Shown here piece after piece: positions 1 through 64,000 of a stretch of 64,000 nucleotides of DNA. Each line of letters starts with the position of its first letter. Position 1 is the first letter of the stretch. A program made the translations under genes and the position numbers. Location of the stretch: positions 1 to 64,000 of the forward strand of contig JACRDA010000030.1 of assembly GCA_016212965.1 (NCBI GenBank), in the 5' to 3' direction. The DNA comes from Myxococcales bacterium. GTDB lineage: Bacteria; Myxococcota_A; Polyangia; Polyangiales; Polyangiaceae. Below the pieces are notes generated by a model that was not told the DNA's origin, did not search any database, and worked only from the letters and a program-made list of their open reading frames with translations.

Positions 1-2
1 CC

Positions 3-380
3 CAGGCCCGGAGCGACGGGCACGGGGCGGGCGCGGCGAGCGCCCTCGCCCGCGCGGCCGAGGGCGAGCCGGTGCCGCCGGCAGGGCGCGCCCGCACGTT
101 CCCGAAGCGCCGCGCCTGGCCGTTCGTGGCGCTCGGCACGGCGCTCGCCGCGGCCGCCGCGCTCGTGCTCGTGCTGCGCAGCGGCGCGTTCGAGCGCGAG
201 CGCCGGACGGGCACGCCCACCGCGGCTGCGTTCATCCAGGCGCGTTCGACCCAGCACCTCTTCGATCCCGCCACGCCGTTCCCGGCGCGCGGGGGCGAGA
301 GCGAGCGCCTGGACCGCATCGCCCGCGCCCGCGCGGCCGATCTCCGCGCCAACCGCTATGCGTCCTGGGGGGTGCGGTGA
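3..380 (+). CDS. Partial CDS (5' end outside window), protein with one predicted TM segment
   Basis: Frame open from base 3; hydrophobic stretch WPFVALGTALAAAAALVLVL; stop overlaps the start of the next ORF. Confidence 0.55.
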   Translation, partial: QARSDGHGAGAASALARAAEGEPVPPAGRARTFPKRRAWPFVALGTALAAAAALVLVLRSGAFERERRTGTPTAAAFIQARSTQHLFDPATPFPARGGESERLDRIARARAADLRANRYASWGVR

Positions 381-961
381 TGCGCCGCCGGAGCGCACTC
401 GTCGCCTGGGCCATGCTCGCGGTCGGGCTCGCGCTCGCTCCTGGCGGGTGCGCCGAGCGGCCGTCGCACGACGTGCAAGCCGAGCGCTGCCCGGAGGGCG
501 TGGTCGACGAGGTGCTGTTGGCGTTCCTCTCGAAGGCCCGGGCCGCGCACCACCGCGCCGACCTGTTCGAGCTGGACAAGGAACTCGACGGTGCCATCGA
601 GGAGATTGAGCGGCTGGTGACGGGCGTCCGACCGGGCGGCGGTACGCCGCCACCCGAGGTGCGCGAGGTGCTGTCCGACAGCTTCGCGCGGCTCGCGGAG
701 CTCCGCGGCCGGCTCGGGCGCTTCGACGAGGCCGAGCGGGACCTGGACGAGGGGCTCGGCTTCGCGCCGGAGGTGACGCATTTCCGCGGTCGGCTGTTCG
801 AGGTGCGCGGCGTCGTCGAGAAGGAACGCGCGGCAGCGCTCGAGAAGGACGGCAAGCTCTCCGAGTCCAAGGCGGCGCGCGAGCGCGCGATCCGGGCCCT
901 GCAGCAGGCCATCGACGTGCAGGAGCAGGTCATCCGCGAGGCCCTCGGCGCCCAGCCCTGA
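377..961 (+). CDS. Putative lipoprotein with TPR-like helical region
   Basis: ORF 194 aa; signal peptide with lipobox-like Cys (LALAPGGCAE); overlaps upstream stop. Confidence 0.7.
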   Translation: MMRRRSALVAWAMLAVGLALAPGGCAERPSHDVQAERCPEGVVDEVLLAFLSKARAAHHRADLFELDKELDGAIEEIERLVTGVRPGGGTPPPEVREVLSDSFARLAELRGRLGRFDEAERDLDEGLGFAPEVTHFRGRLFEVRGVVEKERAAALEKDGKLSESKAARERAIRALQQAIDVQEQVIREALGAQP

Positions 962-1087
962 GGGCCGGCGCCGCCCCCCGCTTCGGTCGCTGGCGCGCTG
1001 CGTCGCGGACTCGCGCGGCGAAAGCGAGCCGCCGTCTGGTTGGCCGAGCGCATTGTGCGATACAGTGGTGCGCGAGGTTACGCTCCG

Positions 1088-2287
1088 ATGGCGCGAGTCC
1101 CGAGACGGCCCACGGGCAGCGGCAACGCCGCTGCAGCGGGCGGCGCTCGCCCTGCACCCGCCGGCGAGGACGCGTTTCTGCTGTCACTCGTCGACGGTGT
1201 GCTCGACGAGTCCGAGCTCGCGTTCGTGACCGGGCGCCCGGAGCCCGAGCTGCGGGCGGCGCTCGACAGGCTCGCGGCCGCCGGGCAAGTCGTCTTCGGG
1301 CCACCTTCGGCCCCGGCCGCGCCTCCGGCGGCACCGACGACCGGCGGGTTCGACGACGACGAGGCGGGCATCGACCTCGAGCCGGAGCGCCGGCGCGCGA
1401 TCCGCGAGCTCTACGACAAGCTCGAGCACCTCGACCACCACGGCGTGCTCGGTGTGGCGCTCGGCGCGACCAAGGGGCAGATCCGCGCCGCGTATCACCG
1501 CCTGGCGCCGTCGTATCACCCCGATCGGCACTTCCGGAAACACCTCGGCAGCTACAAGAAGCGCATCGAGGCCATCTTCGCGCGCGTGACCCAGGCCTAC
1601 GAGGCGTTGCGCAAGGAGGCCCGCAGCGACCCGCCGCCGGCGATGCCCGCGCGCCAGCCCGGCCCGTCGAGCGTCCCACCGGCGCGCGACAGCGCCCCGT
1701 CCGTTCCGCGCATCACGCCCACCGGCAGCGGTCCGCCGCCGGGACCGTCGAGGCCGAGCGCGGCCGGGAGCTCCGCGCCACCGCCCGCCGAGCAGCGTGC
1801 GACTTACGGTCCCGCGGCCCGCAGCGCCGAGGACGTCGCCGCTGCCGAGCGCGCGCGGCGCGACGCGCTCGCGCGCAAGCTCGGGGTCGCCCCACGCGCG
1901 TCTCAGCCGGCGCGCGGATCGGGTCCGCCGCGCAGCACCACGCCTCCGCCCGAGGTGGGGGGCCAGCGCATCACGCAGACCCGCTTCAAGCCGGTCGGCT
2001 CGGACCCGCCCGACGCGGCGGACGTTCCCTATGCGCCGCCGCCCGGCGTCGCGCTGAGCGCCGCGGAGGTGCTGCGCCAGCGCTACGACGAGGTGGCCGA
2101 CCGGGCGCGGCTGCTGCGCCGCGACCGGCTCGTGGCGCACGCCCGCGAGGCCGCGCTGCGCGGCGACCACGCGGCGGCGGCGGCGGCCCTCGCGGCGGCA
2201 TCGAGCCTCGCCCCGCACGACGCCGAGCTGCTGCGGATGGCCCGCGATGCCGAGCAGCGCGCGGGCGGCACCCGGGCGAAGTCCTGA
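1088..2287 (+). CDS. J-domain (DnaJ-like) protein
   Basis: HHGVLGVALGATKGQIRAAYHRLAPSYHPDRHF...TQAYEALRKEA: J-domain with HPD motif. Confidence 0.85.
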   Translation: MARVPRRPTGSGNAAAAGGARPAPAGEDAFLLSLVDGVLDESELAFVTGRPEPELRAALDRLAAAGQVVFGPPSAPAAPPAAPTTGGFDDDEAGIDLEPERRRAIRELYDKLEHLDHHGVLGVALGATKGQIRAAYHRLAPSYHPDRHFRKHLGSYKKRIEAIFARVTQAYEALRKEARSDPPPAMPARQPGPSSVPPARDSAPSVPRITPTGSGPPPGPSRPSAAGSSAPPPAEQRATYGPAARSAEDVAAAERARRDALARKLGVAPRASQPARGSGPPRSTTPPPEVGGQRITQTRFKPVGSDPPDAADVPYAPPPGVALSAAEVLRQRYDEVADRARLLRRDRLVAHAREAALRGDHAAAAAALAAASSLAPHDAELLRMARDAEQRAGGTRAKS

Positions 2288-2420
2288 GCCGCGGCGACGG
2301 CGTGGCGGAGCATCCGGGTCCCCCCGGGACCGGCTGGGTCGCAAGGGACTCGCTGCGGGGCCCACGTTTGGTGATAGAGTGCGGCGAGCGCATTCCGGCG
2401 GCCCTTTCACCGTTCGCAGC

Positions 2421-4265
<1,845 letters not shown>

Positions 4266-4295
4266 GGCGGGCCAGCCGGACGCGCTGGGCGGGTC

Positions 4296-4682
4296 ATGTC
4301 GAAGGTGCCGACCCACGAGGAGATCGACGCGCGCCTGGCGCTCGACGACCACTCGGGCGCGCTCGAGCTGGCACGGCTCCGGCTCGAGGGCGAGCCCGAC
4401 GACGCGCGTGCCGCGGGCGTCGTCGCGCGCTCCACCGCGGTGCTGACGCAGATGTACCTCGGCCGACTCGGCGGCCCGCAGCGCCGCGTGCGGCTCGCGA
4501 TGCCGCGTGAGCGGCTCCGGTGGAACTCGATGGACCACCGCGCCGGGTTCCTCGTGTCCATCGCCGAGGAGCCCACGACCATCGAGGAGCTGCTCGAGAT
4601 CTGCGGCATGCCCGCGCTCGAGGCGCTCGGGGTGCTCGTGGACCTCGTGGACCGCAAGGTGCTGAGGCTCGAGGGGGCCTAG
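4296..4682 (+). CDS. Hypothetical protein, helical, downstream of DnaK
   Basis: ORF 128 aa, short spacing after DnaK. Confidence 0.6.
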   Translation: MSKVPTHEEIDARLALDDHSGALELARLRLEGEPDDARAAGVVARSTAVLTQMYLGRLGGPQRRVRLAMPRERLRWNSMDHRAGFLVSIAEEPTTIEELLEICGMPALEALGVLVDLVDRKVLRLEGA

Positions 4683-4686
4683 CCGC

Positions 4687-6669
4687 GTGGTGGGGCGCGG
4701 CGCCTTGGCCGTCGCGCGGGCGATGCTGGAGCTCGCCGGCGGCTCCGTGCTCGTCGTGCGGGCGCTGGCGGTGACCCGGGTGGCCGGCCTCGGCGCCGCC
4801 GCCCCGAGTCCGGAACGAGCGGGTGGGAGCGCGGGCCCGCTGCCGCGCCCAGCGCCGGAGCCACGCGCCGCGCCGCGGCCCGAGCCCGTGGCCTCGTACA
4901 CGCTGCACGCCGAGCTCGATGCCGAAGAGCACCTGGTGCGCGGCCGGGGCGTCATTCGCTTCCGGAACGCGAGTGACGCGCCGCTCGAGGCGCTCTACCT
5001 GCACCTCTACCTGAACGCCTTCAAGGCACGGAGCCTGTTCCTGCGCGAGGCGACCGGGGCCTTCCGCGGGGGCGGGACGCCGGCGCGCGCGGGTGGCATC
5101 GTCGTCGAGCGGCTCTACGCGCGCGAGCTCGAGCGCGAGCTGTGGCCGGCGGTGGATCTGCACGCCGCCGGTGACCCCGACGACGAGACCGATGCCCGCG
5201 TGCCGTTGCCGCGTCCCCTGCCGCCCGGGGCCGAGCTGACGCTCGACGTGACCTGGCTGAGCACGCTCCCCGACGTCGTCGCGCGCACCGGCTTCGCGGG
5301 GTCCTTCCACATGGTGGCGCAGTGGTTTCCGAAGCTCGCGCGCCTCGAGCCCGACGGGACCTGGGCGCACTTCGCGTTCCACCGCCTGAGCGAGTTCTAC
5401 GCGGATTTCGGCGACTACGACGTGACCATCGACGTGCCGCGCGGCTTCCGGGTGGGCGCCACGGGCGAGCGGCTCGAGGCGCGCAAGGAGGGCGAGCGGA
5501 GCGTCGTGCGGCATGCGGAGCGCGGCGTGCACGACTTCGCCTTCGCGGCATGGGACGAGTTCGAGGAGCTCACCGGTGCGAGCGACGACGGGGTGCGGAT
5601 CACCGTGCTTCACCCACCGGGCGAGCGCGCGAGCGCCGAGGTCGAGCTCGCCACGGCCGTGCGCGGGCTCGCGCACTACGGGGCCGCCTACGGCCCCTAT
5701 CCTTACGCGACCCTCACCGTCGTGCACCCGCCTGCGAGTGCCGGGGAGGCGGGCGGGATGGAGTACCCGACGCTCATCACGACCGGCGGTTCGCGCGCCT
5801 TCGCGTGGCTCGGCGTGCGCAACCTCGAGGTGGTCACCGCCCACGAGCTCGCGCACCAGTGGTTCTACGGCCTCGTGGCGAGCGACGAGCACCGCTACCC
5901 CTTCCTCGACGAGGGTCTCACGAGCTACGCGACGACCGAAGCGCTCGAGGCGTGGCTGCCGGGGAGCTCGGCGTTGCGGCTTGGACCCCTCGCCGTGGGC
6001 CTGCCCGCGGTCGAGCGGGTCTCCGCGGCGCGCGTATGGCAGAACGGGCCCATCGCCCGGAGCGCCGAGGCCTTCGCGACCGGCGGCGACTACGGCGGCC
6101 TCGTCTACGGCCGCACGGCGACCTTGCTCGCGACGCTCGGGCGGGTGTACGGGGCCGAGCGCGTGCAGGCGCTCCTCGGTCGCTACGCGCGCGCCGAGCG
6201 CTTCCGCCACCCGGGTCCGGAACCGCTGCTCGCCGCCGTTGCCGCGGAGCTCGGGCCCGAGGTGGCTGCGCTGGTGCGCGCCGCCCTCTTCGACGGCGCC
6301 TCGGTCGACTACGAGGTCGAGGCGCTGACGCGTGCGGCCGAGGTGCCCGACGAGCCGGAGCGACGCCATCGCGGCAGCGTGCTCGTGCGACGCCACGGCG
6401 AGCTCGCGTTTCCGGTCGTGATCGCGCTTCGCGCCGAGGACGGGAGCGAGCTCCGGGTGCCCTGGGACGGCGCGGCGCGTAACGTCCGCATCCCGTATGC
6501 CGGCACGTCGGCGCTGGTCGGCGCGGTCGTCGACCCGGAGCACGACGTGCTCCTCGATCACGACCTCACGAACAACGCCGAGAGTCTCGCGCGGACGAGC
6601 CTCGGGGCGCGTGCGCTCGTCGCCGAGGCGGCGCTCTTCGCGCTCGGCTGGGAGCTCGGCGCGTGGTGA
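4687..6669 (+). CDS. M1-family metallopeptidase
   Basis: GGMEYPTLI (GxMEN-like) and HELAHQWFYG...DEGLTSYAT (HEXXH-x18-E). Confidence 0.9.
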   Translation: MVGRGALAVARAMLELAGGSVLVVRALAVTRVAGLGAAAPSPERAGGSAGPLPRPAPEPRAAPRPEPVASYTLHAELDAEEHLVRGRGVIRFRNASDAPLEALYLHLYLNAFKARSLFLREATGAFRGGGTPARAGGIVVERLYARELERELWPAVDLHAAGDPDDETDARVPLPRPLPPGAELTLDVTWLSTLPDVVARTGFAGSFHMVAQWFPKLARLEPDGTWAHFAFHRLSEFYADFGDYDVTIDVPRGFRVGATGERLEARKEGERSVVRHAERGVHDFAFAAWDEFEELTGASDDGVRITVLHPPGERASAEVELATAVRGLAHYGAAYGPYPYATLTVVHPPASAGEAGGMEYPTLITTGGSRAFAWLGVRNLEVVTAHELAHQWFYGLVASDEHRYPFLDEGLTSYATTEALEAWLPGSSALRLGPLAVGLPAVERVSAARVWQNGPIARSAEAFATGGDYGGLVYGRTATLLATLGRVYGAERVQALLGRYARAERFRHPGPEPLLAAVAAELGPEVAALVRAALFDGASVDYEVEALTRAAEVPDEPERRHRGSVLVRRHGELAFPVVIALRAEDGSELRVPWDGAARNVRIPYAGTSALVGAVVDPEHDVLLDHDLTNNAESLARTSLGARALVAEAALFALGWELGAW

Positions 6670-7535
6670 GCGCGCGGGTGCGGGGGCGCGGGGCGTGGCT
6701 CGCCCTCGCGGCGCTCTTCGCGCTGCGGGCCACCGCGACCTACGCCGTGGCGCTGCCGCTCTCGCTCGCTGTCGGCGACCTCGTCGGCGGCTACCCGCGC
6801 GGCGACGCCGTGCTCTGGGACCCCGGAGGGGTGCTCTTGGCCGAGGCGGCCGTGAAGCTCCTGCCGCGGCTCGCGGGCGTCGGCACGATCGTGCTGCTGC
6901 TCGCCGTCGGCGCGGCGTTCGCGGCACTCGTGCCGATGGGCGCGCTCGTCGCGGCGCTCGGCGACGGGCGGCGCGGCGCGCTCGGCCGCGGGGCCGCTTG
7001 CTTCGGACCGCTCGCGCTCCTGTTCGGTGCGACCGTGCTCGCGCAGGTCCTCGCCTTCGCGCTCGCGGGCCTGCTCGCGGGGCTCCTCGGGCGCGTGCTC
7101 GGAGCCGCGCCGGAGGTGGTGCTCGCGTGCCGGCTTGGCGGACTCGCCCTCGGCGGCGCCTGCGCCTGGCTGCTCGCGCTCTACCAGGATCTCGTGCGCG
7201 TTGCCGTCGTCGTGCACGACCTCGGGCTCTCGGGCGCCTGGCGCGTGGCGCTCGGCGCCTGGGGTGGAGCGCGCTGGCGCACGGCGGCGGCGTTCGCGTG
7301 GCGACAGCTCCTGGGCGTCGCGCTCGCGGTGCTCGGGGTCGTGCTCACGCTGCGCGTGGCGCTGCCCGACTCGGCGGCGGTCGGGGCGGCGGCGCTCGTC
7401 GGCGCAGTCACGACCTTCGGCGCGCTCTACCTGCGGGCGAGCTGGCTCGCCTGGGCGATCGCCCGTCTGCCGTGGGCCGAGGCGCGCGAGCGGCAGGCCG
7501 CACGGCGCCGGGCGCGCGGGCTCGACGCGGCGTGA
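6663..7535 (+). CDS. Integral membrane protein
   Basis: 290 aa, multiple hydrophobic segments; overlaps upstream stop. Confidence 0.7.
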   Translation: MVSARVRGRGAWLALAALFALRATATYAVALPLSLAVGDLVGGYPRGDAVLWDPGGVLLAEAAVKLLPRLAGVGTIVLLLAVGAAFAALVPMGALVAALGDGRRGALGRGAACFGPLALLFGATVLAQVLAFALAGLLAGLLGRVLGAAPEVVLACRLGGLALGGACAWLLALYQDLVRVAVVVHDLGLSGAWRVALGAWGGARWRTAAAFAWRQLLGVALAVLGVVLTLRVALPDSAAVGAAALVGAVTTFGALYLRASWLAWAIARLPWAEARERQAARRRARGLDAA

Positions 7536-7585
7536 CCCGCGCGGCGCGGGCGCCTTCGCGGTCACCGCCCTTGCAGGCTCCGGAA

Positions 7586-7642
7586 CGCGACGATCGAGGG
7601 CGAGGTCCTGTCACCGACCTCGCCCCGGCCTCGATCGTCGCG
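7586..7642. terminator. Strong bidirectional hairpin, probable terminator
   Basis: CGCGACGATCGAGG (7586-7599) / CCTCGATCGTCGCG (7629-7642) perfect 14-bp arms plus inner CGAGGT/ACCTCG. Confidence 0.7.
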
Positions 7643-7670
7643 GCGATCGTCCGGGCGCTCCGAAGTGACT

Positions 7671-7702
7671 CGAAAATCGGCGGGGTGGACGGGACTCGAA
7701 CC
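7671..7702. repeat. attL core (32 bp direct repeat)
   Basis: CGAAAATCGGCGGGGTGGACGGGACTCGAACC identical to 24356-24387. Confidence 0.93.
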
Positions 7703-7747
7703 TGTAATGATTCCGCTAACTTACCGCAATCGCACAGCGTCGAGCCG

Positions 7748-8182
7748 GTGTCACCGGCCGCACCCGAGCCGGTAGCGGTAGCTAACGGTGCGATTGCTCG
7801 TCGGCCTGCCGATTCACTGACGAAACCCGAGGCGTCGCCGAGGGCTCCGAGCGCCGCGTCCCAGGCGTCGACGAAGGCCTCCGTCGACCTCGTGGGCGGC
7901 GCCCTCGTCGCAGCCCTCGAGGCCGCACGCGGTGAGGCGCGGTGGCTCGTCGTGGCCGAGCTCGCCCAGGCGCTCGAGGCGCACGTGGCGGGCCGCCCGG
8001 TGCCCGCCGCGGTGGCGGAGCGCGCCCTCGAGGCGCACGTGGCCCTGGCGAGCTCGGCCGGGGCGTGGACGCTCGTGGCGGATCTCGCCGCCGCCCTCGA
8101 GGTCCGCAGGCGCGAGCGCGAGCCGTCGCCCGCGGGAGTGGTCGACCTCGCCGCCGAGCGCGAGCGCAGGGGCTCCACGTAG
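7748..8182 (+). CDS. Left-end ORF with no clear independent start; in frame with the integrase across the att core
   Basis: Frame open from upstream of attL to TAG at 8182; possible GTG at 7748; coding-like composition (VDLVGGALVAALEAARGEARWLVVAELAQALEAHV...). Confidence 0.55.
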   Translation: MSPAAPEPVAVANGAIARRPADSLTKPEASPRAPSAASQASTKASVDLVGGALVAALEAARGEARWLVVAELAQALEAHVAGRPVPAAVAERALEAHVALASSAGAWTLVADLAAALEVRRREREPSPAGVVDLAAERERRGST

Positions 8183-8261
8183 GCGCTGCGTCGCCTTCGG
8201 GGCCCGGGCTGCGGCGCGGACCTCGACGGCGGCGCAGTGCCGCACGAACACGGAGCTGAAC

Positions 8262-8720
8262 ATGAAGACCACCGACACCAAGTCCACCACGACCGCCACG
8301 CGCCAGCGCCCCACGGTCGACCCGCTCGAGCGGGACAAGCGCCGCACCGCGCGTAACCTCCGCCGACTGCCAAGGGCGACGCTCGCGGGCGCCGTCGAGC
8401 AGCAGGCGCAGGCTCTCGCCCACGCCGTCATCTCCCCGGAGCCGTTGCGCGCCGAGCAGGTGACGCTCGCCGTCACCGACGGGAACGGCCGTGCGAGCGT
8501 GGGCGACCTCCTCGTGCGGATGCACAGCGGGAGCCCGCGGGAGCCGCTTGCTACCGCCGCGCTCGCCGCGCTCTCCGAGGAGCTCCTGATCCTCGCGCTG
8601 GCCGTCGAGAGCACGGACGTCGCCCGGCACATCGGCCGCCTGGCTCGCCGCGCCGCGGCAGCGGCGGAGCTCGACCAACGCATGCGTGGGGCGACGGCGC
8701 CCGCGGCAGGTGAGCCGTGA
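8262..8720 (+). CDS. Hypothetical element protein
   Basis: ATG start, 152 aa; stop overlaps next GTG start. Confidence 0.7.
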   Translation: MKTTDTKSTTTATRQRPTVDPLERDKRRTARNLRRLPRATLAGAVEQQAQALAHAVISPEPLRAEQVTLAVTDGNGRASVGDLLVRMHSGSPREPLATAALAALSEELLILALAVESTDVARHIGRLARRAAAAAELDQRMRGATAPAAGEP

Positions 8721-9190
8721 CCGCCGCCGACAAGCGCGTGACCCGCGCCGAGATCGAGGCCGCGATGCACGAGGCCGCCCAGGTGGCGCACGAGCTCGGG
8801 TCGGCCATCTCGTGGGGCGGGAGCACCGACCCTGCGCGCTCGGGCGCACGAGAGCGCCTCGACGCCGCGGAGCGCAAGGTGGCGGAGCTCCGCGCGCGCT
8901 ACGAACGGGAGCGTGCCGCTGCGCTCGCCGCGCGCGGCGCCGCGCCGGGCTCGTGGGCCGAGTACAACCCGGCCGCCGAGGATGCGGCGAAGGTGACCGA
9001 GGTGTGGGAGCTGCACCGCGTCGCCACCGGCGCGGGTCCGCACGACAGCCCGGACGCGACCGCCGCTCTGCTCGGGACCTACCCGTCGCAGGACGCCGCC
9101 GAGCGTGCGGCGCGCGGCCTGCCCGCGGGTTGGTACCAGGTGTGCCGACCCGGTGGGCAGGGCGTGGAGGTGCGGCATGAGCCCGCGTGA
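8717..9190 (+). CDS. Hypothetical element protein
   Basis: GTG start with GTGA overlap; 157 aa. Confidence 0.7.
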   Translation: MTAADKRVTRAEIEAAMHEAAQVAHELGSAISWGGSTDPARSGARERLDAAERKVAELRARYERERAAALAARGAAPGSWAEYNPAAEDAAKVTEVWELHRVATGAGPHDSPDATAALLGTYPSQDAAERAARGLPAGWYQVCRPGGQGVEVRHEPA

Positions 9191-9377
9191 TCAAGCGCGC
9201 GTGAACCACGCCGGAGCCGACCGGCTCATCAACACGATCCTCGGCCTCTTCCGCGCCGACGACGGCATGCGCCTCGCGGTGGCGCCGCTCGAGTCGGCGC
9301 GGTTCGAGACGCGCGAGGCCGCTGTGGAGTGGCTCCGCGTGCGCGGCGTCGAGCCCGGCGGGGAGCCCGTGGGCTAG
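9177..9377 (+). CDS. Small hypothetical element protein
   Basis: ATG inside the end of the previous ORF; 66 aa. Confidence 0.55.
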   Translation: MSPRDQARVNHAGADRLINTILGLFRADDGMRLAVAPLESARFETREAAVEWLRVRGVEPGGEPVG

Positions 9378-9617
9378 TCGTACTCGGGCCCTCGGCGCTG
9401 CGCTTCGGGGCAGCGTCGGGGCGCGCGCACGAGGCGCTTTTTTGTCACCCCGGGTGGGTGCCAACAGTCAACGGCGCGACCCCACATACACAAATCGCAT
9501 AGTTATGCAGTGAAACGAGCGACGTGGGCGCGAGCACGAGCGGCGCGGTAGGATGGCAGACGTAGAAGCGCCCGGCGACGCGGCAAACGTCCCGGGCGCG
9601 AGCACCACGAGGCAACC

Positions 9618-10592
9618 GTGGCACGAGCAGATCAGAGCACAGCGCGAGCGAGACGCAAGGGCGTGAGCGCCGCCACGCGTGACCTGCGCGCGCTGGTCGA
9701 GAGCGTGGGGGCTACGCGCCCACCGTCGGCGCCAGCGGCTCGCGTTGACCTACCACCGCCCGGCAAAGGGACTCCGATATCCGACAACCCATCCTGGCGC
9801 GCGGCGCACGCGGCGCTGGATCTGCTCGGGAACGACGAGTTTGCGTTGCAGTTGTTGCTCAACCGCGCCGCGTCCACGCACGAGACGCGCGGCGTCGCGT
9901 ACGCGCTTCGCGCCGTAGCCGGCGCGCTCGACGCCCGCGCGCGTCGCGACAGTGACGCCGAGTTGCTGAAGGCGAGCACGGCCTGCTCGTGGCTGCTCGT
10001 GGCGCTCGAGCACCGCGACGCGACGGGCCTCGCGGCCTTCGACCGAGCGGCGCGAGAGACGGAGGCAGAGCTTGGGGCCGATCTGGAAACGGCGTCCTAC
10101 TGGGCTCGCCACCGCGACACCGGCCTTCCGCCGACGCGCCCAGCCCCCTACCCGCGATCGCTGGCTGCCTACGGCAAGTGGCTCGTCGCTCGGTGCGACG
10201 ACGCGCTGCGCATGTACAACATGCCGGTCCCTCCGCCGCCTGCGGGCGTGACCTACGACCCGACGCTCGATCTGCGGAACCTCGTCCAGCGGCTCTGCGG
10301 GTTGCTCGTTCCGGAGCGCATCGGGAACGTTCGTGGCGAGGTGGCGGCGCGCGCGCTGGAGGCCCTGCGTCGGGCGCGACTGTCTCGGTTCGACATGACG
10401 GACCGCTACACCAAGGCCAACCCGCTCTGGGTGTGGCTGTGGCGCGAGCACCCGAGCGAGACAGGCCTAGACGCGCAGGGCCTTGCAGTGGGCGCACTCA
10501 AAGCCTGCGGCGTGACCCATGCCGATGCGTGGTCCGTCGTGAACGGCGCGGAGCGATCCAAGAAGAGCCGCTGTGTGACGCGGAAGAAATAG
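9618..10592 (+). CDS. Hypothetical element protein, 324 aa
   Basis: GTG start following a stem-loop leader; distinct ORF with plausible codon usage. Confidence 0.7.
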   Translation: MARADQSTARARRKGVSAATRDLRALVESVGATRPPSAPAARVDLPPPGKGTPISDNPSWRAAHAALDLLGNDEFALQLLLNRAASTHETRGVAYALRAVAGALDARARRDSDAELLKASTACSWLLVALEHRDATGLAAFDRAARETEAELGADLETASYWARHRDTGLPPTRPAPYPRSLAAYGKWLVARCDDALRMYNMPVPPPPAGVTYDPTLDLRNLVQRLCGLLVPERIGNVRGEVAARALEALRRARLSRFDMTDRYTKANPLWVWLWREHPSETGLDAQGLAVGALKACGVTHADAWSVVNGAERSKKSRCVTRKK

Positions 10593-10638
10593 TCACACAA
10601 CCGCGGCGGGCCATGCAGCCGAGCCCGAGGTTGCGGGC

Positions 10639-10962
10639 ATGTCACATGGGATCGCGACACTCGCCCGCGGAGCTGCACCGCTCGGGCGCCCGCTCGCTGC
10701 CGATCGCCGGGCCTTGCTCGCAGGGTACGTGCGGCGCGTCGGCGAGCCTGCTGCCGTGGCGACGCTCGGAGTCAGCCGCGCCACCTTGGCGCGCGCGCTG
10801 GCCGGGCTCGGTGTTCGAGGCGTGACGATCGTGGCGATCGGCGCCGCGCTCGAGCGCGTCGAGCCCGCCCCTACGCCCACCGTCCTCGCCGCGCCGCTGC
10901 CGCTCGCACCGCCCGGTCGCAACACCTCTCCCCGACCGAGTCGGCTGGCTGGCGTGCGGTGA
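10639..10962 (+). CDS. Small HTH-like protein
   Basis: GEPAAVATLGVSRATLARALAGLG resembles a helix-turn-helix. Confidence 0.6.
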   Translation: MSHGIATLARGAAPLGRPLAADRRALLAGYVRRVGEPAAVATLGVSRATLARALAGLGVRGVTIVAIGAALERVEPAPTPTVLAAPLPLAPPGRNTSPRPSRLAGVR

Positions 10963-11297
10963 CCGGCCCGGCCGATCTCGGCGCCCTCGCGCCCATCGTG
11001 GATGGGCTCGCCGACGCGATCGCAAAGCGCATCGCCGCCCTGCTCGGCGCACCGTCGCCCGCCCGCCTCGACGTGCGTGCCGCGGCCGAGCGAATAGGGT
11101 GCGGCCCGCGTGCCATCCTCGACGCTCGCCGCCACGGCGAGCTCGAGGGCGTGCGCGTTGGGCGCGGCTGGCGCTTCGACCTCGCCGAGGTGGACCGCTG
11201 GGCGGGCTCGCGGAGCGCCGCGAAGCTCGCGACCGCTGGGCTCGACGCCCGCGCCATCGTCGCGGCGAGCCTGCCGCGTCGCTCGAGGGCAACGTGA
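10959..11297 (+). CDS. Excisionase/MerR-like DNA-binding protein
   Basis: LDVRAAAERIGCGPRAILDARRHGELEGVRVGRGWRFDLAEVDRWAG resembles HTH_17/excisionase fold; GTGA overlap. Confidence 0.65.
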   Translation: MTGPADLGALAPIVDGLADAIAKRIAALLGAPSPARLDVRAAAERIGCGPRAILDARRHGELEGVRVGRGWRFDLAEVDRWAGSRSAAKLATAGLDARAIVAASLPRRSRAT

Positions 11298-11521
11298 GCG
11301 TCCCCGCCGTCGCGTTGACGCCGGCCCTGGCGGCGCACGCCGCCGTGGTCCGCAGCGCCAGCGATCTGCGCCGGCTGCTCCGTCGCGACGCGCGTCCGAT
11401 CGCCGTCGGCGGCGCGGCAGCGCGGCTCGCAGCAGCCTGCGACCGGGGTACGTCGGCGGTCGCCGATCTGCGGCGCATCGCCGTGCGAGCGGCCGAGCGC
11501 TCCCTCCGAGGTGCCGCGTGA
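11294..11521 (+). CDS. Small hypothetical element protein
   Basis: GTGA overlaps at both ends, 75 aa. Confidence 0.55.
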   Translation: MSVPAVALTPALAAHAAVVRSASDLRRLLRRDARPIAVGGAAARLAAACDRGTSAVADLRRIAVRAAERSLRGAA

Positions 11522-11928
11522 CGCGCCCCCGCGAAGCGCTCGCCGTCGTCGTGCGCGAGCTCGTCAACCTCGGAGCCCGGCCGTGGCGACTGCCCGGCCT
11601 GCGGTGTCGCTCCGTCGTCCGCATCCCGGGCCGGCGCGGGCTGTCCCTTGCGGCGACGGTCTACAGCTCGGAGCCGACGATCTTGCGGTTCACCATGGGC
11701 GCTCCCTGCACCTTCGGTGGGCTCGAGGTGTCGCTCCTGCCCGCCGAGCTCGCGCCCATAGCGCCGTGGGTCGCGCGGCTCTGCGTGGCTCGCGCCAACG
11801 GGCTCGACTTGCTGACCGGCCCGGCGGTGCCGCTCGAGGTCCCGTGGTTGGCGCCGAGCAACGTGTGGACGCTCGGCGCCGCCGAAGTGCACGACGCGTG
11901 GGCGCGCGCGCAGCGGTGCGCAGCGTGA
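11518..11928 (+). CDS. Hypothetical element protein, 136 aa
   Basis: GTG start at 11518; stop overlaps the primase GTG start. Confidence 0.6.
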   Translation: MTRPREALAVVVRELVNLGARPWRLPGLRCRSVVRIPGRRGLSLAATVYSSEPTILRFTMGAPCTFGGLEVSLLPAELAPIAPWVARLCVARANGLDLLTGPAVPLEVPWLAPSNVWTLGAAEVHDAWARAQRCAA

Positions 11929-14663
11929 GCGCCGCGGCCGAGTGGGACGACGACGACGCGCCCGAGGCGGGCGACGCGCCCGAGGCGCACATGCGGGCGT
12001 TCCTGCGCTTCCGCGGCGACTCCTACCCCGTCGAGCTGCAGGCGCTCGACTGCCCGGACGGCCGCTACACGGTCAACCGCTTCGCCCACGCCCGCGACGA
12101 GGGCGAGGCCGTGCGCCTGGCCGCCGAGGCCGACGCGTGGGGCGCCCCGGGCGTCTACGTCGTCATGAACGCGGTCGCGCCCGCCGTGGCCACCCGCAGC
12201 GCGCCCGGGCGCTGGCACGTCGCGCGCAAGGGCGAGAGCACGACGGACGCGGACATCACCGCTCGGCTCCTGCTCTTCGTCGACGTCGACGCGCGTCGGC
12301 CACGCGGCACGAGCTCGACGGACGAGGAGCTCGGGGCAGCCCGCGCCGTTGCGTCCCAGATCTCCGAGCGCTTGATTGCGTCGCTCGGGCCCGGCGCTGT
12401 CGCGATGGGCGCGACCGGCAACGGCGCGGCCCTGTTCGTCGCACTCGAATGTCCGGACACGGACCTCCCCGAGGTGAAGGACATCCTCAGCGCGCTCGAC
12501 AAGTCCTACTCCACCGACCGCGTGCACGTGGACCCGAGCGTGTCAGACGCGAAGCGCCTGTGCCCCGCCTTCGGCACCGTGAAGCGCAAGGGCGCGGCGG
12601 GCGTCGCCGAGCGCCCGCATCGCGTGACGAGCTTCCAGGCCCCGGAGTGGGTCACGCGCGTGGGCCTCGAGGCCCTGCGCCGCCTCCGCGACGAGCTCTC
12701 CCCCCCGGCGCCCGCGGCGGCGCCACGGCCTGCTGTTGGGGCACCTGGGCCGGCGCCGGCGGACGACCCCTTCGCGCGGGCGAACGCCGTGCCCGTGGCC
12801 GAGGTGCTCGCCTGGCTCGGCCTGCTCGAGGGCGAGCAGCCCACGTGCCCGGGCTGCCGCGAGGAGGACGGCACGGCGGTCGCCGTAGTCGGCAACGGGG
12901 TGCGGTGCATGCACGCCCGCTGCGCCGCGAAGGGGCACCCAGGCAAGCCCGGCTTCTACAGTGTCGTGGACATCGTCGCCATGGCACGCGGCTGCAAGCC
13001 GATCGAGGCCGTGCGCGAGATCGGCAAGCGCTTCGGCTTCGAGGTGGAGCTCGGGCGCAAGCGCGATCGCGCGGCCCCGGCGGCCGCCGACGACGGGCGC
13101 CCGATCATCCGCGTCGGTGTCGACCTGCACCGCGTGGTGGACGAGGCCGCCGAGGCGCTCGGCGCCGAGCCGAACGCGTACCAGCGGGACGGGCAGCTCG
13201 TGCGCGTGGTGCGCGTCGCGGCCGACGAGGAGACGGCGAAGGACGAGGCCGGGACGCCCTTCATTCGGGAGCTGCCGCTGCCGACGCTCCGGGAGGCCCT
13301 CTCCAAGCGAGCGCAGTGGCTGCGCTACGACGGACGGACCGAAGACTACGTGCCGTGCCTGCCGCCAGAGGCGGTGCTCGCGGCGCTCGCGGCGCGCGGC
13401 TCGTGGCGCTCGGTCCGCCCGATCGTCGGCATCCTCGAGGCGCCATCGGTCCGTCCGGACGGCTCGGTCATCACCACGGCCGGCTACGACGCGGCGACAG
13501 GCTGCCTCTACGACCCGTCGCCCGAGCTCGCCGGGCTGCGCGTCCCCGACCGCCCGACGCAGGACGAGGCGAACGAGGCCCTCGTCGAGCTCTGCGAAGT
13601 GTGGCTCGATTTCCCGTTCGCGAGCGAGCCGCCGCGCATGGTGCCCGTCGCCGCGCTCCTGACGCTCCTCGCCAGGCCGGCGATCCGCGGCTCGTGCCCC
13701 GGGTTCGTGGTCGACGCGCCGACCCGCGGCACGGGTAAGACGCTCGTCAACGATGCCGCCGCCATGATCGCGACCGGCCGCCTCGCGGCGAAGATGTCGT
13801 GGCCTGCCGACGAGGCCGAGCTCGAGAAGGTGCTCGCGTCCTACGCCCTGCGCGGCGCGGCCCTCGTCAACTTCGACAACGTGAGCACGCGCTTCGGCGG
13901 CGGGCCGCTCGACAAGGTGCTGACGTGCGGCGACTTCGTGGAGCTTCGCATTCTCGGCCGCTCCGAGGTTCCAACCCTGCGCTGGCGCGCCATCGTGCTC
14001 GCGAGCGGCAACAACTTGGAGCTCGGGGGCGACACCGCCCGGCGCGTCCTGTGGTGCAGGATGGAGTCGCCGCTCGAGCGGCCCGAGGAGCGCACGGGCT
14101 TCCGGCATCCGAACCTACTCTCGTGGGTCGGCGCGAACCGACCCCGGCTCGTGCGCGCCGCCCTGGTCGTGCTGCGCGCCTACGTGGCCGCAGGGCGTCC
14201 GGACATGCAGCTGGGCCAGTGGGGCAGCTTCGAGGCCTGGGCCGCGCTCGTGCCCCCGGCCATCGCCTTCGCCGGCGGGGCCAACGTGCTCGAGGCCCGC
14301 GCCGTCGCGGCCGGGCACGAGGAGCCGGAGCGGGTCGCCCTCGAGGCGATACTGACGCACTGGCCGCGGCTCGGCGGCGACAAGGGCATGACGGCGCGCG
14401 ACGCGATCGCCCGCCTCTACTCGCCCGAGCGCCTACGGGGGCAGGGAACGCCGGACGGCTTCGACGGGCTCCGCGACGCGATCGAGACCTTGGTGCAGAC
14501 GCAGCCGGGCAGGGCGCCTAGCGCGCGAGCGCTCGGGTACGCACTTCGCCGCCTGCGGGGCCGAGTCGTCGGGATGGCCCTGCTCGACCACGGGAACGCC
14601 CGTGACGGCGTGGCCGTGTGGCTGGTCAAGGACGTGCGCTCGGGCAGCACGAGGTGCGGGTGA
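11925..14663 (+). CDS. Primase-helicase (primase-like N-terminus, CHC2-type zinc finger, P-loop C-terminus)
   Basis: LLFVDVDARRPRG; CPGCREEDGTAVAVVGNGVRCMHARCAAKGHPGKPGFYSVVDIV; Walker A DAPTRGTGKTLVND; LRWRAIVLASGNNLEL. Confidence 0.8.
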   Translation: MSAAAEWDDDDAPEAGDAPEAHMRAFLRFRGDSYPVELQALDCPDGRYTVNRFAHARDEGEAVRLAAEADAWGAPGVYVVMNAVAPAVATRSAPGRWHVARKGESTTDADITARLLLFVDVDARRPRGTSSTDEELGAARAVASQISERLIASLGPGAVAMGATGNGAALFVALECPDTDLPEVKDILSALDKSYSTDRVHVDPSVSDAKRLCPAFGTVKRKGAAGVAERPHRVTSFQAPEWVTRVGLEALRRLRDELSPPAPAAAPRPAVGAPGPAPADDPFARANAVPVAEVLAWLGLLEGEQPTCPGCREEDGTAVAVVGNGVRCMHARCAAKGHPGKPGFYSVVDIVAMARGCKPIEAVREIGKRFGFEVELGRKRDRAAPAAADDGRPIIRVGVDLHRVVDEAAEALGAEPNAYQRDGQLVRVVRVAADEETAKDEAGTPFIRELPLPTLREALSKRAQWLRYDGRTEDYVPCLPPEAVLAALAARGSWRSVRPIVGILEAPSVRPDGSVITTAGYDAATGCLYDPSPELAGLRVPDRPTQDEANEALVELCEVWLDFPFASEPPRMVPVAALLTLLARPAIRGSCPGFVVDAPTRGTGKTLVNDAAAMIATGRLAAKMSWPADEAELEKVLASYALRGAALVNFDNVSTRFGGGPLDKVLTCGDFVELRILGRSEVPTLRWRAIVLASGNNLELGGDTARRVLWCRMESPLERPEERTGFRHPNLLSWVGANRPRLVRAALVVLRAYVAAGRPDMQLGQWGSFEAWAALVPPAIAFAGGANVLEARAVAAGHEEPERVALEAILTHWPRLGGDKGMTARDAIARLYSPERLRGQGTPDGFDGLRDAIETLVQTQPGRAPSARALGYALRRLRGRVVGMALLDHGNARDGVAVWLVKDVRSGSTRCG

Positions 14664-14706
14664 TGCAGGGCATGCGGGACATGTTCGGCACCGCGGCTCC
14701 CCCAAT

Positions 14707-14725
14707 TGGCAGAAGTGTTCTGCCA
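14707..14725. promoter_or_regulatory. Perfect inverted repeat, possible operator
   Basis: TGGCAGAA-GTG-TTCTGCCA; followed at 14743-14755 by TGGGA-ACA-TCCCA. Confidence 0.45.
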
Positions 14726-14884
14726 TCTCGGGCGCGAAGGGTTGGGAACATCCCACTTATCACCAGCATCACCCGCAGCGTGGTGTGCGCAAAGGTAGGT
14801 AGTTTTATGACATGCCCCCCCCATGCCGGCAGTCAACGGCGCAACCTGACCTTGTGTACGTGACTTTCTAGCGGAAAAACCACA

Positions 14885-15508
14885 ATGAAACCGCCTAGCT
14901 CGCCGCGAAAGCTCTCGAAAACGGCCGCGAAACGCGTGGTGGCGCTCGTCGCCGGGGGCGCTACGCAGCGCGACGCGGCCGCGCGGCTCGGGGTGAGCCA
15001 GGCGACCGTCCGCCGCACCCTGGCCCGCGCCGACGCCGAGGGGGGGCCGGTTCTGCGTCGGCGCCGGCAGGACCCGCGCGCCCGCCCCAAGGCGCCCCAC
15101 GGCGGTGGCGCCCAGGCGCCCGGGGCCGGCGCCGCGCCCTTCGACGCCCCGGGGGCCGCCCGAGACGAGGCGCTCGCGCGCCTGCGGCTCCGGCTCGCCG
15201 AGGCGGGCGAGCTCGGCGCGGCAGCGCGCAAGAGCGGCAACGTGAGCGCCTGGGCCGCGACGACGCGCGCGGAGCGCGAGATCGTGCAGGCGATCGCTGC
15301 GCTCGAGGGACCACCGCCGCTGGACCCCGCGCTCGACCCCGCCAACCACGAGGCGCGCGACGCCATGACAGAGCGGCTGCGGGTGATGGTCGAGGACGGC
15401 CGCGCACGCGCCGAGGCCCAGGGCTGCACGCACGCGTGCCCGCGGTGCTGCACGCGCATGGCCGGCCGGGCGACGCCGCCCCCCCCCGCCCCGACGGGTG
15501 CCCCATGA
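14885..15508 (+). CDS. HTH protein, possibly terminase-small-subunit-like
   Basis: KRVVALVAGGATQRDAAARLGVSQATVRRTLARAD HTH; Cys-rich C-terminus CTHACPRCC. Confidence 0.55.
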   Translation: MKPPSSPRKLSKTAAKRVVALVAGGATQRDAAARLGVSQATVRRTLARADAEGGPVLRRRRQDPRARPKAPHGGGAQAPGAGAAPFDAPGAARDEALARLRLRLAEAGELGAAARKSGNVSAWAATTRAEREIVQAIAALEGPPPLDPALDPANHEARDAMTERLRVMVEDGRARAEAQGCTHACPRCCTRMAGRATPPPPAPTGAP

Positions 15509-15903
15509 GCCGCACGAGCCGGATCGGGTCGGTGCACGCGTGGGCAGGTGGCGGGCGCGCCGTGGTCGAGCTGCGCTACATGGGGGACCGAACGGTCACG
15601 TTCGACAGCGACAAGCCGAGCTTCACGCTGTTGTCCGTCGCGATCGAGCGAGCCGAGCGCGAGGCGCGCGAGCATCGGCCCAGCCTGCCCGGTGTCTCGT
15701 CGACGAGGGCGCCCTCGACCCCTGCGGCACCGCCCCCGGCCGTCGTGCGCGTCGAGCCCGTGGTGCGCCAGCCCGAGCCCCCGCCTGCACCCGAGCACGA
15801 CCACGTGGCCGAACTCGCCCCGAGCCTCACTGACGCGCGCGTAGCGGCGTGGGTGACGTGGGCTTCGCGCATCCTGCGCGGCGTCCGACCCTCCACCCTC
15901 TGA
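15505..15903 (+). CDS. Hypothetical element protein
   Basis: ATGA overlap with the upstream ORF; 132 aa. Confidence 0.6.
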   Translation: MSRTSRIGSVHAWAGGGRAVVELRYMGDRTVTFDSDKPSFTLLSVAIERAEREAREHRPSLPGVSSTRAPSTPAAPPPAVVRVEPVVRQPEPPPAPEHDHVAELAPSLTDARVAAWVTWASRILRGVRPSTL

Positions 15904-15927
15904 CCCCCCAACTGGAGAACCGAGACC

Positions 15928-16293
15928 ATGAGCCACGACATTTCTACGCGCTGCGCCGTCGAGCTGCAGATCGCTGCCCTCGAGGGTCGCACCGAACCGC
16001 GGACCGGCAGGCTGACCGAGGCCGAGCGCACCGTCTTCCGATCCATGGTGTCGGTCGTGGTCCGCGAGACCCGGGCTGCCCAGGCCCGCCGCGCGGCCGC
16101 GGCGCGCCGGTTCGAGCTGCCCCCCGAGCTCGCGCGGGTGCTCGCGGCCCTCGGCCCGGCGGCCGCCGCCGCGGGCGCTCGAGCGTATCGAGCCGAGGTG
16201 GCGCGGCGCTCGGCGGTGCCGACTGCGCCGAGCGGTCGAGCCGCGCTGCCGCCGCCGGCGCAGCCCTCGCCCACGAGGGGATGGCTCGCGTGA
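15928..16293 (+). CDS. Hypothetical element protein
   Basis: 121 aa ORF preceded by GGAG-like RBS. Confidence 0.6.
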   Translation: MSHDISTRCAVELQIAALEGRTEPRTGRLTEAERTVFRSMVSVVVRETRAAQARRAAAARRFELPPELARVLAALGPAAAAAGARAYRAEVARRSAVPTAPSGRAALPPPAQPSPTRGWLA

Positions 16294-16664
16294 ACGACCT
16301 CCGCCAAGAGCTCGGCGCAGCGGCGCTGCGGGAGGCCCGTCTCCTGCGCGTGCTCCTCGAGGACCGCGGCGCGCACGTCGCCGCGCAGGAGCTCGCCGCC
16401 GCGATCCACGCGGTCGACGGGCCCGCGCACGAGGCGGCCCGCGTCGAGGTGGCTGCCGCAGGGCGCGCCTTCGTCCACGGCGCTCCCTCGCGCGCCGTGG
16501 TCGAGACCGAGGCCCGAGCGCGCCTCGCCCGAGCGCGAGCGGCGCTCGGGGCCTTCGACCTCGCGCCCCGTGTCGAGCGCGCACTTCAGGCGCTCGAGGC
16601 GTCCGCGCCCGCGGAACACACCACGCAGAGCAGCGGCCGCGGTCGCGGGAAGAAACGAGCATGA
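16281..16664 (+). CDS. Hypothetical element protein
   Basis: 127 aa, overlaps the upstream ORF. Confidence 0.55.
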   Translation: MARVNDLRQELGAAALREARLLRVLLEDRGAHVAAQELAAAIHAVDGPAHEAARVEVAAAGRAFVHGAPSRAVVETEARARLARARAALGAFDLAPRVERALQALEASAPAEHTTQSSGRGRGKKRA

Positions 16665-16732
16665 AGTCCGCCCCGAAACGCGCCGTGAAGAATCGCACCG
16701 CGGGGCACGCCCCCGCAGAACGGACACGAACC

Positions 16733-17476
16733 ATGGATCAGAACACCGAAACCAACGTGGATCACGAGCGCGCCTGCGGACACCTGACCGAAGCGGTCGC
16801 GCGCGGCGGCACGATCTCTCGCGCCTCCTACGAAGCGGCGCTCCACGCGACCGACCTCGCCGCCGAGCCCGTGCGCCGCGAGTCGGCGAACGTGGCGCGC
16901 GACCTGCGCGCGCTCCTCGGCGAGATCGAGGCCGCGCCCATCGCCGACGAGCTCCGCGAGCCGATGCGGGCGCACGTGGTCGCTCACCTCGACGGGCTCG
17001 ACGCCGCGAAGGACGTCGCCGAGCTGGAGAGTGCGAGTCAGCACGGCCTCCGGCTGCTCCGCGCGCTCAGCGAGTCGGACACGCTCGCGCGTGCCATCAC
17101 CTTCAAGCTCGAGCAGGCGGGCTGGGCGACCGACGCGCGCAAGGCCAACGCGGAGGAGGAGGCGACGGCGCAGGCGAATCGCACCTCGCTGGCGCCTTCG
17201 TTCGACGCGCGGCCGCCTCGCCCGCGCCCGTCGCGGACGATTCGAGACGCGATCGTCTTCTGGCCCCTCTCCGAGGTCCGCGAGCTCGCCGCCTACACCG
17301 CTCGCCGCGCCGCCGCGAACGAACGGGCGGCCGCATCGGCGGGCCTCCACAAGCCTTCTCTCGCGCCCGCGCCCGAGGTGCTGCTGGCCGTCTTCGCCAT
17401 GCGCCGCGATCGCGTCATGCGGCGTGTCGCTGCGGCCGAGGCGGCCGAGCGGCAGGGCGCGGGAGCTCGGCCGTGA
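16733..17476 (+). CDS. Hypothetical element protein (longer ORF starts at 16661)
   Basis: Start at MDQNTETNVD preferred because a 25-nt stem-loop leader shared with the gene at 18131 lies just upstream. Confidence 0.55.
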   Translation: MDQNTETNVDHERACGHLTEAVARGGTISRASYEAALHATDLAAEPVRRESANVARDLRALLGEIEAAPIADELREPMRAHVVAHLDGLDAAKDVAELESASQHGLRLLRALSESDTLARAITFKLEQAGWATDARKANAEEEATAQANRTSLAPSFDARPPRPRPSRTIRDAIVFWPLSEVRELAAYTARRAAANERAAASAGLHKPSLAPAPEVLLAVFAMRRDRVMRRVAAAEAAERQGAGARP

Positions 17477-18090
17477 GTCACGAGCGCCGCATGGCCGCTA
17501 GGCGGCTGGCCGAGGGCCGGGTGGAGGCCGATCGAATCGCGGCTGCGCTCGCCGTGCACGGGCCGGCCGCGAGGGCCAGCGTCGCCTACTGCGAGGCGGC
17601 GCTCGCTGCGGCCCAGGCGGTGCCCGAGGGCTACGGCGGCGCCCTCCGCGAGCGCGGCATCAAGCTCCGCGGGGAGTGGCTCGACGTAGCCCGGGCGGCG
17701 CTCGCCCGCCTCGACGGCAGCATCGGCTACAGACCGCGGCCCACGAACGACAGGATCGAGAACCTCGCCAGGGTCGACCCCGGCCACGCGAAGCGCGACA
17801 AGCAGCTGCGCTTCTACGTCGCGGCGATCGCGAAGGCTGCGCTCGAGGGCGGGGCCGCCGCGCTCGAGGTCGCGACGCGCCAGGTGAGCCGCACGCCCGG
17901 CGGCGTGATCGCCATGGGCCCGTCCGTGCGGGCGACGGCCACGCGCCTGCGCGAAAGCGTCGCTCGCGAGCCGCTCGTGAGCTCCGACGATCTCGCACTC
18001 TCCCTCGCCGAGGAGGTTGCCGCGCTCGACGCCGCTGGCCCTTCCGCGGAGGCGCTGCGCGTCGCGCTCGAGCACCGACACCGGCACTGA
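17473..18090 (+). CDS. Hypothetical element protein
   Basis: GTGA overlap; 205 aa. Confidence 0.65.
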   Translation: MSHERRMAARRLAEGRVEADRIAAALAVHGPAARASVAYCEAALAAAQAVPEGYGGALRERGIKLRGEWLDVARAALARLDGSIGYRPRPTNDRIENLARVDPGHAKRDKQLRFYVAAIAKAALEGGAAALEVATRQVSRTPGGVIAMGPSVRATATRLRESVAREPLVSSDDLALSLAEEVAALDAAGPSAEALRVALEHRHRH

Positions 18091-18130
18091 ATCACCGCGG
18101 GGCACGCCCCCGCAGAAACGGACGACCACC

Positions 18131-18274
18131 ATGAACACCGAGAACCTCGTCACCGAGTCCGACCGCCTCAATGCGGACAACCTGGTCCCCCTGCTTCGCG
18201 CCAAGATCGCCAGCGTCGGGGACGCGCCCATCCCGGAGGAGCAACGCGCGGCCGCGCTCGCGCAGCAAGGCTAG
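18131..18274 (+). CDS. Small hypothetical element protein (47 aa)
   Basis: ATG preceded by duplicated stem-loop leader. Confidence 0.5.
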   Translation: MNTENLVTESDRLNADNLVPLLRAKIASVGDAPIPEEQRAAALAQQG

Positions 18275-18293
18275 TTGAAAGGGAACCACCACC

Positions 18294-19957
18294 ATGGCCG
18301 GTGACACGAGCTACGAAATTTCTATCGCAACGAAGGCCCCGGGCCTGGCCGAGACGACGGGCGGCCTGGGCGCGCTCGAGGCGGCGATGAGGCGCGAGCA
18401 GGGCGTCATCAGCAACCTGGACGCGGCCATGCGGCGGCTCGGCAGAGCAGCGCGGCGAGCGGCGACACGCTCTCGCGCATGTCGAGCGCGAACGTCGCGG
18501 CGCAGGGACGGCTCGCGGGCCTCGCCGCGAAGTACGCGAACGCCTCGACCAACGCTAACTCCCTCGTCGCGACGCAGAAGAACGTGTCCGGCTCGGTTGG
18601 GCTCCTCGACACCGTGTTGAAGCGCGGCGCCAGCGGCTCGGGGATGTTGGGGGCGGCGCTCGACAAACTGGCCGAGAAGAGCCCCAAGCTCGCGCGCGTC
18701 ATCCGGGTGGCGATCCAAGTCGGGGCTGCCTTCATTGCGACCACGCGGGCCGTTGCCCACTACGGGATCGAGATCGGCAAGGCGTCGCTCAGCGCCTTCA
18801 AGATGCAGCAGGCGGACCGCATCACCTACGAGGGGCTCTTGCACTCGGAGTCGGCGGCGATGGCGCTCGACAAGCGCGTGACGGGGCTCGCCGACACCTA
18901 CGGCGTCGCGACGAAGGACGTGGGTGGATGGGCTGCGACGCTCATCAAGGCGGGCGTGCGCGGCAAGGAGCTGTCCTCCGCGCTGCACGGCCTCGCCATT
19001 CGGCAGGCCGCGACGGGCGACGCAAGCGAGGCGCTTCAGCCGCTGGTCGACCAGCTCAAGGCGGGCTCGCGGAGCGCGGCTGGCTTCGCCAAGGAGCAAG
19101 AGCGGCTCTTTGGTGGCGCGGCCATCAAGCGTGGGCAGACCTTCGAGGCGGGGATCGACCGCATCAAGCGGCGCTTCGGCGAGATGATGGCGAGCCCGGC
19201 CATGGCCAAGGGCTTCGACGCGGTGTTCGGCAAGATCGAGTCGTTCCTACAGAGCCCGGCGGCGGCGGACTTCGCCACGAAGATCACGGGCACCGTCGGC
19301 AAGGCGCTGGAGCGCCTCCCGGGGTTCATCGACACGGCGTCAGCTGCGCTGCCGAAGCTCGCCGCTGGGTTCGACGTGGCCGTGAGCGCCGCGACCGCGC
19401 TGCTCAATGTCGTAAGCAGCGTCGCGGACGTGGTGAGTCACCCCGGCGAGACCATGATCGAGACGATGCAGCGGAAGAGCAGGGACCGCATCGCTTCGGG
19501 AGAGCCCCTGACCGGCGACCAAACGGCGACCCTGGACAAGTACCGCCAGCAGGGACAAGACGCCGGCGCCGCGCTCGCGCAGGGCGTGGCGTCGGGCATC
19601 TCCGCCAAGCAGAGCGTGGCCACGGCGGCTGCGGCCGGGATGGCGTCGAGCATCACCGCGATCATGAAGTCCGCCCTCGAGATCCACTCTCCCTCGCGGG
19701 TCTTCGCGCGGCTCGGCGCGCAGACGGCCGAGGGCTTCGGCCAGGGCATCGCGGCGAACGACACGCCGGCGCGGGCCGTGCGCGCGATGGTCACCGCGCC
19801 GGCGGCGTCGCCTGCGCCGCGCGGTGGGCGAAGCGTCGTCGTCCACATCGGCAGCATCGTCGGCGTGAAGGACGCGGGCGACGCCGGCGAGCTGCTCGAG
19901 GCACGCATCGCCGACGCGCTCGAGGCCGCTCTCCTGTCCTCCGGAGCAGCAGCATGA
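18294..19957 (+). pseudogene. Tail tape-measure-like protein, split by an apparent frameshift
   Basis: MAGDTSYEISIATKAPGLAET...AAMRRLG in one frame continues as SSAASGDTLSRMSSANVAAQ... in the -1 frame; C-terminal MKSALEIHSPSRVFARLGAQTAEGFGQGIA is typical of tape-measure proteins. Confidence 0.7.
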
Positions 19958-20723
19958 CCACCATCGACGCACAGCAGTTCGCGGCGACCGAGCTCGACCC
20001 GATCACGAACCCGAGCGAGTGGGACTACATCGTGCTGGCCGGCTGCATCTCCCCGGGCGTCGCGACCGTGTCCGGATGCGACGTGCAGTATCGGTGGGAC
20101 GAGCCGCAGTCGAAGGGCTCGAGCGGCTCGGACAGCCCGCGCTCTTCACCGTGACGCTCAAGCTCTGGGCGCCGGCGCACTTCAAGAGGTGGGAGATCTT
20201 CCGCCAGCTCCTGGTGCTGCCCGAGGGCGGCACCGCGAGCCCGAGCGGCGGAGCAGTGCCGGCGACGAGCAACAACCTCGGGCCGCGGTTCGCCCAGACC
20301 GCGACGACCGGCACCACGACCACGGCGATGGCCACGACGACGCGGACGGAGCCGGTGGCGCTCGACATCGAGCACCCGTGGTGCGCGATGCAGGGAATCC
20401 ACTCCGTCGTGCCGGACAAGGTGGGGCAGCCGGTCGGCGACGGGTCGGGTCTCTACACGATCGAGATCACCTTCCGCCAGTACGAGAAGGTCAAGGCCGC
20501 CGGCGGCAAGCCCACTGGCAGCGTCGCGCAGGCCGCGCCCGGCAAGTACACCGGGGCAGGCGCCGGCGGCGGCAGCGGCCCGGTGGACGCCAGCGGCGGC
20601 GACCCGAACGAGTGGGCGACCGTCCCGAACCCCGACGGCGAGGACTATCGGACGCACGAGTGGCCGACCGCTGCCGGCGAGGCCGTTGCGGGCGAGGCTG
20701 CCTCCCTCAAGGAGGACCCATGA
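19954..20723 (+). pseudogene. Tail-associated-like protein, split by an apparent frameshift
   Basis: MTTIDAQQFAATELDPITNPSEWDY...WDEPQSKG continues as LERLGQPALFTVTLKLWAPAHFKRWEIF in the -1 frame. Confidence 0.55.
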
Positions 20724-21079
20724 CCTTCGCGACGAGCACACAGCACGGCACCGCGGCCGACCGGTTCGCGGTGCGCCTGCTCGAGCGGGGCGTGGCCGAC
20801 CACATATCGAACAGCTCGGCGCCCACCGGGACGCGCATCGTCGCGCTGATCGATGTGGCCTTTCCCGGGGGGATCAAGGGAGCCATCATCGGCACGGGTG
20901 ACGACCTGGCGCACGCGATCGTCGCGCGCACCGCCGAGGAGCGGGCGCGCGTGCACGGAGGCGTCCGGCTCAACGCTCGCGGGCTGCGACTGCACGTCTG
21001 GGTCGGGCCCGGCGCGGCACGTGAGCTAGTCGAGCGCGTGTGGCTCGAGCTCGAGGCGTCGCGCGGCGACGAGGGGTGA
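20720..21079 (+). CDS. Hypothetical element protein
   Basis: ATG with GGAGG RBS; 119 aa. Confidence 0.65.
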   Translation: MTFATSTQHGTAADRFAVRLLERGVADHISNSSAPTGTRIVALIDVAFPGGIKGAIIGTGDDLAHAIVARTAEERARVHGGVRLNARGLRLHVWVGPGAARELVERVWLELEASRGDEG

Positions 21080-21083
21080 CGGG

Positions 21084-21512
21084 ATGGCAACGAACGACGA
21101 CGAGCTAGACCCTGGGTACGTGCTCTGCGAGCTCGAGCGCGATGGTAAGCCCGGCGAGGTGCTGCGGGTGAGCGTGCGCAGGGGCGCGGCGGCCGCGGAG
21201 CTGCGCGTGTGGTTCCGCGGCGCGGACGGCGAGCTCCGGCCGAGCCCGAAGGGCTGCACCATCCGGCGGCACGAGCTGGCCCGGGTGGTCGACGCCCTCC
21301 GCGCCGCCGCGCACGAGCTCGAGCTCGCGGCCGCACCCGAGCCGTACCGCGGCGATTGGGGGCGCGGGCGTGCTCGGCCCGCACGCGACGGTGCCGCGGA
21401 GCGCGCTCGCCTCGAGGCGGCGCGAGCCGAGCGCGACATGAGGCCGCCGGTGTGCCCCCAGCGGCCGGCGAAGTGGAGCCAGTCGGGCCCGCGGCGAGCG
21501 GTGCCGAGGTGA
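21084..21512 (+). CDS. Hypothetical element protein
   Basis: 142 aa ORF, short spacing. Confidence 0.6.
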   Translation: MATNDDELDPGYVLCELERDGKPGEVLRVSVRRGAAAAELRVWFRGADGELRPSPKGCTIRRHELARVVDALRAAAHELELAAAPEPYRGDWGRGRARPARDGAAERARLEAARAERDMRPPVCPQRPAKWSQSGPRRAVPR

Positions 21513-21781
21513 GCCCGGCGTGCGTGCCACGCTCGCCCCGGCACCTCGAGGTGTTCCGGTGCGTCGCGTACGCATGCACGCTCGCGACCACGGCCTGCGT
21601 CCGCCGCCAGTCGCTCGCCCGCCTGGACGAGCGGATGCGCAGGTGCGGAGAATGCGAGCAGGGGCGCGCCGTGTCGGCCGCCGTGTCGGCCGCCCGCCTC
21701 GAGGTGCCGCCGGTCCGGCCGGTCCGGCCGTGGTGGGCCCCGCGCCCGGCTGGCGCGCCGAGCGCCGAAGGTCGGCCGTGA
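21509..21781 (+). CDS. Small Cys-containing protein
   Basis: GTGA overlap; CVAYACTLATTACVRRQSLARLDERMRRCGECEQGR. Confidence 0.5.
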   Translation: MSPACVPRSPRHLEVFRCVAYACTLATTACVRRQSLARLDERMRRCGECEQGRAVSAAVSAARLEVPPVRPVRPWWAPRPAGAPSAEGRP

Positions 21782-21896
21782 CGCCCGCGCTCGCCGCCCT
21801 CGTGGCGTGGCGGGCGGCACCGGCGCTTCTAAGCCGCCCCACGGCGGGGCGCCCGGTCCCTGGCTCGCTCGCCGCGGGGCGCGGCGGTCGTTTGCA

Positions 21897-21912
21897 CTTG
21901 CTGTCCAGCAAG
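21897..21912. promoter_or_regulatory. Probable operator upstream of XRE regulator
   Basis: CTTGCTG-TC-CAGCAAG perfect inverted repeat 20 bp before the ATG, with an extra AGCAAG half-site before the start codon. Confidence 0.6.
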
Positions 21913-21931
21913 GACGTGTTAGATAGCAAGT

Positions 21932-22570
21932 ATGGCAGCTAGAAAGCAGCGCCGCCCGGTTAGCGGGCCACTGCGCAAGGCGGTCCAGGAAAGCGGGGTT
22001 ACGCGCTACCAGCTAAGCCAGCAAGTTGGTGTCGCTGAGAGCGTGCTCTCGCGTTTCGTGACCGGAAAACAAGGGATCACCCTCGACACGGCAGACCGGC
22101 TAGCAGACGTGCTTGGCCTTGAAGTCGTGGCTGGGGTGTCGACCGTGCAGCCGAAGCAGAAAGAGAAGGACGCAATGGAAGCTCACCCGCAACCGAACGA
22201 CGCGCACCGCCTCACGAACGAGGCCATGCCCTACGCGCGCGCAGCGCATGACGAGTATTTCGAGTCCCGACGCGGCGTGTGGGACGTCGGGGGGCGCCGA
22301 GCGGTCGTCTACAACAACAACCCGTGGAACGATGACCACGAGGGACGCCTGCGGGGCGAGGAGCTCTCGCGACTGCGCGCGGCCATGGGCGCGGCCGGCT
22401 TCAAGGAGCTTGGGATCGCCTACTACAGCGGCGAGGGCGCGGAACAGTGGGAACGGGAAGGCAACAAGGAGCCCGGGTACACCTACGCCATGTTGGTCAG
22501 CATGCCTCGTGGCAAGACGATCTCCACCCTCGTTGACATGTATCGGAAGGCGACCTGGCCGACCAACTAG
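21932..22570 (+). CDS. XRE-family HTH regulator with C-terminal extension
   Basis: GVTRYQLSQQVGVAESVLSRFVTGKQGITLDTADRLADVLGLEV. Confidence 0.85.
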   Translation: MAARKQRRPVSGPLRKAVQESGVTRYQLSQQVGVAESVLSRFVTGKQGITLDTADRLADVLGLEVVAGVSTVQPKQKEKDAMEAHPQPNDAHRLTNEAMPYARAAHDEYFESRRGVWDVGGRRAVVYNNNPWNDDHEGRLRGEELSRLRAAMGAAGFKELGIAYYSGEGAEQWEREGNKEPGYTYAMLVSMPRGKTISTLVDMYRKATWPTN

Positions 22571-22704
22571 GCCCGCCGCGTGCGGCCTGCCGGCCGACTG
22601 GACGCCCCCGCGACGCCGCTCGACGGCGCGGGGCAAGAGGGCGTAGAAAGAAAAAGGCCGGCGCGCGTCAACGCCCGGCCCACGGCACACGAGGAGTCAC
22701 CCTC

Positions 22705-23121
22705 ATGAGCGAGAAGAACGTAGAGACGGCGACGGCGAAGGGCAAGGTCGAAGTGGCGCGAGCGTTCCCACGGGGCGCCCGGCCCGGCCCGGACGTGCCG
22801 CGGGTAAGATCGCGCGTGCGCGCTGGGCGCTGCTTTGAGCTCGCCGGACGCTCTCTCTCGGGGGCGCCGGTCGGCACTGAGTGGGAGCTCGTGCACGGGA
22901 CATGGGGCCTTGCGCACCACCGCCACGCGTGGCTCGAGCACGCGGCGAGCGGTCGCGTCTACGACGTGGTGCTCGACCTCGTGTTCGGTCGCGAGGACAG
23001 CGCGCGAGACACCGGCGCTCGCGCGCTGCGCCGTTTCACGCAGGTGGAGGCGGCCCGGGCCTTGGTCGCCGCGAAGCACTGGGGCCCATGGTGCGACTGC
23101 GCACCGCCGGAGGCCCGCTAG
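22705..23121 (+). CDS. Hypothetical element protein
   Basis: ATG preceded by GAGGAG and stem-loop; 138 aa; stop abuts the integrase ATG. Confidence 0.65.
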   Translation: MSEKNVETATAKGKVEVARAFPRGARPGPDVPRVRSRVRAGRCFELAGRSLSGAPVGTEWELVHGTWGLAHHRHAWLEHAASGRVYDVVLDLVFGREDSARDTGARALRRFTQVEAARALVAAKHWGPWCDCAPPEAR

Positions 23122-24439
<1,318 letters not shown>

Positions 24440-24487
24440 AAGTGTGGTTGCGATTCTGTGGCGAGCGCCCGCTGCTCTCCTGACTCG

Positions 24488-24559
24488 TAGGCGGGACGGG
24501 ATTCGAACCTGCGACCATCGGCTTGTAAGGCCGACGCTCTACCGCTGAGCTACCCGCCT
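24488..24559 (-). tRNA. tRNA-Val (TAC)
   Basis: AGGCGGGTAGCTCAGCGGTAGAGC...TCGGC-CTTACAA-GCCGA...TTCGAAT...CCCGCCT; anticodon TAC. Confidence 0.88.
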
Positions 24560-24776
24560 GCTCTACGTGCGGGTTGCCTCCGGACCGGGCCCGGAGCCTT
24601 GCCCTCGCCGCGAGGGCCAGAGCGGCCGCGAACATTATCTACGTCGCGCGCAACGTCAAGTGCTTAGCGCGGGGCTCGGTACGGCCGCGGCGCCTTCCGC
24701 TGTTCCGGGCTTTGTGCGGCGGCGCCCGGACGGTTGATCTATGCTGGCCCGATCCGCGACGCTTCAGGAGCTCTGC

Positions 24777-25637
24777 ATGGGCTACGACACCGGCGACATC
24801 ATCGACGAGCGCTACAAGATCTTGAGCCCCATCGGCAAGGGGGGCCACGGCACGGTCTACCGCGCCATGGATCTCGAGCTGCAGAGCCAGGTGGCGATCA
24901 AGTTCCTGCACGCCGACATCGCGCGCGAGCCCGGCTTCGCCACGCGCATGCAGCGTGAGGCACGGGCGATGGGGCAGCTGTCCGGGACGAGCGCCGTGCA
25001 GGTGTTCGCGTTCAACAAGGCCTCCGGCGGCGGCATGTACCTCGTGATGGAGTACCTCGAGGGCACGGACCTCGGTCGCCACGTGCAGAGCTACGAGGAG
25101 CACGGGCAGTTCATGCCGGTGCGCGAGCTCCAGGAGCTGCTCGAGCCGATAGCGACGACGCTCGAGGCCGCGCACGCGCGGGGCATCATCCACCGCGACC
25201 TCAAGCTCGCGAACATCTTCGTCCTCCGGAGCGCGGGGCGTGGCCGCGTGCGCCTGCTCGACTTCGGGCTCGTGAAGGACATGAAGATGGACCCGCTCAC
25301 GATGCAGGGCATGGTCGCCGGCTCGCCGGCGTACATCGCGCCGGAGGCGTGGCTCGGCAAGCCGGACCTCATCGACCACCGCATCGATGTGTACTCCTTC
25401 GGGGTGGTGGTCTTCAGGCTGCTCGCCGGCCAGATGCCCTTCGACCCCAAGCAGACCATCGACAAGCTCATCCTCCAGGTGACCCGCGCGCCGCGGCCGA
25501 GCCTGCACGCGCTGCGCCCCGACCTGCCGGCGCGGATCGACGAGTGGGTGAAGAAGGCCCTCGCCGTCGCGCCGAACGACCGCTTCCAGAGCGTGCAGTC
25601 GCTGTGGCAGGCCCTGCAAGGCGTGCTGCAGTCGTAG
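24777..25637 (+). CDS. Serine/threonine protein kinase
   Basis: IGKGGHGTVYRAMD, VAIKFL, IIHRDLKLANIFV, LLDFGLVKD, SPAYIAPEA. Confidence 0.9.
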   Translation: MGYDTGDIIDERYKILSPIGKGGHGTVYRAMDLELQSQVAIKFLHADIAREPGFATRMQREARAMGQLSGTSAVQVFAFNKASGGGMYLVMEYLEGTDLGRHVQSYEEHGQFMPVRELQELLEPIATTLEAAHARGIIHRDLKLANIFVLRSAGRGRVRLLDFGLVKDMKMDPLTMQGMVAGSPAYIAPEAWLGKPDLIDHRIDVYSFGVVVFRLLAGQMPFDPKQTIDKLILQVTRAPRPSLHALRPDLPARIDEWVKKALAVAPNDRFQSVQSLWQALQGVLQS

Positions 25638-25768
25638 CCGCCTCGGGCCATTTTCCGGTCCGGGGGGGGCGACGCGATCGTGCCCGCCGGCCCGCCGCTC
25701 GGATGTCCGTCGCACGAGCGTGGCGTTGGATCGGCAGCGGGTGGGGTAACATCTCAGGTGAGGCGTGC

Positions 25769-27442
25769 ATGCAACGCGCTTTTTCTTCGCGGCTCGGCTC
25801 GATCCTTCTCGGCGTCCTGCTCCTCGGCGGCTGCAGCGAGCGCGCGCAGCGCCTCGAGGTCCCGCTCCCGCGCCCGGGAGTGCCGGTCGCCGACTGGGAC
25901 GAGGAGAGGGTCACGTGCCAGCGGCGCATCGAGGCCGTGCTCGGGGAGCCGGCCGAGCCCGGCGCGCCCGAGTTCGAGCAGAAGCGCGTGGCGATCCTCG
26001 GGCGCGCGCGCGGCGAGGCGGTGGTATGGGTCGCGGCGCCCGCGCCGACACCCGAGGCCGAGCTGCCGGAGGTCGCGCGGGCCGCGCTCGCCGCGGCCCC
26101 CAAGGTGTCGCTCGACGGCGCCGCGCCGTCCGGGCGCGAGGGCGAGGCGGAGCAGGCGAGCGCCGCGTGGCGGCAGCGGCTCGACGGTCTCGTGCGCCGC
26201 CTGCGCGGGGACAAGGTCGCCCTCCGCGCTGCGCTCCTGCGGCAGGGCTACCTCTACAGCGACAACCCGGTCGAGGCCTTCGAGCTCGTCCGCGGCGTCA
26301 CGCTCGAGCTGCTGTTCGACGAGCCGAAGCTGTGGCTCGAGCGCGCGAGCCGCCGCTACGCGGTCGAGCTCGTCGGCGTGGGGCGGCAGGCCGAGTACCG
26401 CTACGCCAGCGGGGATCTCGCGGGGCGCGCCGCGGAGCTCTTGCACGGCGACCGCGTCGCCGTCGATCCGGCCGAGCTCGAGGCGCCTCTCGCTCGCGAC
26501 CTGCCCGCCCTCGCGCACGAGGTGGGCTTCGACCGCGTGCGCGTCGAGGCCCTGCGCCGCGACGCCATCGTGGCCGCGCTGCGCTTCGGGGGGCGCGAGG
26601 TGCGCGCCTTGCTCGTCTCGCGCGGCGCGGCGCTCGAGCTCGGGTGCCTCGACGCACCGGCCGAGCAACGGCGTGCCGTGGCGACCTGGCAGGCCGAGGA
26701 CGCGCCCCGGCGCCGCGCGCTCCGGGCGTTGCGCGCGAGCGTGACCGCCATCGTCGGCGAGGCCTTGCCGTTCGACCGGCCGCGGACGGCCAAGGATCAC
26801 CTCGAGGACGGCCGCCTGCGGCCGCTGTGGGAGTGGGCCTACCGGCGTGGCGATGCCGGCTTCATGTACGACGGCGAGGGCTACCCGGTGTTCGACGCCG
26901 CGGGGCGACCGAATCCCCCCGAGGTGTGCGTCGCCTTCGTGCTCGACAGCTACGAGCGCGCTTCGGGCACCTGGTACCGCGGCAAGGGGGACGCGCGCGA
27001 GCGCGTGGTGGGCGGGCTCGACTTCAATCGCCTCGGCATCGCGAATCGCGGCGGAGTCATCGCTTTCGGGCTGTTCGCCGAGAGCCATCCCGAGGCCTTC
27101 GACTTCCACCGCTTCGGCGCGGCCGAGCACATCGAGTTCCGCGAGCGCAGCCGCTACTTCCGCTTCCTCGCCGACCGCGCGGACGAGCTCGCCCCCGGCG
27201 ACGTGGTCGCGATCCAGGGCGTGAAGCGCGACGGCAACATCCACCAACACGCGATCCTGATCGAGGACGTCGATCCGGTGACCGGCTTCGCTCACGCACT
27301 CGCCGACCAGATGAAGAAGCCGCGGCGTCGCACCTGGGAGGGCATCATGGCCGAGGCGCCGCGGCGTGCGCTCTACTACCACGTGCACCCGCACGCCGAC
27401 GTGCTCCTGAAGCTCGACCCCGGGCCCAGGCGCTCGCTGTAG
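25769..27442 (+). CDS. Putative lipoprotein of unknown function
   Basis: MQRAFSSRLGSILLGVLLLGGCSE lipobox; long ORF. Confidence 0.7.
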   Translation: MQRAFSSRLGSILLGVLLLGGCSERAQRLEVPLPRPGVPVADWDEERVTCQRRIEAVLGEPAEPGAPEFEQKRVAILGRARGEAVVWVAAPAPTPEAELPEVARAALAAAPKVSLDGAAPSGREGEAEQASAAWRQRLDGLVRRLRGDKVALRAALLRQGYLYSDNPVEAFELVRGVTLELLFDEPKLWLERASRRYAVELVGVGRQAEYRYASGDLAGRAAELLHGDRVAVDPAELEAPLARDLPALAHEVGFDRVRVEALRRDAIVAALRFGGREVRALLVSRGAALELGCLDAPAEQRRAVATWQAEDAPRRRALRALRASVTAIVGEALPFDRPRTAKDHLEDGRLRPLWEWAYRRGDAGFMYDGEGYPVFDAAGRPNPPEVCVAFVLDSYERASGTWYRGKGDARERVVGGLDFNRLGIANRGGVIAFGLFAESHPEAFDFHRFGAAEHIEFRERSRYFRFLADRADELAPGDVVAIQGVKRDGNIHQHAILIEDVDPVTGFAHALADQMKKPRRRTWEGIMAEAPRRALYYHVHPHADVLLKLDPGPRRSL

Positions 27443-27464
27443 CGTCCGGGAGCGTCGGCTGGCG

Positions 27465-28223
27465 CTACGGTACTTCGCGCGGCGTGGCGAGCCGGCCGCC
27501 CTCGCGCACGTGCTTGGCGACCGCGTCCACCAGGCGGCCGTCGGCGACCTCGCAGGCCTTCGACACCGAGCCCATCGTCACGCCCTTGCACTCCTTGCGC
27601 ACCGCGCGGTAGGCCTCGTCGATGGCGGGATTCTCCCGGAGCGCGTCGCGCATCTCGTTCTCGAGCTTGGTCCAGAGCAAGCGCGGTAGCCGCGGGCGGC
27701 CGGGGCGCTGGAGCGCGACCTCGCCGCTCGACAGGGTCACGCAGTCGCCGTCCCAGCGCAGGGCGTCGTAGCTCTTCTCCTGGCCGCTGACGACGATGCC
27801 GCCGGTGCTCGGCTCGCGCACGCGCAGGATCAGCACTTCCTCGTCCTGCGCGAGGTCGTCGTTCGAGGACGCGCCGCCCGACGCGTTCCAGGCCGCGGTC
27901 TTGCGCGTGAGGTAGGCGCGCGTCCACGGCGTGCCCTTGGCGAACAGCACGAGCGCGAGGGTCGGCGAGCCGCCCTCGCAGAGGGCCTTGGCGAAGGCGG
28001 GGTCGGGCGTGCACTCCTTCTTGCCGGGCTCGGCGCACGCGGTGGGCACGGTCTTCGGCCTGGGGGCGCTCGCAGCGGGGGCGCCCGCGGCACCCGACGC
28101 GGCGGCGCTCGGCGACACGGTGGTGGCAGGCACCGCGGGCTCGCCGCTCGAGGCGCAACCGCCGGCGAGGGTGAGGCAGACACCGAGCGCTTGGACCCAG
28201 ACGTGAGGTTCGGGCGGTCGCAT
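27465..28223 (-). CDS. Putative lipoprotein
   Basis: ALGVCLTLAGGCASSGE lipobox. Confidence 0.65.
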   Translation of the reverse strand: MRPPEPHVWVQALGVCLTLAGGCASSGEPAVPATTVSPSAAASGAAGAPAASAPRPKTVPTACAEPGKKECTPDPAFAKALCEGGSPTLALVLFAKGTPWTRAYLTRKTAAWNASGGASSNDDLAQDEEVLILRVREPSTGGIVVSGQEKSYDALRWDGDCVTLSSGEVALQRPGRPRLPRLLWTKLENEMRDALRENPAIDEAYRAVRKECKGVTMGSVSKACEVADGRLVDAVAKHVREGGRLATPREVP

Positions 28224-28405
28224 GGGCAAGCAGAAGGAGACCGACTTGCCTGGCCAGCGTCAAGTCGCGACTTCTCGCGGCTCCACGTCCAGCGCCAGCG
28301 CGTACGGTCCGGGCTTCGTCCCCGAGCTCTCCTACGCATCGCGCGCGGCCGCCTTCCCGCCGGCCCCGTGCCGTGGGAGCCTCACCGACCGCGGGCGACG
28401 GAACC

Positions 28406-28942
28406 ATGAAGATCGCGAAGCTCATCGTGCTCATTGCCGGCCTGGCGGGCATCGCCGGCTTCTTCGTTCCGGTCATCGCCGTCGACCACGGCACCATCCA
28501 CGCCGAGCTCAGTGCGTTCCAGCTCGTCGAGGGCATGGACGCCATCCAGGCCGCGGCCGGCGTGGCGCGCGGGCGCAACGAGCTACCGCCCGAGGCGCGG
28601 GAGGCGGTGGTCTCGATCGACGAGAACCTGGCGCGCTACCGCATCGCCATTCTCGGCTTCTTCGCGCCGGCCCTGCTGCTCGTGGCGCTCGCGGTGCTCG
28701 GCGCGTTCACGCACTTCGGGCGCGTGCTCGGCTTCGTCGCCATGCTGGTCGGGCTTGCCGCGGCCGCCGGGTGGGGCCTGCTCGCCCATGCCGCGACGAC
28801 GGACGAGGTGGCGCGCACCGCGCAGAAGCACGGCGCCCGCGCGGGCCTCGCGGTGTGGGTGATGATCGGCAGCGGGGCGCTCGGCTTCCTCGGGGGTCTC
28901 TTCGCCCTCGTGAAGCCCGAGCCGCGCCGTCGCGCCGAGTGA
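28406..28942 (+). CDS. Small integral membrane protein
   Basis: MKIAKLIVLIAGLAGIAGFFVPV plus further hydrophobic segments. Confidence 0.7.
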   Translation: MKIAKLIVLIAGLAGIAGFFVPVIAVDHGTIHAELSAFQLVEGMDAIQAAAGVARGRNELPPEAREAVVSIDENLARYRIAILGFFAPALLLVALAVLGAFTHFGRVLGFVAMLVGLAAAAGWGLLAHAATTDEVARTAQKHGARAGLAVWVMIGSGALGFLGGLFALVKPEPRRRAE

Positions 28943-28952
28943 CGGCCCGGCC

Positions 28953-30392
28953 TCAGGCGGCGTGGGGCGCGCCCGTGGAGGACGGCGGGCGCTGCCAGCC
29001 GCCGCGCCACCACGCGATGCCGAGCGCCGCGGCGCGCACGATCCAGTCGAGCGTGCTGCCGAGCCAGGCGCCGGGCAGCCCGAGATCGAGCACCACGCCG
29101 AGGAGGTAGCTCGCGCCGAGTCGCACCCCGACCGACGAGACGACCATGGTGACGAGCACCGTGCGCGACGCCCCGGCGCCGCGCAGGCTCATCGCCGCCA
29201 CCGTGGCGAAGCCCATGAACGGCTGGGCGAGGGCTGCGACCCACAGGGTCCGGGCGCCGAGCTCGACCACCGCGGCGTCGCGGGTGAACGCGCCGACGAG
29301 CACGCGCGGCGCCGCGACGAACAGGACCGCGCCGACCGCGAGCGCGGCTGCCGCAGAGGCCGCGGCAACCCACCCGACCCGGCGCGCCTGTCCGAGCTGA
29401 CCCGCGCCGAGCTAGTGAGCGACGAGCGTCGCGGCGGCGCCGCCGAGCCCCTCGGCCGTGAGGAAGCAGGCTGCCTCGACGCTGAGCAGCGCCTGGTTGG
29501 CTGCCATGGCGCTCGCGCCGGCGACGCCGATGATCGCGACGAAGGCGAGGTCGCCCGCGTGGTAGAGCAGCTTGTCGCCGAGCAGCGGCCAGCTGAGGCG
29601 CGCGAGCGTGCGGCTCACCGTTCGCCGGCGCGTGGCGGGCGCGCGGAGCTCGAGCGGCGAGCCCGTCCGGTAGAGCGCGTGGCACAGCCACAGCGCCTGC
29701 ACCATGAACGCCAAGGCAGCCCCGAGCGCGGCACCGCGGACGCCGAGCTCGGGCAGCCCGAACGCGCCGCCCACGAGCGTCGCCGCCACGACGACGTGCA
29801 GCACGTTGCCGGCCGCGGCCGCGTAGAGCGGCGTGCGCGTGTCTCCGGCGCCCTGCAGGCACGCGGCGGCGGCGCCCTCGACGAGCGCGAAGGGCAGGGC
29901 GGGCGCGACCACGAGCAGGTAGCGCTCGGCCTCGTCGAGCACCGGCCCGGAGGCGCTCGGGAACAGCGCCCCGCAGATGGGTCGCGCGAACAGCCCGAGC
30001 GGAAGCGCGGCGAGCACGCCGAGCGCGGCGGCGCTCTGCAGCGAGAGGCGCGCGACCGCGGCGGCGCGTGCGCGGTCTCCGGCTCCGATGGCGCGGCCGA
30101 TGAGGCCGAGCGCCGCCACCCCGACCGCGCCGAACAGCGAGTAGAGCGTCCACACGAGGAGCGCGGAGACCTGCAACGATGCGAGCGCGAGCGAGTCGTA
30201 GTGGCCGATGACGAGCCGCTGCACCGCGAAGACCACGGTGACGAGCAGCATGTGGGCGATGGCCGGCCCCCCGAGCGCCCACAGCTCGCGGCCGAGCGGG
30301 GCCGTGTGCGTGACGCAGGCGCCGGCGGGCGAGTGGGGCGTGGCGACGGGCACGTCCCCGAGAGCAGCGCAGGCGGGCATGGCTTCGGCCAT
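28953..30392 (-). pseudogene. MATE-family efflux transporter interrupted by in-frame amber codon
   Basis: Frame continuous from 30392 to 28953 except TAG at 29412-29414: ...GGAAATLVAH*LGAGQLGQARRVGW...LWVAALAQPFMGFATVAAMSLRGAGASRT. Confidence 0.8.
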
Positions 30393-30468
30393 GACCCTCC
30401 AACGCCGGTCGAGCGCTCCCGTGTTCCGTGCGCGCCGTGCGTCCGCCGGCGCGACCCCGCGCCGACGG

Positions 30469-33400
30469 CTAGGCGCGCCGCGTGGCGCGGCGGCGTCGTG
30501 ACGCGCTGCGTCGACCGGCTGCGGCTCCGAGCGCCGTGAGCGCCGCGAGGGCGGCCGGCCACGCGGGGCTCGGTTCACGGGCGCCGGTGAGCGTGCAGTT
30601 GCATCCGCCGCCGAGCGCGAGATCGGCGGGCGGCGCCGCGAGCGCGGTGCAGAGCTCGGTCGTGAGGGGCGTCGGTGCGAGGCGGGCCGGGTCGCCCTGC
30701 TCGAGCGGCGTGTCGGCGTTGCCGGTGTTGCGGTTGTCGTGGTGGTAGCTCTCCCAGGCCACGACGCCGTCGCTGCGCCCGTTCGTGTGCCAGGCGTAGA
30801 GCCAGCCGCTGCGGGTGCCGGTGACGATCTCGAGCTTGTCGTCGCCGTCGAGATCGCCGACGGCGGCCGTCGGGATGATCCACTGCCCGGTGAACTTGGG
30901 CCAGCCGGCTGGCTCCGTGCCGCAGCCGTTCCAGGCGTGCAGGAAGTAGCCGCCCGAGCCCTGGATCACCTCGGGGTAGTCGTCGCCGTCGAGGTCCGCG
31001 ATCGTCTGGCTGTTGAAGAACGAGAAGTCCTCGAGGATGAACGGCGCGGCCGGGAGCATGAGGCCGGTGCGGCCGCTCCAGACCGTGACCAGGTGCTCGC
31101 CGGGCAGCGCGGACTGGGTCGAGCCGGTCTGCAGGTTGATGGCGAGGTTGAGCGAGCCGCCGGACGCCACGACGTCGAGCGTGCCGTCCTGGTCGACGTC
31201 GCCGAGCGAAGGCTGCGAGAAGAGCGGCAGCATCGTGTTCGGCCGGAACGCCTTCGAGAGCGGCCCGAACTGGCTCGAGGACGCGACGCCGCGCTTGGTC
31301 TCGCCGCTGGCCTCGTCGAATCGCTCCGGGAGGATGTTGGGCGGGTTCGAGCCGAGCAGGGCCTGGTGGCCCGGATCGGCCGGCATGATGAGCGGCAGGC
31401 TGGCGTTGCCGTGCGCGACGGCGGCGAGCGTGCCCTCGAAGGTGCCCATGACGCCGGAGTTCGGAACGCCCTCCGCGATGACCGGGAACAGGTTCAGGGA
31501 CGTCATCGTCACGGGCCAGTTCGGCAGCCACGGCTCGGGGCCCGCCGCCGTTCCGCGCCCGTCGAGGAGGTACACCGCGCCGGCCTGCCCGGCCTCGGAG
31601 AGCGTCTCGTTCGAGCCGACGAGCACCTCGGGCTTGCCGTCGCCGGTGAAGTCACCCACCGCGGGCGTCGTGAAGACGCGCGCGTAGTCCGGCTCGGTGC
31701 CGCCGAGCGGCCCCGTGTAGTGGAGAGCGACCGGCCAGCCCGGCAGATCGTTGCCGGCGGCGTCCCACACGTAGACGCTGCCGTCGAAGGCGGCCTGCAC
31801 GATGTCGTAGTCGCCGTCGCCGTCCATGTCCTCGATGACCGGCGACGCGAACGCCCCGCGCGCGGTGATGTGGTGCGTGTCGGTGCAGGGGCCCGTGGGG
31901 ACGCTGCCGTCGCGCGGGCAGCTCGGCACCTCGGGCAGGCGCTTGGGCCAGCCGGCGAGCACGACGCCGTCGTGTCCGACGACGTAGGTGGTGCCGGTGT
32001 ACGTGGTGGCCACGATCTCGGGCGTGCCGTCGCCGTCGAGGTCCGCGATGGCCGGCGTCGCCGAGAAGGCCTCGCCGGCCGCGTCCGGGTCGACGGCGCC
32101 GCTCACGTAGGCTGCCGAGCCACGGTAGCTCGGCGTGCTCGGCGTCGGCGGCGCCGTGCGCAGGCCGTCCACCGGCTCGGCGTGGAACGGGAAGCCCGCG
32201 AGGGGCTCGGGCCCGGTCGGCGTCACGCGCAGCACGTGGATGAGACCCCCGCCCGTCGCGTACACGATGTCGCGCACCCCGTCGCCGTCGATGTCCGCGA
32301 GCTTGGGGCTGCTCTCGCCGCTGTCGCCGACGTAGATCGGGAAGCCCTTCACGAGGTCGGGGTCCTCGTGCACGTAGTAGGTTCGCCGCATCTCGCCCGG
32401 GACGTCGCCGGCCGGACTGCCGTAGTGGGCCACGGCGCGCACGCGCACCGTGATGGCGCTCGCGTTCTCGCCGTGCGGGCTGTCGGGGTCGGGCGTGTGC
32501 TCGGTGCTGATGGTGCGGATGTCGAGCAGGGCCAGCGGATCGGCCCCACCGGACACCACCGTCGCCGGCACGTTGGACTGCGAGGTGATGGTCTGGAAGT
32601 CGGCGTCGAGCGGTTGCACGCCGGGCGCCCACTCGACCGTGTAGTCGTAGCTGCCGGCGCGCTTGGCCGCGATCGTGCCCTGGATCGGGACCGCGTCGCT
32701 CACCTGGTCGCGGTAGAGCACCTCGAACCAGTACGGCCGCACGATGTCGACCTCGGGCGGGATCTTGTGGTCCTTCACCGCCGTGAGCGCCGAGTTCACG
32801 TTGATGCGCCCGTAGCCGAAGCGCTGATCGAAGCCGGGCTGGGACCAGTAGTACTTGCTGTCGGGTTGGCGCGACTCGGGCACGTCGATGTCGTCGGCGG
32901 TCGTGAACCACACTTGCTGCGCCTCGGCCGGTGTGAGCGGCGGATTGAGCCCTTGCCCGATGGCGCGCGAGAACAAGAGCCCCGCCGCGCCCGAGAGCCT
33001 GCCGGTCGCCTCGCTCGAGCAGCCGCTGCCGCTCGCCGAGAGCAGGTTCTGCCCGCCGAAGTTGGTGCAGGTGTTGAACGACAGGAAGGTCTCGACGTTG
33101 TTCGTCTTGTTGCCCGGCGCGTACACGACGGCGTGCACCGGCAGGGTGTGGTTGGCCGTGACCGGCATGTTGTGGTGGCGCGCGTTCTCGTCGGCCATGC
33201 TCGTCACCGCGAGCACGCCGTGCGCGTACGCGTAGTCGAGCGCCGCCTGGGCGAAGCGGTTCATGTTGATGGTGCCGAGGGCGCACTGGATGACCTTGGC
33301 GCCGGTGTCGGTCGCGTAGACCACCGACTCGGCGAAGGCGTTCACGTCCGCGATGAAGCTGTCGCCCACGCGCATCGCGATGAAGCGGCAGCGCGGGCAG

Positions 33401-34251
33401 ACACCGAGGCTGTCCCGGCCGTTGTTGCCCTCCGCGACGGAGTCGTTGGCCTCGCCCGTCCCGTGCCCGTAGCGGGTGTCGTCGTACGGGTCGTTGTCGT
33501 CCTTCATGAAGTCCCAGCCGGAGATGTCGTCGACGTAGCCGTTCGCGTCGTCGTCGATGCCGTCCGAGAACTGGTGGATGAGGTCGCCCGCGTCGAGCAC
33601 GCCGTTCTGATCGACGTCGCCCGCCGGGTTGGTCCCCGCCGGCGGCTGCAGCGTGGGCGTCTCGGCGTAGTCCGACACCGAGAAGATGCCGTCCCCGTTG
33701 CAGTCGAGGCCCGTGAGCTCGGCCGTGCCGCCGCAGGCCGAGCTGTCGGCGTGGGTCGGCATGTGGGTCGCCATCTCGCCAGGGTTCAGCCAGGCGCGAT
33801 CGATGAGGTCACGGTCGTCCCACTTGATGCCCGAGTCGGTGATCGCGATGCGCACCGAGTCCTCGCCGATGCTCCAGCGCCACGCGAGATCGACCGACAT
33901 GCCGGACGCGGTCTCGTCGGGCCGGAGCACGAGGTTGCCGGACTGCGGCGGCACGAACGAGAAGTACTGCCACATCCCGTTGTGCCAGTTGCCGTTCTGG
34001 TCCTCGCCGAAGCCGTAGCTCGGATCGCTCGGCCAGTTCGACGGGTCCATCATGTCGTCCGCGGTGGCGCTCTCGGGCGGCGGCCAGACGGCGCGGCTGT
34101 CCCCGGCGGCGAACAGGGCAGCGAGCCCTCCGAGCACCGCGACCACCACGGCCGCGCGGCGCCGCGCCTCGGGTGCGGCGCCTCGGGGCGCGCGGGTGCG
34201 AAGACAGGTGGTGGGGTGCGGGGCGCGTGGGCTGGAAGGGTGGAGCGTCAT
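30469..34251 (-). CDS. S8 (subtilisin)-like serine protease with FG-GAP/VCBS-like repeats and MYXO-CTERM-like tail
   Basis: ITDSGIKW (Asp), RYGHGTGEA (His), CSSEATGRLSGAAGLL (Ser region); repeated DxDGDGxxD; C-terminus GGGCNCTLTGAREPSPAWPAALAALTALGAAAGRRSASRRRR. Confidence 0.85.
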   Translation of the reverse strand: MTLHPSSPRAPHPTTCLRTRAPRGAAPEARRRAAVVVAVLGGLAALFAAGDSRAVWPPPESATADDMMDPSNWPSDPSYGFGEDQNGNWHNGMWQYFSFVPPQSGNLVLRPDETASGMSVDLAWRWSIGEDSVRIAITDSGIKWDDRDLIDRAWLNPGEMATHMPTHADSSACGGTAELTGLDCNGDGIFSVSDYAETPTLQPPAGTNPAGDVDQNGVLDAGDLIHQFSDGIDDDANGYVDDISGWDFMKDDNDPYDDTRYGHGTGEANDSVAEGNNGRDSLGVCPRCRFIAMRVGDSFIADVNAFAESVVYATDTGAKVIQCALGTINMNRFAQAALDYAYAHGVLAVTSMADENARHHNMPVTANHTLPVHAVVYAPGNKTNNVETFLSFNTCTNFGGQNLLSASGSGCSSEATGRLSGAAGLLFSRAIGQGLNPPLTPAEAQQVWFTTADDIDVPESRQPDSKYYWSQPGFDQRFGYGRINVNSALTAVKDHKIPPEVDIVRPYWFEVLYRDQVSDAVPIQGTIAAKRAGSYDYTVEWAPGVQPLDADFQTITSQSNVPATVVSGGADPLALLDIRTISTEHTPDPDSPHGENASAITVRVRAVAHYGSPAGDVPGEMRRTYYVHEDPDLVKGFPIYVGDSGESSPKLADIDGDGVRDIVYATGGGLIHVLRVTPTGPEPLAGFPFHAEPVDGLRTAPPTPSTPSYRGSAAYVSGAVDPDAAGEAFSATPAIADLDGDGTPEIVATTYTGTTYVVGHDGVVLAGWPKRLPEVPSCPRDGSVPTGPCTDTHHITARGAFASPVIEDMDGDGDYDIVQAAFDGSVYVWDAAGNDLPGWPVALHYTGPLGGTEPDYARVFTTPAVGDFTGDGKPEVLVGSNETLSEAGQAGAVYLLDGRGTAAGPEPWLPNWPVTMTSLNLFPVIAEGVPNSGVMGTFEGTLAAVAHGNASLPLIMPADPGHQALLGSNPPNILPERFDEASGETKRGVASSSQFGPLSKAFRPNTMLPLFSQPSLGDVDQDGTLDVVASGGSLNLAINLQTGSTQSALPGEHLVTVWSGRTGLMLPAAPFILEDFSFFNSQTIADLDGDDYPEVIQGSGGYFLHAWNGCGTEPAGWPKFTGQWIIPTAAVGDLDGDDKLEIVTGTRSGWLYAWHTNGRSDGVVAWESYHHDNRNTGNADTPLEQGDPARLAPTPLTTELCTALAAPPADLALGGGCNCTLTGAREPSPAWPAALAALTALGAAAGRRSASRRRRATRRA

Positions 34252-34432
34252 CTTGGTCTTCCGGGTAGGCGCAAAGGTGTCCCCCCTGTGCGCGACGTTA
34301 TCATCACCGCGGGTCGCCTTCGCGCCTGATCGCCGCGAAGCGACACGGGCCCACGGGCTCGGGACCTGGCGCCGTCCGGTCGGCGTTGGGGTGCTGGCGG
34401 CACGCGGGGCTCCAGGGCATGCTGCTGCGCCC

Positions 34433-35842
34433 ATGGCCAAAGTGGCGCCGCCGGGCCCGGCCGCCGCGCTCTTGCGGCGCATTCCCAAGGTCGACGACCT
34501 GCTCGGGCGCGCCGAGCTCGCGCCCGCCGTGGGTCGCCTGGGGCGCGCGCGCGTGACGGCGCTCGTGCGGCACGAGCTCGCCGCGGTGCGGCGCGAGGCG
34601 CAGGTCGGCCGCGAGCCGCCCGACCCGGCGGCGCTCGCGGAGCGCGTGGTCGAGGCCGCGCGCGCCCTGCTCGCCTCGCGGGTGCGGCGCGTCATCAACG
34701 CGACGGGCGTCGTGCTGCACACGAACCTCGGGCGCGCGCCGCTCTCGGGGCGCGCCGTGGCCGCGCTCGCGGCGACGAGCGGCGCCTACGGGTCGGTCGA
34801 GCTCGACGTCGCGACCGGCAGGCGGGGCGTGCGGGCCGCGTTCGCCGAGCGCGCGCTCGCGTCGCTCGTGGGTGCGGAGGACGCCCTCGTCGTCAACAAC
34901 AACGCCGGGGCGGTGCTGCTCGTGCTCGCGGCGCTCGCGGCGGGCCGGCCGGTGCTGGTGTCGCGCGGCGAGCTCGTCGAGATCGGCGGCGGCTTCCGGG
35001 TGCCGGAGGTCCTCGCCTGCTCGGGCGCACGGCTCCGCGAGGTCGGCACCACGAACCGGACCCGCCTCGGCGACTATGCGGAGGCCCTCGCGCACGAGCC
35101 CGACTGCGCGCTCATCCTGCGCGTGCACCCCGGCAACTTCCGGCAGACGGGCTTCGTCGAGCGGCCCACGCTCCCGGAGCTCGCCGCGCTGGCGGCTCGC
35201 CACGGCGCCTGGCTCGTGAAGGACCTGGGGGGCGGAGCTTTGTTCGATCCCGCGCGCCACGACCTCCCCGGCGAGCCCACCGTGCAGTCGGCCGTGGCGC
35301 GCGGCGCACACCTCGTGTGCTTCTCGACCGACAAGCTCCTCGGTGGGCCGCAAGGTGGCGCGATCGTCGGGCGGGCCGAGCTCGTGGCGCGCGCTCGCCG
35401 CCATCCCCTGGCGCGCGCGCTGCGCCTCGGGCGCCTTGCGCTGGTGGCCCTCGAGGCCACGCTCGACAGCTACCTGTCGGGCGACCTCGCGGAGCTGCCC
35501 GTGTTCGCGGCCCTGACGGCGCCGCTAGCCGCGGTGCGGGCGCGGGTCGAGCGCTGGGTGGCAGCGCTCGCCGGGCAGGCCGTCGCGGCGCGGGTCGTCG
35601 CGGTCGAGGGCGCCACGGGGGGGGGGGCGCTCGCCGAGATGCCGCTCGCCTCGTTCGCCGCCGAGCTCCGGGGCGACGACGTCGAGGCGCTGGCGGCCCG
35701 GCTGCGCGCCGGCGAGCCGCCGGTGCTCGGGCGCATCCACGAGGGTGCCCTGCTGCTCGACGGGCGCAGCGTGCTCGCCGCCGACGACGACGCGCTCGTC
35801 GCGGCGGTGGTGCGCGCTTCGCGGCCCGACGCGCCGGGGTGA
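34433..35842 (+). CDS. selA: L-seryl-tRNA(Sec) selenium transferase
   Basis: RRVINATGVVLHTNLGRAPLS, VVNNNAGAVLL, SRGELVEIGGGFRVPEV, VGTTNRT, CFSTDKLLGGPQGGAIVGR. Confidence 0.95.
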   Translation: MAKVAPPGPAAALLRRIPKVDDLLGRAELAPAVGRLGRARVTALVRHELAAVRREAQVGREPPDPAALAERVVEAARALLASRVRRVINATGVVLHTNLGRAPLSGRAVAALAATSGAYGSVELDVATGRRGVRAAFAERALASLVGAEDALVVNNNAGAVLLVLAALAAGRPVLVSRGELVEIGGGFRVPEVLACSGARLREVGTTNRTRLGDYAEALAHEPDCALILRVHPGNFRQTGFVERPTLPELAALAARHGAWLVKDLGGGALFDPARHDLPGEPTVQSAVARGAHLVCFSTDKLLGGPQGGAIVGRAELVARARRHPLARALRLGRLALVALEATLDSYLSGDLAELPVFAALTAPLAAVRARVERWVAALAGQAVAARVVAVEGATGGGALAEMPLASFAAELRGDDVEALAARLRAGEPPVLGRIHEGALLLDGRSVLAADDDALVAAVVRASRPDAPG

Positions 35843-35926
35843 GAGGCCCGCCGGGCCGTGCTCCAAGCGCCCGGTTCGCCTCCCTCGGCCGGCACCAGCC
35901 CGCCCACGAGGCCTCGCCCCCGGGGT

Positions 35927-37333
35927 TCAGAGCTCGAGCGTGTCCCGCGACTTCGGGATCGCGGGGGCGGCGAAGCCCTTCTCTTCCAGCAGCGCGCCGA
36001 GGATCTTCTGCGGCTTCGGGTCGCCGTGGACGAGCGCGATGCGCTCCACCGGACCGCGCGCGCGGCACTGGTCGGCGAAGTTCACGAGGTCGCGCTGGTC
36101 GGCGTGGGCCGAGAAGCCGTTCAGGACCACCACCTCGGCGCGCCGCTCGCGCTCGACGCCGAAGATCTTGACCCGGTCGCGGTTCTCGACCAGCCGGCGC
36201 CCCAGCGTGTGCTGCGCCTGGTAGCCCACGATGAGCACCGTGTTGCGCGCGTCCTCGACGCAGGCCTTCAGATGGTGCAGCACGCGCCCGGCCTCGCACA
36301 TGCCGCTCGCGGCGATGATCACGGCGGGGTCGCTGCTGGTGCTGACCTCCTTGCTGTCCTCCACGCTGTCGATGTACTCGAGCGCTCCGAACTCGAAGGG
36401 CGAGTTGCCATGGGAGATGAGCCCCAGCGTCTCCTCGTCGTAGCACTCGGGGTGGAGCTTGAAGACGTCGGTGATCTTCACCGTGAGCGGGGAGTCCACG
36501 TACACCTTGAGCAGGCGCGGCAGCCGGCCCTGCATCTCGAGCTGCTTCAGGGCGAACACGACCTCTTGGGCCCGCTCGAGCGCGAAGGACGGGATGATGA
36601 CCTTGCCGCCGCGGTCGTAGGTGCGCTTGATGACCGCCGCGAGGTCGTCCTCCATCTTGTGGATGTCGTCGTGCAGGCGGTCGCCGTAGGTGCTCTCCGT
36701 CACGAGCACGTCGACCCCGTCCGGAACGTCCGGGTCCTCGAGGATCGGCATGTTGAGCCGGCCGAGATCGCCGGTGAAGGCCAGGCGCTTCTTGCGGCCG
36801 TCCTCCTCGAGATCGAGCAGCGTGATGGCGCTGCCGAGCACGTGCCCGGCGTCGAGGAAGGTGAACGAGGTGTGCGGCGACAGCCAGGTGCGAAAGCCGT
36901 AGGGCACCGAGTGGAACAGCCCGATCGACCGGAGGGCGTCCTTCTCGACGTAGAGTGGCGGGAGCGGAGCGACATCGATGCGCTCCTTGCGCGCCTGGCG
37001 CGTGAGGTAGTCCGCGTCCGCCTCCTGGATGCGCGCCGAGTCGAGCAGCATCACGGCCGCGAGGTCGCGCGTCGCCGGCGTGGCGTAGATCGGGCCCTCG
37101 TACCCGTTCTTGACGAGCATCGGGATGGCGCCGGAGTGATCGATGTGCGCATGCGACAGGATGACGGCGGTGATCTCGCCGACCGGCACGCCGAGCGTGC
37201 TGTTGCGCTCGTAGGACTCGCGCCGGTGGCCCTGGTAGAGCCCGCAGTCGAGCAGCACCGTGTCGTGCTTGGTGCGCACGATGTGCATCGAACCGGTCAC
37301 GGTCTGCGTGGCGCCGATGAACTGGATGTGCAT
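35927..37333 (-). CDS. MBL-fold/beta-CASP RNA-processing exonuclease family protein
   Basis: ILSHAHIDHSGAIP, FTGDLGR, VTESTYGDR, IIAASGMCEAGRVLHHL, LNGFSAHADQRDL. Confidence 0.92.
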   Translation of the reverse strand: MHIQFIGATQTVTGSMHIVRTKHDTVLLDCGLYQGHRRESYERNSTLGVPVGEITAVILSHAHIDHSGAIPMLVKNGYEGPIYATPATRDLAAVMLLDSARIQEADADYLTRQARKERIDVAPLPPLYVEKDALRSIGLFHSVPYGFRTWLSPHTSFTFLDAGHVLGSAITLLDLEEDGRKKRLAFTGDLGRLNMPILEDPDVPDGVDVLVTESTYGDRLHDDIHKMEDDLAAVIKRTYDRGGKVIIPSFALERAQEVVFALKQLEMQGRLPRLLKVYVDSPLTVKITDVFKLHPECYDEETLGLISHGNSPFEFGALEYIDSVEDSKEVSTSSDPAVIIAASGMCEAGRVLHHLKACVEDARNTVLIVGYQAQHTLGRRLVENRDRVKIFGVERERRAEVVVLNGFSAHADQRDLVNFADQCRARGPVERIALVHGDPKPQKILGALLEEKGFAAPAIPKSRDTLEL

Positions 37334-37528
37334 GCCGGGAACATAGGCGCCAACGTCGGGCCCGCCAATGGGTCGATCGGGTCGGGCTCCGGCGGTAGGG
37401 TTCTTTTCTCCCGCGCTGCGTGCGGGGCGCCCGCCGGGGTCCGGTGCGCCCGAGCGGATCGCCAGTTGTTGCGGGCTCGGGCGCCGGGTCGGGCATAATC
37501 GCCTCGCCATGTCGCGCCGCGCTGCAGG

Positions 37529-39964
37529 TTGCCGAGGGGTCCGTTGACCGAGCTCCTTCTCATCGGCTCGCTGCTTGGGCTCGCGGCCGCGGTCGCGCTC
37601 GCCGTGGCGCGCGCCCAGCGGCGCCGGCTGCCCCGGGACCCGGTCCTCGAGCGCACCGCTCTGCTCGTCGCGAAGGCCGCGCGCCGCCACCTGCGGCGGC
37701 AGATGCTGGTCGTCACCGCGATCGCCGCGGCGCTCGGAGCGGTCCTGTTCCTGCTCTACGGCGTCGCCTACCAGACGACCTCCGTCGGCGCGGAGGCGGG
37801 CCCGGACGTCGTCGGCGTGCCGGGCCCGCGCGCTCACGGCGCGTGGATGCTCGCGGCCTACGCGCTCGGGGTCGGCTGTGCGCTGCTCGTGGGGCACCTC
37901 TCCGCGGTGATCGGCACCCGCGCGACGCTGCGGGTCGCCGAGGGTGCGCGCCGCTCGCTCGACGAGCCGCTGGAGCTGGGCGTGCGCGCGGGAGCCGTCG
38001 CCGGCGCGGTGGCGGGGGTGCTCGCCGTCGGCGGCCTCGCGCTCCTGTTTCTCGCCCACTACCTCTTCGCGGGACGCTGCGGCGCCGACACGGCGCGCGC
38101 GCTCGCCGCGACGCCGGCCATCCCGGTGCTGGCGGTCGGGTTCGGGCTCGGAGCCGCGCTCGTCGCCTTCCTCGGCCTGCTCGGCGGCGGTCTTTTCGGC
38201 AAGGTCGCCGACCTCGGCGCGGACGTGGCCGGCAAGCTCGAGGCGAATCTACCCGCGGACTCGGCTCAGAACCCGGGCACCGTAGCCGACCTCGCGGGCG
38301 ACCTCGTCCACGACACCGCGAGCCGTGCCACCGCCATGTTCGCGTGCAACGCCGTCGAGCTGCTCGGCGCGATGGCCGTGGCGGCCGACCTCTACCGCGG
38401 CAACCGCGATCTCCCGAGCCCGACGGCGCTGGTGCTGTTTCCGCTCGTCGCTCGGTCCTTCGGCATCCTCGCGAGCTGGTTCGGCGCGATGGTGGTGCGC
38501 ACGGACGACCGCGAGGTGCCCATGAACGCGTTGGCGCGCGGCCTCCTCATCGCCCTCTTGCTGTACGCGGCGGCCGTGAGCGGCTGCGCCAAGTGGCTGC
38601 TCGGCGAGCACTGGCTGCGCTTCGCGCTCTGCGCCGTCCTCGGAGCCGGGGCCGCGCTCCTCTGCCTCGTGTCGGTGCACTACCACAGCGCAGACCGCTA
38701 CGCGCCCGTGCGCTCCCTCGCCGAGGCGGCGCGCGGCGGTGCCATGCTGTCGGCCCTGCGCGGCCTCGGGGGCGCGCTGCAGGGCGCCGTCGTGCTCGGC
38801 GCGGTGCTCGGGGGCGCGGCCTTCGGCGCGCTGCGCATCGGGACCTCGACCGGGCTCGAGGGCGGTGGTGCCTTCGGCTTGGCGCTCGCGCTCGTCGGGC
38901 TGCTCGGTGCAGCACCCTACGTGCTCGGCATGGCGGTCATGGGCAGCGTGGTCGACGCCGGCGGCGGCCTCGTCGAGATGAACGTGGCCGAGCACCGGCC
39001 CGACCTGCGGGCACGCGCGGCCGTGCTCGACTCGGTGGGCAACACCGCGAAGGCCTACGCATCCGTGCTCGCGAGCGCGGGCTTCGCTCTCGGCGGCGTG
39101 CTCCTCGTCCAGAGCCTGACGCAGGCGGCTCGCCTGCGAGACGCGGCCGCCACCGCCGTACCACCCCCGGCGAGCTACGCCGCCGCGTTCGCGGCCGTCG
39201 GGGTCGTCACCTGCTTCGTCTGGGCGACGCTCGGCCGCACCGTCCAGGCCAGTCGTGAGCTCATCTACGATCTGCGCCGCGAGCTCGCCAGCCGCGCTGC
39301 CGAGGGGCTCGAGGCGCGGGTGCCCGTCGACCCATTGCACCCGGACCGCGATACCCCCTCGCCGGTCGGGGCGCGCGCCACCGCGTCCGGTGGCGACGAG
39401 CTGCGCGGGGTCGGGCTGGCGGATCCGGCGAGCGCAGCACGCGCCGACGCGCCGCGCGTCCCGGGAGCCACGGGCGCGGTCGGCGCGGGCGGTGCGCACC
39501 GCGACGAGCTCGTCTGCGCGGAGATGGTCTCGCGCCTCGCGCTGCGCGGCCTGCTGCCGCCCGCGGCCCTCGGGCTCGGCCTGCCGCTCGCGCTGCTCGT
39601 CGTGCTGCGGCTCGCGGGGCGCGGCAGCCCCGGCGTGACGGTCGGCGCCGTGGCCACCTTCCTCGTGGTCGCCACGGCTCTCGCGGCGGGGCTCGCGGTC
39701 GTCTTCGCGAGCTTCGGCTGCGCGCTCGACAACGCCAAGCGCTACATCGAGACCGGCGCGCACGGGGGCCGGTTCCTCGTGGAGCCCGCCATGGTCGCGG
39801 ACCGCCCGGGCGCGCGGCGCAACGTGAACAACCCGGCCTACGTCGCAGCCGCCGTCGCGGACGCCATCGGCGATCCCTTGAAGGGGCTGGTGGGTCCTGC
39901 GCTCTCGGCGCTCGCCGCGCTGCTCTGTTGCCTCGCGCTCGTGGTCCTGCCGCTGCTCGTGTGA
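37529..39964 (+). CDS. Divergent membrane-bound pyrophosphatase (H+-PPase)-like protein
   Basis: KVADLGADVAGKLEANLPADSAQNPGTVADLAGDLVHD and CALDNAKRYIETG...ADAIGDPLKGLVGPALS align with mPPase motifs; many TM segments. Confidence 0.75.
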   Translation: MPRGPLTELLLIGSLLGLAAAVALAVARAQRRRLPRDPVLERTALLVAKAARRHLRRQMLVVTAIAAALGAVLFLLYGVAYQTTSVGAEAGPDVVGVPGPRAHGAWMLAAYALGVGCALLVGHLSAVIGTRATLRVAEGARRSLDEPLELGVRAGAVAGAVAGVLAVGGLALLFLAHYLFAGRCGADTARALAATPAIPVLAVGFGLGAALVAFLGLLGGGLFGKVADLGADVAGKLEANLPADSAQNPGTVADLAGDLVHDTASRATAMFACNAVELLGAMAVAADLYRGNRDLPSPTALVLFPLVARSFGILASWFGAMVVRTDDREVPMNALARGLLIALLLYAAAVSGCAKWLLGEHWLRFALCAVLGAGAALLCLVSVHYHSADRYAPVRSLAEAARGGAMLSALRGLGGALQGAVVLGAVLGGAAFGALRIGTSTGLEGGGAFGLALALVGLLGAAPYVLGMAVMGSVVDAGGGLVEMNVAEHRPDLRARAAVLDSVGNTAKAYASVLASAGFALGGVLLVQSLTQAARLRDAAATAVPPPASYAAAFAAVGVVTCFVWATLGRTVQASRELIYDLRRELASRAAEGLEARVPVDPLHPDRDTPSPVGARATASGGDELRGVGLADPASAARADAPRVPGATGAVGAGGAHRDELVCAEMVSRLALRGLLPPAALGLGLPLALLVVLRLAGRGSPGVTVGAVATFLVVATALAAGLAVVFASFGCALDNAKRYIETGAHGGRFLVEPAMVADRPGARRNVNNPAYVAAAVADAIGDPLKGLVGPALSALAALLCCLALVVLPLLV

Positions 39965-40335
39965 AACCGCACCTGGGCACCGAAACCGGTCTCGGCGCTC
40001 GCCCGTCTTGCGTCACGGCACCTCTCGCGATAGGGTGAGCATGCCATCGCGGCGTGAGCGGCCCTCTACGCGACCGCTCGCGCCCGTGCTCTGGCAGCCC
40101 ATCTCACAACGCCGGTCGCGCGTGGACCACGCGCAGACGCACAGCGAGCCGGGGGACCTCACGGTCGCCCATGCCTCGAGGCCTCGAGCCCGTTGGCAAT
40201 CACCGATCGTGCGAGGATCGACGGCAACACCCGAGCGCAGTGTTGCCGCGCGCAGCCTCGCCGGTCGGCCGCCCGGACCGGGCCGCTCGGTGCGTCAGCG
40301 CGGGCCCCGCGTCGACCCAGCCCCCATCAGCCAAC

Positions 40336-43300
40336 GTGCCTGCACCCATTTCCGATGCTCTCGCAACCCTGAGCGACCGCGGCCTTCGGCGCCTGCTCGG
40401 AGCGCGTACTTTCCTGCGCGGTCTCGAGTACTTCCGCCGACGTGTCGTCGACGAGGTCCGCGTGAGCGGCAACCACGCCGTCGGCACGGTGCGCGCGAGC
40501 GACAGCGAGCCCTTCACCGTCGCGGTGGAGCTCACGCCCGACGGGATCCAGTCGAACTGCAGCTGCCCGGTCTTCGGCAAGAGCCACCAGCACTGCAAGC
40601 ACGTGGCGGCGCTGCTCATCAGCGTGCGCGACCAGGCGCGGGGCGACCCCGCCCGCGTCACCCCGCCGCCGCCCGCGCCCGCGCCCGCCACCGCCCACGC
40701 GGGCGGCGAGAGCAAGCGCGCGCGCCGGCGCCGGGCCCGCCTCACGGCCTCGGTCCAGGGTGGCACGGTGGTGTCCCATCACGCGGTGGCCGCGGACGAC
40801 GCCGCCGCCGGTGCGACCGGCATCTCGGCGTGGCTCGCGCCGAAGGGCGTCACGGTCCACCACCCCATCGAGCTGCGCGTGCACGTGCGCCAGGGTGCCA
40901 TCACCGTGACGGCGCTCGACGCGGACGCCCGCGTGGCGGTGCTGCCGAGCGTCGCGCTGAGCTGGCAGGGTCACGAGCCGACGCCCGACCGCGACGCCTT
41001 GCGCCTGCTGGCGCGCTTCGAGAGTGGCAACCCTCGCCACCCCGCGGTCGACGTGCGCGGCGAGGACGTGGCCGAGCTCTTGCCGCTCTTGCGCGGGCGG
41101 CGGGTGCTGCTCGAGCCGGCGTTGAAGCAGCTGCGCTTCTCGGAGGACGTGCTGCGACCGTGCTTCGAGCTCGAGATGCTCGGCAGCGACACCATCATCG
41201 TCAAGGCGTGTTTCGAGCGCGACGCCGACGGCCGCCGTTTCTCGCTGCTGCAAGGTGGGTGGTACGAGGGCTGGCCATGCTGGCACATCGACACCCAGGA
41301 CGGCATCGCGCGCGAGATCGACAAGCGCATGTCGCCCGCCGCGATGAAGCGCCTGATGAAGTCGCCCACGATCGCCGAGCCCGTGGGCGAGCTCGGCGTG
41401 GTGATCATGCAGGGACTGCCCCGCGTGGCGCTCGAGTGCGGCGCGGAGCTGCCCGATCTCTCCCAGATCGCCGACGTGGTCGACATGCACCCCACGATCC
41501 GCATGCGCGCCGGCGGCTCCTTGATGGAGGCCGAGGTGTCGCTCTTCGCCGCCTACGGCGACGAGGAGCTGGCGGTGCGCGCCGACGGCATCACCCCGCC
41601 GGTCCTGGTGCGCCCGCCGGCGGAGGGCAGCCGGCGCGCGCGCTGCATCCGCGTCGACATCCCGGCGCAGCAGGGAGCGGTATCGCGGCTCCTCGGGCAG
41701 GGGCTCAAGCCGGACCCGACGGGTGCGCGCTTCGTCGCCACGGGCGACGCCGCGCTCAAGTTCTGGACCGAAGGGCTGGCCGAGCTGCCCGAGGACTGGG
41801 ACCTGTTCGTGCCCGAGCACCTGGTCGACACCCAGGTGCGCGGCACGCCGATCACGGCCCAGGCGCGTGTCAGCTCCGGCATGGACTGGTTGACCGTCAA
41901 GCTGGCGTTCGGCGCCGACGGCGTGGCCGTCGACCGCGAGGAGCTCCGGCGCTGCCTGCAGCAGGGCAAGAAGTACGTGCGCCTCGAGGACGGCTCCTTC
42001 GCGCCCTTCGACGCCGCCAAGGTGCAGGCCATGCTCGATCGCGAGATCGAGCTGCTCACCGCGGCGGGCAAGGACGGCAAGCTCCCCCTGAGCCACGCCG
42101 GGCGCATCCACGAGCTCTTGCAGCACGTCGACGCCTCGACGGTCTCGTCCAAGGCCAGGAACCTCTTCGAGCAGCTCGCGAACCTGTCGGGCATCGAGAA
42201 GGCCGTCAAGCCGCGGGCGCTCAAGGCCAAGCTCCGCCCCTACCAGGAGGACGCGCTCTCGTGGCTGCTCTTCATCCACGAGCTGCGCAGCGGCGGCGTG
42301 CTCGCCGACGACATGGGGCTCGGCAAGACGGTCGAGACCCTCGCGCTCCTGCTCGCGGTCAAGCAGCGCCAGAAGAAGGTGCGCGTCCTCATCGTCGCGC
42401 CGACCAGCGTCGTCTTCAACTGGCAGCGCGAGATCGAGCGCTTCGCGCCGAGCCTCGGGGTCGCGGTGTGGCACGGCGCCGAGCGCAAGGAGCTCGAGCA
42501 GGAGCTCGAGCACGCCGAGATCATCATCACGAGCTACGCCCTGCTGCGGCGGGACATCGAGCTGCTCGCCACGCTCGAGCTCGACTACGCGGTCCTCGAC
42601 GAGGCGCAGCACATCAAGAACCCCGCGAGCGCCACCGCCGGGGCCGCCAAGCGGCTGCGCGCCGCGCGCCGGCTCGCGCTCACCGGCACGCCCATCGAGA
42701 ACCGGCTGAGCGAGATCTGGTCGATCTTCGACTTCGTGTCGCCCGGTCTGCTCGGGCCGCTCGACCGCTTCGAGGCACGTTTCAGCCGCAAGATCGAGGC
42801 GGGGGACTACAAGACGGCGCAGCGCCTGCGCGCCATCATTCACCCGTTCATCCTGCGCCGCACCAAGCTCGAGGTGGCCAAGGACCTGCCCGAGAAGATC
42901 GAGATGGACAGCCTGTGCGAGCTCGCCGGCGAGCAGCGCGCGCTCTACCTGCAGGTGGCGCGCGAGGTCCGGGCCCAGGTGCTCGGCGAGGTGGAGCGCA
43001 ACGGCGTCGCCAAGAGCCAGCTGCAGATCCTGGCGGGGCTCACCAAGCTGCGCCAGGCGGCCTGCGATCCTCGGCTCCTCGGGCTGCCGCGCGAGTTCGG
43101 AGACGAGGACTCGGGCAAGCTCATCGCGCTCCGCGAGCTCTTGCAGAACGCCGTCGACGGCGGACACAAGGTGCTCGTCTTCAGCCAGTTCGTCACGATG
43201 CTGAAGCTCGTCGAGCGCGCCCTGAAGCAGGACGGCATCGTGTACGAGTACCTCGACGGCTCGACCAAGGACCGGCCCGAGCGCATCGAGCGCTTCCAGC

Positions 43301-43623
43301 AGGATCCGTCGGTGAGCGCCTTCCTCATCAGCCTGAAGGCGGGCGGCACGGGCCTCAACCTCACGGCCGCGGACACGGTCATCCACTTCGACCCGTGGTG
43401 GAACCCGGCCGTCGAGCAGCAGGCCACCGACCGGGCCCACCGCATCGGCCAGACGCGGGTCGTGAGCGTGTACCGGCTCGTCGCGGCCGGGACCATCGAG
43501 GAGAAGATCCTCGCCCTCAAGGACAAGAAGCGCGCCCTGGTCGCCTCGGTGCTGAGCGAGGATGCCGGCGGCGCCAAGAAGCTCACGCAGCAGGACGTCG
43601 AGGAGCTCTTCACGGTCGACTGA
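40336..43623 (+). CDS. SWIM zinc-finger / SNF2-family helicase
   Basis: CSCPVFGKSHQHCKHVAA (SWIM); DDMGLGKTVETLAL, DEAQHIKNP, LTGTPIENRLSEIWSIFDF, ATDRAHRIGQTRVVSVYRLV. Confidence 0.93.
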   Translation: MPAPISDALATLSDRGLRRLLGARTFLRGLEYFRRRVVDEVRVSGNHAVGTVRASDSEPFTVAVELTPDGIQSNCSCPVFGKSHQHCKHVAALLISVRDQARGDPARVTPPPPAPAPATAHAGGESKRARRRRARLTASVQGGTVVSHHAVAADDAAAGATGISAWLAPKGVTVHHPIELRVHVRQGAITVTALDADARVAVLPSVALSWQGHEPTPDRDALRLLARFESGNPRHPAVDVRGEDVAELLPLLRGRRVLLEPALKQLRFSEDVLRPCFELEMLGSDTIIVKACFERDADGRRFSLLQGGWYEGWPCWHIDTQDGIAREIDKRMSPAAMKRLMKSPTIAEPVGELGVVIMQGLPRVALECGAELPDLSQIADVVDMHPTIRMRAGGSLMEAEVSLFAAYGDEELAVRADGITPPVLVRPPAEGSRRARCIRVDIPAQQGAVSRLLGQGLKPDPTGARFVATGDAALKFWTEGLAELPEDWDLFVPEHLVDTQVRGTPITAQARVSSGMDWLTVKLAFGADGVAVDREELRRCLQQGKKYVRLEDGSFAPFDAAKVQAMLDREIELLTAAGKDGKLPLSHAGRIHELLQHVDASTVSSKARNLFEQLANLSGIEKAVKPRALKAKLRPYQEDALSWLLFIHELRSGGVLADDMGLGKTVETLALLLAVKQRQKKVRVLIVAPTSVVFNWQREIERFAPSLGVAVWHGAERKELEQELEHAEIIITSYALLRRDIELLATLELDYAVLDEAQHIKNPASATAGAAKRLRAARRLALTGTPIENRLSEIWSIFDFVSPGLLGPLDRFEARFSRKIEAGDYKTAQRLRAIIHPFILRRTKLEVAKDLPEKIEMDSLCELAGEQRALYLQVAREVRAQVLGEVERNGVAKSQLQILAGLTKLRQAACDPRLLGLPREFGDEDSGKLIALRELLQNAVDGGHKVLVFSQFVTMLKLVERALKQDGIVYEYLDGSTKDRPERIERFQQDPSVSAFLISLKAGGTGLNLTAADTVIHFDPWWNPAVEQQATDRAHRIGQTRVVSVYRLVAAGTIEEKILALKDKKRALVASVLSEDAGGAKKLTQQDVEELFTVD

Positions 43624-43642
43624 GGTTCGGGAGGCCACGCCC

Positions 43643-44722
43643 ATGGTCGAGTTCCGCTACATGCGCTGGGCGAAGGCCCAGGCCGGGCGGGCGCGCTGGA
43701 ACCTCGCCACGTCCGGCCTTGCGGCGCCACCCGGCCTCGCGGCGGGCCTGCTCGCCGCCGCGGGCGCGCTCGACCTCGAGCAGCGCGCGCCCGACATGCC
43801 GCCCGAGGCGCGCGAGGCCGTGGCGCGTCGCTACCGCGTACCCCCCGAGCACGTGATGCTGACGCTCGGCACCAGCCACGCGCTGTTCCTCAGCGTGGCG
43901 GTGCTCGCGCGGCGGGGCGACCGGGTGTGGTGCGAGCGGCCCGCCTACGAGGTCCTGCCGGCGCTGCCCCCGCTCTTCGGGGCCGAGGTGGCGCGCTTCG
44001 AGCGTCCGGCCGCGCAGGGGCACCGGTTGCCCGCCGATCTCTGCCTGCGCGTGGCGCGCGAGCGCCCGCGCCTCGTGCTGCTCACGAGCCCGCACAACCC
44101 GACCGGCGCCGTGCTCACGCGCGCCGAGCTCGAGCCGCTCGCGCGGGCGCTCGCCGAGGTCGGCGGTTTCCTCGTGGTGGACGAGGTGTACCTGGAGTTC
44201 CTCGCCGATCCGGCGGCGGCGAGCGCCGCCCTGCTCGGCCCCAACGTGCTCGTGTGCGCGAGCCTCACGAAGGCGTACGGCCTCGGCACGCTGCGCTTCG
44301 GCTGGCTCGTCGGCGCAGCCGAGCTCGTGGCGCGCGCGGTCCGCTACAACGACTTCGTGAGCGTGCTCTACCCGAATCCCGGGGCGTGGCTGGGGCTCGC
44401 CGCGCTCGAGCGCGTCGGGGCGCTCGGCGATCACGCGCGCGCCGTCGTCGCTCGCAACCTGCCGATCGTGGACGCGTGGTTGCGCGGGCGCAGCGACGCG
44501 CGCTGGTGCCGACCCGAGACCGGCATCGTCGGGCTCGTCGAGCTCGCGAAGGTCGCGGACGCGACCGCCTTCTGCGAGCGGCTCGTCACCGAGCACGAGA
44601 CGCTGCTCGTGCCGGGCGACTTCTTCGAGGCACCCGGTGCCGTGCGCCTCGCGTTCGGAGCGGACGAGGTCGTCGTGCGCGAGGGCCTCGCGCGCCTCGG
44701 GCACGCGCTCGACCGGCTCTAG
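43643..44722 (+). CDS. PLP-dependent aminotransferase (class I/II)
   Basis: LTSPHNPTGAVLT, VVDEVYLEF, ASLTKAYGLGTLRFGWLVG. Confidence 0.9.
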   Translation: MVEFRYMRWAKAQAGRARWNLATSGLAAPPGLAAGLLAAAGALDLEQRAPDMPPEAREAVARRYRVPPEHVMLTLGTSHALFLSVAVLARRGDRVWCERPAYEVLPALPPLFGAEVARFERPAAQGHRLPADLCLRVARERPRLVLLTSPHNPTGAVLTRAELEPLARALAEVGGFLVVDEVYLEFLADPAAASAALLGPNVLVCASLTKAYGLGTLRFGWLVGAAELVARAVRYNDFVSVLYPNPGAWLGLAALERVGALGDHARAVVARNLPIVDAWLRGRSDARWCRPETGIVGLVELAKVADATAFCERLVTEHETLLVPGDFFEAPGAVRLAFGADEVVVREGLARLGHALDRL

Positions 44723-44772
44723 CTGCGCTCGCAGCTTCGCGGCGCAAAGTCGCAGGACACGCGAGGCCGGCG

Positions 44773-46290
44773 TCAGAAGCCGGCGCAGGGCGACGGCTTC
44801 GACTGGTAGGGCGGCAGCGCGGCGATGGCGCTCTTCGTGAGGCGCCCGGAGGTGGCGAGCTCGGCGAGCATCGGCACCGCGCTCGTGGGGCTGCGCGGTC
44901 GGGCCGGATCGGTGAAGTCGACCTGGAACAGGCCGAAGCGCGGGCAGAAGCCGCTCGCCCACTCGAAGTTGTCGATGATCGACCAGTGGTAGTACCCGCG
45001 CACGTCGATGCCGCGGGCGATCGCCTTGCCCACCTCGAAGAGGTGCTCGGCGGTGAAGCGGCTGCGGTTCACGTCGAGCGCGTCGGCGATGCCGTTCTCC
45101 GTGATGTAGACGGGCAGGCCGTAGCGGGCGACCTCGTCCAGCACGACACCGAAGCCGGGCGGGTAGATGTCCCAGCCGAGGTCGTTCTTGGGGCGCTCGT
45201 TCGGAAGATCGAACTGCGCCGGCACGACTCCCACGTAGGGCAGCTTGAGCGCGGCGGCGTTGATCCGCGACGTGCCGTAGTAGTTGAGGCCGATGTAGTC
45301 GGCGCGGCCGACGAGCCCGGGGTCGGCGGTCACGTCCACGACGTCGTCGAAGTCGAGATCGACGTCGCCGCGCACGACGGCGTCGAGCAGCCACAGGTTC
45401 CAGAAGTTGCGGCTGTGCGCGACCGCCGCGAGGTCGGCCGCGCTCGTCGGGTCGGCCGGCTCGTAGAGCCGGTTGTGCGAGGCGACCGAGACGAGGGCGC
45501 TCGCGCCGTCGCCATCGGCGTCCGTCGCGTCGTCGTCGTGGATGGCGTCGTAGCAGGCCGCGTGGGCGCTCACCTGCCGGCGCAGCACGTCCGCGAGCCG
45601 GTCGGGGTCGCTCACCCCGGGCGGGAAGTACCCGGCGACGTAGCCGATCATCGCCTCGACGTTGGGCTCGTTGATCGTGACCCACAGATCGACGCGGTCC
45701 CCGTAGCGCGCCGCCATGCGGCGGCACCACGCCCCGAACACCGCCGGCGCGTCGTCGCGCTCCCACCCCTGCGGGCTGGCGGCGAGCGCCGGATCGCTCA
45801 TGTAGCGCGGCCACACGAAGTGGTGCAGCGTGACCATGGGTCGGATCCCGCCCGCATCGAGCGCTGCCAAGAGGCCGTCGTACGCGGCGAGGCCCGCCGG
45901 GTCGGGCGCGTCGGCGTCGAAGGCGGCGCGGGTCGGGTAGACGCGCGCCCTCTCGATCGAGAAACGGTAGCCGTCGAGCCCCGCCGCCAGCAGCGCCGCG
46001 ACGTCCTCGGCGACGTGCGCGAACGCGTCGGGCCCGGCGTCGGGCAGGTCCCCGTTCTGGATCTTGCCGGGCGTGGCGGCCCACACACCCCAGTCCGTGT
46101 CCGCGAGCCCGGTCTCGATCTGGAAGCCCGCGGTGGCGGCGCCCCACGAGAAGGTTGCCGGGAACGCGACCTCGGTCGGCTCGGGAGCCGGCCCGGGCTC
46201 GGTCTCGTCGGGTGCGGCGCAGCCCGCGAGCGCGAGCGCGGCAGCGAGCCGGAGGACGTGGGCGAGTGGACGTCTCAACGCCGCCAGCAT
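44773..46290 (-). CDS. Glycoside hydrolase family 1, predicted lipoprotein
   Basis: FSWGAATAGFQIE, VTLHHFVWP, WVTINEPNV, GLPVYITENGIAD; lipobox ALALAGCAA. Confidence 0.9.
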   Translation of the reverse strand: MLAALRRPLAHVLRLAAALALAGCAAPDETEPGPAPEPTEVAFPATFSWGAATAGFQIETGLADTDWGVWAATPGKIQNGDLPDAGPDAFAHVAEDVAALLAAGLDGYRFSIERARVYPTRAAFDADAPDPAGLAAYDGLLAALDAGGIRPMVTLHHFVWPRYMSDPALAASPQGWERDDAPAVFGAWCRRMAARYGDRVDLWVTINEPNVEAMIGYVAGYFPPGVSDPDRLADVLRRQVSAHAACYDAIHDDDATDADGDGASALVSVASHNRLYEPADPTSAADLAAVAHSRNFWNLWLLDAVVRGDVDLDFDDVVDVTADPGLVGRADYIGLNYYGTSRINAAALKLPYVGVVPAQFDLPNERPKNDLGWDIYPPGFGVVLDEVARYGLPVYITENGIADALDVNRSRFTAEHLFEVGKAIARGIDVRGYYHWSIIDNFEWASGFCPRFGLFQVDFTDPARPRSPTSAVPMLAELATSGRLTKSAIAALPPYQSKPSPCAGF

Positions 46291-46391
46291 ACACGAGCGT
46301 CGCTTCGGCCGTCGCGCGTCGAGCGACATCGGCGCGCCACCGAGGCGCAGCGACGCAGGGCATCGGGTGCGGGCACCACAGGAGGCGAGCC

Positions 46392-47234
46392 ATGGGGCTT
46401 CTCGAAGGCAAGGTCGCGGTGGTCACGGGGGCGGCCGGCGGCATCGGCCGCGCGGAGGCGCGCTTGTTCGCGCGCGAGGGCGCCCGCGTGGTCGTGACCG
46501 ACGTCGGGGGGGCGTGTGACGGCTCCGGCGCGGCCGTGGGCGCCGCCGACGCGGTCGTCGCGGAGATCCGCGCGGCGGGCGGCGACGCCTGTGCGAGCCA
46601 CGCGAGCGTCGCGACGGCCGAGGGCGCGACCTCGATCGTGCGGCTCGCCGTCGAGCGCTTCGGGCGGCTCGACGTGCTCGTGAACAACGCCGGCATCCTG
46701 CGCGACAAGACCTTGCTGAAGATGGACGAGGCGACCTGGGACGCGGTCGTGGCGGTGCACCTCAGGGGCACCTTCCTGTGCCTGCAGGCGGCCGCCCGCC
46801 AGATGATCGCGCAGGGCGGCGGCGGGCGCATCGTGAACACGACGAGCGTGTCGGGCCTGCTCGGCAACTTCGGCCAGGCGAACTACTCGGCGGCCAAGGC
46901 CGGCGTGTACGGGCTCACGCGCACCGCGGCGATCGAGCTCCAGAAGCACCGGATCACCGTGAACGCCCTGGCGCCCATCGCCAAGACGAGGCTGACCGAG
47001 GACCTGCCGATGTTCCAGGGCATGGACAGCCTCACGCCCGAGCACGTGGCTCCGGCGGCCCTGTTCCTCGGCTCGGACCTCTGCCAGGACCGCACGGGCC
47101 TGGTGCTCGCCGTGAGCGGCTCGCGCATGTACACGTACAAGGTCGTGGAGGGGCAGGGGACCTTCAAGGACGGCGGCCTGCCCTGGACTGCGCAGGAGAT
47201 CGCCGAGCACTTCGCGGCCGTGAGCAAGCCGTGA
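46392..47234 (+). CDS. Short-chain dehydrogenase/reductase
   Basis: VTGAAGGIGRA, LVNNAGI, YSAAKAGVYGLTRT. Confidence 0.92.
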   Translation: MGLLEGKVAVVTGAAGGIGRAEARLFAREGARVVVTDVGGACDGSGAAVGAADAVVAEIRAAGGDACASHASVATAEGATSIVRLAVERFGRLDVLVNNAGILRDKTLLKMDEATWDAVVAVHLRGTFLCLQAAARQMIAQGGGGRIVNTTSVSGLLGNFGQANYSAAKAGVYGLTRTAAIELQKHRITVNALAPIAKTRLTEDLPMFQGMDSLTPEHVAPAALFLGSDLCQDRTGLVLAVSGSRMYTYKVVEGQGTFKDGGLPWTAQEIAEHFAAVSKP

Positions 47235-47374
47235 CGCCGCGCGCCCCGGGGGCGCGGCTCCCGCGCGCGCCCGCGCGGCGCTGAACGCCTGCCTGGCCGC
47301 CAATTGCCCGACTCGGGCCCGGATGCTAGCTTGGCCGTGAGGCCCGTGCTCGGCGTGCGGGGCTCATCCATCCC

Positions 47375-49060
47375 ATGCTGCGCGATGTTGCCCCGATCCC
47401 GCTCGTCCTCTGGGTGTCGGCGGCAGCGCTCGTCCACGTAGCCGGGGGCAAGGCGACCGGCGAGGTCGCCACCATGATGGACGACCGCCACGACATCCTC
47501 GCCTTCGCCCGCACGGTGCGGCACGGCGTGTCCCCCGGCGGCGGGCTCGGGACGGTCGAGGCGGAGCTCTTGCCCGTCGACCCGAAGGAAGAGGCCTCGC
47601 TCACCGCGAAGGCGCCGACCGACAGCGACTTCGAAGCGCCGCCGCCCGTGGCCAGCGCCGAGCCACCACCGCCCGAGCCGGCGCCGCTGACGAAGCCGGA
47701 GCCCGCGCCGCCCAAGCCGGCGGCACCCGAGCCAATCGCCAAGGCGGAGCCCCCGAAGGTCGAGGACGAGGTCCCGGTCGACGCCGCGCTCGCGAAGCTC
47801 GAGCCGGTCGAGCTCAAGAGCGACCCGCGCATCGCGGTCGTGCAGGACGTCCAGAAGGACCAGCCCGACAATCCGAACGCCTCGCGCATCGCGGACGATG
47901 CGAACACGACCCAGCGCGAGATGATGGCCGCGCTCCGCGCGTACAACGGTGCCCCCAAGATGGAGGTCGGCCAGACCGAGCCCGGCCCGAAGGAGCCGGG
48001 CAGCGGGGACGTCACCGAGCGCGGCTTCGTCGAGGCCAGCCAGGAGCCGGGACCCCCACGCGGGGGCTCGGTCGCGGCGCGCAGCGAGGCGGGGCGCCCG
48101 CAGCCCCTCGGTGGCACGCCGCCTCCGTCCGGGCCACGCGGCGGTGGCCAGGCGGGGCAGCAGGCCACGCCCGGGTCGGTGGCGATGGAGGCCGGGGGCG
48201 GGCCGGCCGCTGCCGACGGCTACACGGTGCCGGGCGGTGGCTGGAGCCTCGACCCGTCCGGCGGCGCGGGCAACGGTCAGGCTGCGCAGCCCGGGGCCGA
48301 GGCGCGCCCCGCGATGCCTGGGGTCCCCGGTGTCCCGGGGCTGCCGGGCTTCGGGCAGGGCGGGCCGTACAACCTCGACTACGGCTCGTTCATGGCGGCC
48401 ACGGGCGGGCCCGAGAAGCTGCACGAGGAGGTGCAGAAGGCCCACGACGCCCGCCTGGCCAAGCACGCTGGCACCATGATCACCGGCACGGACTTCCAGC
48501 GCTACCGCGCCGCGATCGAGAACTACGACCCCTCGGTGGAGCTCGGCAACCAGACCTCGCTCAACGCCGCGCGGGTGCCGTTCGCGACGTACATCAACCA
48601 GATCCACAACCAGATCCACCCGATCTTCGCCGATCAGTTCCTGGCCTCGCTCGACAAGCTGCCCGTCGGCGACCGCCTGGCGCAGAAGGACCTCGTGACG
48701 CACCTCGAGATCGTGCTGTCGCAGAAGGACGGCCACATCGTGCGCCTCGGCATCACGAAGCCGAGCGGCGTGACGGCGTTCGAGGTCGCAGCCCTGAAGA
48801 GCGTGGAGAGCGCCGCGCCCTTCGGCAAGGCTCCGGAGATCATCGCGTCCCCCGACGGCCTCGTGTACCTGCACTGGGAGTTCTATCGAGAGCCTTACTA
48901 CGCGTGCACTTCGAAGTTCGCGCACCCGTACATCCTCAAGAACCCGCCCAAGAGCAAGAAGGGCGGCGTCCCCTCGCTCGAGCCGCCCGGGCGGCCGGCG
49001 CCCGCCGACGATCGCCGCGAGCCCAACGCGCCAGGCCCGATCCTGCCCCTGAAGGACTGA
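47375..49060 (+). CDS. TonB-like/periplasmic energy-transducer-like protein
   Basis: Pro/Glu-rich linker PPPPEPAPLTKPEPAPPKPAAPEP; C-terminal domain with LEIVLSQKDGHIVRLGITKPSGVTAFEVAALKSVESAAPFGKAP. Confidence 0.7.
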   Translation: MLRDVAPIPLVLWVSAAALVHVAGGKATGEVATMMDDRHDILAFARTVRHGVSPGGGLGTVEAELLPVDPKEEASLTAKAPTDSDFEAPPPVASAEPPPPEPAPLTKPEPAPPKPAAPEPIAKAEPPKVEDEVPVDAALAKLEPVELKSDPRIAVVQDVQKDQPDNPNASRIADDANTTQREMMAALRAYNGAPKMEVGQTEPGPKEPGSGDVTERGFVEASQEPGPPRGGSVAARSEAGRPQPLGGTPPPSGPRGGGQAGQQATPGSVAMEAGGGPAAADGYTVPGGGWSLDPSGGAGNGQAAQPGAEARPAMPGVPGVPGLPGFGQGGPYNLDYGSFMAATGGPEKLHEEVQKAHDARLAKHAGTMITGTDFQRYRAAIENYDPSVELGNQTSLNAARVPFATYINQIHNQIHPIFADQFLASLDKLPVGDRLAQKDLVTHLEIVLSQKDGHIVRLGITKPSGVTAFEVAALKSVESAAPFGKAPEIIASPDGLVYLHWEFYREPYYACTSKFAHPYILKNPPKSKKGGVPSLEPPGRPAPADDRREPNAPGPILPLKD

Positions 49061-49084
49061 CGGACCGGGCCCGCGCTCGGGCTC

Positions 49085-50746
49085 TCAGTGCGTGATCTGC
49101 ACGACGGTGCCCTTGGTTCGCGGGTAGACCGAGGTCACCGCGAACCAGTCCTGCGGCATGAGGGGCTCCATCCAGCCGAACAGGAAGCGCGCGGCGTTCG
49201 GCGGGAGGTTCACGCAGCCGTGGCTGTAGGGCCGACCGAAGTCGTTGTGCCACCACGCGCCGTGCACCGCGAAGTTGCCGAAGTAGTACTGGGCCCAGGG
49301 GACCTCGTCGACGAACCAGTCCTTGCCGCCCTCGCGCCCGCTCATGTCCGAGGCGAGCAGCTTCCAGCCGATGACGTGCTTGCCGGCCTTGGTCGAGTGC
49401 CCAGCCGAGCGAATGCCGTCCGCCCCGGGTGACATCGCGCTCACGTAAGCGGGAGTGTCGCCGTCCATCGCGAGCAGATAGCCCCAGGTAATGCGCGCCT
49501 GCACCCAGCGCTCGCTCGGGCCGACATCCGCTGGGCGGGCCTCGGGCTCCTTGATCATCGTGGCGTCCTGGTACTTCAGGAAGGACCCGTCGCGCAGCTC
49601 CCAGAACAGGCCGCTGCCGCCGCCGGCCTGACCCCACTCGCCGCGTCGGGGCACCACCTTGGCCGTGGCCGGCAGGAAGGTGTGGCGGGGGATGACCTCG
49701 GTCGTGGCCTCGATCTCGCCGGCCTCGTTGCGCCGGTAGCGCGGCGTGTCCGTGGTCCAGGTGAAGGCGAGGGGCAGGGCCATCTCCGGATGGGCGCGCA
49801 GATCCACGCCCGCGAGCGTCGGCATCTCGCGCTGCCGCACGCGATCCTTCGGCACGATGCGGAGATCGGGCGTGAGCAGCCAGGTGCGCCCGTGGGCGTC
49901 GAACTCGCGTGCCCAGGCGATCTTGAAGCCCTCGTACGCCGTCAAGTCCGGATCGACGAGCGGTGCCTGCGCGTGGTCGAGGTAGCGCAGGAGCGCCGCG
50001 CTTGGTCCGACGCCCGCCGGGCGCAGGTCGACGGCGCCGTCCTTCGGGTCGGGAGGTGGTAGGCTCCCGAGGTACTGGTCGAGATCGGGCTCGGCCTGCC
50101 GCTGCTCCTCCGCGGTCGGGATGCGCCGGTAGAAGGGCGCGCCCACCGAGGTGCCGTACCTGTACGGGTAGTCCGCGCCGAGGTCGGGCAGCACCTCCGC
50201 GGCGACGGCGACGCGCGGATCCTCGGCGTCGCGCGTCGAGGTGAAACCGACGCAGGTGTAGCCCCGCGGCTCGACCGCGAACCAGCCCTCCGTGCACTTC
50301 CAGATCTTGTCGCTCGTGATGGGGAAGCTCTCGCCCGTCTGGCGGATGCGCACGCCCTGTCCGGCCCGGAACGCACCGATGATGTTCCCGTCCCGCGAGG
50401 GCTTGTCGTAGATCTTCGCGAGGCCGCCCGCCTCGGCGCTGACGGCCCAGACGCGCGGCTCGTCCTTGGGCGCGCTCGAGGCCTTGCCCTTGATGGGGCT
50501 CGCTGCGGGTGCGTCGGCGCTCACAGCGGGCGGAGCGTGCGCGGCGGCACTTGCGGTCACGTGCTCGGCGTGCCCGGCCGGCGCGACGCGCGCTGCGGGC
50601 GCGGCCGGACCCTCCACCGCGTCGTCGCGCTCCGCCACTGGCGCCTTGGGCTGCACGCAGCCAGCGAGGCCCGGCGCGCTCGCGACGATGGCGCCAAGGA
50701 TGAATCCAGAAAACGCGCTGCTGGACTTTACCACCGACGAAGTCAT
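49085..50746 (-). CDS. L,D-transpeptidase (YkuD-like) lipoprotein
   Basis: FAVHGAWWHNDFGRPYSHGCVNLPPNAARFLF. Confidence 0.88.
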   Translation of the reverse strand: MTSSVVKSSSAFSGFILGAIVASAPGLAGCVQPKAPVAERDDAVEGPAAPAARVAPAGHAEHVTASAAAHAPPAVSADAPAASPIKGKASSAPKDEPRVWAVSAEAGGLAKIYDKPSRDGNIIGAFRAGQGVRIRQTGESFPITSDKIWKCTEGWFAVEPRGYTCVGFTSTRDAEDPRVAVAAEVLPDLGADYPYRYGTSVGAPFYRRIPTAEEQRQAEPDLDQYLGSLPPPDPKDGAVDLRPAGVGPSAALLRYLDHAQAPLVDPDLTAYEGFKIAWAREFDAHGRTWLLTPDLRIVPKDRVRQREMPTLAGVDLRAHPEMALPLAFTWTTDTPRYRRNEAGEIEATTEVIPRHTFLPATAKVVPRRGEWGQAGGGSGLFWELRDGSFLKYQDATMIKEPEARPADVGPSERWVQARITWGYLLAMDGDTPAYVSAMSPGADGIRSAGHSTKAGKHVIGWKLLASDMSGREGGKDWFVDEVPWAQYYFGNFAVHGAWWHNDFGRPYSHGCVNLPPNAARFLFGWMEPLMPQDWFAVTSVYPRTKGTVVQITH

Positions 50747-51189
50747 GTTGGAACCTCGAAATGAAGCTTAAGGTCTCGCGGCCAAGTCCGCCAATTTCCG
50801 AGGGCCCGTGGGCATGAAACCGCGGCCGGGCGCCACGGGCCAAGCGCCGCGCGGTGCGGATCCGCCCGCCTCGCGCTTCCTCGGCAGGCCAAGCAAGACA
50901 GGGGCCGCGGCGCTCCGTCGAGCGCGGGGCCCTCGGGCGCGCGGGCGGCGCCGCGCCAACCGCGCGGAAGCAGGTGGCGGCGCGGGCGCGAGCGCCCGAC
51001 CGGCCGAAGGTGGACGGGGCGGGCAGGCGCCGGCGGTGCTGCGATCGCTACGCTGCGAACCGTCGGAATTCCACCCGTCGCCGGGGCGGTGGCCGCCGCC
51101 CCAGCGTCGAGCGCGACACCCGAGGGAGCGCGGGCTGCACGCTCCGGACTACCCGCGGCGCGCGGCCTCGCGTTCCGGCCGGGCGCCGG

Positions 51190-52956
51190 TCAGTTCGCCT
51201 TCTTGTGCCACTTGACGACCTCGAAGCGAACGACGTCGCGGTCCCCCGTGGCGCCGACGGCCTTGACGTGGCTAGGGAGCACCCCGGCGGCGACGATGCG
51301 CTTCAGGATGGCGTCGGCGCGCGCCTGGGCCACCGCGCCGTCCTTGGCGGTGACCTGCACCGCGACCTCGAAGAACTCGCCGTGGTTCTTGATGCCGGCG
51401 CCGACGGCGTCGACCGTCTTCTGGCTCTTGTCGCCCGCTAGCTCGTTGCCTTCGAAGCGGATCTCCCCGCGCAGCGAGAACTTGCGGTCGTCGATCGTGA
51501 CGAGCTCGTCGCCGTCCGCACAGCCGTCGGCGTCGTCCTTGCCGTTCAGGGTCTCGGCCTTGTCGGCACAGCGGTCGAGCGCGTCCCCGAGCCCGTCCTT
51601 GTCCTTGTCGGGCGCATCGTCCGGACAACCGTCCCCGTCGGTGACACCGTTGAAGATCTCGGGCTCCTCGAAGCACTCGTCCTTGTCGTCGAGCACCCCG
51701 TCCTCGTCGTTGTCGGGGTCGGCGCAGCCGTCCTCGTCCTTGAAGCCGTCGTAGTCCTCGGCCTGGTCGGCACAGGTGTCGGCCTTGTCGGCCACGCCGT
51801 CACCGTCGCGGTCCGGGCAGCCGAGGTGGGGCGCCCGCGCCTTGCCGGCCTCGGCGGGACAGATGTCCTTGCTGTCGGGCGTGCCGTCCTTGTCGCCGTC
51901 GGGCTCGACCTTGTCCTGCGGGCAGTCGAGGCCCGGCATGTCCGGGTTCGTGGCGCAGGTCGCGATCGGCCCCTCGTCGGGCTCCGGCTCCGCCTCGCTC
52001 GGCTCGTAGACGTAGGTGATGCCGAAGATCGCGCGGCCCGCGGGCACCCCGATGCCCTGCACCACACCGGCGCCGCCGGCGACGGTCAGGTGCAGGCCCA
52101 GGTTGCCGGGCGAGACGTCGAGGCCGCCGTCGATCTCGACGGAGTTGGTGCCGTTCTGGGTCTCGAAGCGCGTCGCGCCGTAGCCCTCCGCGAGCAGGCG
52201 CAGCACCTCGACGACCTGGTAGCTAGCGGCCACGCCCCAGCGGAGCTCCGGGCCGATCGAGGTCGTGCCCACGGTGCCGTCCGCGCGGTAGATGCCCTTC
52301 AGGTTGGCCGCGATGGAACCGTCGCCGATCTTCAGGTCGAGGATGGCGCGCAGACCGACCGCCACGGGCGACGAGTTGCCGATGAAGGCATTCTCCGCCG
52401 TGGCATGGCCGACCGGTGCGCTGACGTCGACCGCGGCGCCGAGGTTCACGAGCTCGTCCGGCTCGCCGAAGAAGCGCACCTTGCCCTCGAGGGTCGGATC
52501 GCCCATGCCGGCGGCCTTGAGGGTCGTCGCCTCGGGGTCGTTGCCGACCTTGCCCAGTCCGTCGCCGCTCACGAAGGCGACGGGCAGCCGCAGGCCGAGC
52601 TGCACCATCGGGTGCGGCGTGAAGGAGACCAGGGCGTTCCACGTCAGCATGTCCTCGACGACGTGGATGTCTTCCTCCTGGATGGCATTCGGGTCGGAGC
52701 AGTCAGTGTCGGAAATGCAGCTCCGCAGCACGAACGGGTCGCGCGCGTAGTCGAAGAACAGCCCTGCGCTCCACGTGAGCTCGCCGTCCGTGCGGGCACC
52801 CTCCACCGAGAGGAAGTTGCGCGGCCCCGGGGCGGGCTCGAAGCGCTGCACCGAGAACTCGCCATCCTGCTGGCTGTCCTGCGCGAACGCGTGTGCCGGA
52901 GCGGCGAGGGCTGCCGCGCCGAGGAACAACGACCGAGCGAGACGCGAGTCTTTCAT
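51190..52956 (-). CDS. Outer-membrane protein with thrombospondin type-3 repeats and OmpA-like C-terminal region
   Basis: Signal peptide; repeats DGDKDGTPDSKDICP, DRDGDGVADKADTC, DNDEDGVLDDKDEC; C-terminal ARADAILKRIVAAGVLPSHVKAVG. Confidence 0.82.
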   Translation of the reverse strand: MKDSRLARSLFLGAAALAAPAHAFAQDSQQDGEFSVQRFEPAPGPRNFLSVEGARTDGELTWSAGLFFDYARDPFVLRSCISDTDCSDPNAIQEEDIHVVEDMLTWNALVSFTPHPMVQLGLRLPVAFVSGDGLGKVGNDPEATTLKAAGMGDPTLEGKVRFFGEPDELVNLGAAVDVSAPVGHATAENAFIGNSSPVAVGLRAILDLKIGDGSIAANLKGIYRADGTVGTTSIGPELRWGVAASYQVVEVLRLLAEGYGATRFETQNGTNSVEIDGGLDVSPGNLGLHLTVAGGAGVVQGIGVPAGRAIFGITYVYEPSEAEPEPDEGPIATCATNPDMPGLDCPQDKVEPDGDKDGTPDSKDICPAEAGKARAPHLGCPDRDGDGVADKADTCADQAEDYDGFKDEDGCADPDNDEDGVLDDKDECFEEPEIFNGVTDGDGCPDDAPDKDKDGLGDALDRCADKAETLNGKDDADGCADGDELVTIDDRKFSLRGEIRFEGNELAGDKSQKTVDAVGAGIKNHGEFFEVAVQVTAKDGAVAQARADAILKRIVAAGVLPSHVKAVGATGDRDVVRFEVVKWHKKAN

Positions 52957-53207
52957 TTGCTCACCGGGGCGCCATGCGCCGTTCCGAGGTCGGGAGGCGT
53001 CGCGTCGAGCACCGCCCCGCCCGGCCGCTCCCCGACGGAAGCGCGTCGCGACCGCGCTGGCGATTGGCCGACCCTCGACACTTCGAGACCGCAAGTTAGA
53101 GGAGTGCGCGGTGGGTCGCAAGCGGGTAAGTCCCATCCCACCACGGCATGCGAGGCGCCCGCCGGCGTTCTCGGGCCGCGCCGGTCCGCCGGCGACCTTC
53201 CGTCGCG

Positions 53208-53900
53208 TCAGCCGCCGGTCCCGCCGGTCCCACCAGTCCCACCAGTCCCACCAGTCCCACCGGGCGCGCCAGCCCCGCCGGCCCCGCCGGTCCCACCGCT
53301 CGCGCCGCCGCTCGAGCCGCCGATGCCTCCGGCGCCGCCCGCGCCACCCGCGCCCGTCCCGCCACCGCCCTCTGCGACCCCGCCGTCGCTGAGCGGCGTG
53401 GGCGAGAGGAACGCGCAGTCGGCGAGCCACTCGGGCGCGGCGACGATGCCGCAGCCGGTCGTGCCGGCGGGCGTGGTGTTGAGCACCGCCGGCGCGTCGC
53501 TGCAGTCCGCCAGCTCGGTCGCCTTGCATGCGCCTGCCTTCGCGATGGCGGTCAGGCACGCGTCGAGCGCGATCTCGTCGGGGGGGGCGTCGGTGGCCAT
53601 GCCGAAGAGGCACTGGTCGCGGTAGAACAGCTTGCACGCCTCGACGTCCTTCTCGTCCTCGATCGACGAGCCGGGGCAGCCGAGGATGGCCTCGCAGCGC
53701 GCCTGCTCGATGGCGCGGCAGCCCTCGATGTCCACGGCGTTCGCGCTGCAGCCCGCACCGAGCATCTGCGCGAAGCCCGCTCCGGCCGCGCACAGGGCGA
53801 GCGTCGCGACGCCGAGGCGGGCGCGCGTGCGTGCCGCGCGGGCACGCGCTGTCTTCGCACCGGCCAGGCCGGATCCCCATTCGCCGCGACGCTCACGCAT
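53208..53900 (-). CDS. Cys-rich secreted/lipoprotein-like protein with Gly-rich repeat C-terminus
   Basis: Signal region; CRAIEQARCEAILGCPG; C-terminal (GGT)n tail. Confidence 0.6.
   Translation of the reverse strand: MRERRGEWGSGLAGAKTARARAARTRARLGVATLALCAAGAGFAQMLGAGCSANAVDIEGCRAIEQARCEAILGCPGSSIEDEKDVEACKLFYRDQCLFGMATDAPPDEIALDACLTAIAKAGACKATELADCSDAPAVLNTTPAGTTGCGIVAAPEWLADCAFLSPTPLSDGGVAEGGGGTGAGGAGGAGGIGGSSGGASGGTGGAGGAGAPGGTGGTGGTGGTGGTGG
53218..53262. repeat. 9-bp coding tandem repeat
   Basis: GTCCCACCA-type units, about 5 copies, encoding GGT/GGA tail. Confidence 0.75.
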
Positions 53901-53976
53901 GACGGGGCCCTAGCATGCGGGCCCGGCAGGGGTGGAGTTTTCGGCGCTTCGCTTGCCCGCCCGGCGTCCCACAGCC

Positions 53977-54885
53977 ATGTTCGGGCGCATGCGCGCCATG
54001 GTGCTCGCGGCCGGCTACGGCACGCGCCTTCGGCCTCTCACGGACGAGCTCCCGAAGCCCCTCGTGCCCATCGGCGACCGCCCGATGCTCGGCCACGTCG
54101 CCGCCGAGCTCGCGCGCGGCGGGGTCGCACGGCTCGTCGTCAACACCCACCACCTGCCCGAGGCCTTCCGGGCCGACGCCCTCGCGGACCTCGGCCTGCC
54201 GTGCGAGCTCGTCCACGAGCCCACGATCCTCGGCACCGCCGGCGGTGTCGCGAACGCCGCGGCCTTGCTCGGTGCGGGCGACGTGCTCGTCTGGGGCGGC
54301 GACGTGCTCTGCCGCGTGGACCTCGCCGCGCTCCACGCGCGCCACCGCGCGACCGGCGCCGCCGCCACGCTGCTCGCCACGCCGCGCGCCGTGGGGCAGG
54401 GCACGCTCGGCCTCGACGCCGAGGGATGTGTCGTGCGGCTGCGGGGCGAGCGCTTCGGCGTGGAGCTCGCTTCGGCGGACTTCACGGCCGTGCAGATCCT
54501 CGCCGAGGCCCTGCGCCGCGAGCTACCGTGCCCCGGCTGTCTCGTGGGAGACGGCTACCTGCCGCGCCTCCGCGCGGGCCGCCGCGACGTGCGCGCCGCG
54601 CTCCTCGTCGAGGCCTTCGAAGACATCGGTGATCCCGCGAGCTACCTCGCTGCCAACCAGCGCTGGCTCGCGCGGCGGGGCGTCGGCGCGTGGGTGGCGC
54701 CCGCGGCCAGCGTCGCGCCCGGTGTCGAGCTGTGGTCGGCAGTCGTCGGCGCCGGTGCCGTGCTCACCGGCACCGGTGTCGTGCGCGACGCCGTCGTGTG
54801 GCCGGGCGCGCGTGCGCGCGCGCCGCTCGAGCGAGCGATCGTGCTCACTTCGGGGCGTGTCGTTCAGGTGGCGCCTCCACCTTGA
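53977..54885 (+). CDS. Nucleotidyltransferase (sugar-1-phosphate type)
   Basis: MVLAAGYGTRLRPLTDELPKPLVPIGDRPMLGH. Confidence 0.9.
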   Translation: MFGRMRAMVLAAGYGTRLRPLTDELPKPLVPIGDRPMLGHVAAELARGGVARLVVNTHHLPEAFRADALADLGLPCELVHEPTILGTAGGVANAAALLGAGDVLVWGGDVLCRVDLAALHARHRATGAAATLLATPRAVGQGTLGLDAEGCVVRLRGERFGVELASADFTAVQILAEALRRELPCPGCLVGDGYLPRLRAGRRDVRAALLVEAFEDIGDPASYLAANQRWLARRGVGAWVAPAASVAPGVELWSAVVGAGAVLTGTGVVRDAVVWPGARARAPLERAIVLTSGRVVQVAPPP

Positions 54886-54956
54886 GCCGGGCGCCCGGCT
54901 CGCTCTCGGTTCCACCTTCGACATGTCGTCCGAATGGCCCGAATGGCAAAGGAATC

Positions 54957-56333
54957 TCAGGGGCGCATGAGCTCGACGGTCAGCGCCGGGGTGCCGTCGA
55001 GATGCTCGCCGCCGACGAGCGCCAGCGAGCCGAGCGGCGTGGCCGTCACGCTCGCTCCACGGCGCGGCTCGCGCAGCGCTACCTCGACGACCTCGGCGCT
55101 CGCGAGATCGAGGGTGTAGCTGCTCGCCGCGCCGTCCGGGCCGGCCCCGACGACGAAGAGCCGATCGCCGCCGAGCGCGAACGCCTGCGTGTCGGACATG
55201 GGGCCCGGTGGGCTCGCGCCGAGATCGGTCGCGACGCACGCGCTCGTGCAGTCCGCGTCGAGGCTGCGGGTCGCCGAGGTGGCACCTCCAGTACCGCCGA
55301 GCAGCAGGAGCTGGTGGCCCACGCCCCGGGCCACGAGTGCGGCCCCGACCGTCGGGTCGGGCGGGAAAGGGCGCTGGCTCGTCGTGACGGCGCCGCCCGG
55401 GAGCACCTCGAGCCCCGCGGCCACGTCGCTGCCCGCCGCGACGACGAGCCCGACCTCGTCGAGCCAGCAGGCTGCGGCGCCGGCGCGGGGCGCGTGGAGG
55501 CGGGCGGTGGTGAGCGAGCCGTCGCCTGCGACGATCAGCACGGCGTCGCTCGCTGCCGCCGGGCGCGTGCCTCCGACGACGTAGCGGACGCCCGAGGGCC
55601 CCTCGACGACCCGCCCGCCGGCGACGTCCGCGAAGGTCGCCAGGCCCGCGGGGAGCGGCGCCTCGCTGGTCGAGCCGGCGGAGAAGTCGATCCACGTGGC
55701 CCCGCCGTCGTCGACCAACAGGGCCACCGAGCCACCCTCGGCGAGCACGAGCGATCTCGGGGCGCGCGGCAACGTGGCGCTCGTGGTCGTGAGGGTCAAG
55801 AGGTCGTAGTACTCCGCGGCGCCCGGCGCTGCGGCGCCCACGTCGCCACCGGTGAGCAGCAGCAGTCGCTCGCCGAGGACCGTGGCCACGCCCCCGACGT
55901 GCGGCTGGCCGAGGCCGCCCGGCGGTCGGGCCCACTCGCCGAGGCGCTGGACGAACAGCGGCAACGTGTCGCCGTCGAGCGCGCCCACGACCACGCCCGG
56001 AGCGCGCCCGCCCACGCGGGCCACACCGGTGCCGTCGAAGCCCGCGACCGTGAACGAGAGCAGGTGGTCGCTCGGCACGTCGCCGAGGTCGAAGGCGCCG
56101 CCCGGGGCGGCCGACGCCGCGAGCGCCACGTCCCCCTCCGGGTCGGTCACACCGATGTCGACGCGCGCGACGGCGGGGTCGCGGGCGAAGGCGTCGGTCT
56201 CGTAGCCGACGGTCACGTCGAGCGAGAGGTCCTTGGCGCCGGAGCAGGCCGCGCAGGTGAAGAGCGCCGCTGCGAGCGCCGCACGACCTCGCCGCGAACC
56301 TGCGCTGCGGAGCTCGAGCCATGCGGTGGGCAC
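54957..56333 (-). CDS. Lipoprotein with kelch/beta-propeller-like repeats
   Basis: LFTCAACSGAK lipobox; repeated LLLLGGTGG, RLFVVGAG, RYVVGG blocks. Confidence 0.65.
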   Translation of the reverse strand: MPTAWLELRSAGSRRGRAALAAALFTCAACSGAKDLSLDVTVGYETDAFARDPAVARVDIGVTDPEGDVALAASAAPGGAFDLGDVPSDHLLSFTVAGFDGTGVARVGGRAPGVVVGALDGDTLPLFVQRLGEWARPPGGLGQPHVGGVATVLGERLLLLTGGDVGAAAPGAAEYYDLLTLTTTSATLPRAPRSLVLAEGGSVALLVDDGGATWIDFSAGSTSEAPLPAGLATFADVAGGRVVEGPSGVRYVVGGTRPAAASDAVLIVAGDGSLTTARLHAPRAGAAACWLDEVGLVVAAGSDVAAGLEVLPGGAVTTSQRPFPPDPTVGAALVARGVGHQLLLLGGTGGATSATRSLDADCTSACVATDLGASPPGPMSDTQAFALGGDRLFVVGAGPDGAASSYTLDLASAEVVEVALREPRRGASVTATPLGSLALVGGEHLDGTPALTVELMRP

Positions 56334-56490
56334 GGGCGGAGCTTAGCGCGAAAGCGCGCGCGGCTCGCTCCGAAGTTGCCCCGACGGGTGCGGTCGATGA
56401 GAGAGTACCGGCGGCCCGCAGCGGCGCCCCGGCGCCGCAGCGGACGACCCCGACCCGACATCGATCCATGGCCACGCGAGGAGCAGACGC

Positions 56491-57318
56491 TTGAGGGCAC
56501 GACGCGAAGCCAACGACGGCGCCGGCGTGCGCCAGCTCGACGACCTGCAGGAGCGGGAGCCCGGGGAGCGCGGATCGCGCGTCTCGGCGCTCGTGCTGGC
56601 GTCCTTCGGCGGCGCCTGCATCGTCTTCGCCGCGCTGTTCATGATGCGCTCGCCGGCCAAGTCGAAGGCGGCGCCGTCCGATCCGCTCGGCGACCTCGTG
56701 GCGCGTGCCCACCCGGCGAGCTCCGCCGCCCGTCCCGTGCGCGACCTCGGTCAGAGCGACGTGACCTTCCCCGAGGTGCTGAGCGACCGCGACAAGCCCA
56801 CGACGGCCATGGCCGCCATGCGCCCGACGGCCAAGGGCAGCGCGCAGGCGGCGCCCGTGGACACCGACGCGCTGCCGCAGCGGCCGCCGCCCGCGACCGA
56901 CCGGCTCCCGGTCGTGCCCTTGCCGGCACAGGACGTGGTGCAGCCGCCCACGGCACAGGTGGCGGACCGCGACACGTTGCAGATCGTGGCGCGTCAGCAG
57001 GCCCAGGAGCAGCCCGCGGAGACCGTCGCGCCCGGCACGCCGGGTGGCTACCAGCTACAGGTGTCGTCGTTCAAGAGCTCGGGCGAGGCCGACGCGTTCG
57101 CCGCGGCCCTGCGCCGCCGTGGGCACCGCGCGCACGTAGAGTCGGCCTTCGTGCAAGGGCGCGGCGAGTGGTTCCGCGTGCGCATCGGTCCCTTCAAGTT
57201 CAGGCGCTCCGCGGACATCTACCGCCAGGACTTCGAGGCCAAAGAACGCATGGTCGGCTTCGTCGTGGACCCGCCGAAGACGAAGGTCCGCATCGGGCTC
57301 TCGGACGAAGGCGACTGA
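56491..57318 (+). CDS. SPOR-domain membrane protein
   Basis: TM near N-terminus; GGYQLQVSSFKSSGEADAFAAALRRRGHRAHVESA...WFRVRIGPF. Confidence 0.85.
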   Translation: MRARREANDGAGVRQLDDLQEREPGERGSRVSALVLASFGGACIVFAALFMMRSPAKSKAAPSDPLGDLVARAHPASSAARPVRDLGQSDVTFPEVLSDRDKPTTAMAAMRPTAKGSAQAAPVDTDALPQRPPPATDRLPVVPLPAQDVVQPPTAQVADRDTLQIVARQQAQEQPAETVAPGTPGGYQLQVSSFKSSGEADAFAAALRRRGHRAHVESAFVQGRGEWFRVRIGPFKFRRSADIYRQDFEAKERMVGFVVDPPKTKVRIGLSDEGD

Positions 57319-57331
57319 GCCGCGCGCTCGG

Positions 57332-58450
57332 TCAGGTGCGCCGCTCGAGCTGGCGCTTGGCGGCGAGCTGTACTGCGGCCGAGATGTTCTTGTTGCGGGC
57401 GAGGCGCCGCAGATCGGTCTCGCGCAGGTGCGAGATGAGCTTCTGCGAGATGGTCACGGGCGTCTTCGGGTTCTCGACCAGGTTGCGCTTGACCTGGTAG
57501 CTCCGCAGCCACTCGGGCGCGCTGCCGATGATGCGGAGCACGTCGTCGCATACGGCGCGGTTGCGCGCGATGAGCGCGACCTCGCTCTCGCGCATCTGCG
57601 GGCTCCGGATGGCCGCGGTGGCGACCATCTTGTTCGACTCGCGCACCAGGAGCAGGCGCTCCTCCTTCGTGCCGAGGTAGGCGCGCCGGATGCGCTGCGA
57701 CACCGTCATCTCCGACAGGCGCTTGAAGAGTGGCTCGTAGCGGTCGAGCAGGGTCTCGGCACCCTGCTCGTCCTCGCGGCACACGTCCTCCTCGTCGGCC
57801 GCGACGAGCGCTTCGGCGAGCGCGGCGGTCTCCTTGAAGAACTCGTCCTCGGGCAGGGGCTCGTCGCTCGGTTCCGGGATGAGCTCGCCCTTGATGGCCT
57901 GGGCGATCTCCTTCCACGCGGCGATGCCGTGGAGCTGGATGTCGTGGCGCACCGCGAGCTCCACCAGCCGGTCGGCGGTCGACATGCGCGTGTGCCGGTT
58001 CGTGTAGAGCAGCTCGATGAGGTGAGGGTGCGCGAGCATCCGCTCCTCGTTCGTGGCGACGAGCTGCGTCACGGCCTCGGACCCGTTCGCGGCGAGGTGC
58101 TCGACGGTCTCGACGTCGAGCGCCGCTTGGCGCAACAGCGGCTCGATGACGTCCTCGCGGTGCAGGTAGTGGCGTGCCAGGGCGTCGACGGCGGCGCTCG
58201 CGAGGTCGGGGGTGCCGGTCGCGCCGAGGAGCAGCGTGTCGGGCAGCGAGGCGAGCGTCTTTTCCGCGGTGCCGGCGACCTCGGCGGTGGCGCTGCGCGC
58301 GAGGAGGCACAGCGCGGTCACGATGTCGCCGGCACGCAGGCCGGGCAGGATGCCGCGCGCCGCCACGAGCTGCATCTTGGGGTTGGCGTCCGGGCCGACG
58401 ACCCTCTGGACCTGGGCAGGCAGCGTGTCGAGCGAGGGCAGGGAGATCAA
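57332..58450 (-). CDS. Helical-repeat (HEAT-like) hypothetical protein
   Basis: 372 aa, regular helical pattern, no recognised catalytic motif. Confidence 0.6.
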   Translation of the reverse strand: MISLPSLDTLPAQVQRVVGPDANPKMQLVAARGILPGLRAGDIVTALCLLARSATAEVAGTAEKTLASLPDTLLLGATGTPDLASAAVDALARHYLHREDVIEPLLRQAALDVETVEHLAANGSEAVTQLVATNEERMLAHPHLIELLYTNRHTRMSTADRLVELAVRHDIQLHGIAAWKEIAQAIKGELIPEPSDEPLPEDEFFKETAALAEALVAADEEDVCREDEQGAETLLDRYEPLFKRLSEMTVSQRIRRAYLGTKEERLLLVRESNKMVATAAIRSPQMRESEVALIARNRAVCDDVLRIIGSAPEWLRSYQVKRNLVENPKTPVTISQKLISHLRETDLRRLARNKNISAAVQLAAKRQLERRT

Positions 58451-58659
58451 CGGGGCTCCTCGGGGCGGGCGTTTCGTGCGATCCGGCCGACGGGAAGCTG
58501 CGCCGCCCGGGGCGCACCGCCTGCGGCGGACCGTCTTGCATTGCCCATCGCCCGGCGGGTGATTATGTTCGAGTGACTGTGCGCCGGCAACCGGCCCGCA
58601 CAGCGCGCGTGCGGCCTGGGTCGCAGCGCACCCGCCGCGGCGCCAACGGAGGAGACGAC

Positions 58660-60168
58660 ATGGGGATCTTGGACTTCGTCAAGCAGGGCACCAAAGAGCT
58701 GATGATCGCTCGCCCGGACAACGCAAAGCACCTCATCGTCTACAAGCATCCGGACCAGACGATCCCCTTCTGGTCTCAGCTCACCGTGGACTCCGACGAG
58801 GGCGCGGTGTTCTTCAAGGACGGCCAGGTCATGGGCCTGCTCGGGCCCGGGCGCCACACGCTCCAGACGCAGAACATCCCGTTCCTGTCGAACCTCGTCG
58901 ACAAGTTCACCGGCGGCAACGTCTTCATCAGCGAGATCTTCTTCGTCCGCAGCCAGCCCATCCGCGAGCTCAAGTTCGGCGGGCGCGTCGGCTCGATGAT
59001 CGACCCCGTGACGGATCTCCCCTGCGACCCGCGCATCTTCGGCGAGTACGCGCTCCAGATCCTCGACCCCATCCGCTTCATCGTGGCCTACGCGGGACAG
59101 GCCGCCTCGGCGCGCGACAACGACCAGATCGGCAAGTGGATCGCGGACCAGTTCATGAAGGGCGTGAGCGAGGTGCTCGCGAGCATCTGCATGGACGAGC
59201 AGACCAGCATCGTCGCCATCGCGTCGCGCAAGCAGACGCTGTCGCAACGCTTCATGCAGGGCTGCCCGACGCTCGACCACATCGGCGTCCGCATCACCGA
59301 GCTCGGCAACTTCAACATCACGCTCGATGAGAAGGACAAGGAAGAGATCATGGCCGTCTGGAAGGACATCCGGACGGGCCTCAAGCAGGCCGAAGCGGCC
59401 GCCAAGAAGAAGCAGTTCGAGCTCGATCAGAAGTTCAGCCAGGACGTGCGCTACTCGAACCTCGCGGGGCAGCACCCGGGCTACATGCAGTACGCCCAGG
59501 CGCACGCGATCATGGGCGCGGGCGACGGCATGGCGCAGGGCGGCGGCAACGTCGGGGTGGCCGCGCTCGGGGCGCAGATGGCCGTCGGCGTCGGCATGGC
59601 GAACATGATGCAACCGATGGCGGCGCCGCCGCGGGTCGCGGCCGTTCCGGCGTCGGCGCCGGTGGCCTGTGGCAAGTGCGGCATGGCGAACGCGAGCGGG
59701 AAATTCTGCGCGAACTGCGGTGCGGCGCTGGCCGCCCCGATGAAGTCGTTCTGCAGCGGTTGCGGTCAGGAAGTGAGCGGGAAGTTCTGCGCCAACTGCG
59801 GGACCCCCGCGGGCGGCCCCGCCGGCGCGGCAGGCGGCGGGCCGGGCGCACCCGGCGCCCCCCCACAGGCGCCGGGCGGCGGCATGGCGCCGCAGGGTGG
59901 CCCACCTGCGGGTGCGGGGTACGCGGCTCCGCCTCCGGGCTACCCGCAAGCGCCGCAAGGCTACCCGCAGGCCCCGCAGGGCTACCCGCAGGCGCCGCAA
60001 GGCTACCCGCAGGCCCCGCACGGCTACCCGCAGGCGCCGCAGGCGCCGCAGGCGCCGCAGCAGCACGCCCCGCAAGGCTATCCGCAAGCGCCGCAGGGCT
60101 ATCCGCAGCCCCCCCAGGGGGGCGGCTACCCGCCGCAGGGCCAGGGTGGCGGGCGGCCGGGCGGCTGA
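58660..60168 (+). CDS. SPFH/band-7-like (virion-core-protein-like) protein with two zinc ribbons and GYPQAPQ repeats
   Basis: MGILDFVKQGTKELMIARPD...; CGKCGMANASGKFCANCG and CSGCGQEVSGKFCANCG. Confidence 0.85.
   Translation: MGILDFVKQGTKELMIARPDNAKHLIVYKHPDQTIPFWSQLTVDSDEGAVFFKDGQVMGLLGPGRHTLQTQNIPFLSNLVDKFTGGNVFISEIFFVRSQPIRELKFGGRVGSMIDPVTDLPCDPRIFGEYALQILDPIRFIVAYAGQAASARDNDQIGKWIADQFMKGVSEVLASICMDEQTSIVAIASRKQTLSQRFMQGCPTLDHIGVRITELGNFNITLDEKDKEEIMAVWKDIRTGLKQAEAAAKKKQFELDQKFSQDVRYSNLAGQHPGYMQYAQAHAIMGAGDGMAQGGGNVGVAALGAQMAVGVGMANMMQPMAAPPRVAAVPASAPVACGKCGMANASGKFCANCGAALAAPMKSFCSGCGQEVSGKFCANCGTPAGGPAGAAGGGPGAPGAPPQAPGGGMAPQGGPPAGAGYAAPPPGYPQAPQGYPQAPQGYPQAPQGYPQAPHGYPQAPQAPQAPQQHAPQGYPQAPQGYPQPPQGGGYPPQGQGGGRPGG
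59938..60120. repeat. 21-bp coding tandem repeats (GYPQAPQ)
   Basis: GGCTACCCGCAAGCGCCGCAA-type units. Confidence 0.8.
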
Positions 60169-60223
60169 GCGCCGTCCCCGTGGGCGCCGCGCAGCTGCGC
60201 GGCCTCCCCGGTGGAGCTCTCCC

Positions 60224-60278
60224 TTTCCGCGAGCTTTCCGCGACCTTTCCGCGAGGTTTTCGCGAGCTTTCCGCGGTA
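60224..60278. repeat. 11-bp intergenic tandem repeat, 5 units
   Basis: TTTCCGCGAGC/TTTCCGCGACC/TTTCCGCGAGG/TTTTCGCGAGC/TTTCCGCGGTA. Confidence 0.85.
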
Positions 60279-60300
60279 GCATGGGGCGGGGACAGTTCGA

Positions 60301-61959
60301 GTGCCGACCACCACGCGCATGTTCTCCGGCGGCGATGCTGCCCCTGCGGGGCAGGGGCCGGCCGGTGGCGCGGCACCCGGTCCCGGGCGCGCCGGGCTGA
60401 CGGTGCCCATCCTCGACGTCGCGGGCGGGTACCAGAACGTCCCCGAAGAGACGACGACCGACCGCGACGCGACGGTGGTGCTCGGTGAGGAGCCACCGGC
60501 CGCGCCGCGTGCCGGGCGCGCCTGCCCGCGTTGCCGGAACCGCTACTCCGGCGAGGTGCTGTTCTGTCCCTTCGACGGCGAGCCGACGGGCGTCGCGCCC
60601 ACCTGGGATCCGTCGCGCGACCCGCTGGTGGGCCTCACACTCGTGGGGCGCTACGCCGTCGAGGCCGTCCTCGCCGAGGGCGGAATGGGCACGGTCTACC
60701 GGGTGCGCCACACGGCGCTGGGCAACGCCTTCGCGATGAAGGTGCTGCGCCGCGATCTCGCCCACGAGCCGGATCTGGTGGCGCGCCTCGTGGACGAGGC
60801 CCGCGCCACGGCGGCCGTCGGGCACCCCAACATCGTTGCCGTGACCGACTACGGGGAGATCGGCAGCGAGCTCTTGCCCGACCTCGGAACGCTGCGTCTG
60901 CCCTACTTCGTGATGGAGCTCGTCGGCGGGCAGTCGCTCGCCGAGCTGCTGCGCGCCGAGGGGCGCATCGAGCCGCTGCGCCTCGCGGGCATCCTGTTGC
61001 AGTGTGCCGCCGCGCTCGATGCCGCCCACAAGGCCGGCATCGTCCACCGCGATCTCAAGCCCGACAACATCCGCCTCTCCCGCAGCGAGCTCGGCGAGGA
61101 GATCGCCAAGGTGCTCGATTTCGGCGTCGCCAAGGTGATCGGCTCGAGCCGTCGGACCCAGGCCGGCATGGTGTTCGGAACGCCTCACTACATGAGCCCG
61201 GAGCAGGGTCAGGGCCAGGCGGTCGACGCTCGCACCGACATCTACGCCCTCGGCGTCATCGCCTACGAGTGCCTCGCCGGACGCGTGCCCTTCGCGGCCG
61301 ACTCGTACATGGGGGTCGTCACCAAGCACCTCTACGCACGCCCGGAGCCGATCCCCTCGCCGCAGGCCGAGGCGCTCGTCAGCGTGGCCATGCGCTGCCT
61401 CGAGAAGCGGCCGGAGGACCGCTTCCAGTCGATGGGCGAGCTCGCGGCGGCGCTCGAGCTCACCCGCACGGGTGTCGGAGTGGCGGCTGCCGCCCGTCGC
61501 AACGGGCTCGGCCTCCGGCCGCGCGAGCCCTCCCTGGCGGAGCGCGAGTCCGTCCCGCTCAAGCGGTCGGTGCCCGGGTGGGTGTGGGCGGTCGCGGTGC
61601 TCGGCGGCGGCGCGCTCGCCGTCGTCGCATTCGCGCTCAGCCAGCGCACGGACGGCGACGGGTCCGCGGCGCGTGGAGCGGCCGAGGTGCCCGCCGAGCG
61701 CGCGGGGTCGACGGCGGCGCCCACCGCGACGGCGGCCAGGACCGGGGAGGGGCCGGCGGCCGCGGCCTCGAGCGCGCCGCCCGAAACCACGCCGAGCGCG
61801 GTCGCGACGGCGTCGAGCGCCGCCTCCTCGGTGCCGGTCGTCACGAGCGGCCTGCGCCCGCCACCCGCGTCGACGCGACCGCCCGCGAAGCCGCCTCCGC
61901 CTCCCGTGAAGCCTCCCAAGCCCGGGGGCGGCGACGTGGTCGATCCCTGGCGGCGCTAG
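60301..61959 (+). CDS. Serine/threonine protein kinase with N-terminal zinc ribbon and TM segment
   Basis: [83 protein letters not shown]. Confidence 0.92.
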
Positions 61960-62062
61960 CGTTCGTCGCCGCAGGGCTTCACTTCGACGGGCTCCCAGGT
62001 GCGCGTCCGCACGCCGGATTGGTCTTGTGCCGGGCGGCAGCCGCGCTAGTGTCCTCATCGCC

Positions 62063-64000
62063 TTGGCGAGACGACACATCCTCGTGGTCGACCACGACCC
62101 GAAGTCTCTGCGCGAGCTCTCCGTGAGCCTCGAGCAGCTCGGCTACCGGGTGCGCACCGCGCAGGACGGAGCCGAGGCCCTCGCGCGCCTCGAGGCCGCG
62201 ACCCCGGCCTTGCTCGTGTGCGCCATCGACGTGCCGAAGCTCGACGGCTATGCGCTCGCCCGCCGCATGGCGGCGCGCACGAGCTGGTCCAAGATCCCGG
62301 TGATCTTCCTCACCCCGAGCGATTCGGTCGAGGACCGCATCCGCGGTCTCGAGCTCGGCGTGCACGAGTACCTCACCAAGCCGGTGTTCGTGGGTGAGCT
62401 CGCGGCGCGCATCGCCGTGCTGCTCGCTCGCCGCACGCGCCAGCAGCTGGCCCGTGGCGAGGTCAAGCGCGTGGGCGGCAGCGTCGCCGACGTCGCACCC
62501 ATCGACATCACCAACATCCTGGCGCGCAACGGTCGCACGGCCGTGCTGCGCCTGTTCGAGCGCGAGGCCCGGGGCGAGATCTGGTTCACCGAGGGCGAGG
62601 TGGTCGATGCGGTCCTGAAGCGGCTGCGCGGCGAGGAAGCCGTGTTCCGCGCCCTGTGCGCCACCGACGGACGCTTCGAGGTCGAGTTCGGCGAGCACGA
62701 GCGGCCGCGGGCCATCGAGCTGTCGACCGAGGCGCTGCTCGACGCGGCGCTCACCCACGCGGCCGAGCGCCGCCGTCTCGAGCACGCGTTGCCTCCGTTG
62801 CTGACGGTGATGCGCGTGGACGGCGCCGAGCTGCTCGCGCGCATGAGCGAGATCCCGGAGGAGCTCGACGGCGTGCTCAAGCTCTTCGACGGCTCGCGCA
62901 CGCTGCTCAGCATCATCGACGAGTCGCCGTTCGACGATCTGTCGACGATGGAAACGATCGTGAAGCTCCATGGCGAGGGGCTCCTGCGCACCCTGGCCGC
63001 CGGCGCTCCGACGTTCCCACCGTCGCCGAGCGAGCCGCCGACGACCGATCCGGCGGACAAGAGCGGCGCCGAGCCGGCTCCGACGCCGCCGCCGCCCCGC
63101 GCGGACGAGGAGACGGCCCGCAGGACGACCGACCGGCCCGGTGTCGAGCCGCCCACCCGTCCCGCCGTACCTGCCGCGATGGCGCGCCCGCGCGCGGCCC
63201 CGCCCGAGGAGGACGAGCGTCCGGCGCCGCAGAAGCGCGGCCAGGCGACGCCCATCGTCGGGTCCGAGCTGCGTGCGGCGCGCGACGAGGCCATCCGACG
63301 CGCCGCCCAGCTCGAGGGCGGCGCCCGCGCCGAGGCCATCGCACGCGCGGCGAGCGACGCGGTGCGCGCGGTGCCGCCGGTTCCGGACGCGGCACCGCCG
63401 CCGACCGACCGCGCCGTCGAGGTCGAGGCGGCCGGCGCCACGCCACCGCCGGGCATGATGGGCTCGGCCTCGCTCGCCGGGGCCCGTCAGGCCATGGCCC
63501 AAGGGGCCGCAGGCCGCCTGCCGTCGCCTCGGCCACCTGCGCCGCCCGCCGAAGAGGAGGCCAATTTCGACGCGGCGTTCGCGTCGGCGTTCGACCCGTC
63601 GGTGTCCGACCGTCCCCCCGCGTCGGGCCAGCCGTCCGATTCGCGGCCCCCGGAGGCCGAGTCGAAGCCGCCCCACGACTCCGTGCCGCCCCATCGCGCC
63701 GAGGTCCCGCGCGTGCCGCCAGCGCCGCCACCGCGCGCTGCAGTCACGGGCGCGACGGGCGCGGCGCTCGGCGGGCTCGGACGGGCCGAGACCGACGACG
63801 ACCTCGTCAGCACCGCGATGATCGGCGCCGTGCGCGCCGCGTCTCCGGAGGGGTCGGCCGAGATGTCTCTGGCCGCCCTGGTGGAGTCGGAGCAGCACGC
63901 CCGGCGCGCCGAGGCGGAGGCCGCCGCAGCGGCAGCTCGACAGGCGGCCGAAGTGGCGACGCAAGCGGCGGCGGAGGCGGCTGCCCGCCAGGCGGCCGAG
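62063..64000 (+). CDS. Response-regulator receiver protein with DUF4388/PATAN-like domain (partial at window end)
   Basis: HILVVDHDPKSLRELSVSLEQLGYRVRTAQDG...IPVIFLTPSD...YLTKP; DITNILARNGRTAVLRLFEREARGEIWFTEGEVVDAVLKRLRGEEAVFRAL; frame open to base 64000, absent from ORF track. Confidence 0.82.
   Translation, partial: MARRHILVVDHDPKSLRELSVSLEQLGYRVRTAQDGAEALARLEAATPALLVCAIDVPKLDGYALARRMAARTSWSKIPVIFLTPSDSVEDRIRGLELGVHEYLTKPVFVGELAARIAVLLARRTRQQLARGEVKRVGGSVADVAPIDITNILARNGRTAVLRLFEREARGEIWFTEGEVVDAVLKRLRGEEAVFRALCATDGRFEVEFGEHERPRAIELSTEALLDAALTHAAERRRLEHALPPLLTVMRVDGAELLARMSEIPEELDGVLKLFDGSRTLLSIIDESPFDDLSTMETIVKLHGEGLLRTLAAGAPTFPPSPSEPPTTDPADKSGAEPAPTPPPPRADEETARRTTDRPGVEPPTRPAVPAAMARPRAAPPEEDERPAPQKRGQATPIVGSELRAARDEAIRRAAQLEGGARAEAIARAASDAVRAVPPVPDAAPPPTDRAVEVEAAGATPPPGMMGSASLAGARQAMAQGAAGRLPSPRPPAPPAEEEANFDAAFASAFDPSVSDRPPASGQPSDSRPPEAESKPPHDSVPPHRAEVPRVPPAPPPRAAVTGATGAALGGLGRAETDDDLVSTAMIGAVRAASPEGSAEMSLAALVESEQHARRAEAEAAAAAARQAAEVATQAAAEAAARQAAE

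Follow-up and report, generated by a model that had tools for sequence, protein, structure and literature searches.

Membrane pyrophosphatases (mPPases) attract study as examples of a minimal ion pump, and their catalytic residues are regarded as close to universal. The window, by which we mean the whole 64,000-nucleotide stretch of Myxococcales DNA analysed here, contains a gene of this family whose catalytic motifs have been rewritten. The question raised by the locus is whether its product still hydrolyses PPi, still pumps ions, or does neither and serves some other purpose.

The open reading frame at 37529-39964 (+) comprises 811 codons without a stop. Homologues start with MTEL, and a GAGGGG box is found just 5' of the TTG at 37544, which makes this TTG the likelier start; the gene then probably occupies 37544..39964 (+) and encodes 806 amino acids beginning MTELL. 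As the first-pass annotation had recognised, the protein is an H+-PPase homologue: it matches Pfam H_PPase (PF03030) over its full length (E 8.5e-92), and it has the DxGADxxGK and DNAKxYIE motifs in common with canonical mPPases. The match to the solved mPPase structures (VrPPase/TmPPase) has E about 4e-39, and the best score against the NCBIfam equivalog model of translocating PPase is 384 bits, below its cut-off of 783. A sequencing or frame artefact is excluded by the closest relative (91% identity), whose differences from the window gene are codon-structured. The short intergenic stretch upstream (37334..37543, unstranded) is probably the gene's promoter region, and separates it from a divergent gene for a beta-CASP metallo-beta-lactamase nuclease (35927-37333, -), a homologue of which occupies the same place in locus L007.

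We number residues as in VrPPase, by structure alignment, and take their roles from PMC6882861. The window protein keeps 14 of the 16 residues of the hydrolytic centre, and the two losses, E268A and D731G, fall within the motifs that the first-pass annotation had quoted as rewritten, all three of which are present in the reading frame. In the first, PADSAQN replaces PEDDPRN (38252..38272, +), so that E268A, D270S and R272Q stand beside a conserved D269 and N273; the E268 site, now Ala, belongs to loop 5-6, the loop that covers the substrate on closing. In the second, DLAGDLVHDTASR replaces DNVGDNVGD..GM (38288..38326, +): D279, D283 and D287 are kept, N280 and N284 have become Leu, and G286 has become His. 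In the third, ADAIGDPLKGLVGPA replaces GDTVGDPFKDTSGPS (39857..39901, +), with D723, D727 and K730 kept and the water-activating D731 (16.39) replaced by Gly. D731 and D287 (6.43) jointly activate the nucleophilic water (PMC5150537, PMC5336470); of this pair D287 is present and D731 is not. The earlier statement that several acidic and Asn ligands are lost was thus right for E268, D731, N280 and N284, and too broad for the direct acidic ligands, most of which are kept (D253, D257, D269, D279, D283, D287, D507, D691, D723 and D727). In VrPPase we also take N534 to be a metal ligand. The alignments contain no replacement ligands at shifted positions near the lost sites, where the sole nearby acid is Glu 302.

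Loss is more complete in the ion-coupling path than at the hydrolytic site. K12.50, D6.50 and K16.50 have roles in coupling and in the gate (PMC5150537, PMC5336470, PMC6882861). None of the five coupling and gate residues is kept in the window protein: the codon for R242 (5.50, coupling/ionic gate; 38177..38179, +) encodes Leu, those for D294 (6.50, ionic gate; 38333..38335, +) and D500 (11.50, coupling funnel; 38933..38935, +) encode Ala, that for K541 (12.50, coupling funnel; 39062..39064, +, where the alignment could be off by a few residues) encodes Ser, and that for K742 (16.50, ionic gate; 39917..39919, +) encodes Ala. Judging from these substitutions, pumping has very probably been lost. 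PPi hydrolysis has likely been lost as well, given D731G plus E268A; the earlier proposal of lost or changed hydrolysis therefore stands as a likelihood, tempered by the 14 hydrolytic residues that remain.

The window genome has another, intact mPPase. A canonical hppA lies on a different contig (G000:C418) with 16/16 hydrolytic and 5/5 coupling residues, which bears out the earlier suggestion that the window gene is a paralogue. No soluble family I pyrophosphatase that might serve as a replacement was found in the window genome (86% complete). More widely, a canonical query found a match in 40 of 43 genomes, which were picked mainly for having a copy linked to a helicase gene (see below), and some of these matches are incomplete or fall on the linked copies themselves.

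In spite of the lost residues, the fold is predicted to be retained, as the first-pass annotation had supposed for the topology. The AlphaFold model of the window protein (pLDDT 87.9, pTM 0.89) is still an mPPase fold, and its top 36 Foldseek matches are all mPPases, with a TM-score of about 0.84 on the target. Even for a related protein with 1 of the 16 hydrolytic residues, the model has a pTM of 0.92 and the best Foldseek match is an mPPase (E 3e-21), with the caveat that the input alignment for this model includes better-conserved relatives. The window protein therefore resembles canonical mPPases (HppA; 4A01, 6QXA, 8B37) in full-length homology, in predicted fold and in most hydrolytic residues, and differs from them in lacking D731, E268 and the entire coupling and gate set.

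The window protein is not alone in this condition. We searched 184 genomes of the order, many of them fragmented drafts and several of the named records being metagenome assemblies, and collected their mPPase loci. At 49 loci, in 49 genomes, an mPPase-like gene directly precedes, on the same strand, a gene for a helicase with a SWIM zinc finger and an SNF2 domain; in the window, this downstream partner occupies 40336..43623 (+), with a possible in-frame upstream start at 40054. The gap to the conserved helicase start has a median of about 49 bp and is at most 100 bp at 41 of the 49 loci. In the window it is about 347 bp, so an operon is not certain there. The linked copies form one side of a single branch in a 67-sequence tree (39 rows, support 100/99), and the phylogenetic check that the annotation had proposed thus places the window protein in a distinct, SNF2-linked clade. 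In these searches the clade is confined to the window's own family, the nearest named record being Polyangiaceae. In a sample drawn evenly from the phylum, hits beyond the order, compared by score, reached at most 149 bits. One sequence labelled unlinked in the tree (L043, from G019) probably belongs with the linked copies: the gene runs off the end of its contig, and another contig of the same genome (C430) holds a matching C-terminal fragment followed by the helicase. If the two pieces are joined, this gene has 16/16 hydrolytic residues and R242Q.

Within the clade, loss is graded. Linked copies keep from 1 to 16 of the 16 hydrolytic residues and from 0 to 3 of the 5 coupling residues. Among full-length unlinked copies of the order the counts are 16/16 and 4-5 of 5, with two exceptions, and in the tree the unlinked rows keep every hydrolytic residue where letters exist, one of them having G at 269. 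Each hydrolytic residue requires 2-9 changes on the tree (D731 two), nearly all of them in linked rows. The two exceptions, L049 (2397-4496, +) and L099 (5014-7176, -), come from another family, keep 0-1 of the 16 residues and have no SNF2 gene nearby; perhaps they represent a pseudoenzyme lineage that arose independently. Slightly more than 1 kb upstream of the gene in L049 there is a C-terminal mPPase fragment that looks intact.

The nearest relatives outside the linked clade are sister mPPases of the same order (L044, L083, L118, L119 and L121). They share R242Q with most linked copies; unlike the linked clade, however, they keep 16/16 hydrolytic and 4/5 coupling residues, and no SNF2 gene adjoins them within the flanking DNA examined. 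Because the least eroded linked copies (L041 and L116, and that of G019 if joined across its two contigs) also keep 16/16 hydrolytic residues, the pairing with the helicase predates catalytic loss.

These comparisons bear on the possibility that the window protein is an active pyrophosphatase that has become uncoupled, hydrolysing PPi at the membrane without pumping by means of its 14 remaining residues. Several linked relatives do keep 15-16 of 16 hydrolytic residues though their gate residues are lost. We nonetheless consider this unlikely, since the window protein lacks both D731, needed for water activation, and E268 of loop 5-6, since an intact mPPase is already present in the genome, and since fewer than 9 of the 16 residues survive in many members of the clade; for this last reason, hydrolysis cannot be the clade's shared function.

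At the far end of the gradient, the linked copies are eroded beyond ready recognition. Four of the 30 further genomes that we searched for the helicase contain eroded linked copies (L155-L158), two of which (L155, 5024-7138, +; L157, 4990-6957, +) have no Pfam match and were recognised by the clade profile and their position at the same locus. One linked copy (L007) is frameshifted, and in G008 the mPPase gene is apparently missing between ExbD and the helicase gene, which is kept; the helicase therefore does not strictly need the mPPase-derived gene.

It is natural to ask, then, whether the gene is a functionless, redundant copy that is decaying slowly and is carried along by conserved gene order. 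The apparent complete loss in G008 and the frameshift in L007 are what such decay would produce, and columns that were once invariant survive at about the same low rate whether they are functional or hydrophobic. Between the window gene and its 91% relative, dN/dS is 0.19 (NG86) or 0.085 (YN00), and 151 of the 240 base differences fall at third codon positions, from which it follows that the mPPase-derived gene is real and under selection. For the same two genomes, the canonical copy gives 0.096 (NG86) and 0.022 (YN00) and the helicase 0.044 (NG86) and 0.011 (YN00); that the window ratio exceeds both counts against the retirement reading proposed below. In more eroded pairs the ratio rises to 0.2-0.45, as decay would predict, with dS near-saturated, which would make these ratios upper bounds. 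Against decay, dN/dS is below 1 in every pair, frames are open in nearly all 49 loci despite the near-saturated dS, the third-position bias of the window pair is that of a constrained gene, and the same helicase neighbour is found clade-wide. Moreover, R337 and W356 (ORF numbering), in predicted TM helix 8 (38537..38596, +), have a weighted frequency of 1.00 in SNF2-linked copies and were near-invariant there in a second analysis also, whereas the same columns are not conserved in canonical copies; being fixed in the one and variable in the other, they are a sign of new constraint. Gradual decay without function thus seems improbable to us.

We favour, at a probability of roughly 60%, the reading that the window gene is a catalytically retired mPPase, that is, a pseudoenzyme that has kept its fold and probably acts with the adjacent helicase. 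We infer the following order of events. An mPPase copy that by then carried R242Q would have landed, in an ancestor of the family, between an ExbB-ExbD-ExbD cluster and the SWIM-SNF2 gene. Coupling, gate and hydrolytic residues would then have been lost repeatedly in separate branches, without loss of the 16-helix fold, the reading frame or the helicase partner. The window protein would now perform neither ion pumping nor useful PPi turnover, and Mg-PPi binding may persist; its remaining role would most likely be that of a non-catalytic membrane partner, an anchor or regulatory subunit, of the adjacent helicase's product. A physical or regulatory link to the helicase is a hypothesis suggested by the fixed gene pairing. 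Besides the dN/dS comparison, three points count against the favoured reading: the 16/16 hydrolytic residues of the least eroded linked copies, the retained helicase of G008, and the wide gap between the two genes in the window. The stronger version, in which a primary ion pump has turned into a non-catalytic membrane subunit for tethering or regulating a SWIM-SNF2 DNA translocase, as a family-specific membrane-helicase module, we put forward only tentatively.

If Mg-PPi is still bound, the protein could alternatively be a membrane PPi sensor that signals nucleic-acid synthesis to the helicase and leaves the PPi unhydrolysed. Such a role would suit a protein that keeps most Mg-PPi ligands and has lost one water-activating Asp and the pump path, next to a helicase that, by family, acts on nucleic acid. 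Strongly eroded members with 1-4 of the 16 ligands have the same gene arrangement, however; PPi binding is therefore not general to the clade, and we regard a sensor as doubtful, more so than either uncoupled hydrolysis or decay.

The neighbourhood suggests one further comparison. In many relatives, divergent ExbB-ExbD-ExbD clusters adjoin the mPPase-SNF2 pair; at L039-L048 and other loci they form a divergent pair of clusters (two ExbB and four ExbD genes) that is conserved in the family, in a layout that seems to us to resemble the gliding motor genes AglRQS. An ExbB/ExbD-type channel joined to an SNF2 protein recalls Zorya-like motor-plus-helicase systems, used for example in phage defence, and the helicase scores 264 bits against the ZorD model. 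That score falls below the ZorD cut-off of 1500 bits. The helicase or a homologue is present in all 30 of the further genomes, most of them having at first no obvious linked copy, which is unlike the patchy distribution of defence genes; other families of the order that we examined have the helicase without an mPPase beside it. Nor is the Exb cluster adjacent in several relatives or in the window, where profiles built from the relatives' genes found no ExbB or ExbD match; in the window genome the cluster lies on another contig (C462), and the mPPase and SNF2 genes remain adjacent. A Zorya-like system is accordingly the least credible of these readings, and very improbable.

The retired-enzyme reading, by contrast, has parallels among pseudoenzymes such as pseudokinases, which the window protein resembles in its kept fold, its lost catalytic residues and the active paralogue elsewhere; it differs from them in that the parent of the linked clade is a primary ion pump. 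The linked clade also differs from canonical mPPases in its conserved R337 and W356 and its fixed pairing with an SNF2 helicase gene. A literature search turned up no description of an inactive mPPase family, and the SNF2-linked clade is without earlier description in the literature searched. The first-pass annotation, written from this one gene, had missed the complete loss of coupling, the graded loss across the clade and the tie to the downstream SWIM-SNF2 gene. That naturally occurring copies range from intact to fully eroded suggests that the fold can persist without pumping or catalysis, and the linked copies offer natural variants for separating hydrolysis from pumping. Many of them are probably misannotated as 'sodium-translocating pyrophosphatase', and their fixed SNF2 pairing points to a putative link between membrane and helicase.

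Several minor observations concern related loci. Of the 30 further genomes searched, G018 has the closest helicase (72%). There, the ExbB-ExbD-ExbD cluster and the SNF2 gene are separated by an mPPase gene of canonical type on the opposite strand (L153, 3279-5783, -), which is related to the hppA of the window genome. In G031, the intact R242Q mPPase is followed by a gene for a small protein with two CBS domains (L044, 10665-11087, +). Finally, the window itself contains a selenocysteine synthase gene, SelA (34202-35842, +; Pfam E 7.5e-111), which suggests selenoprotein synthesis.
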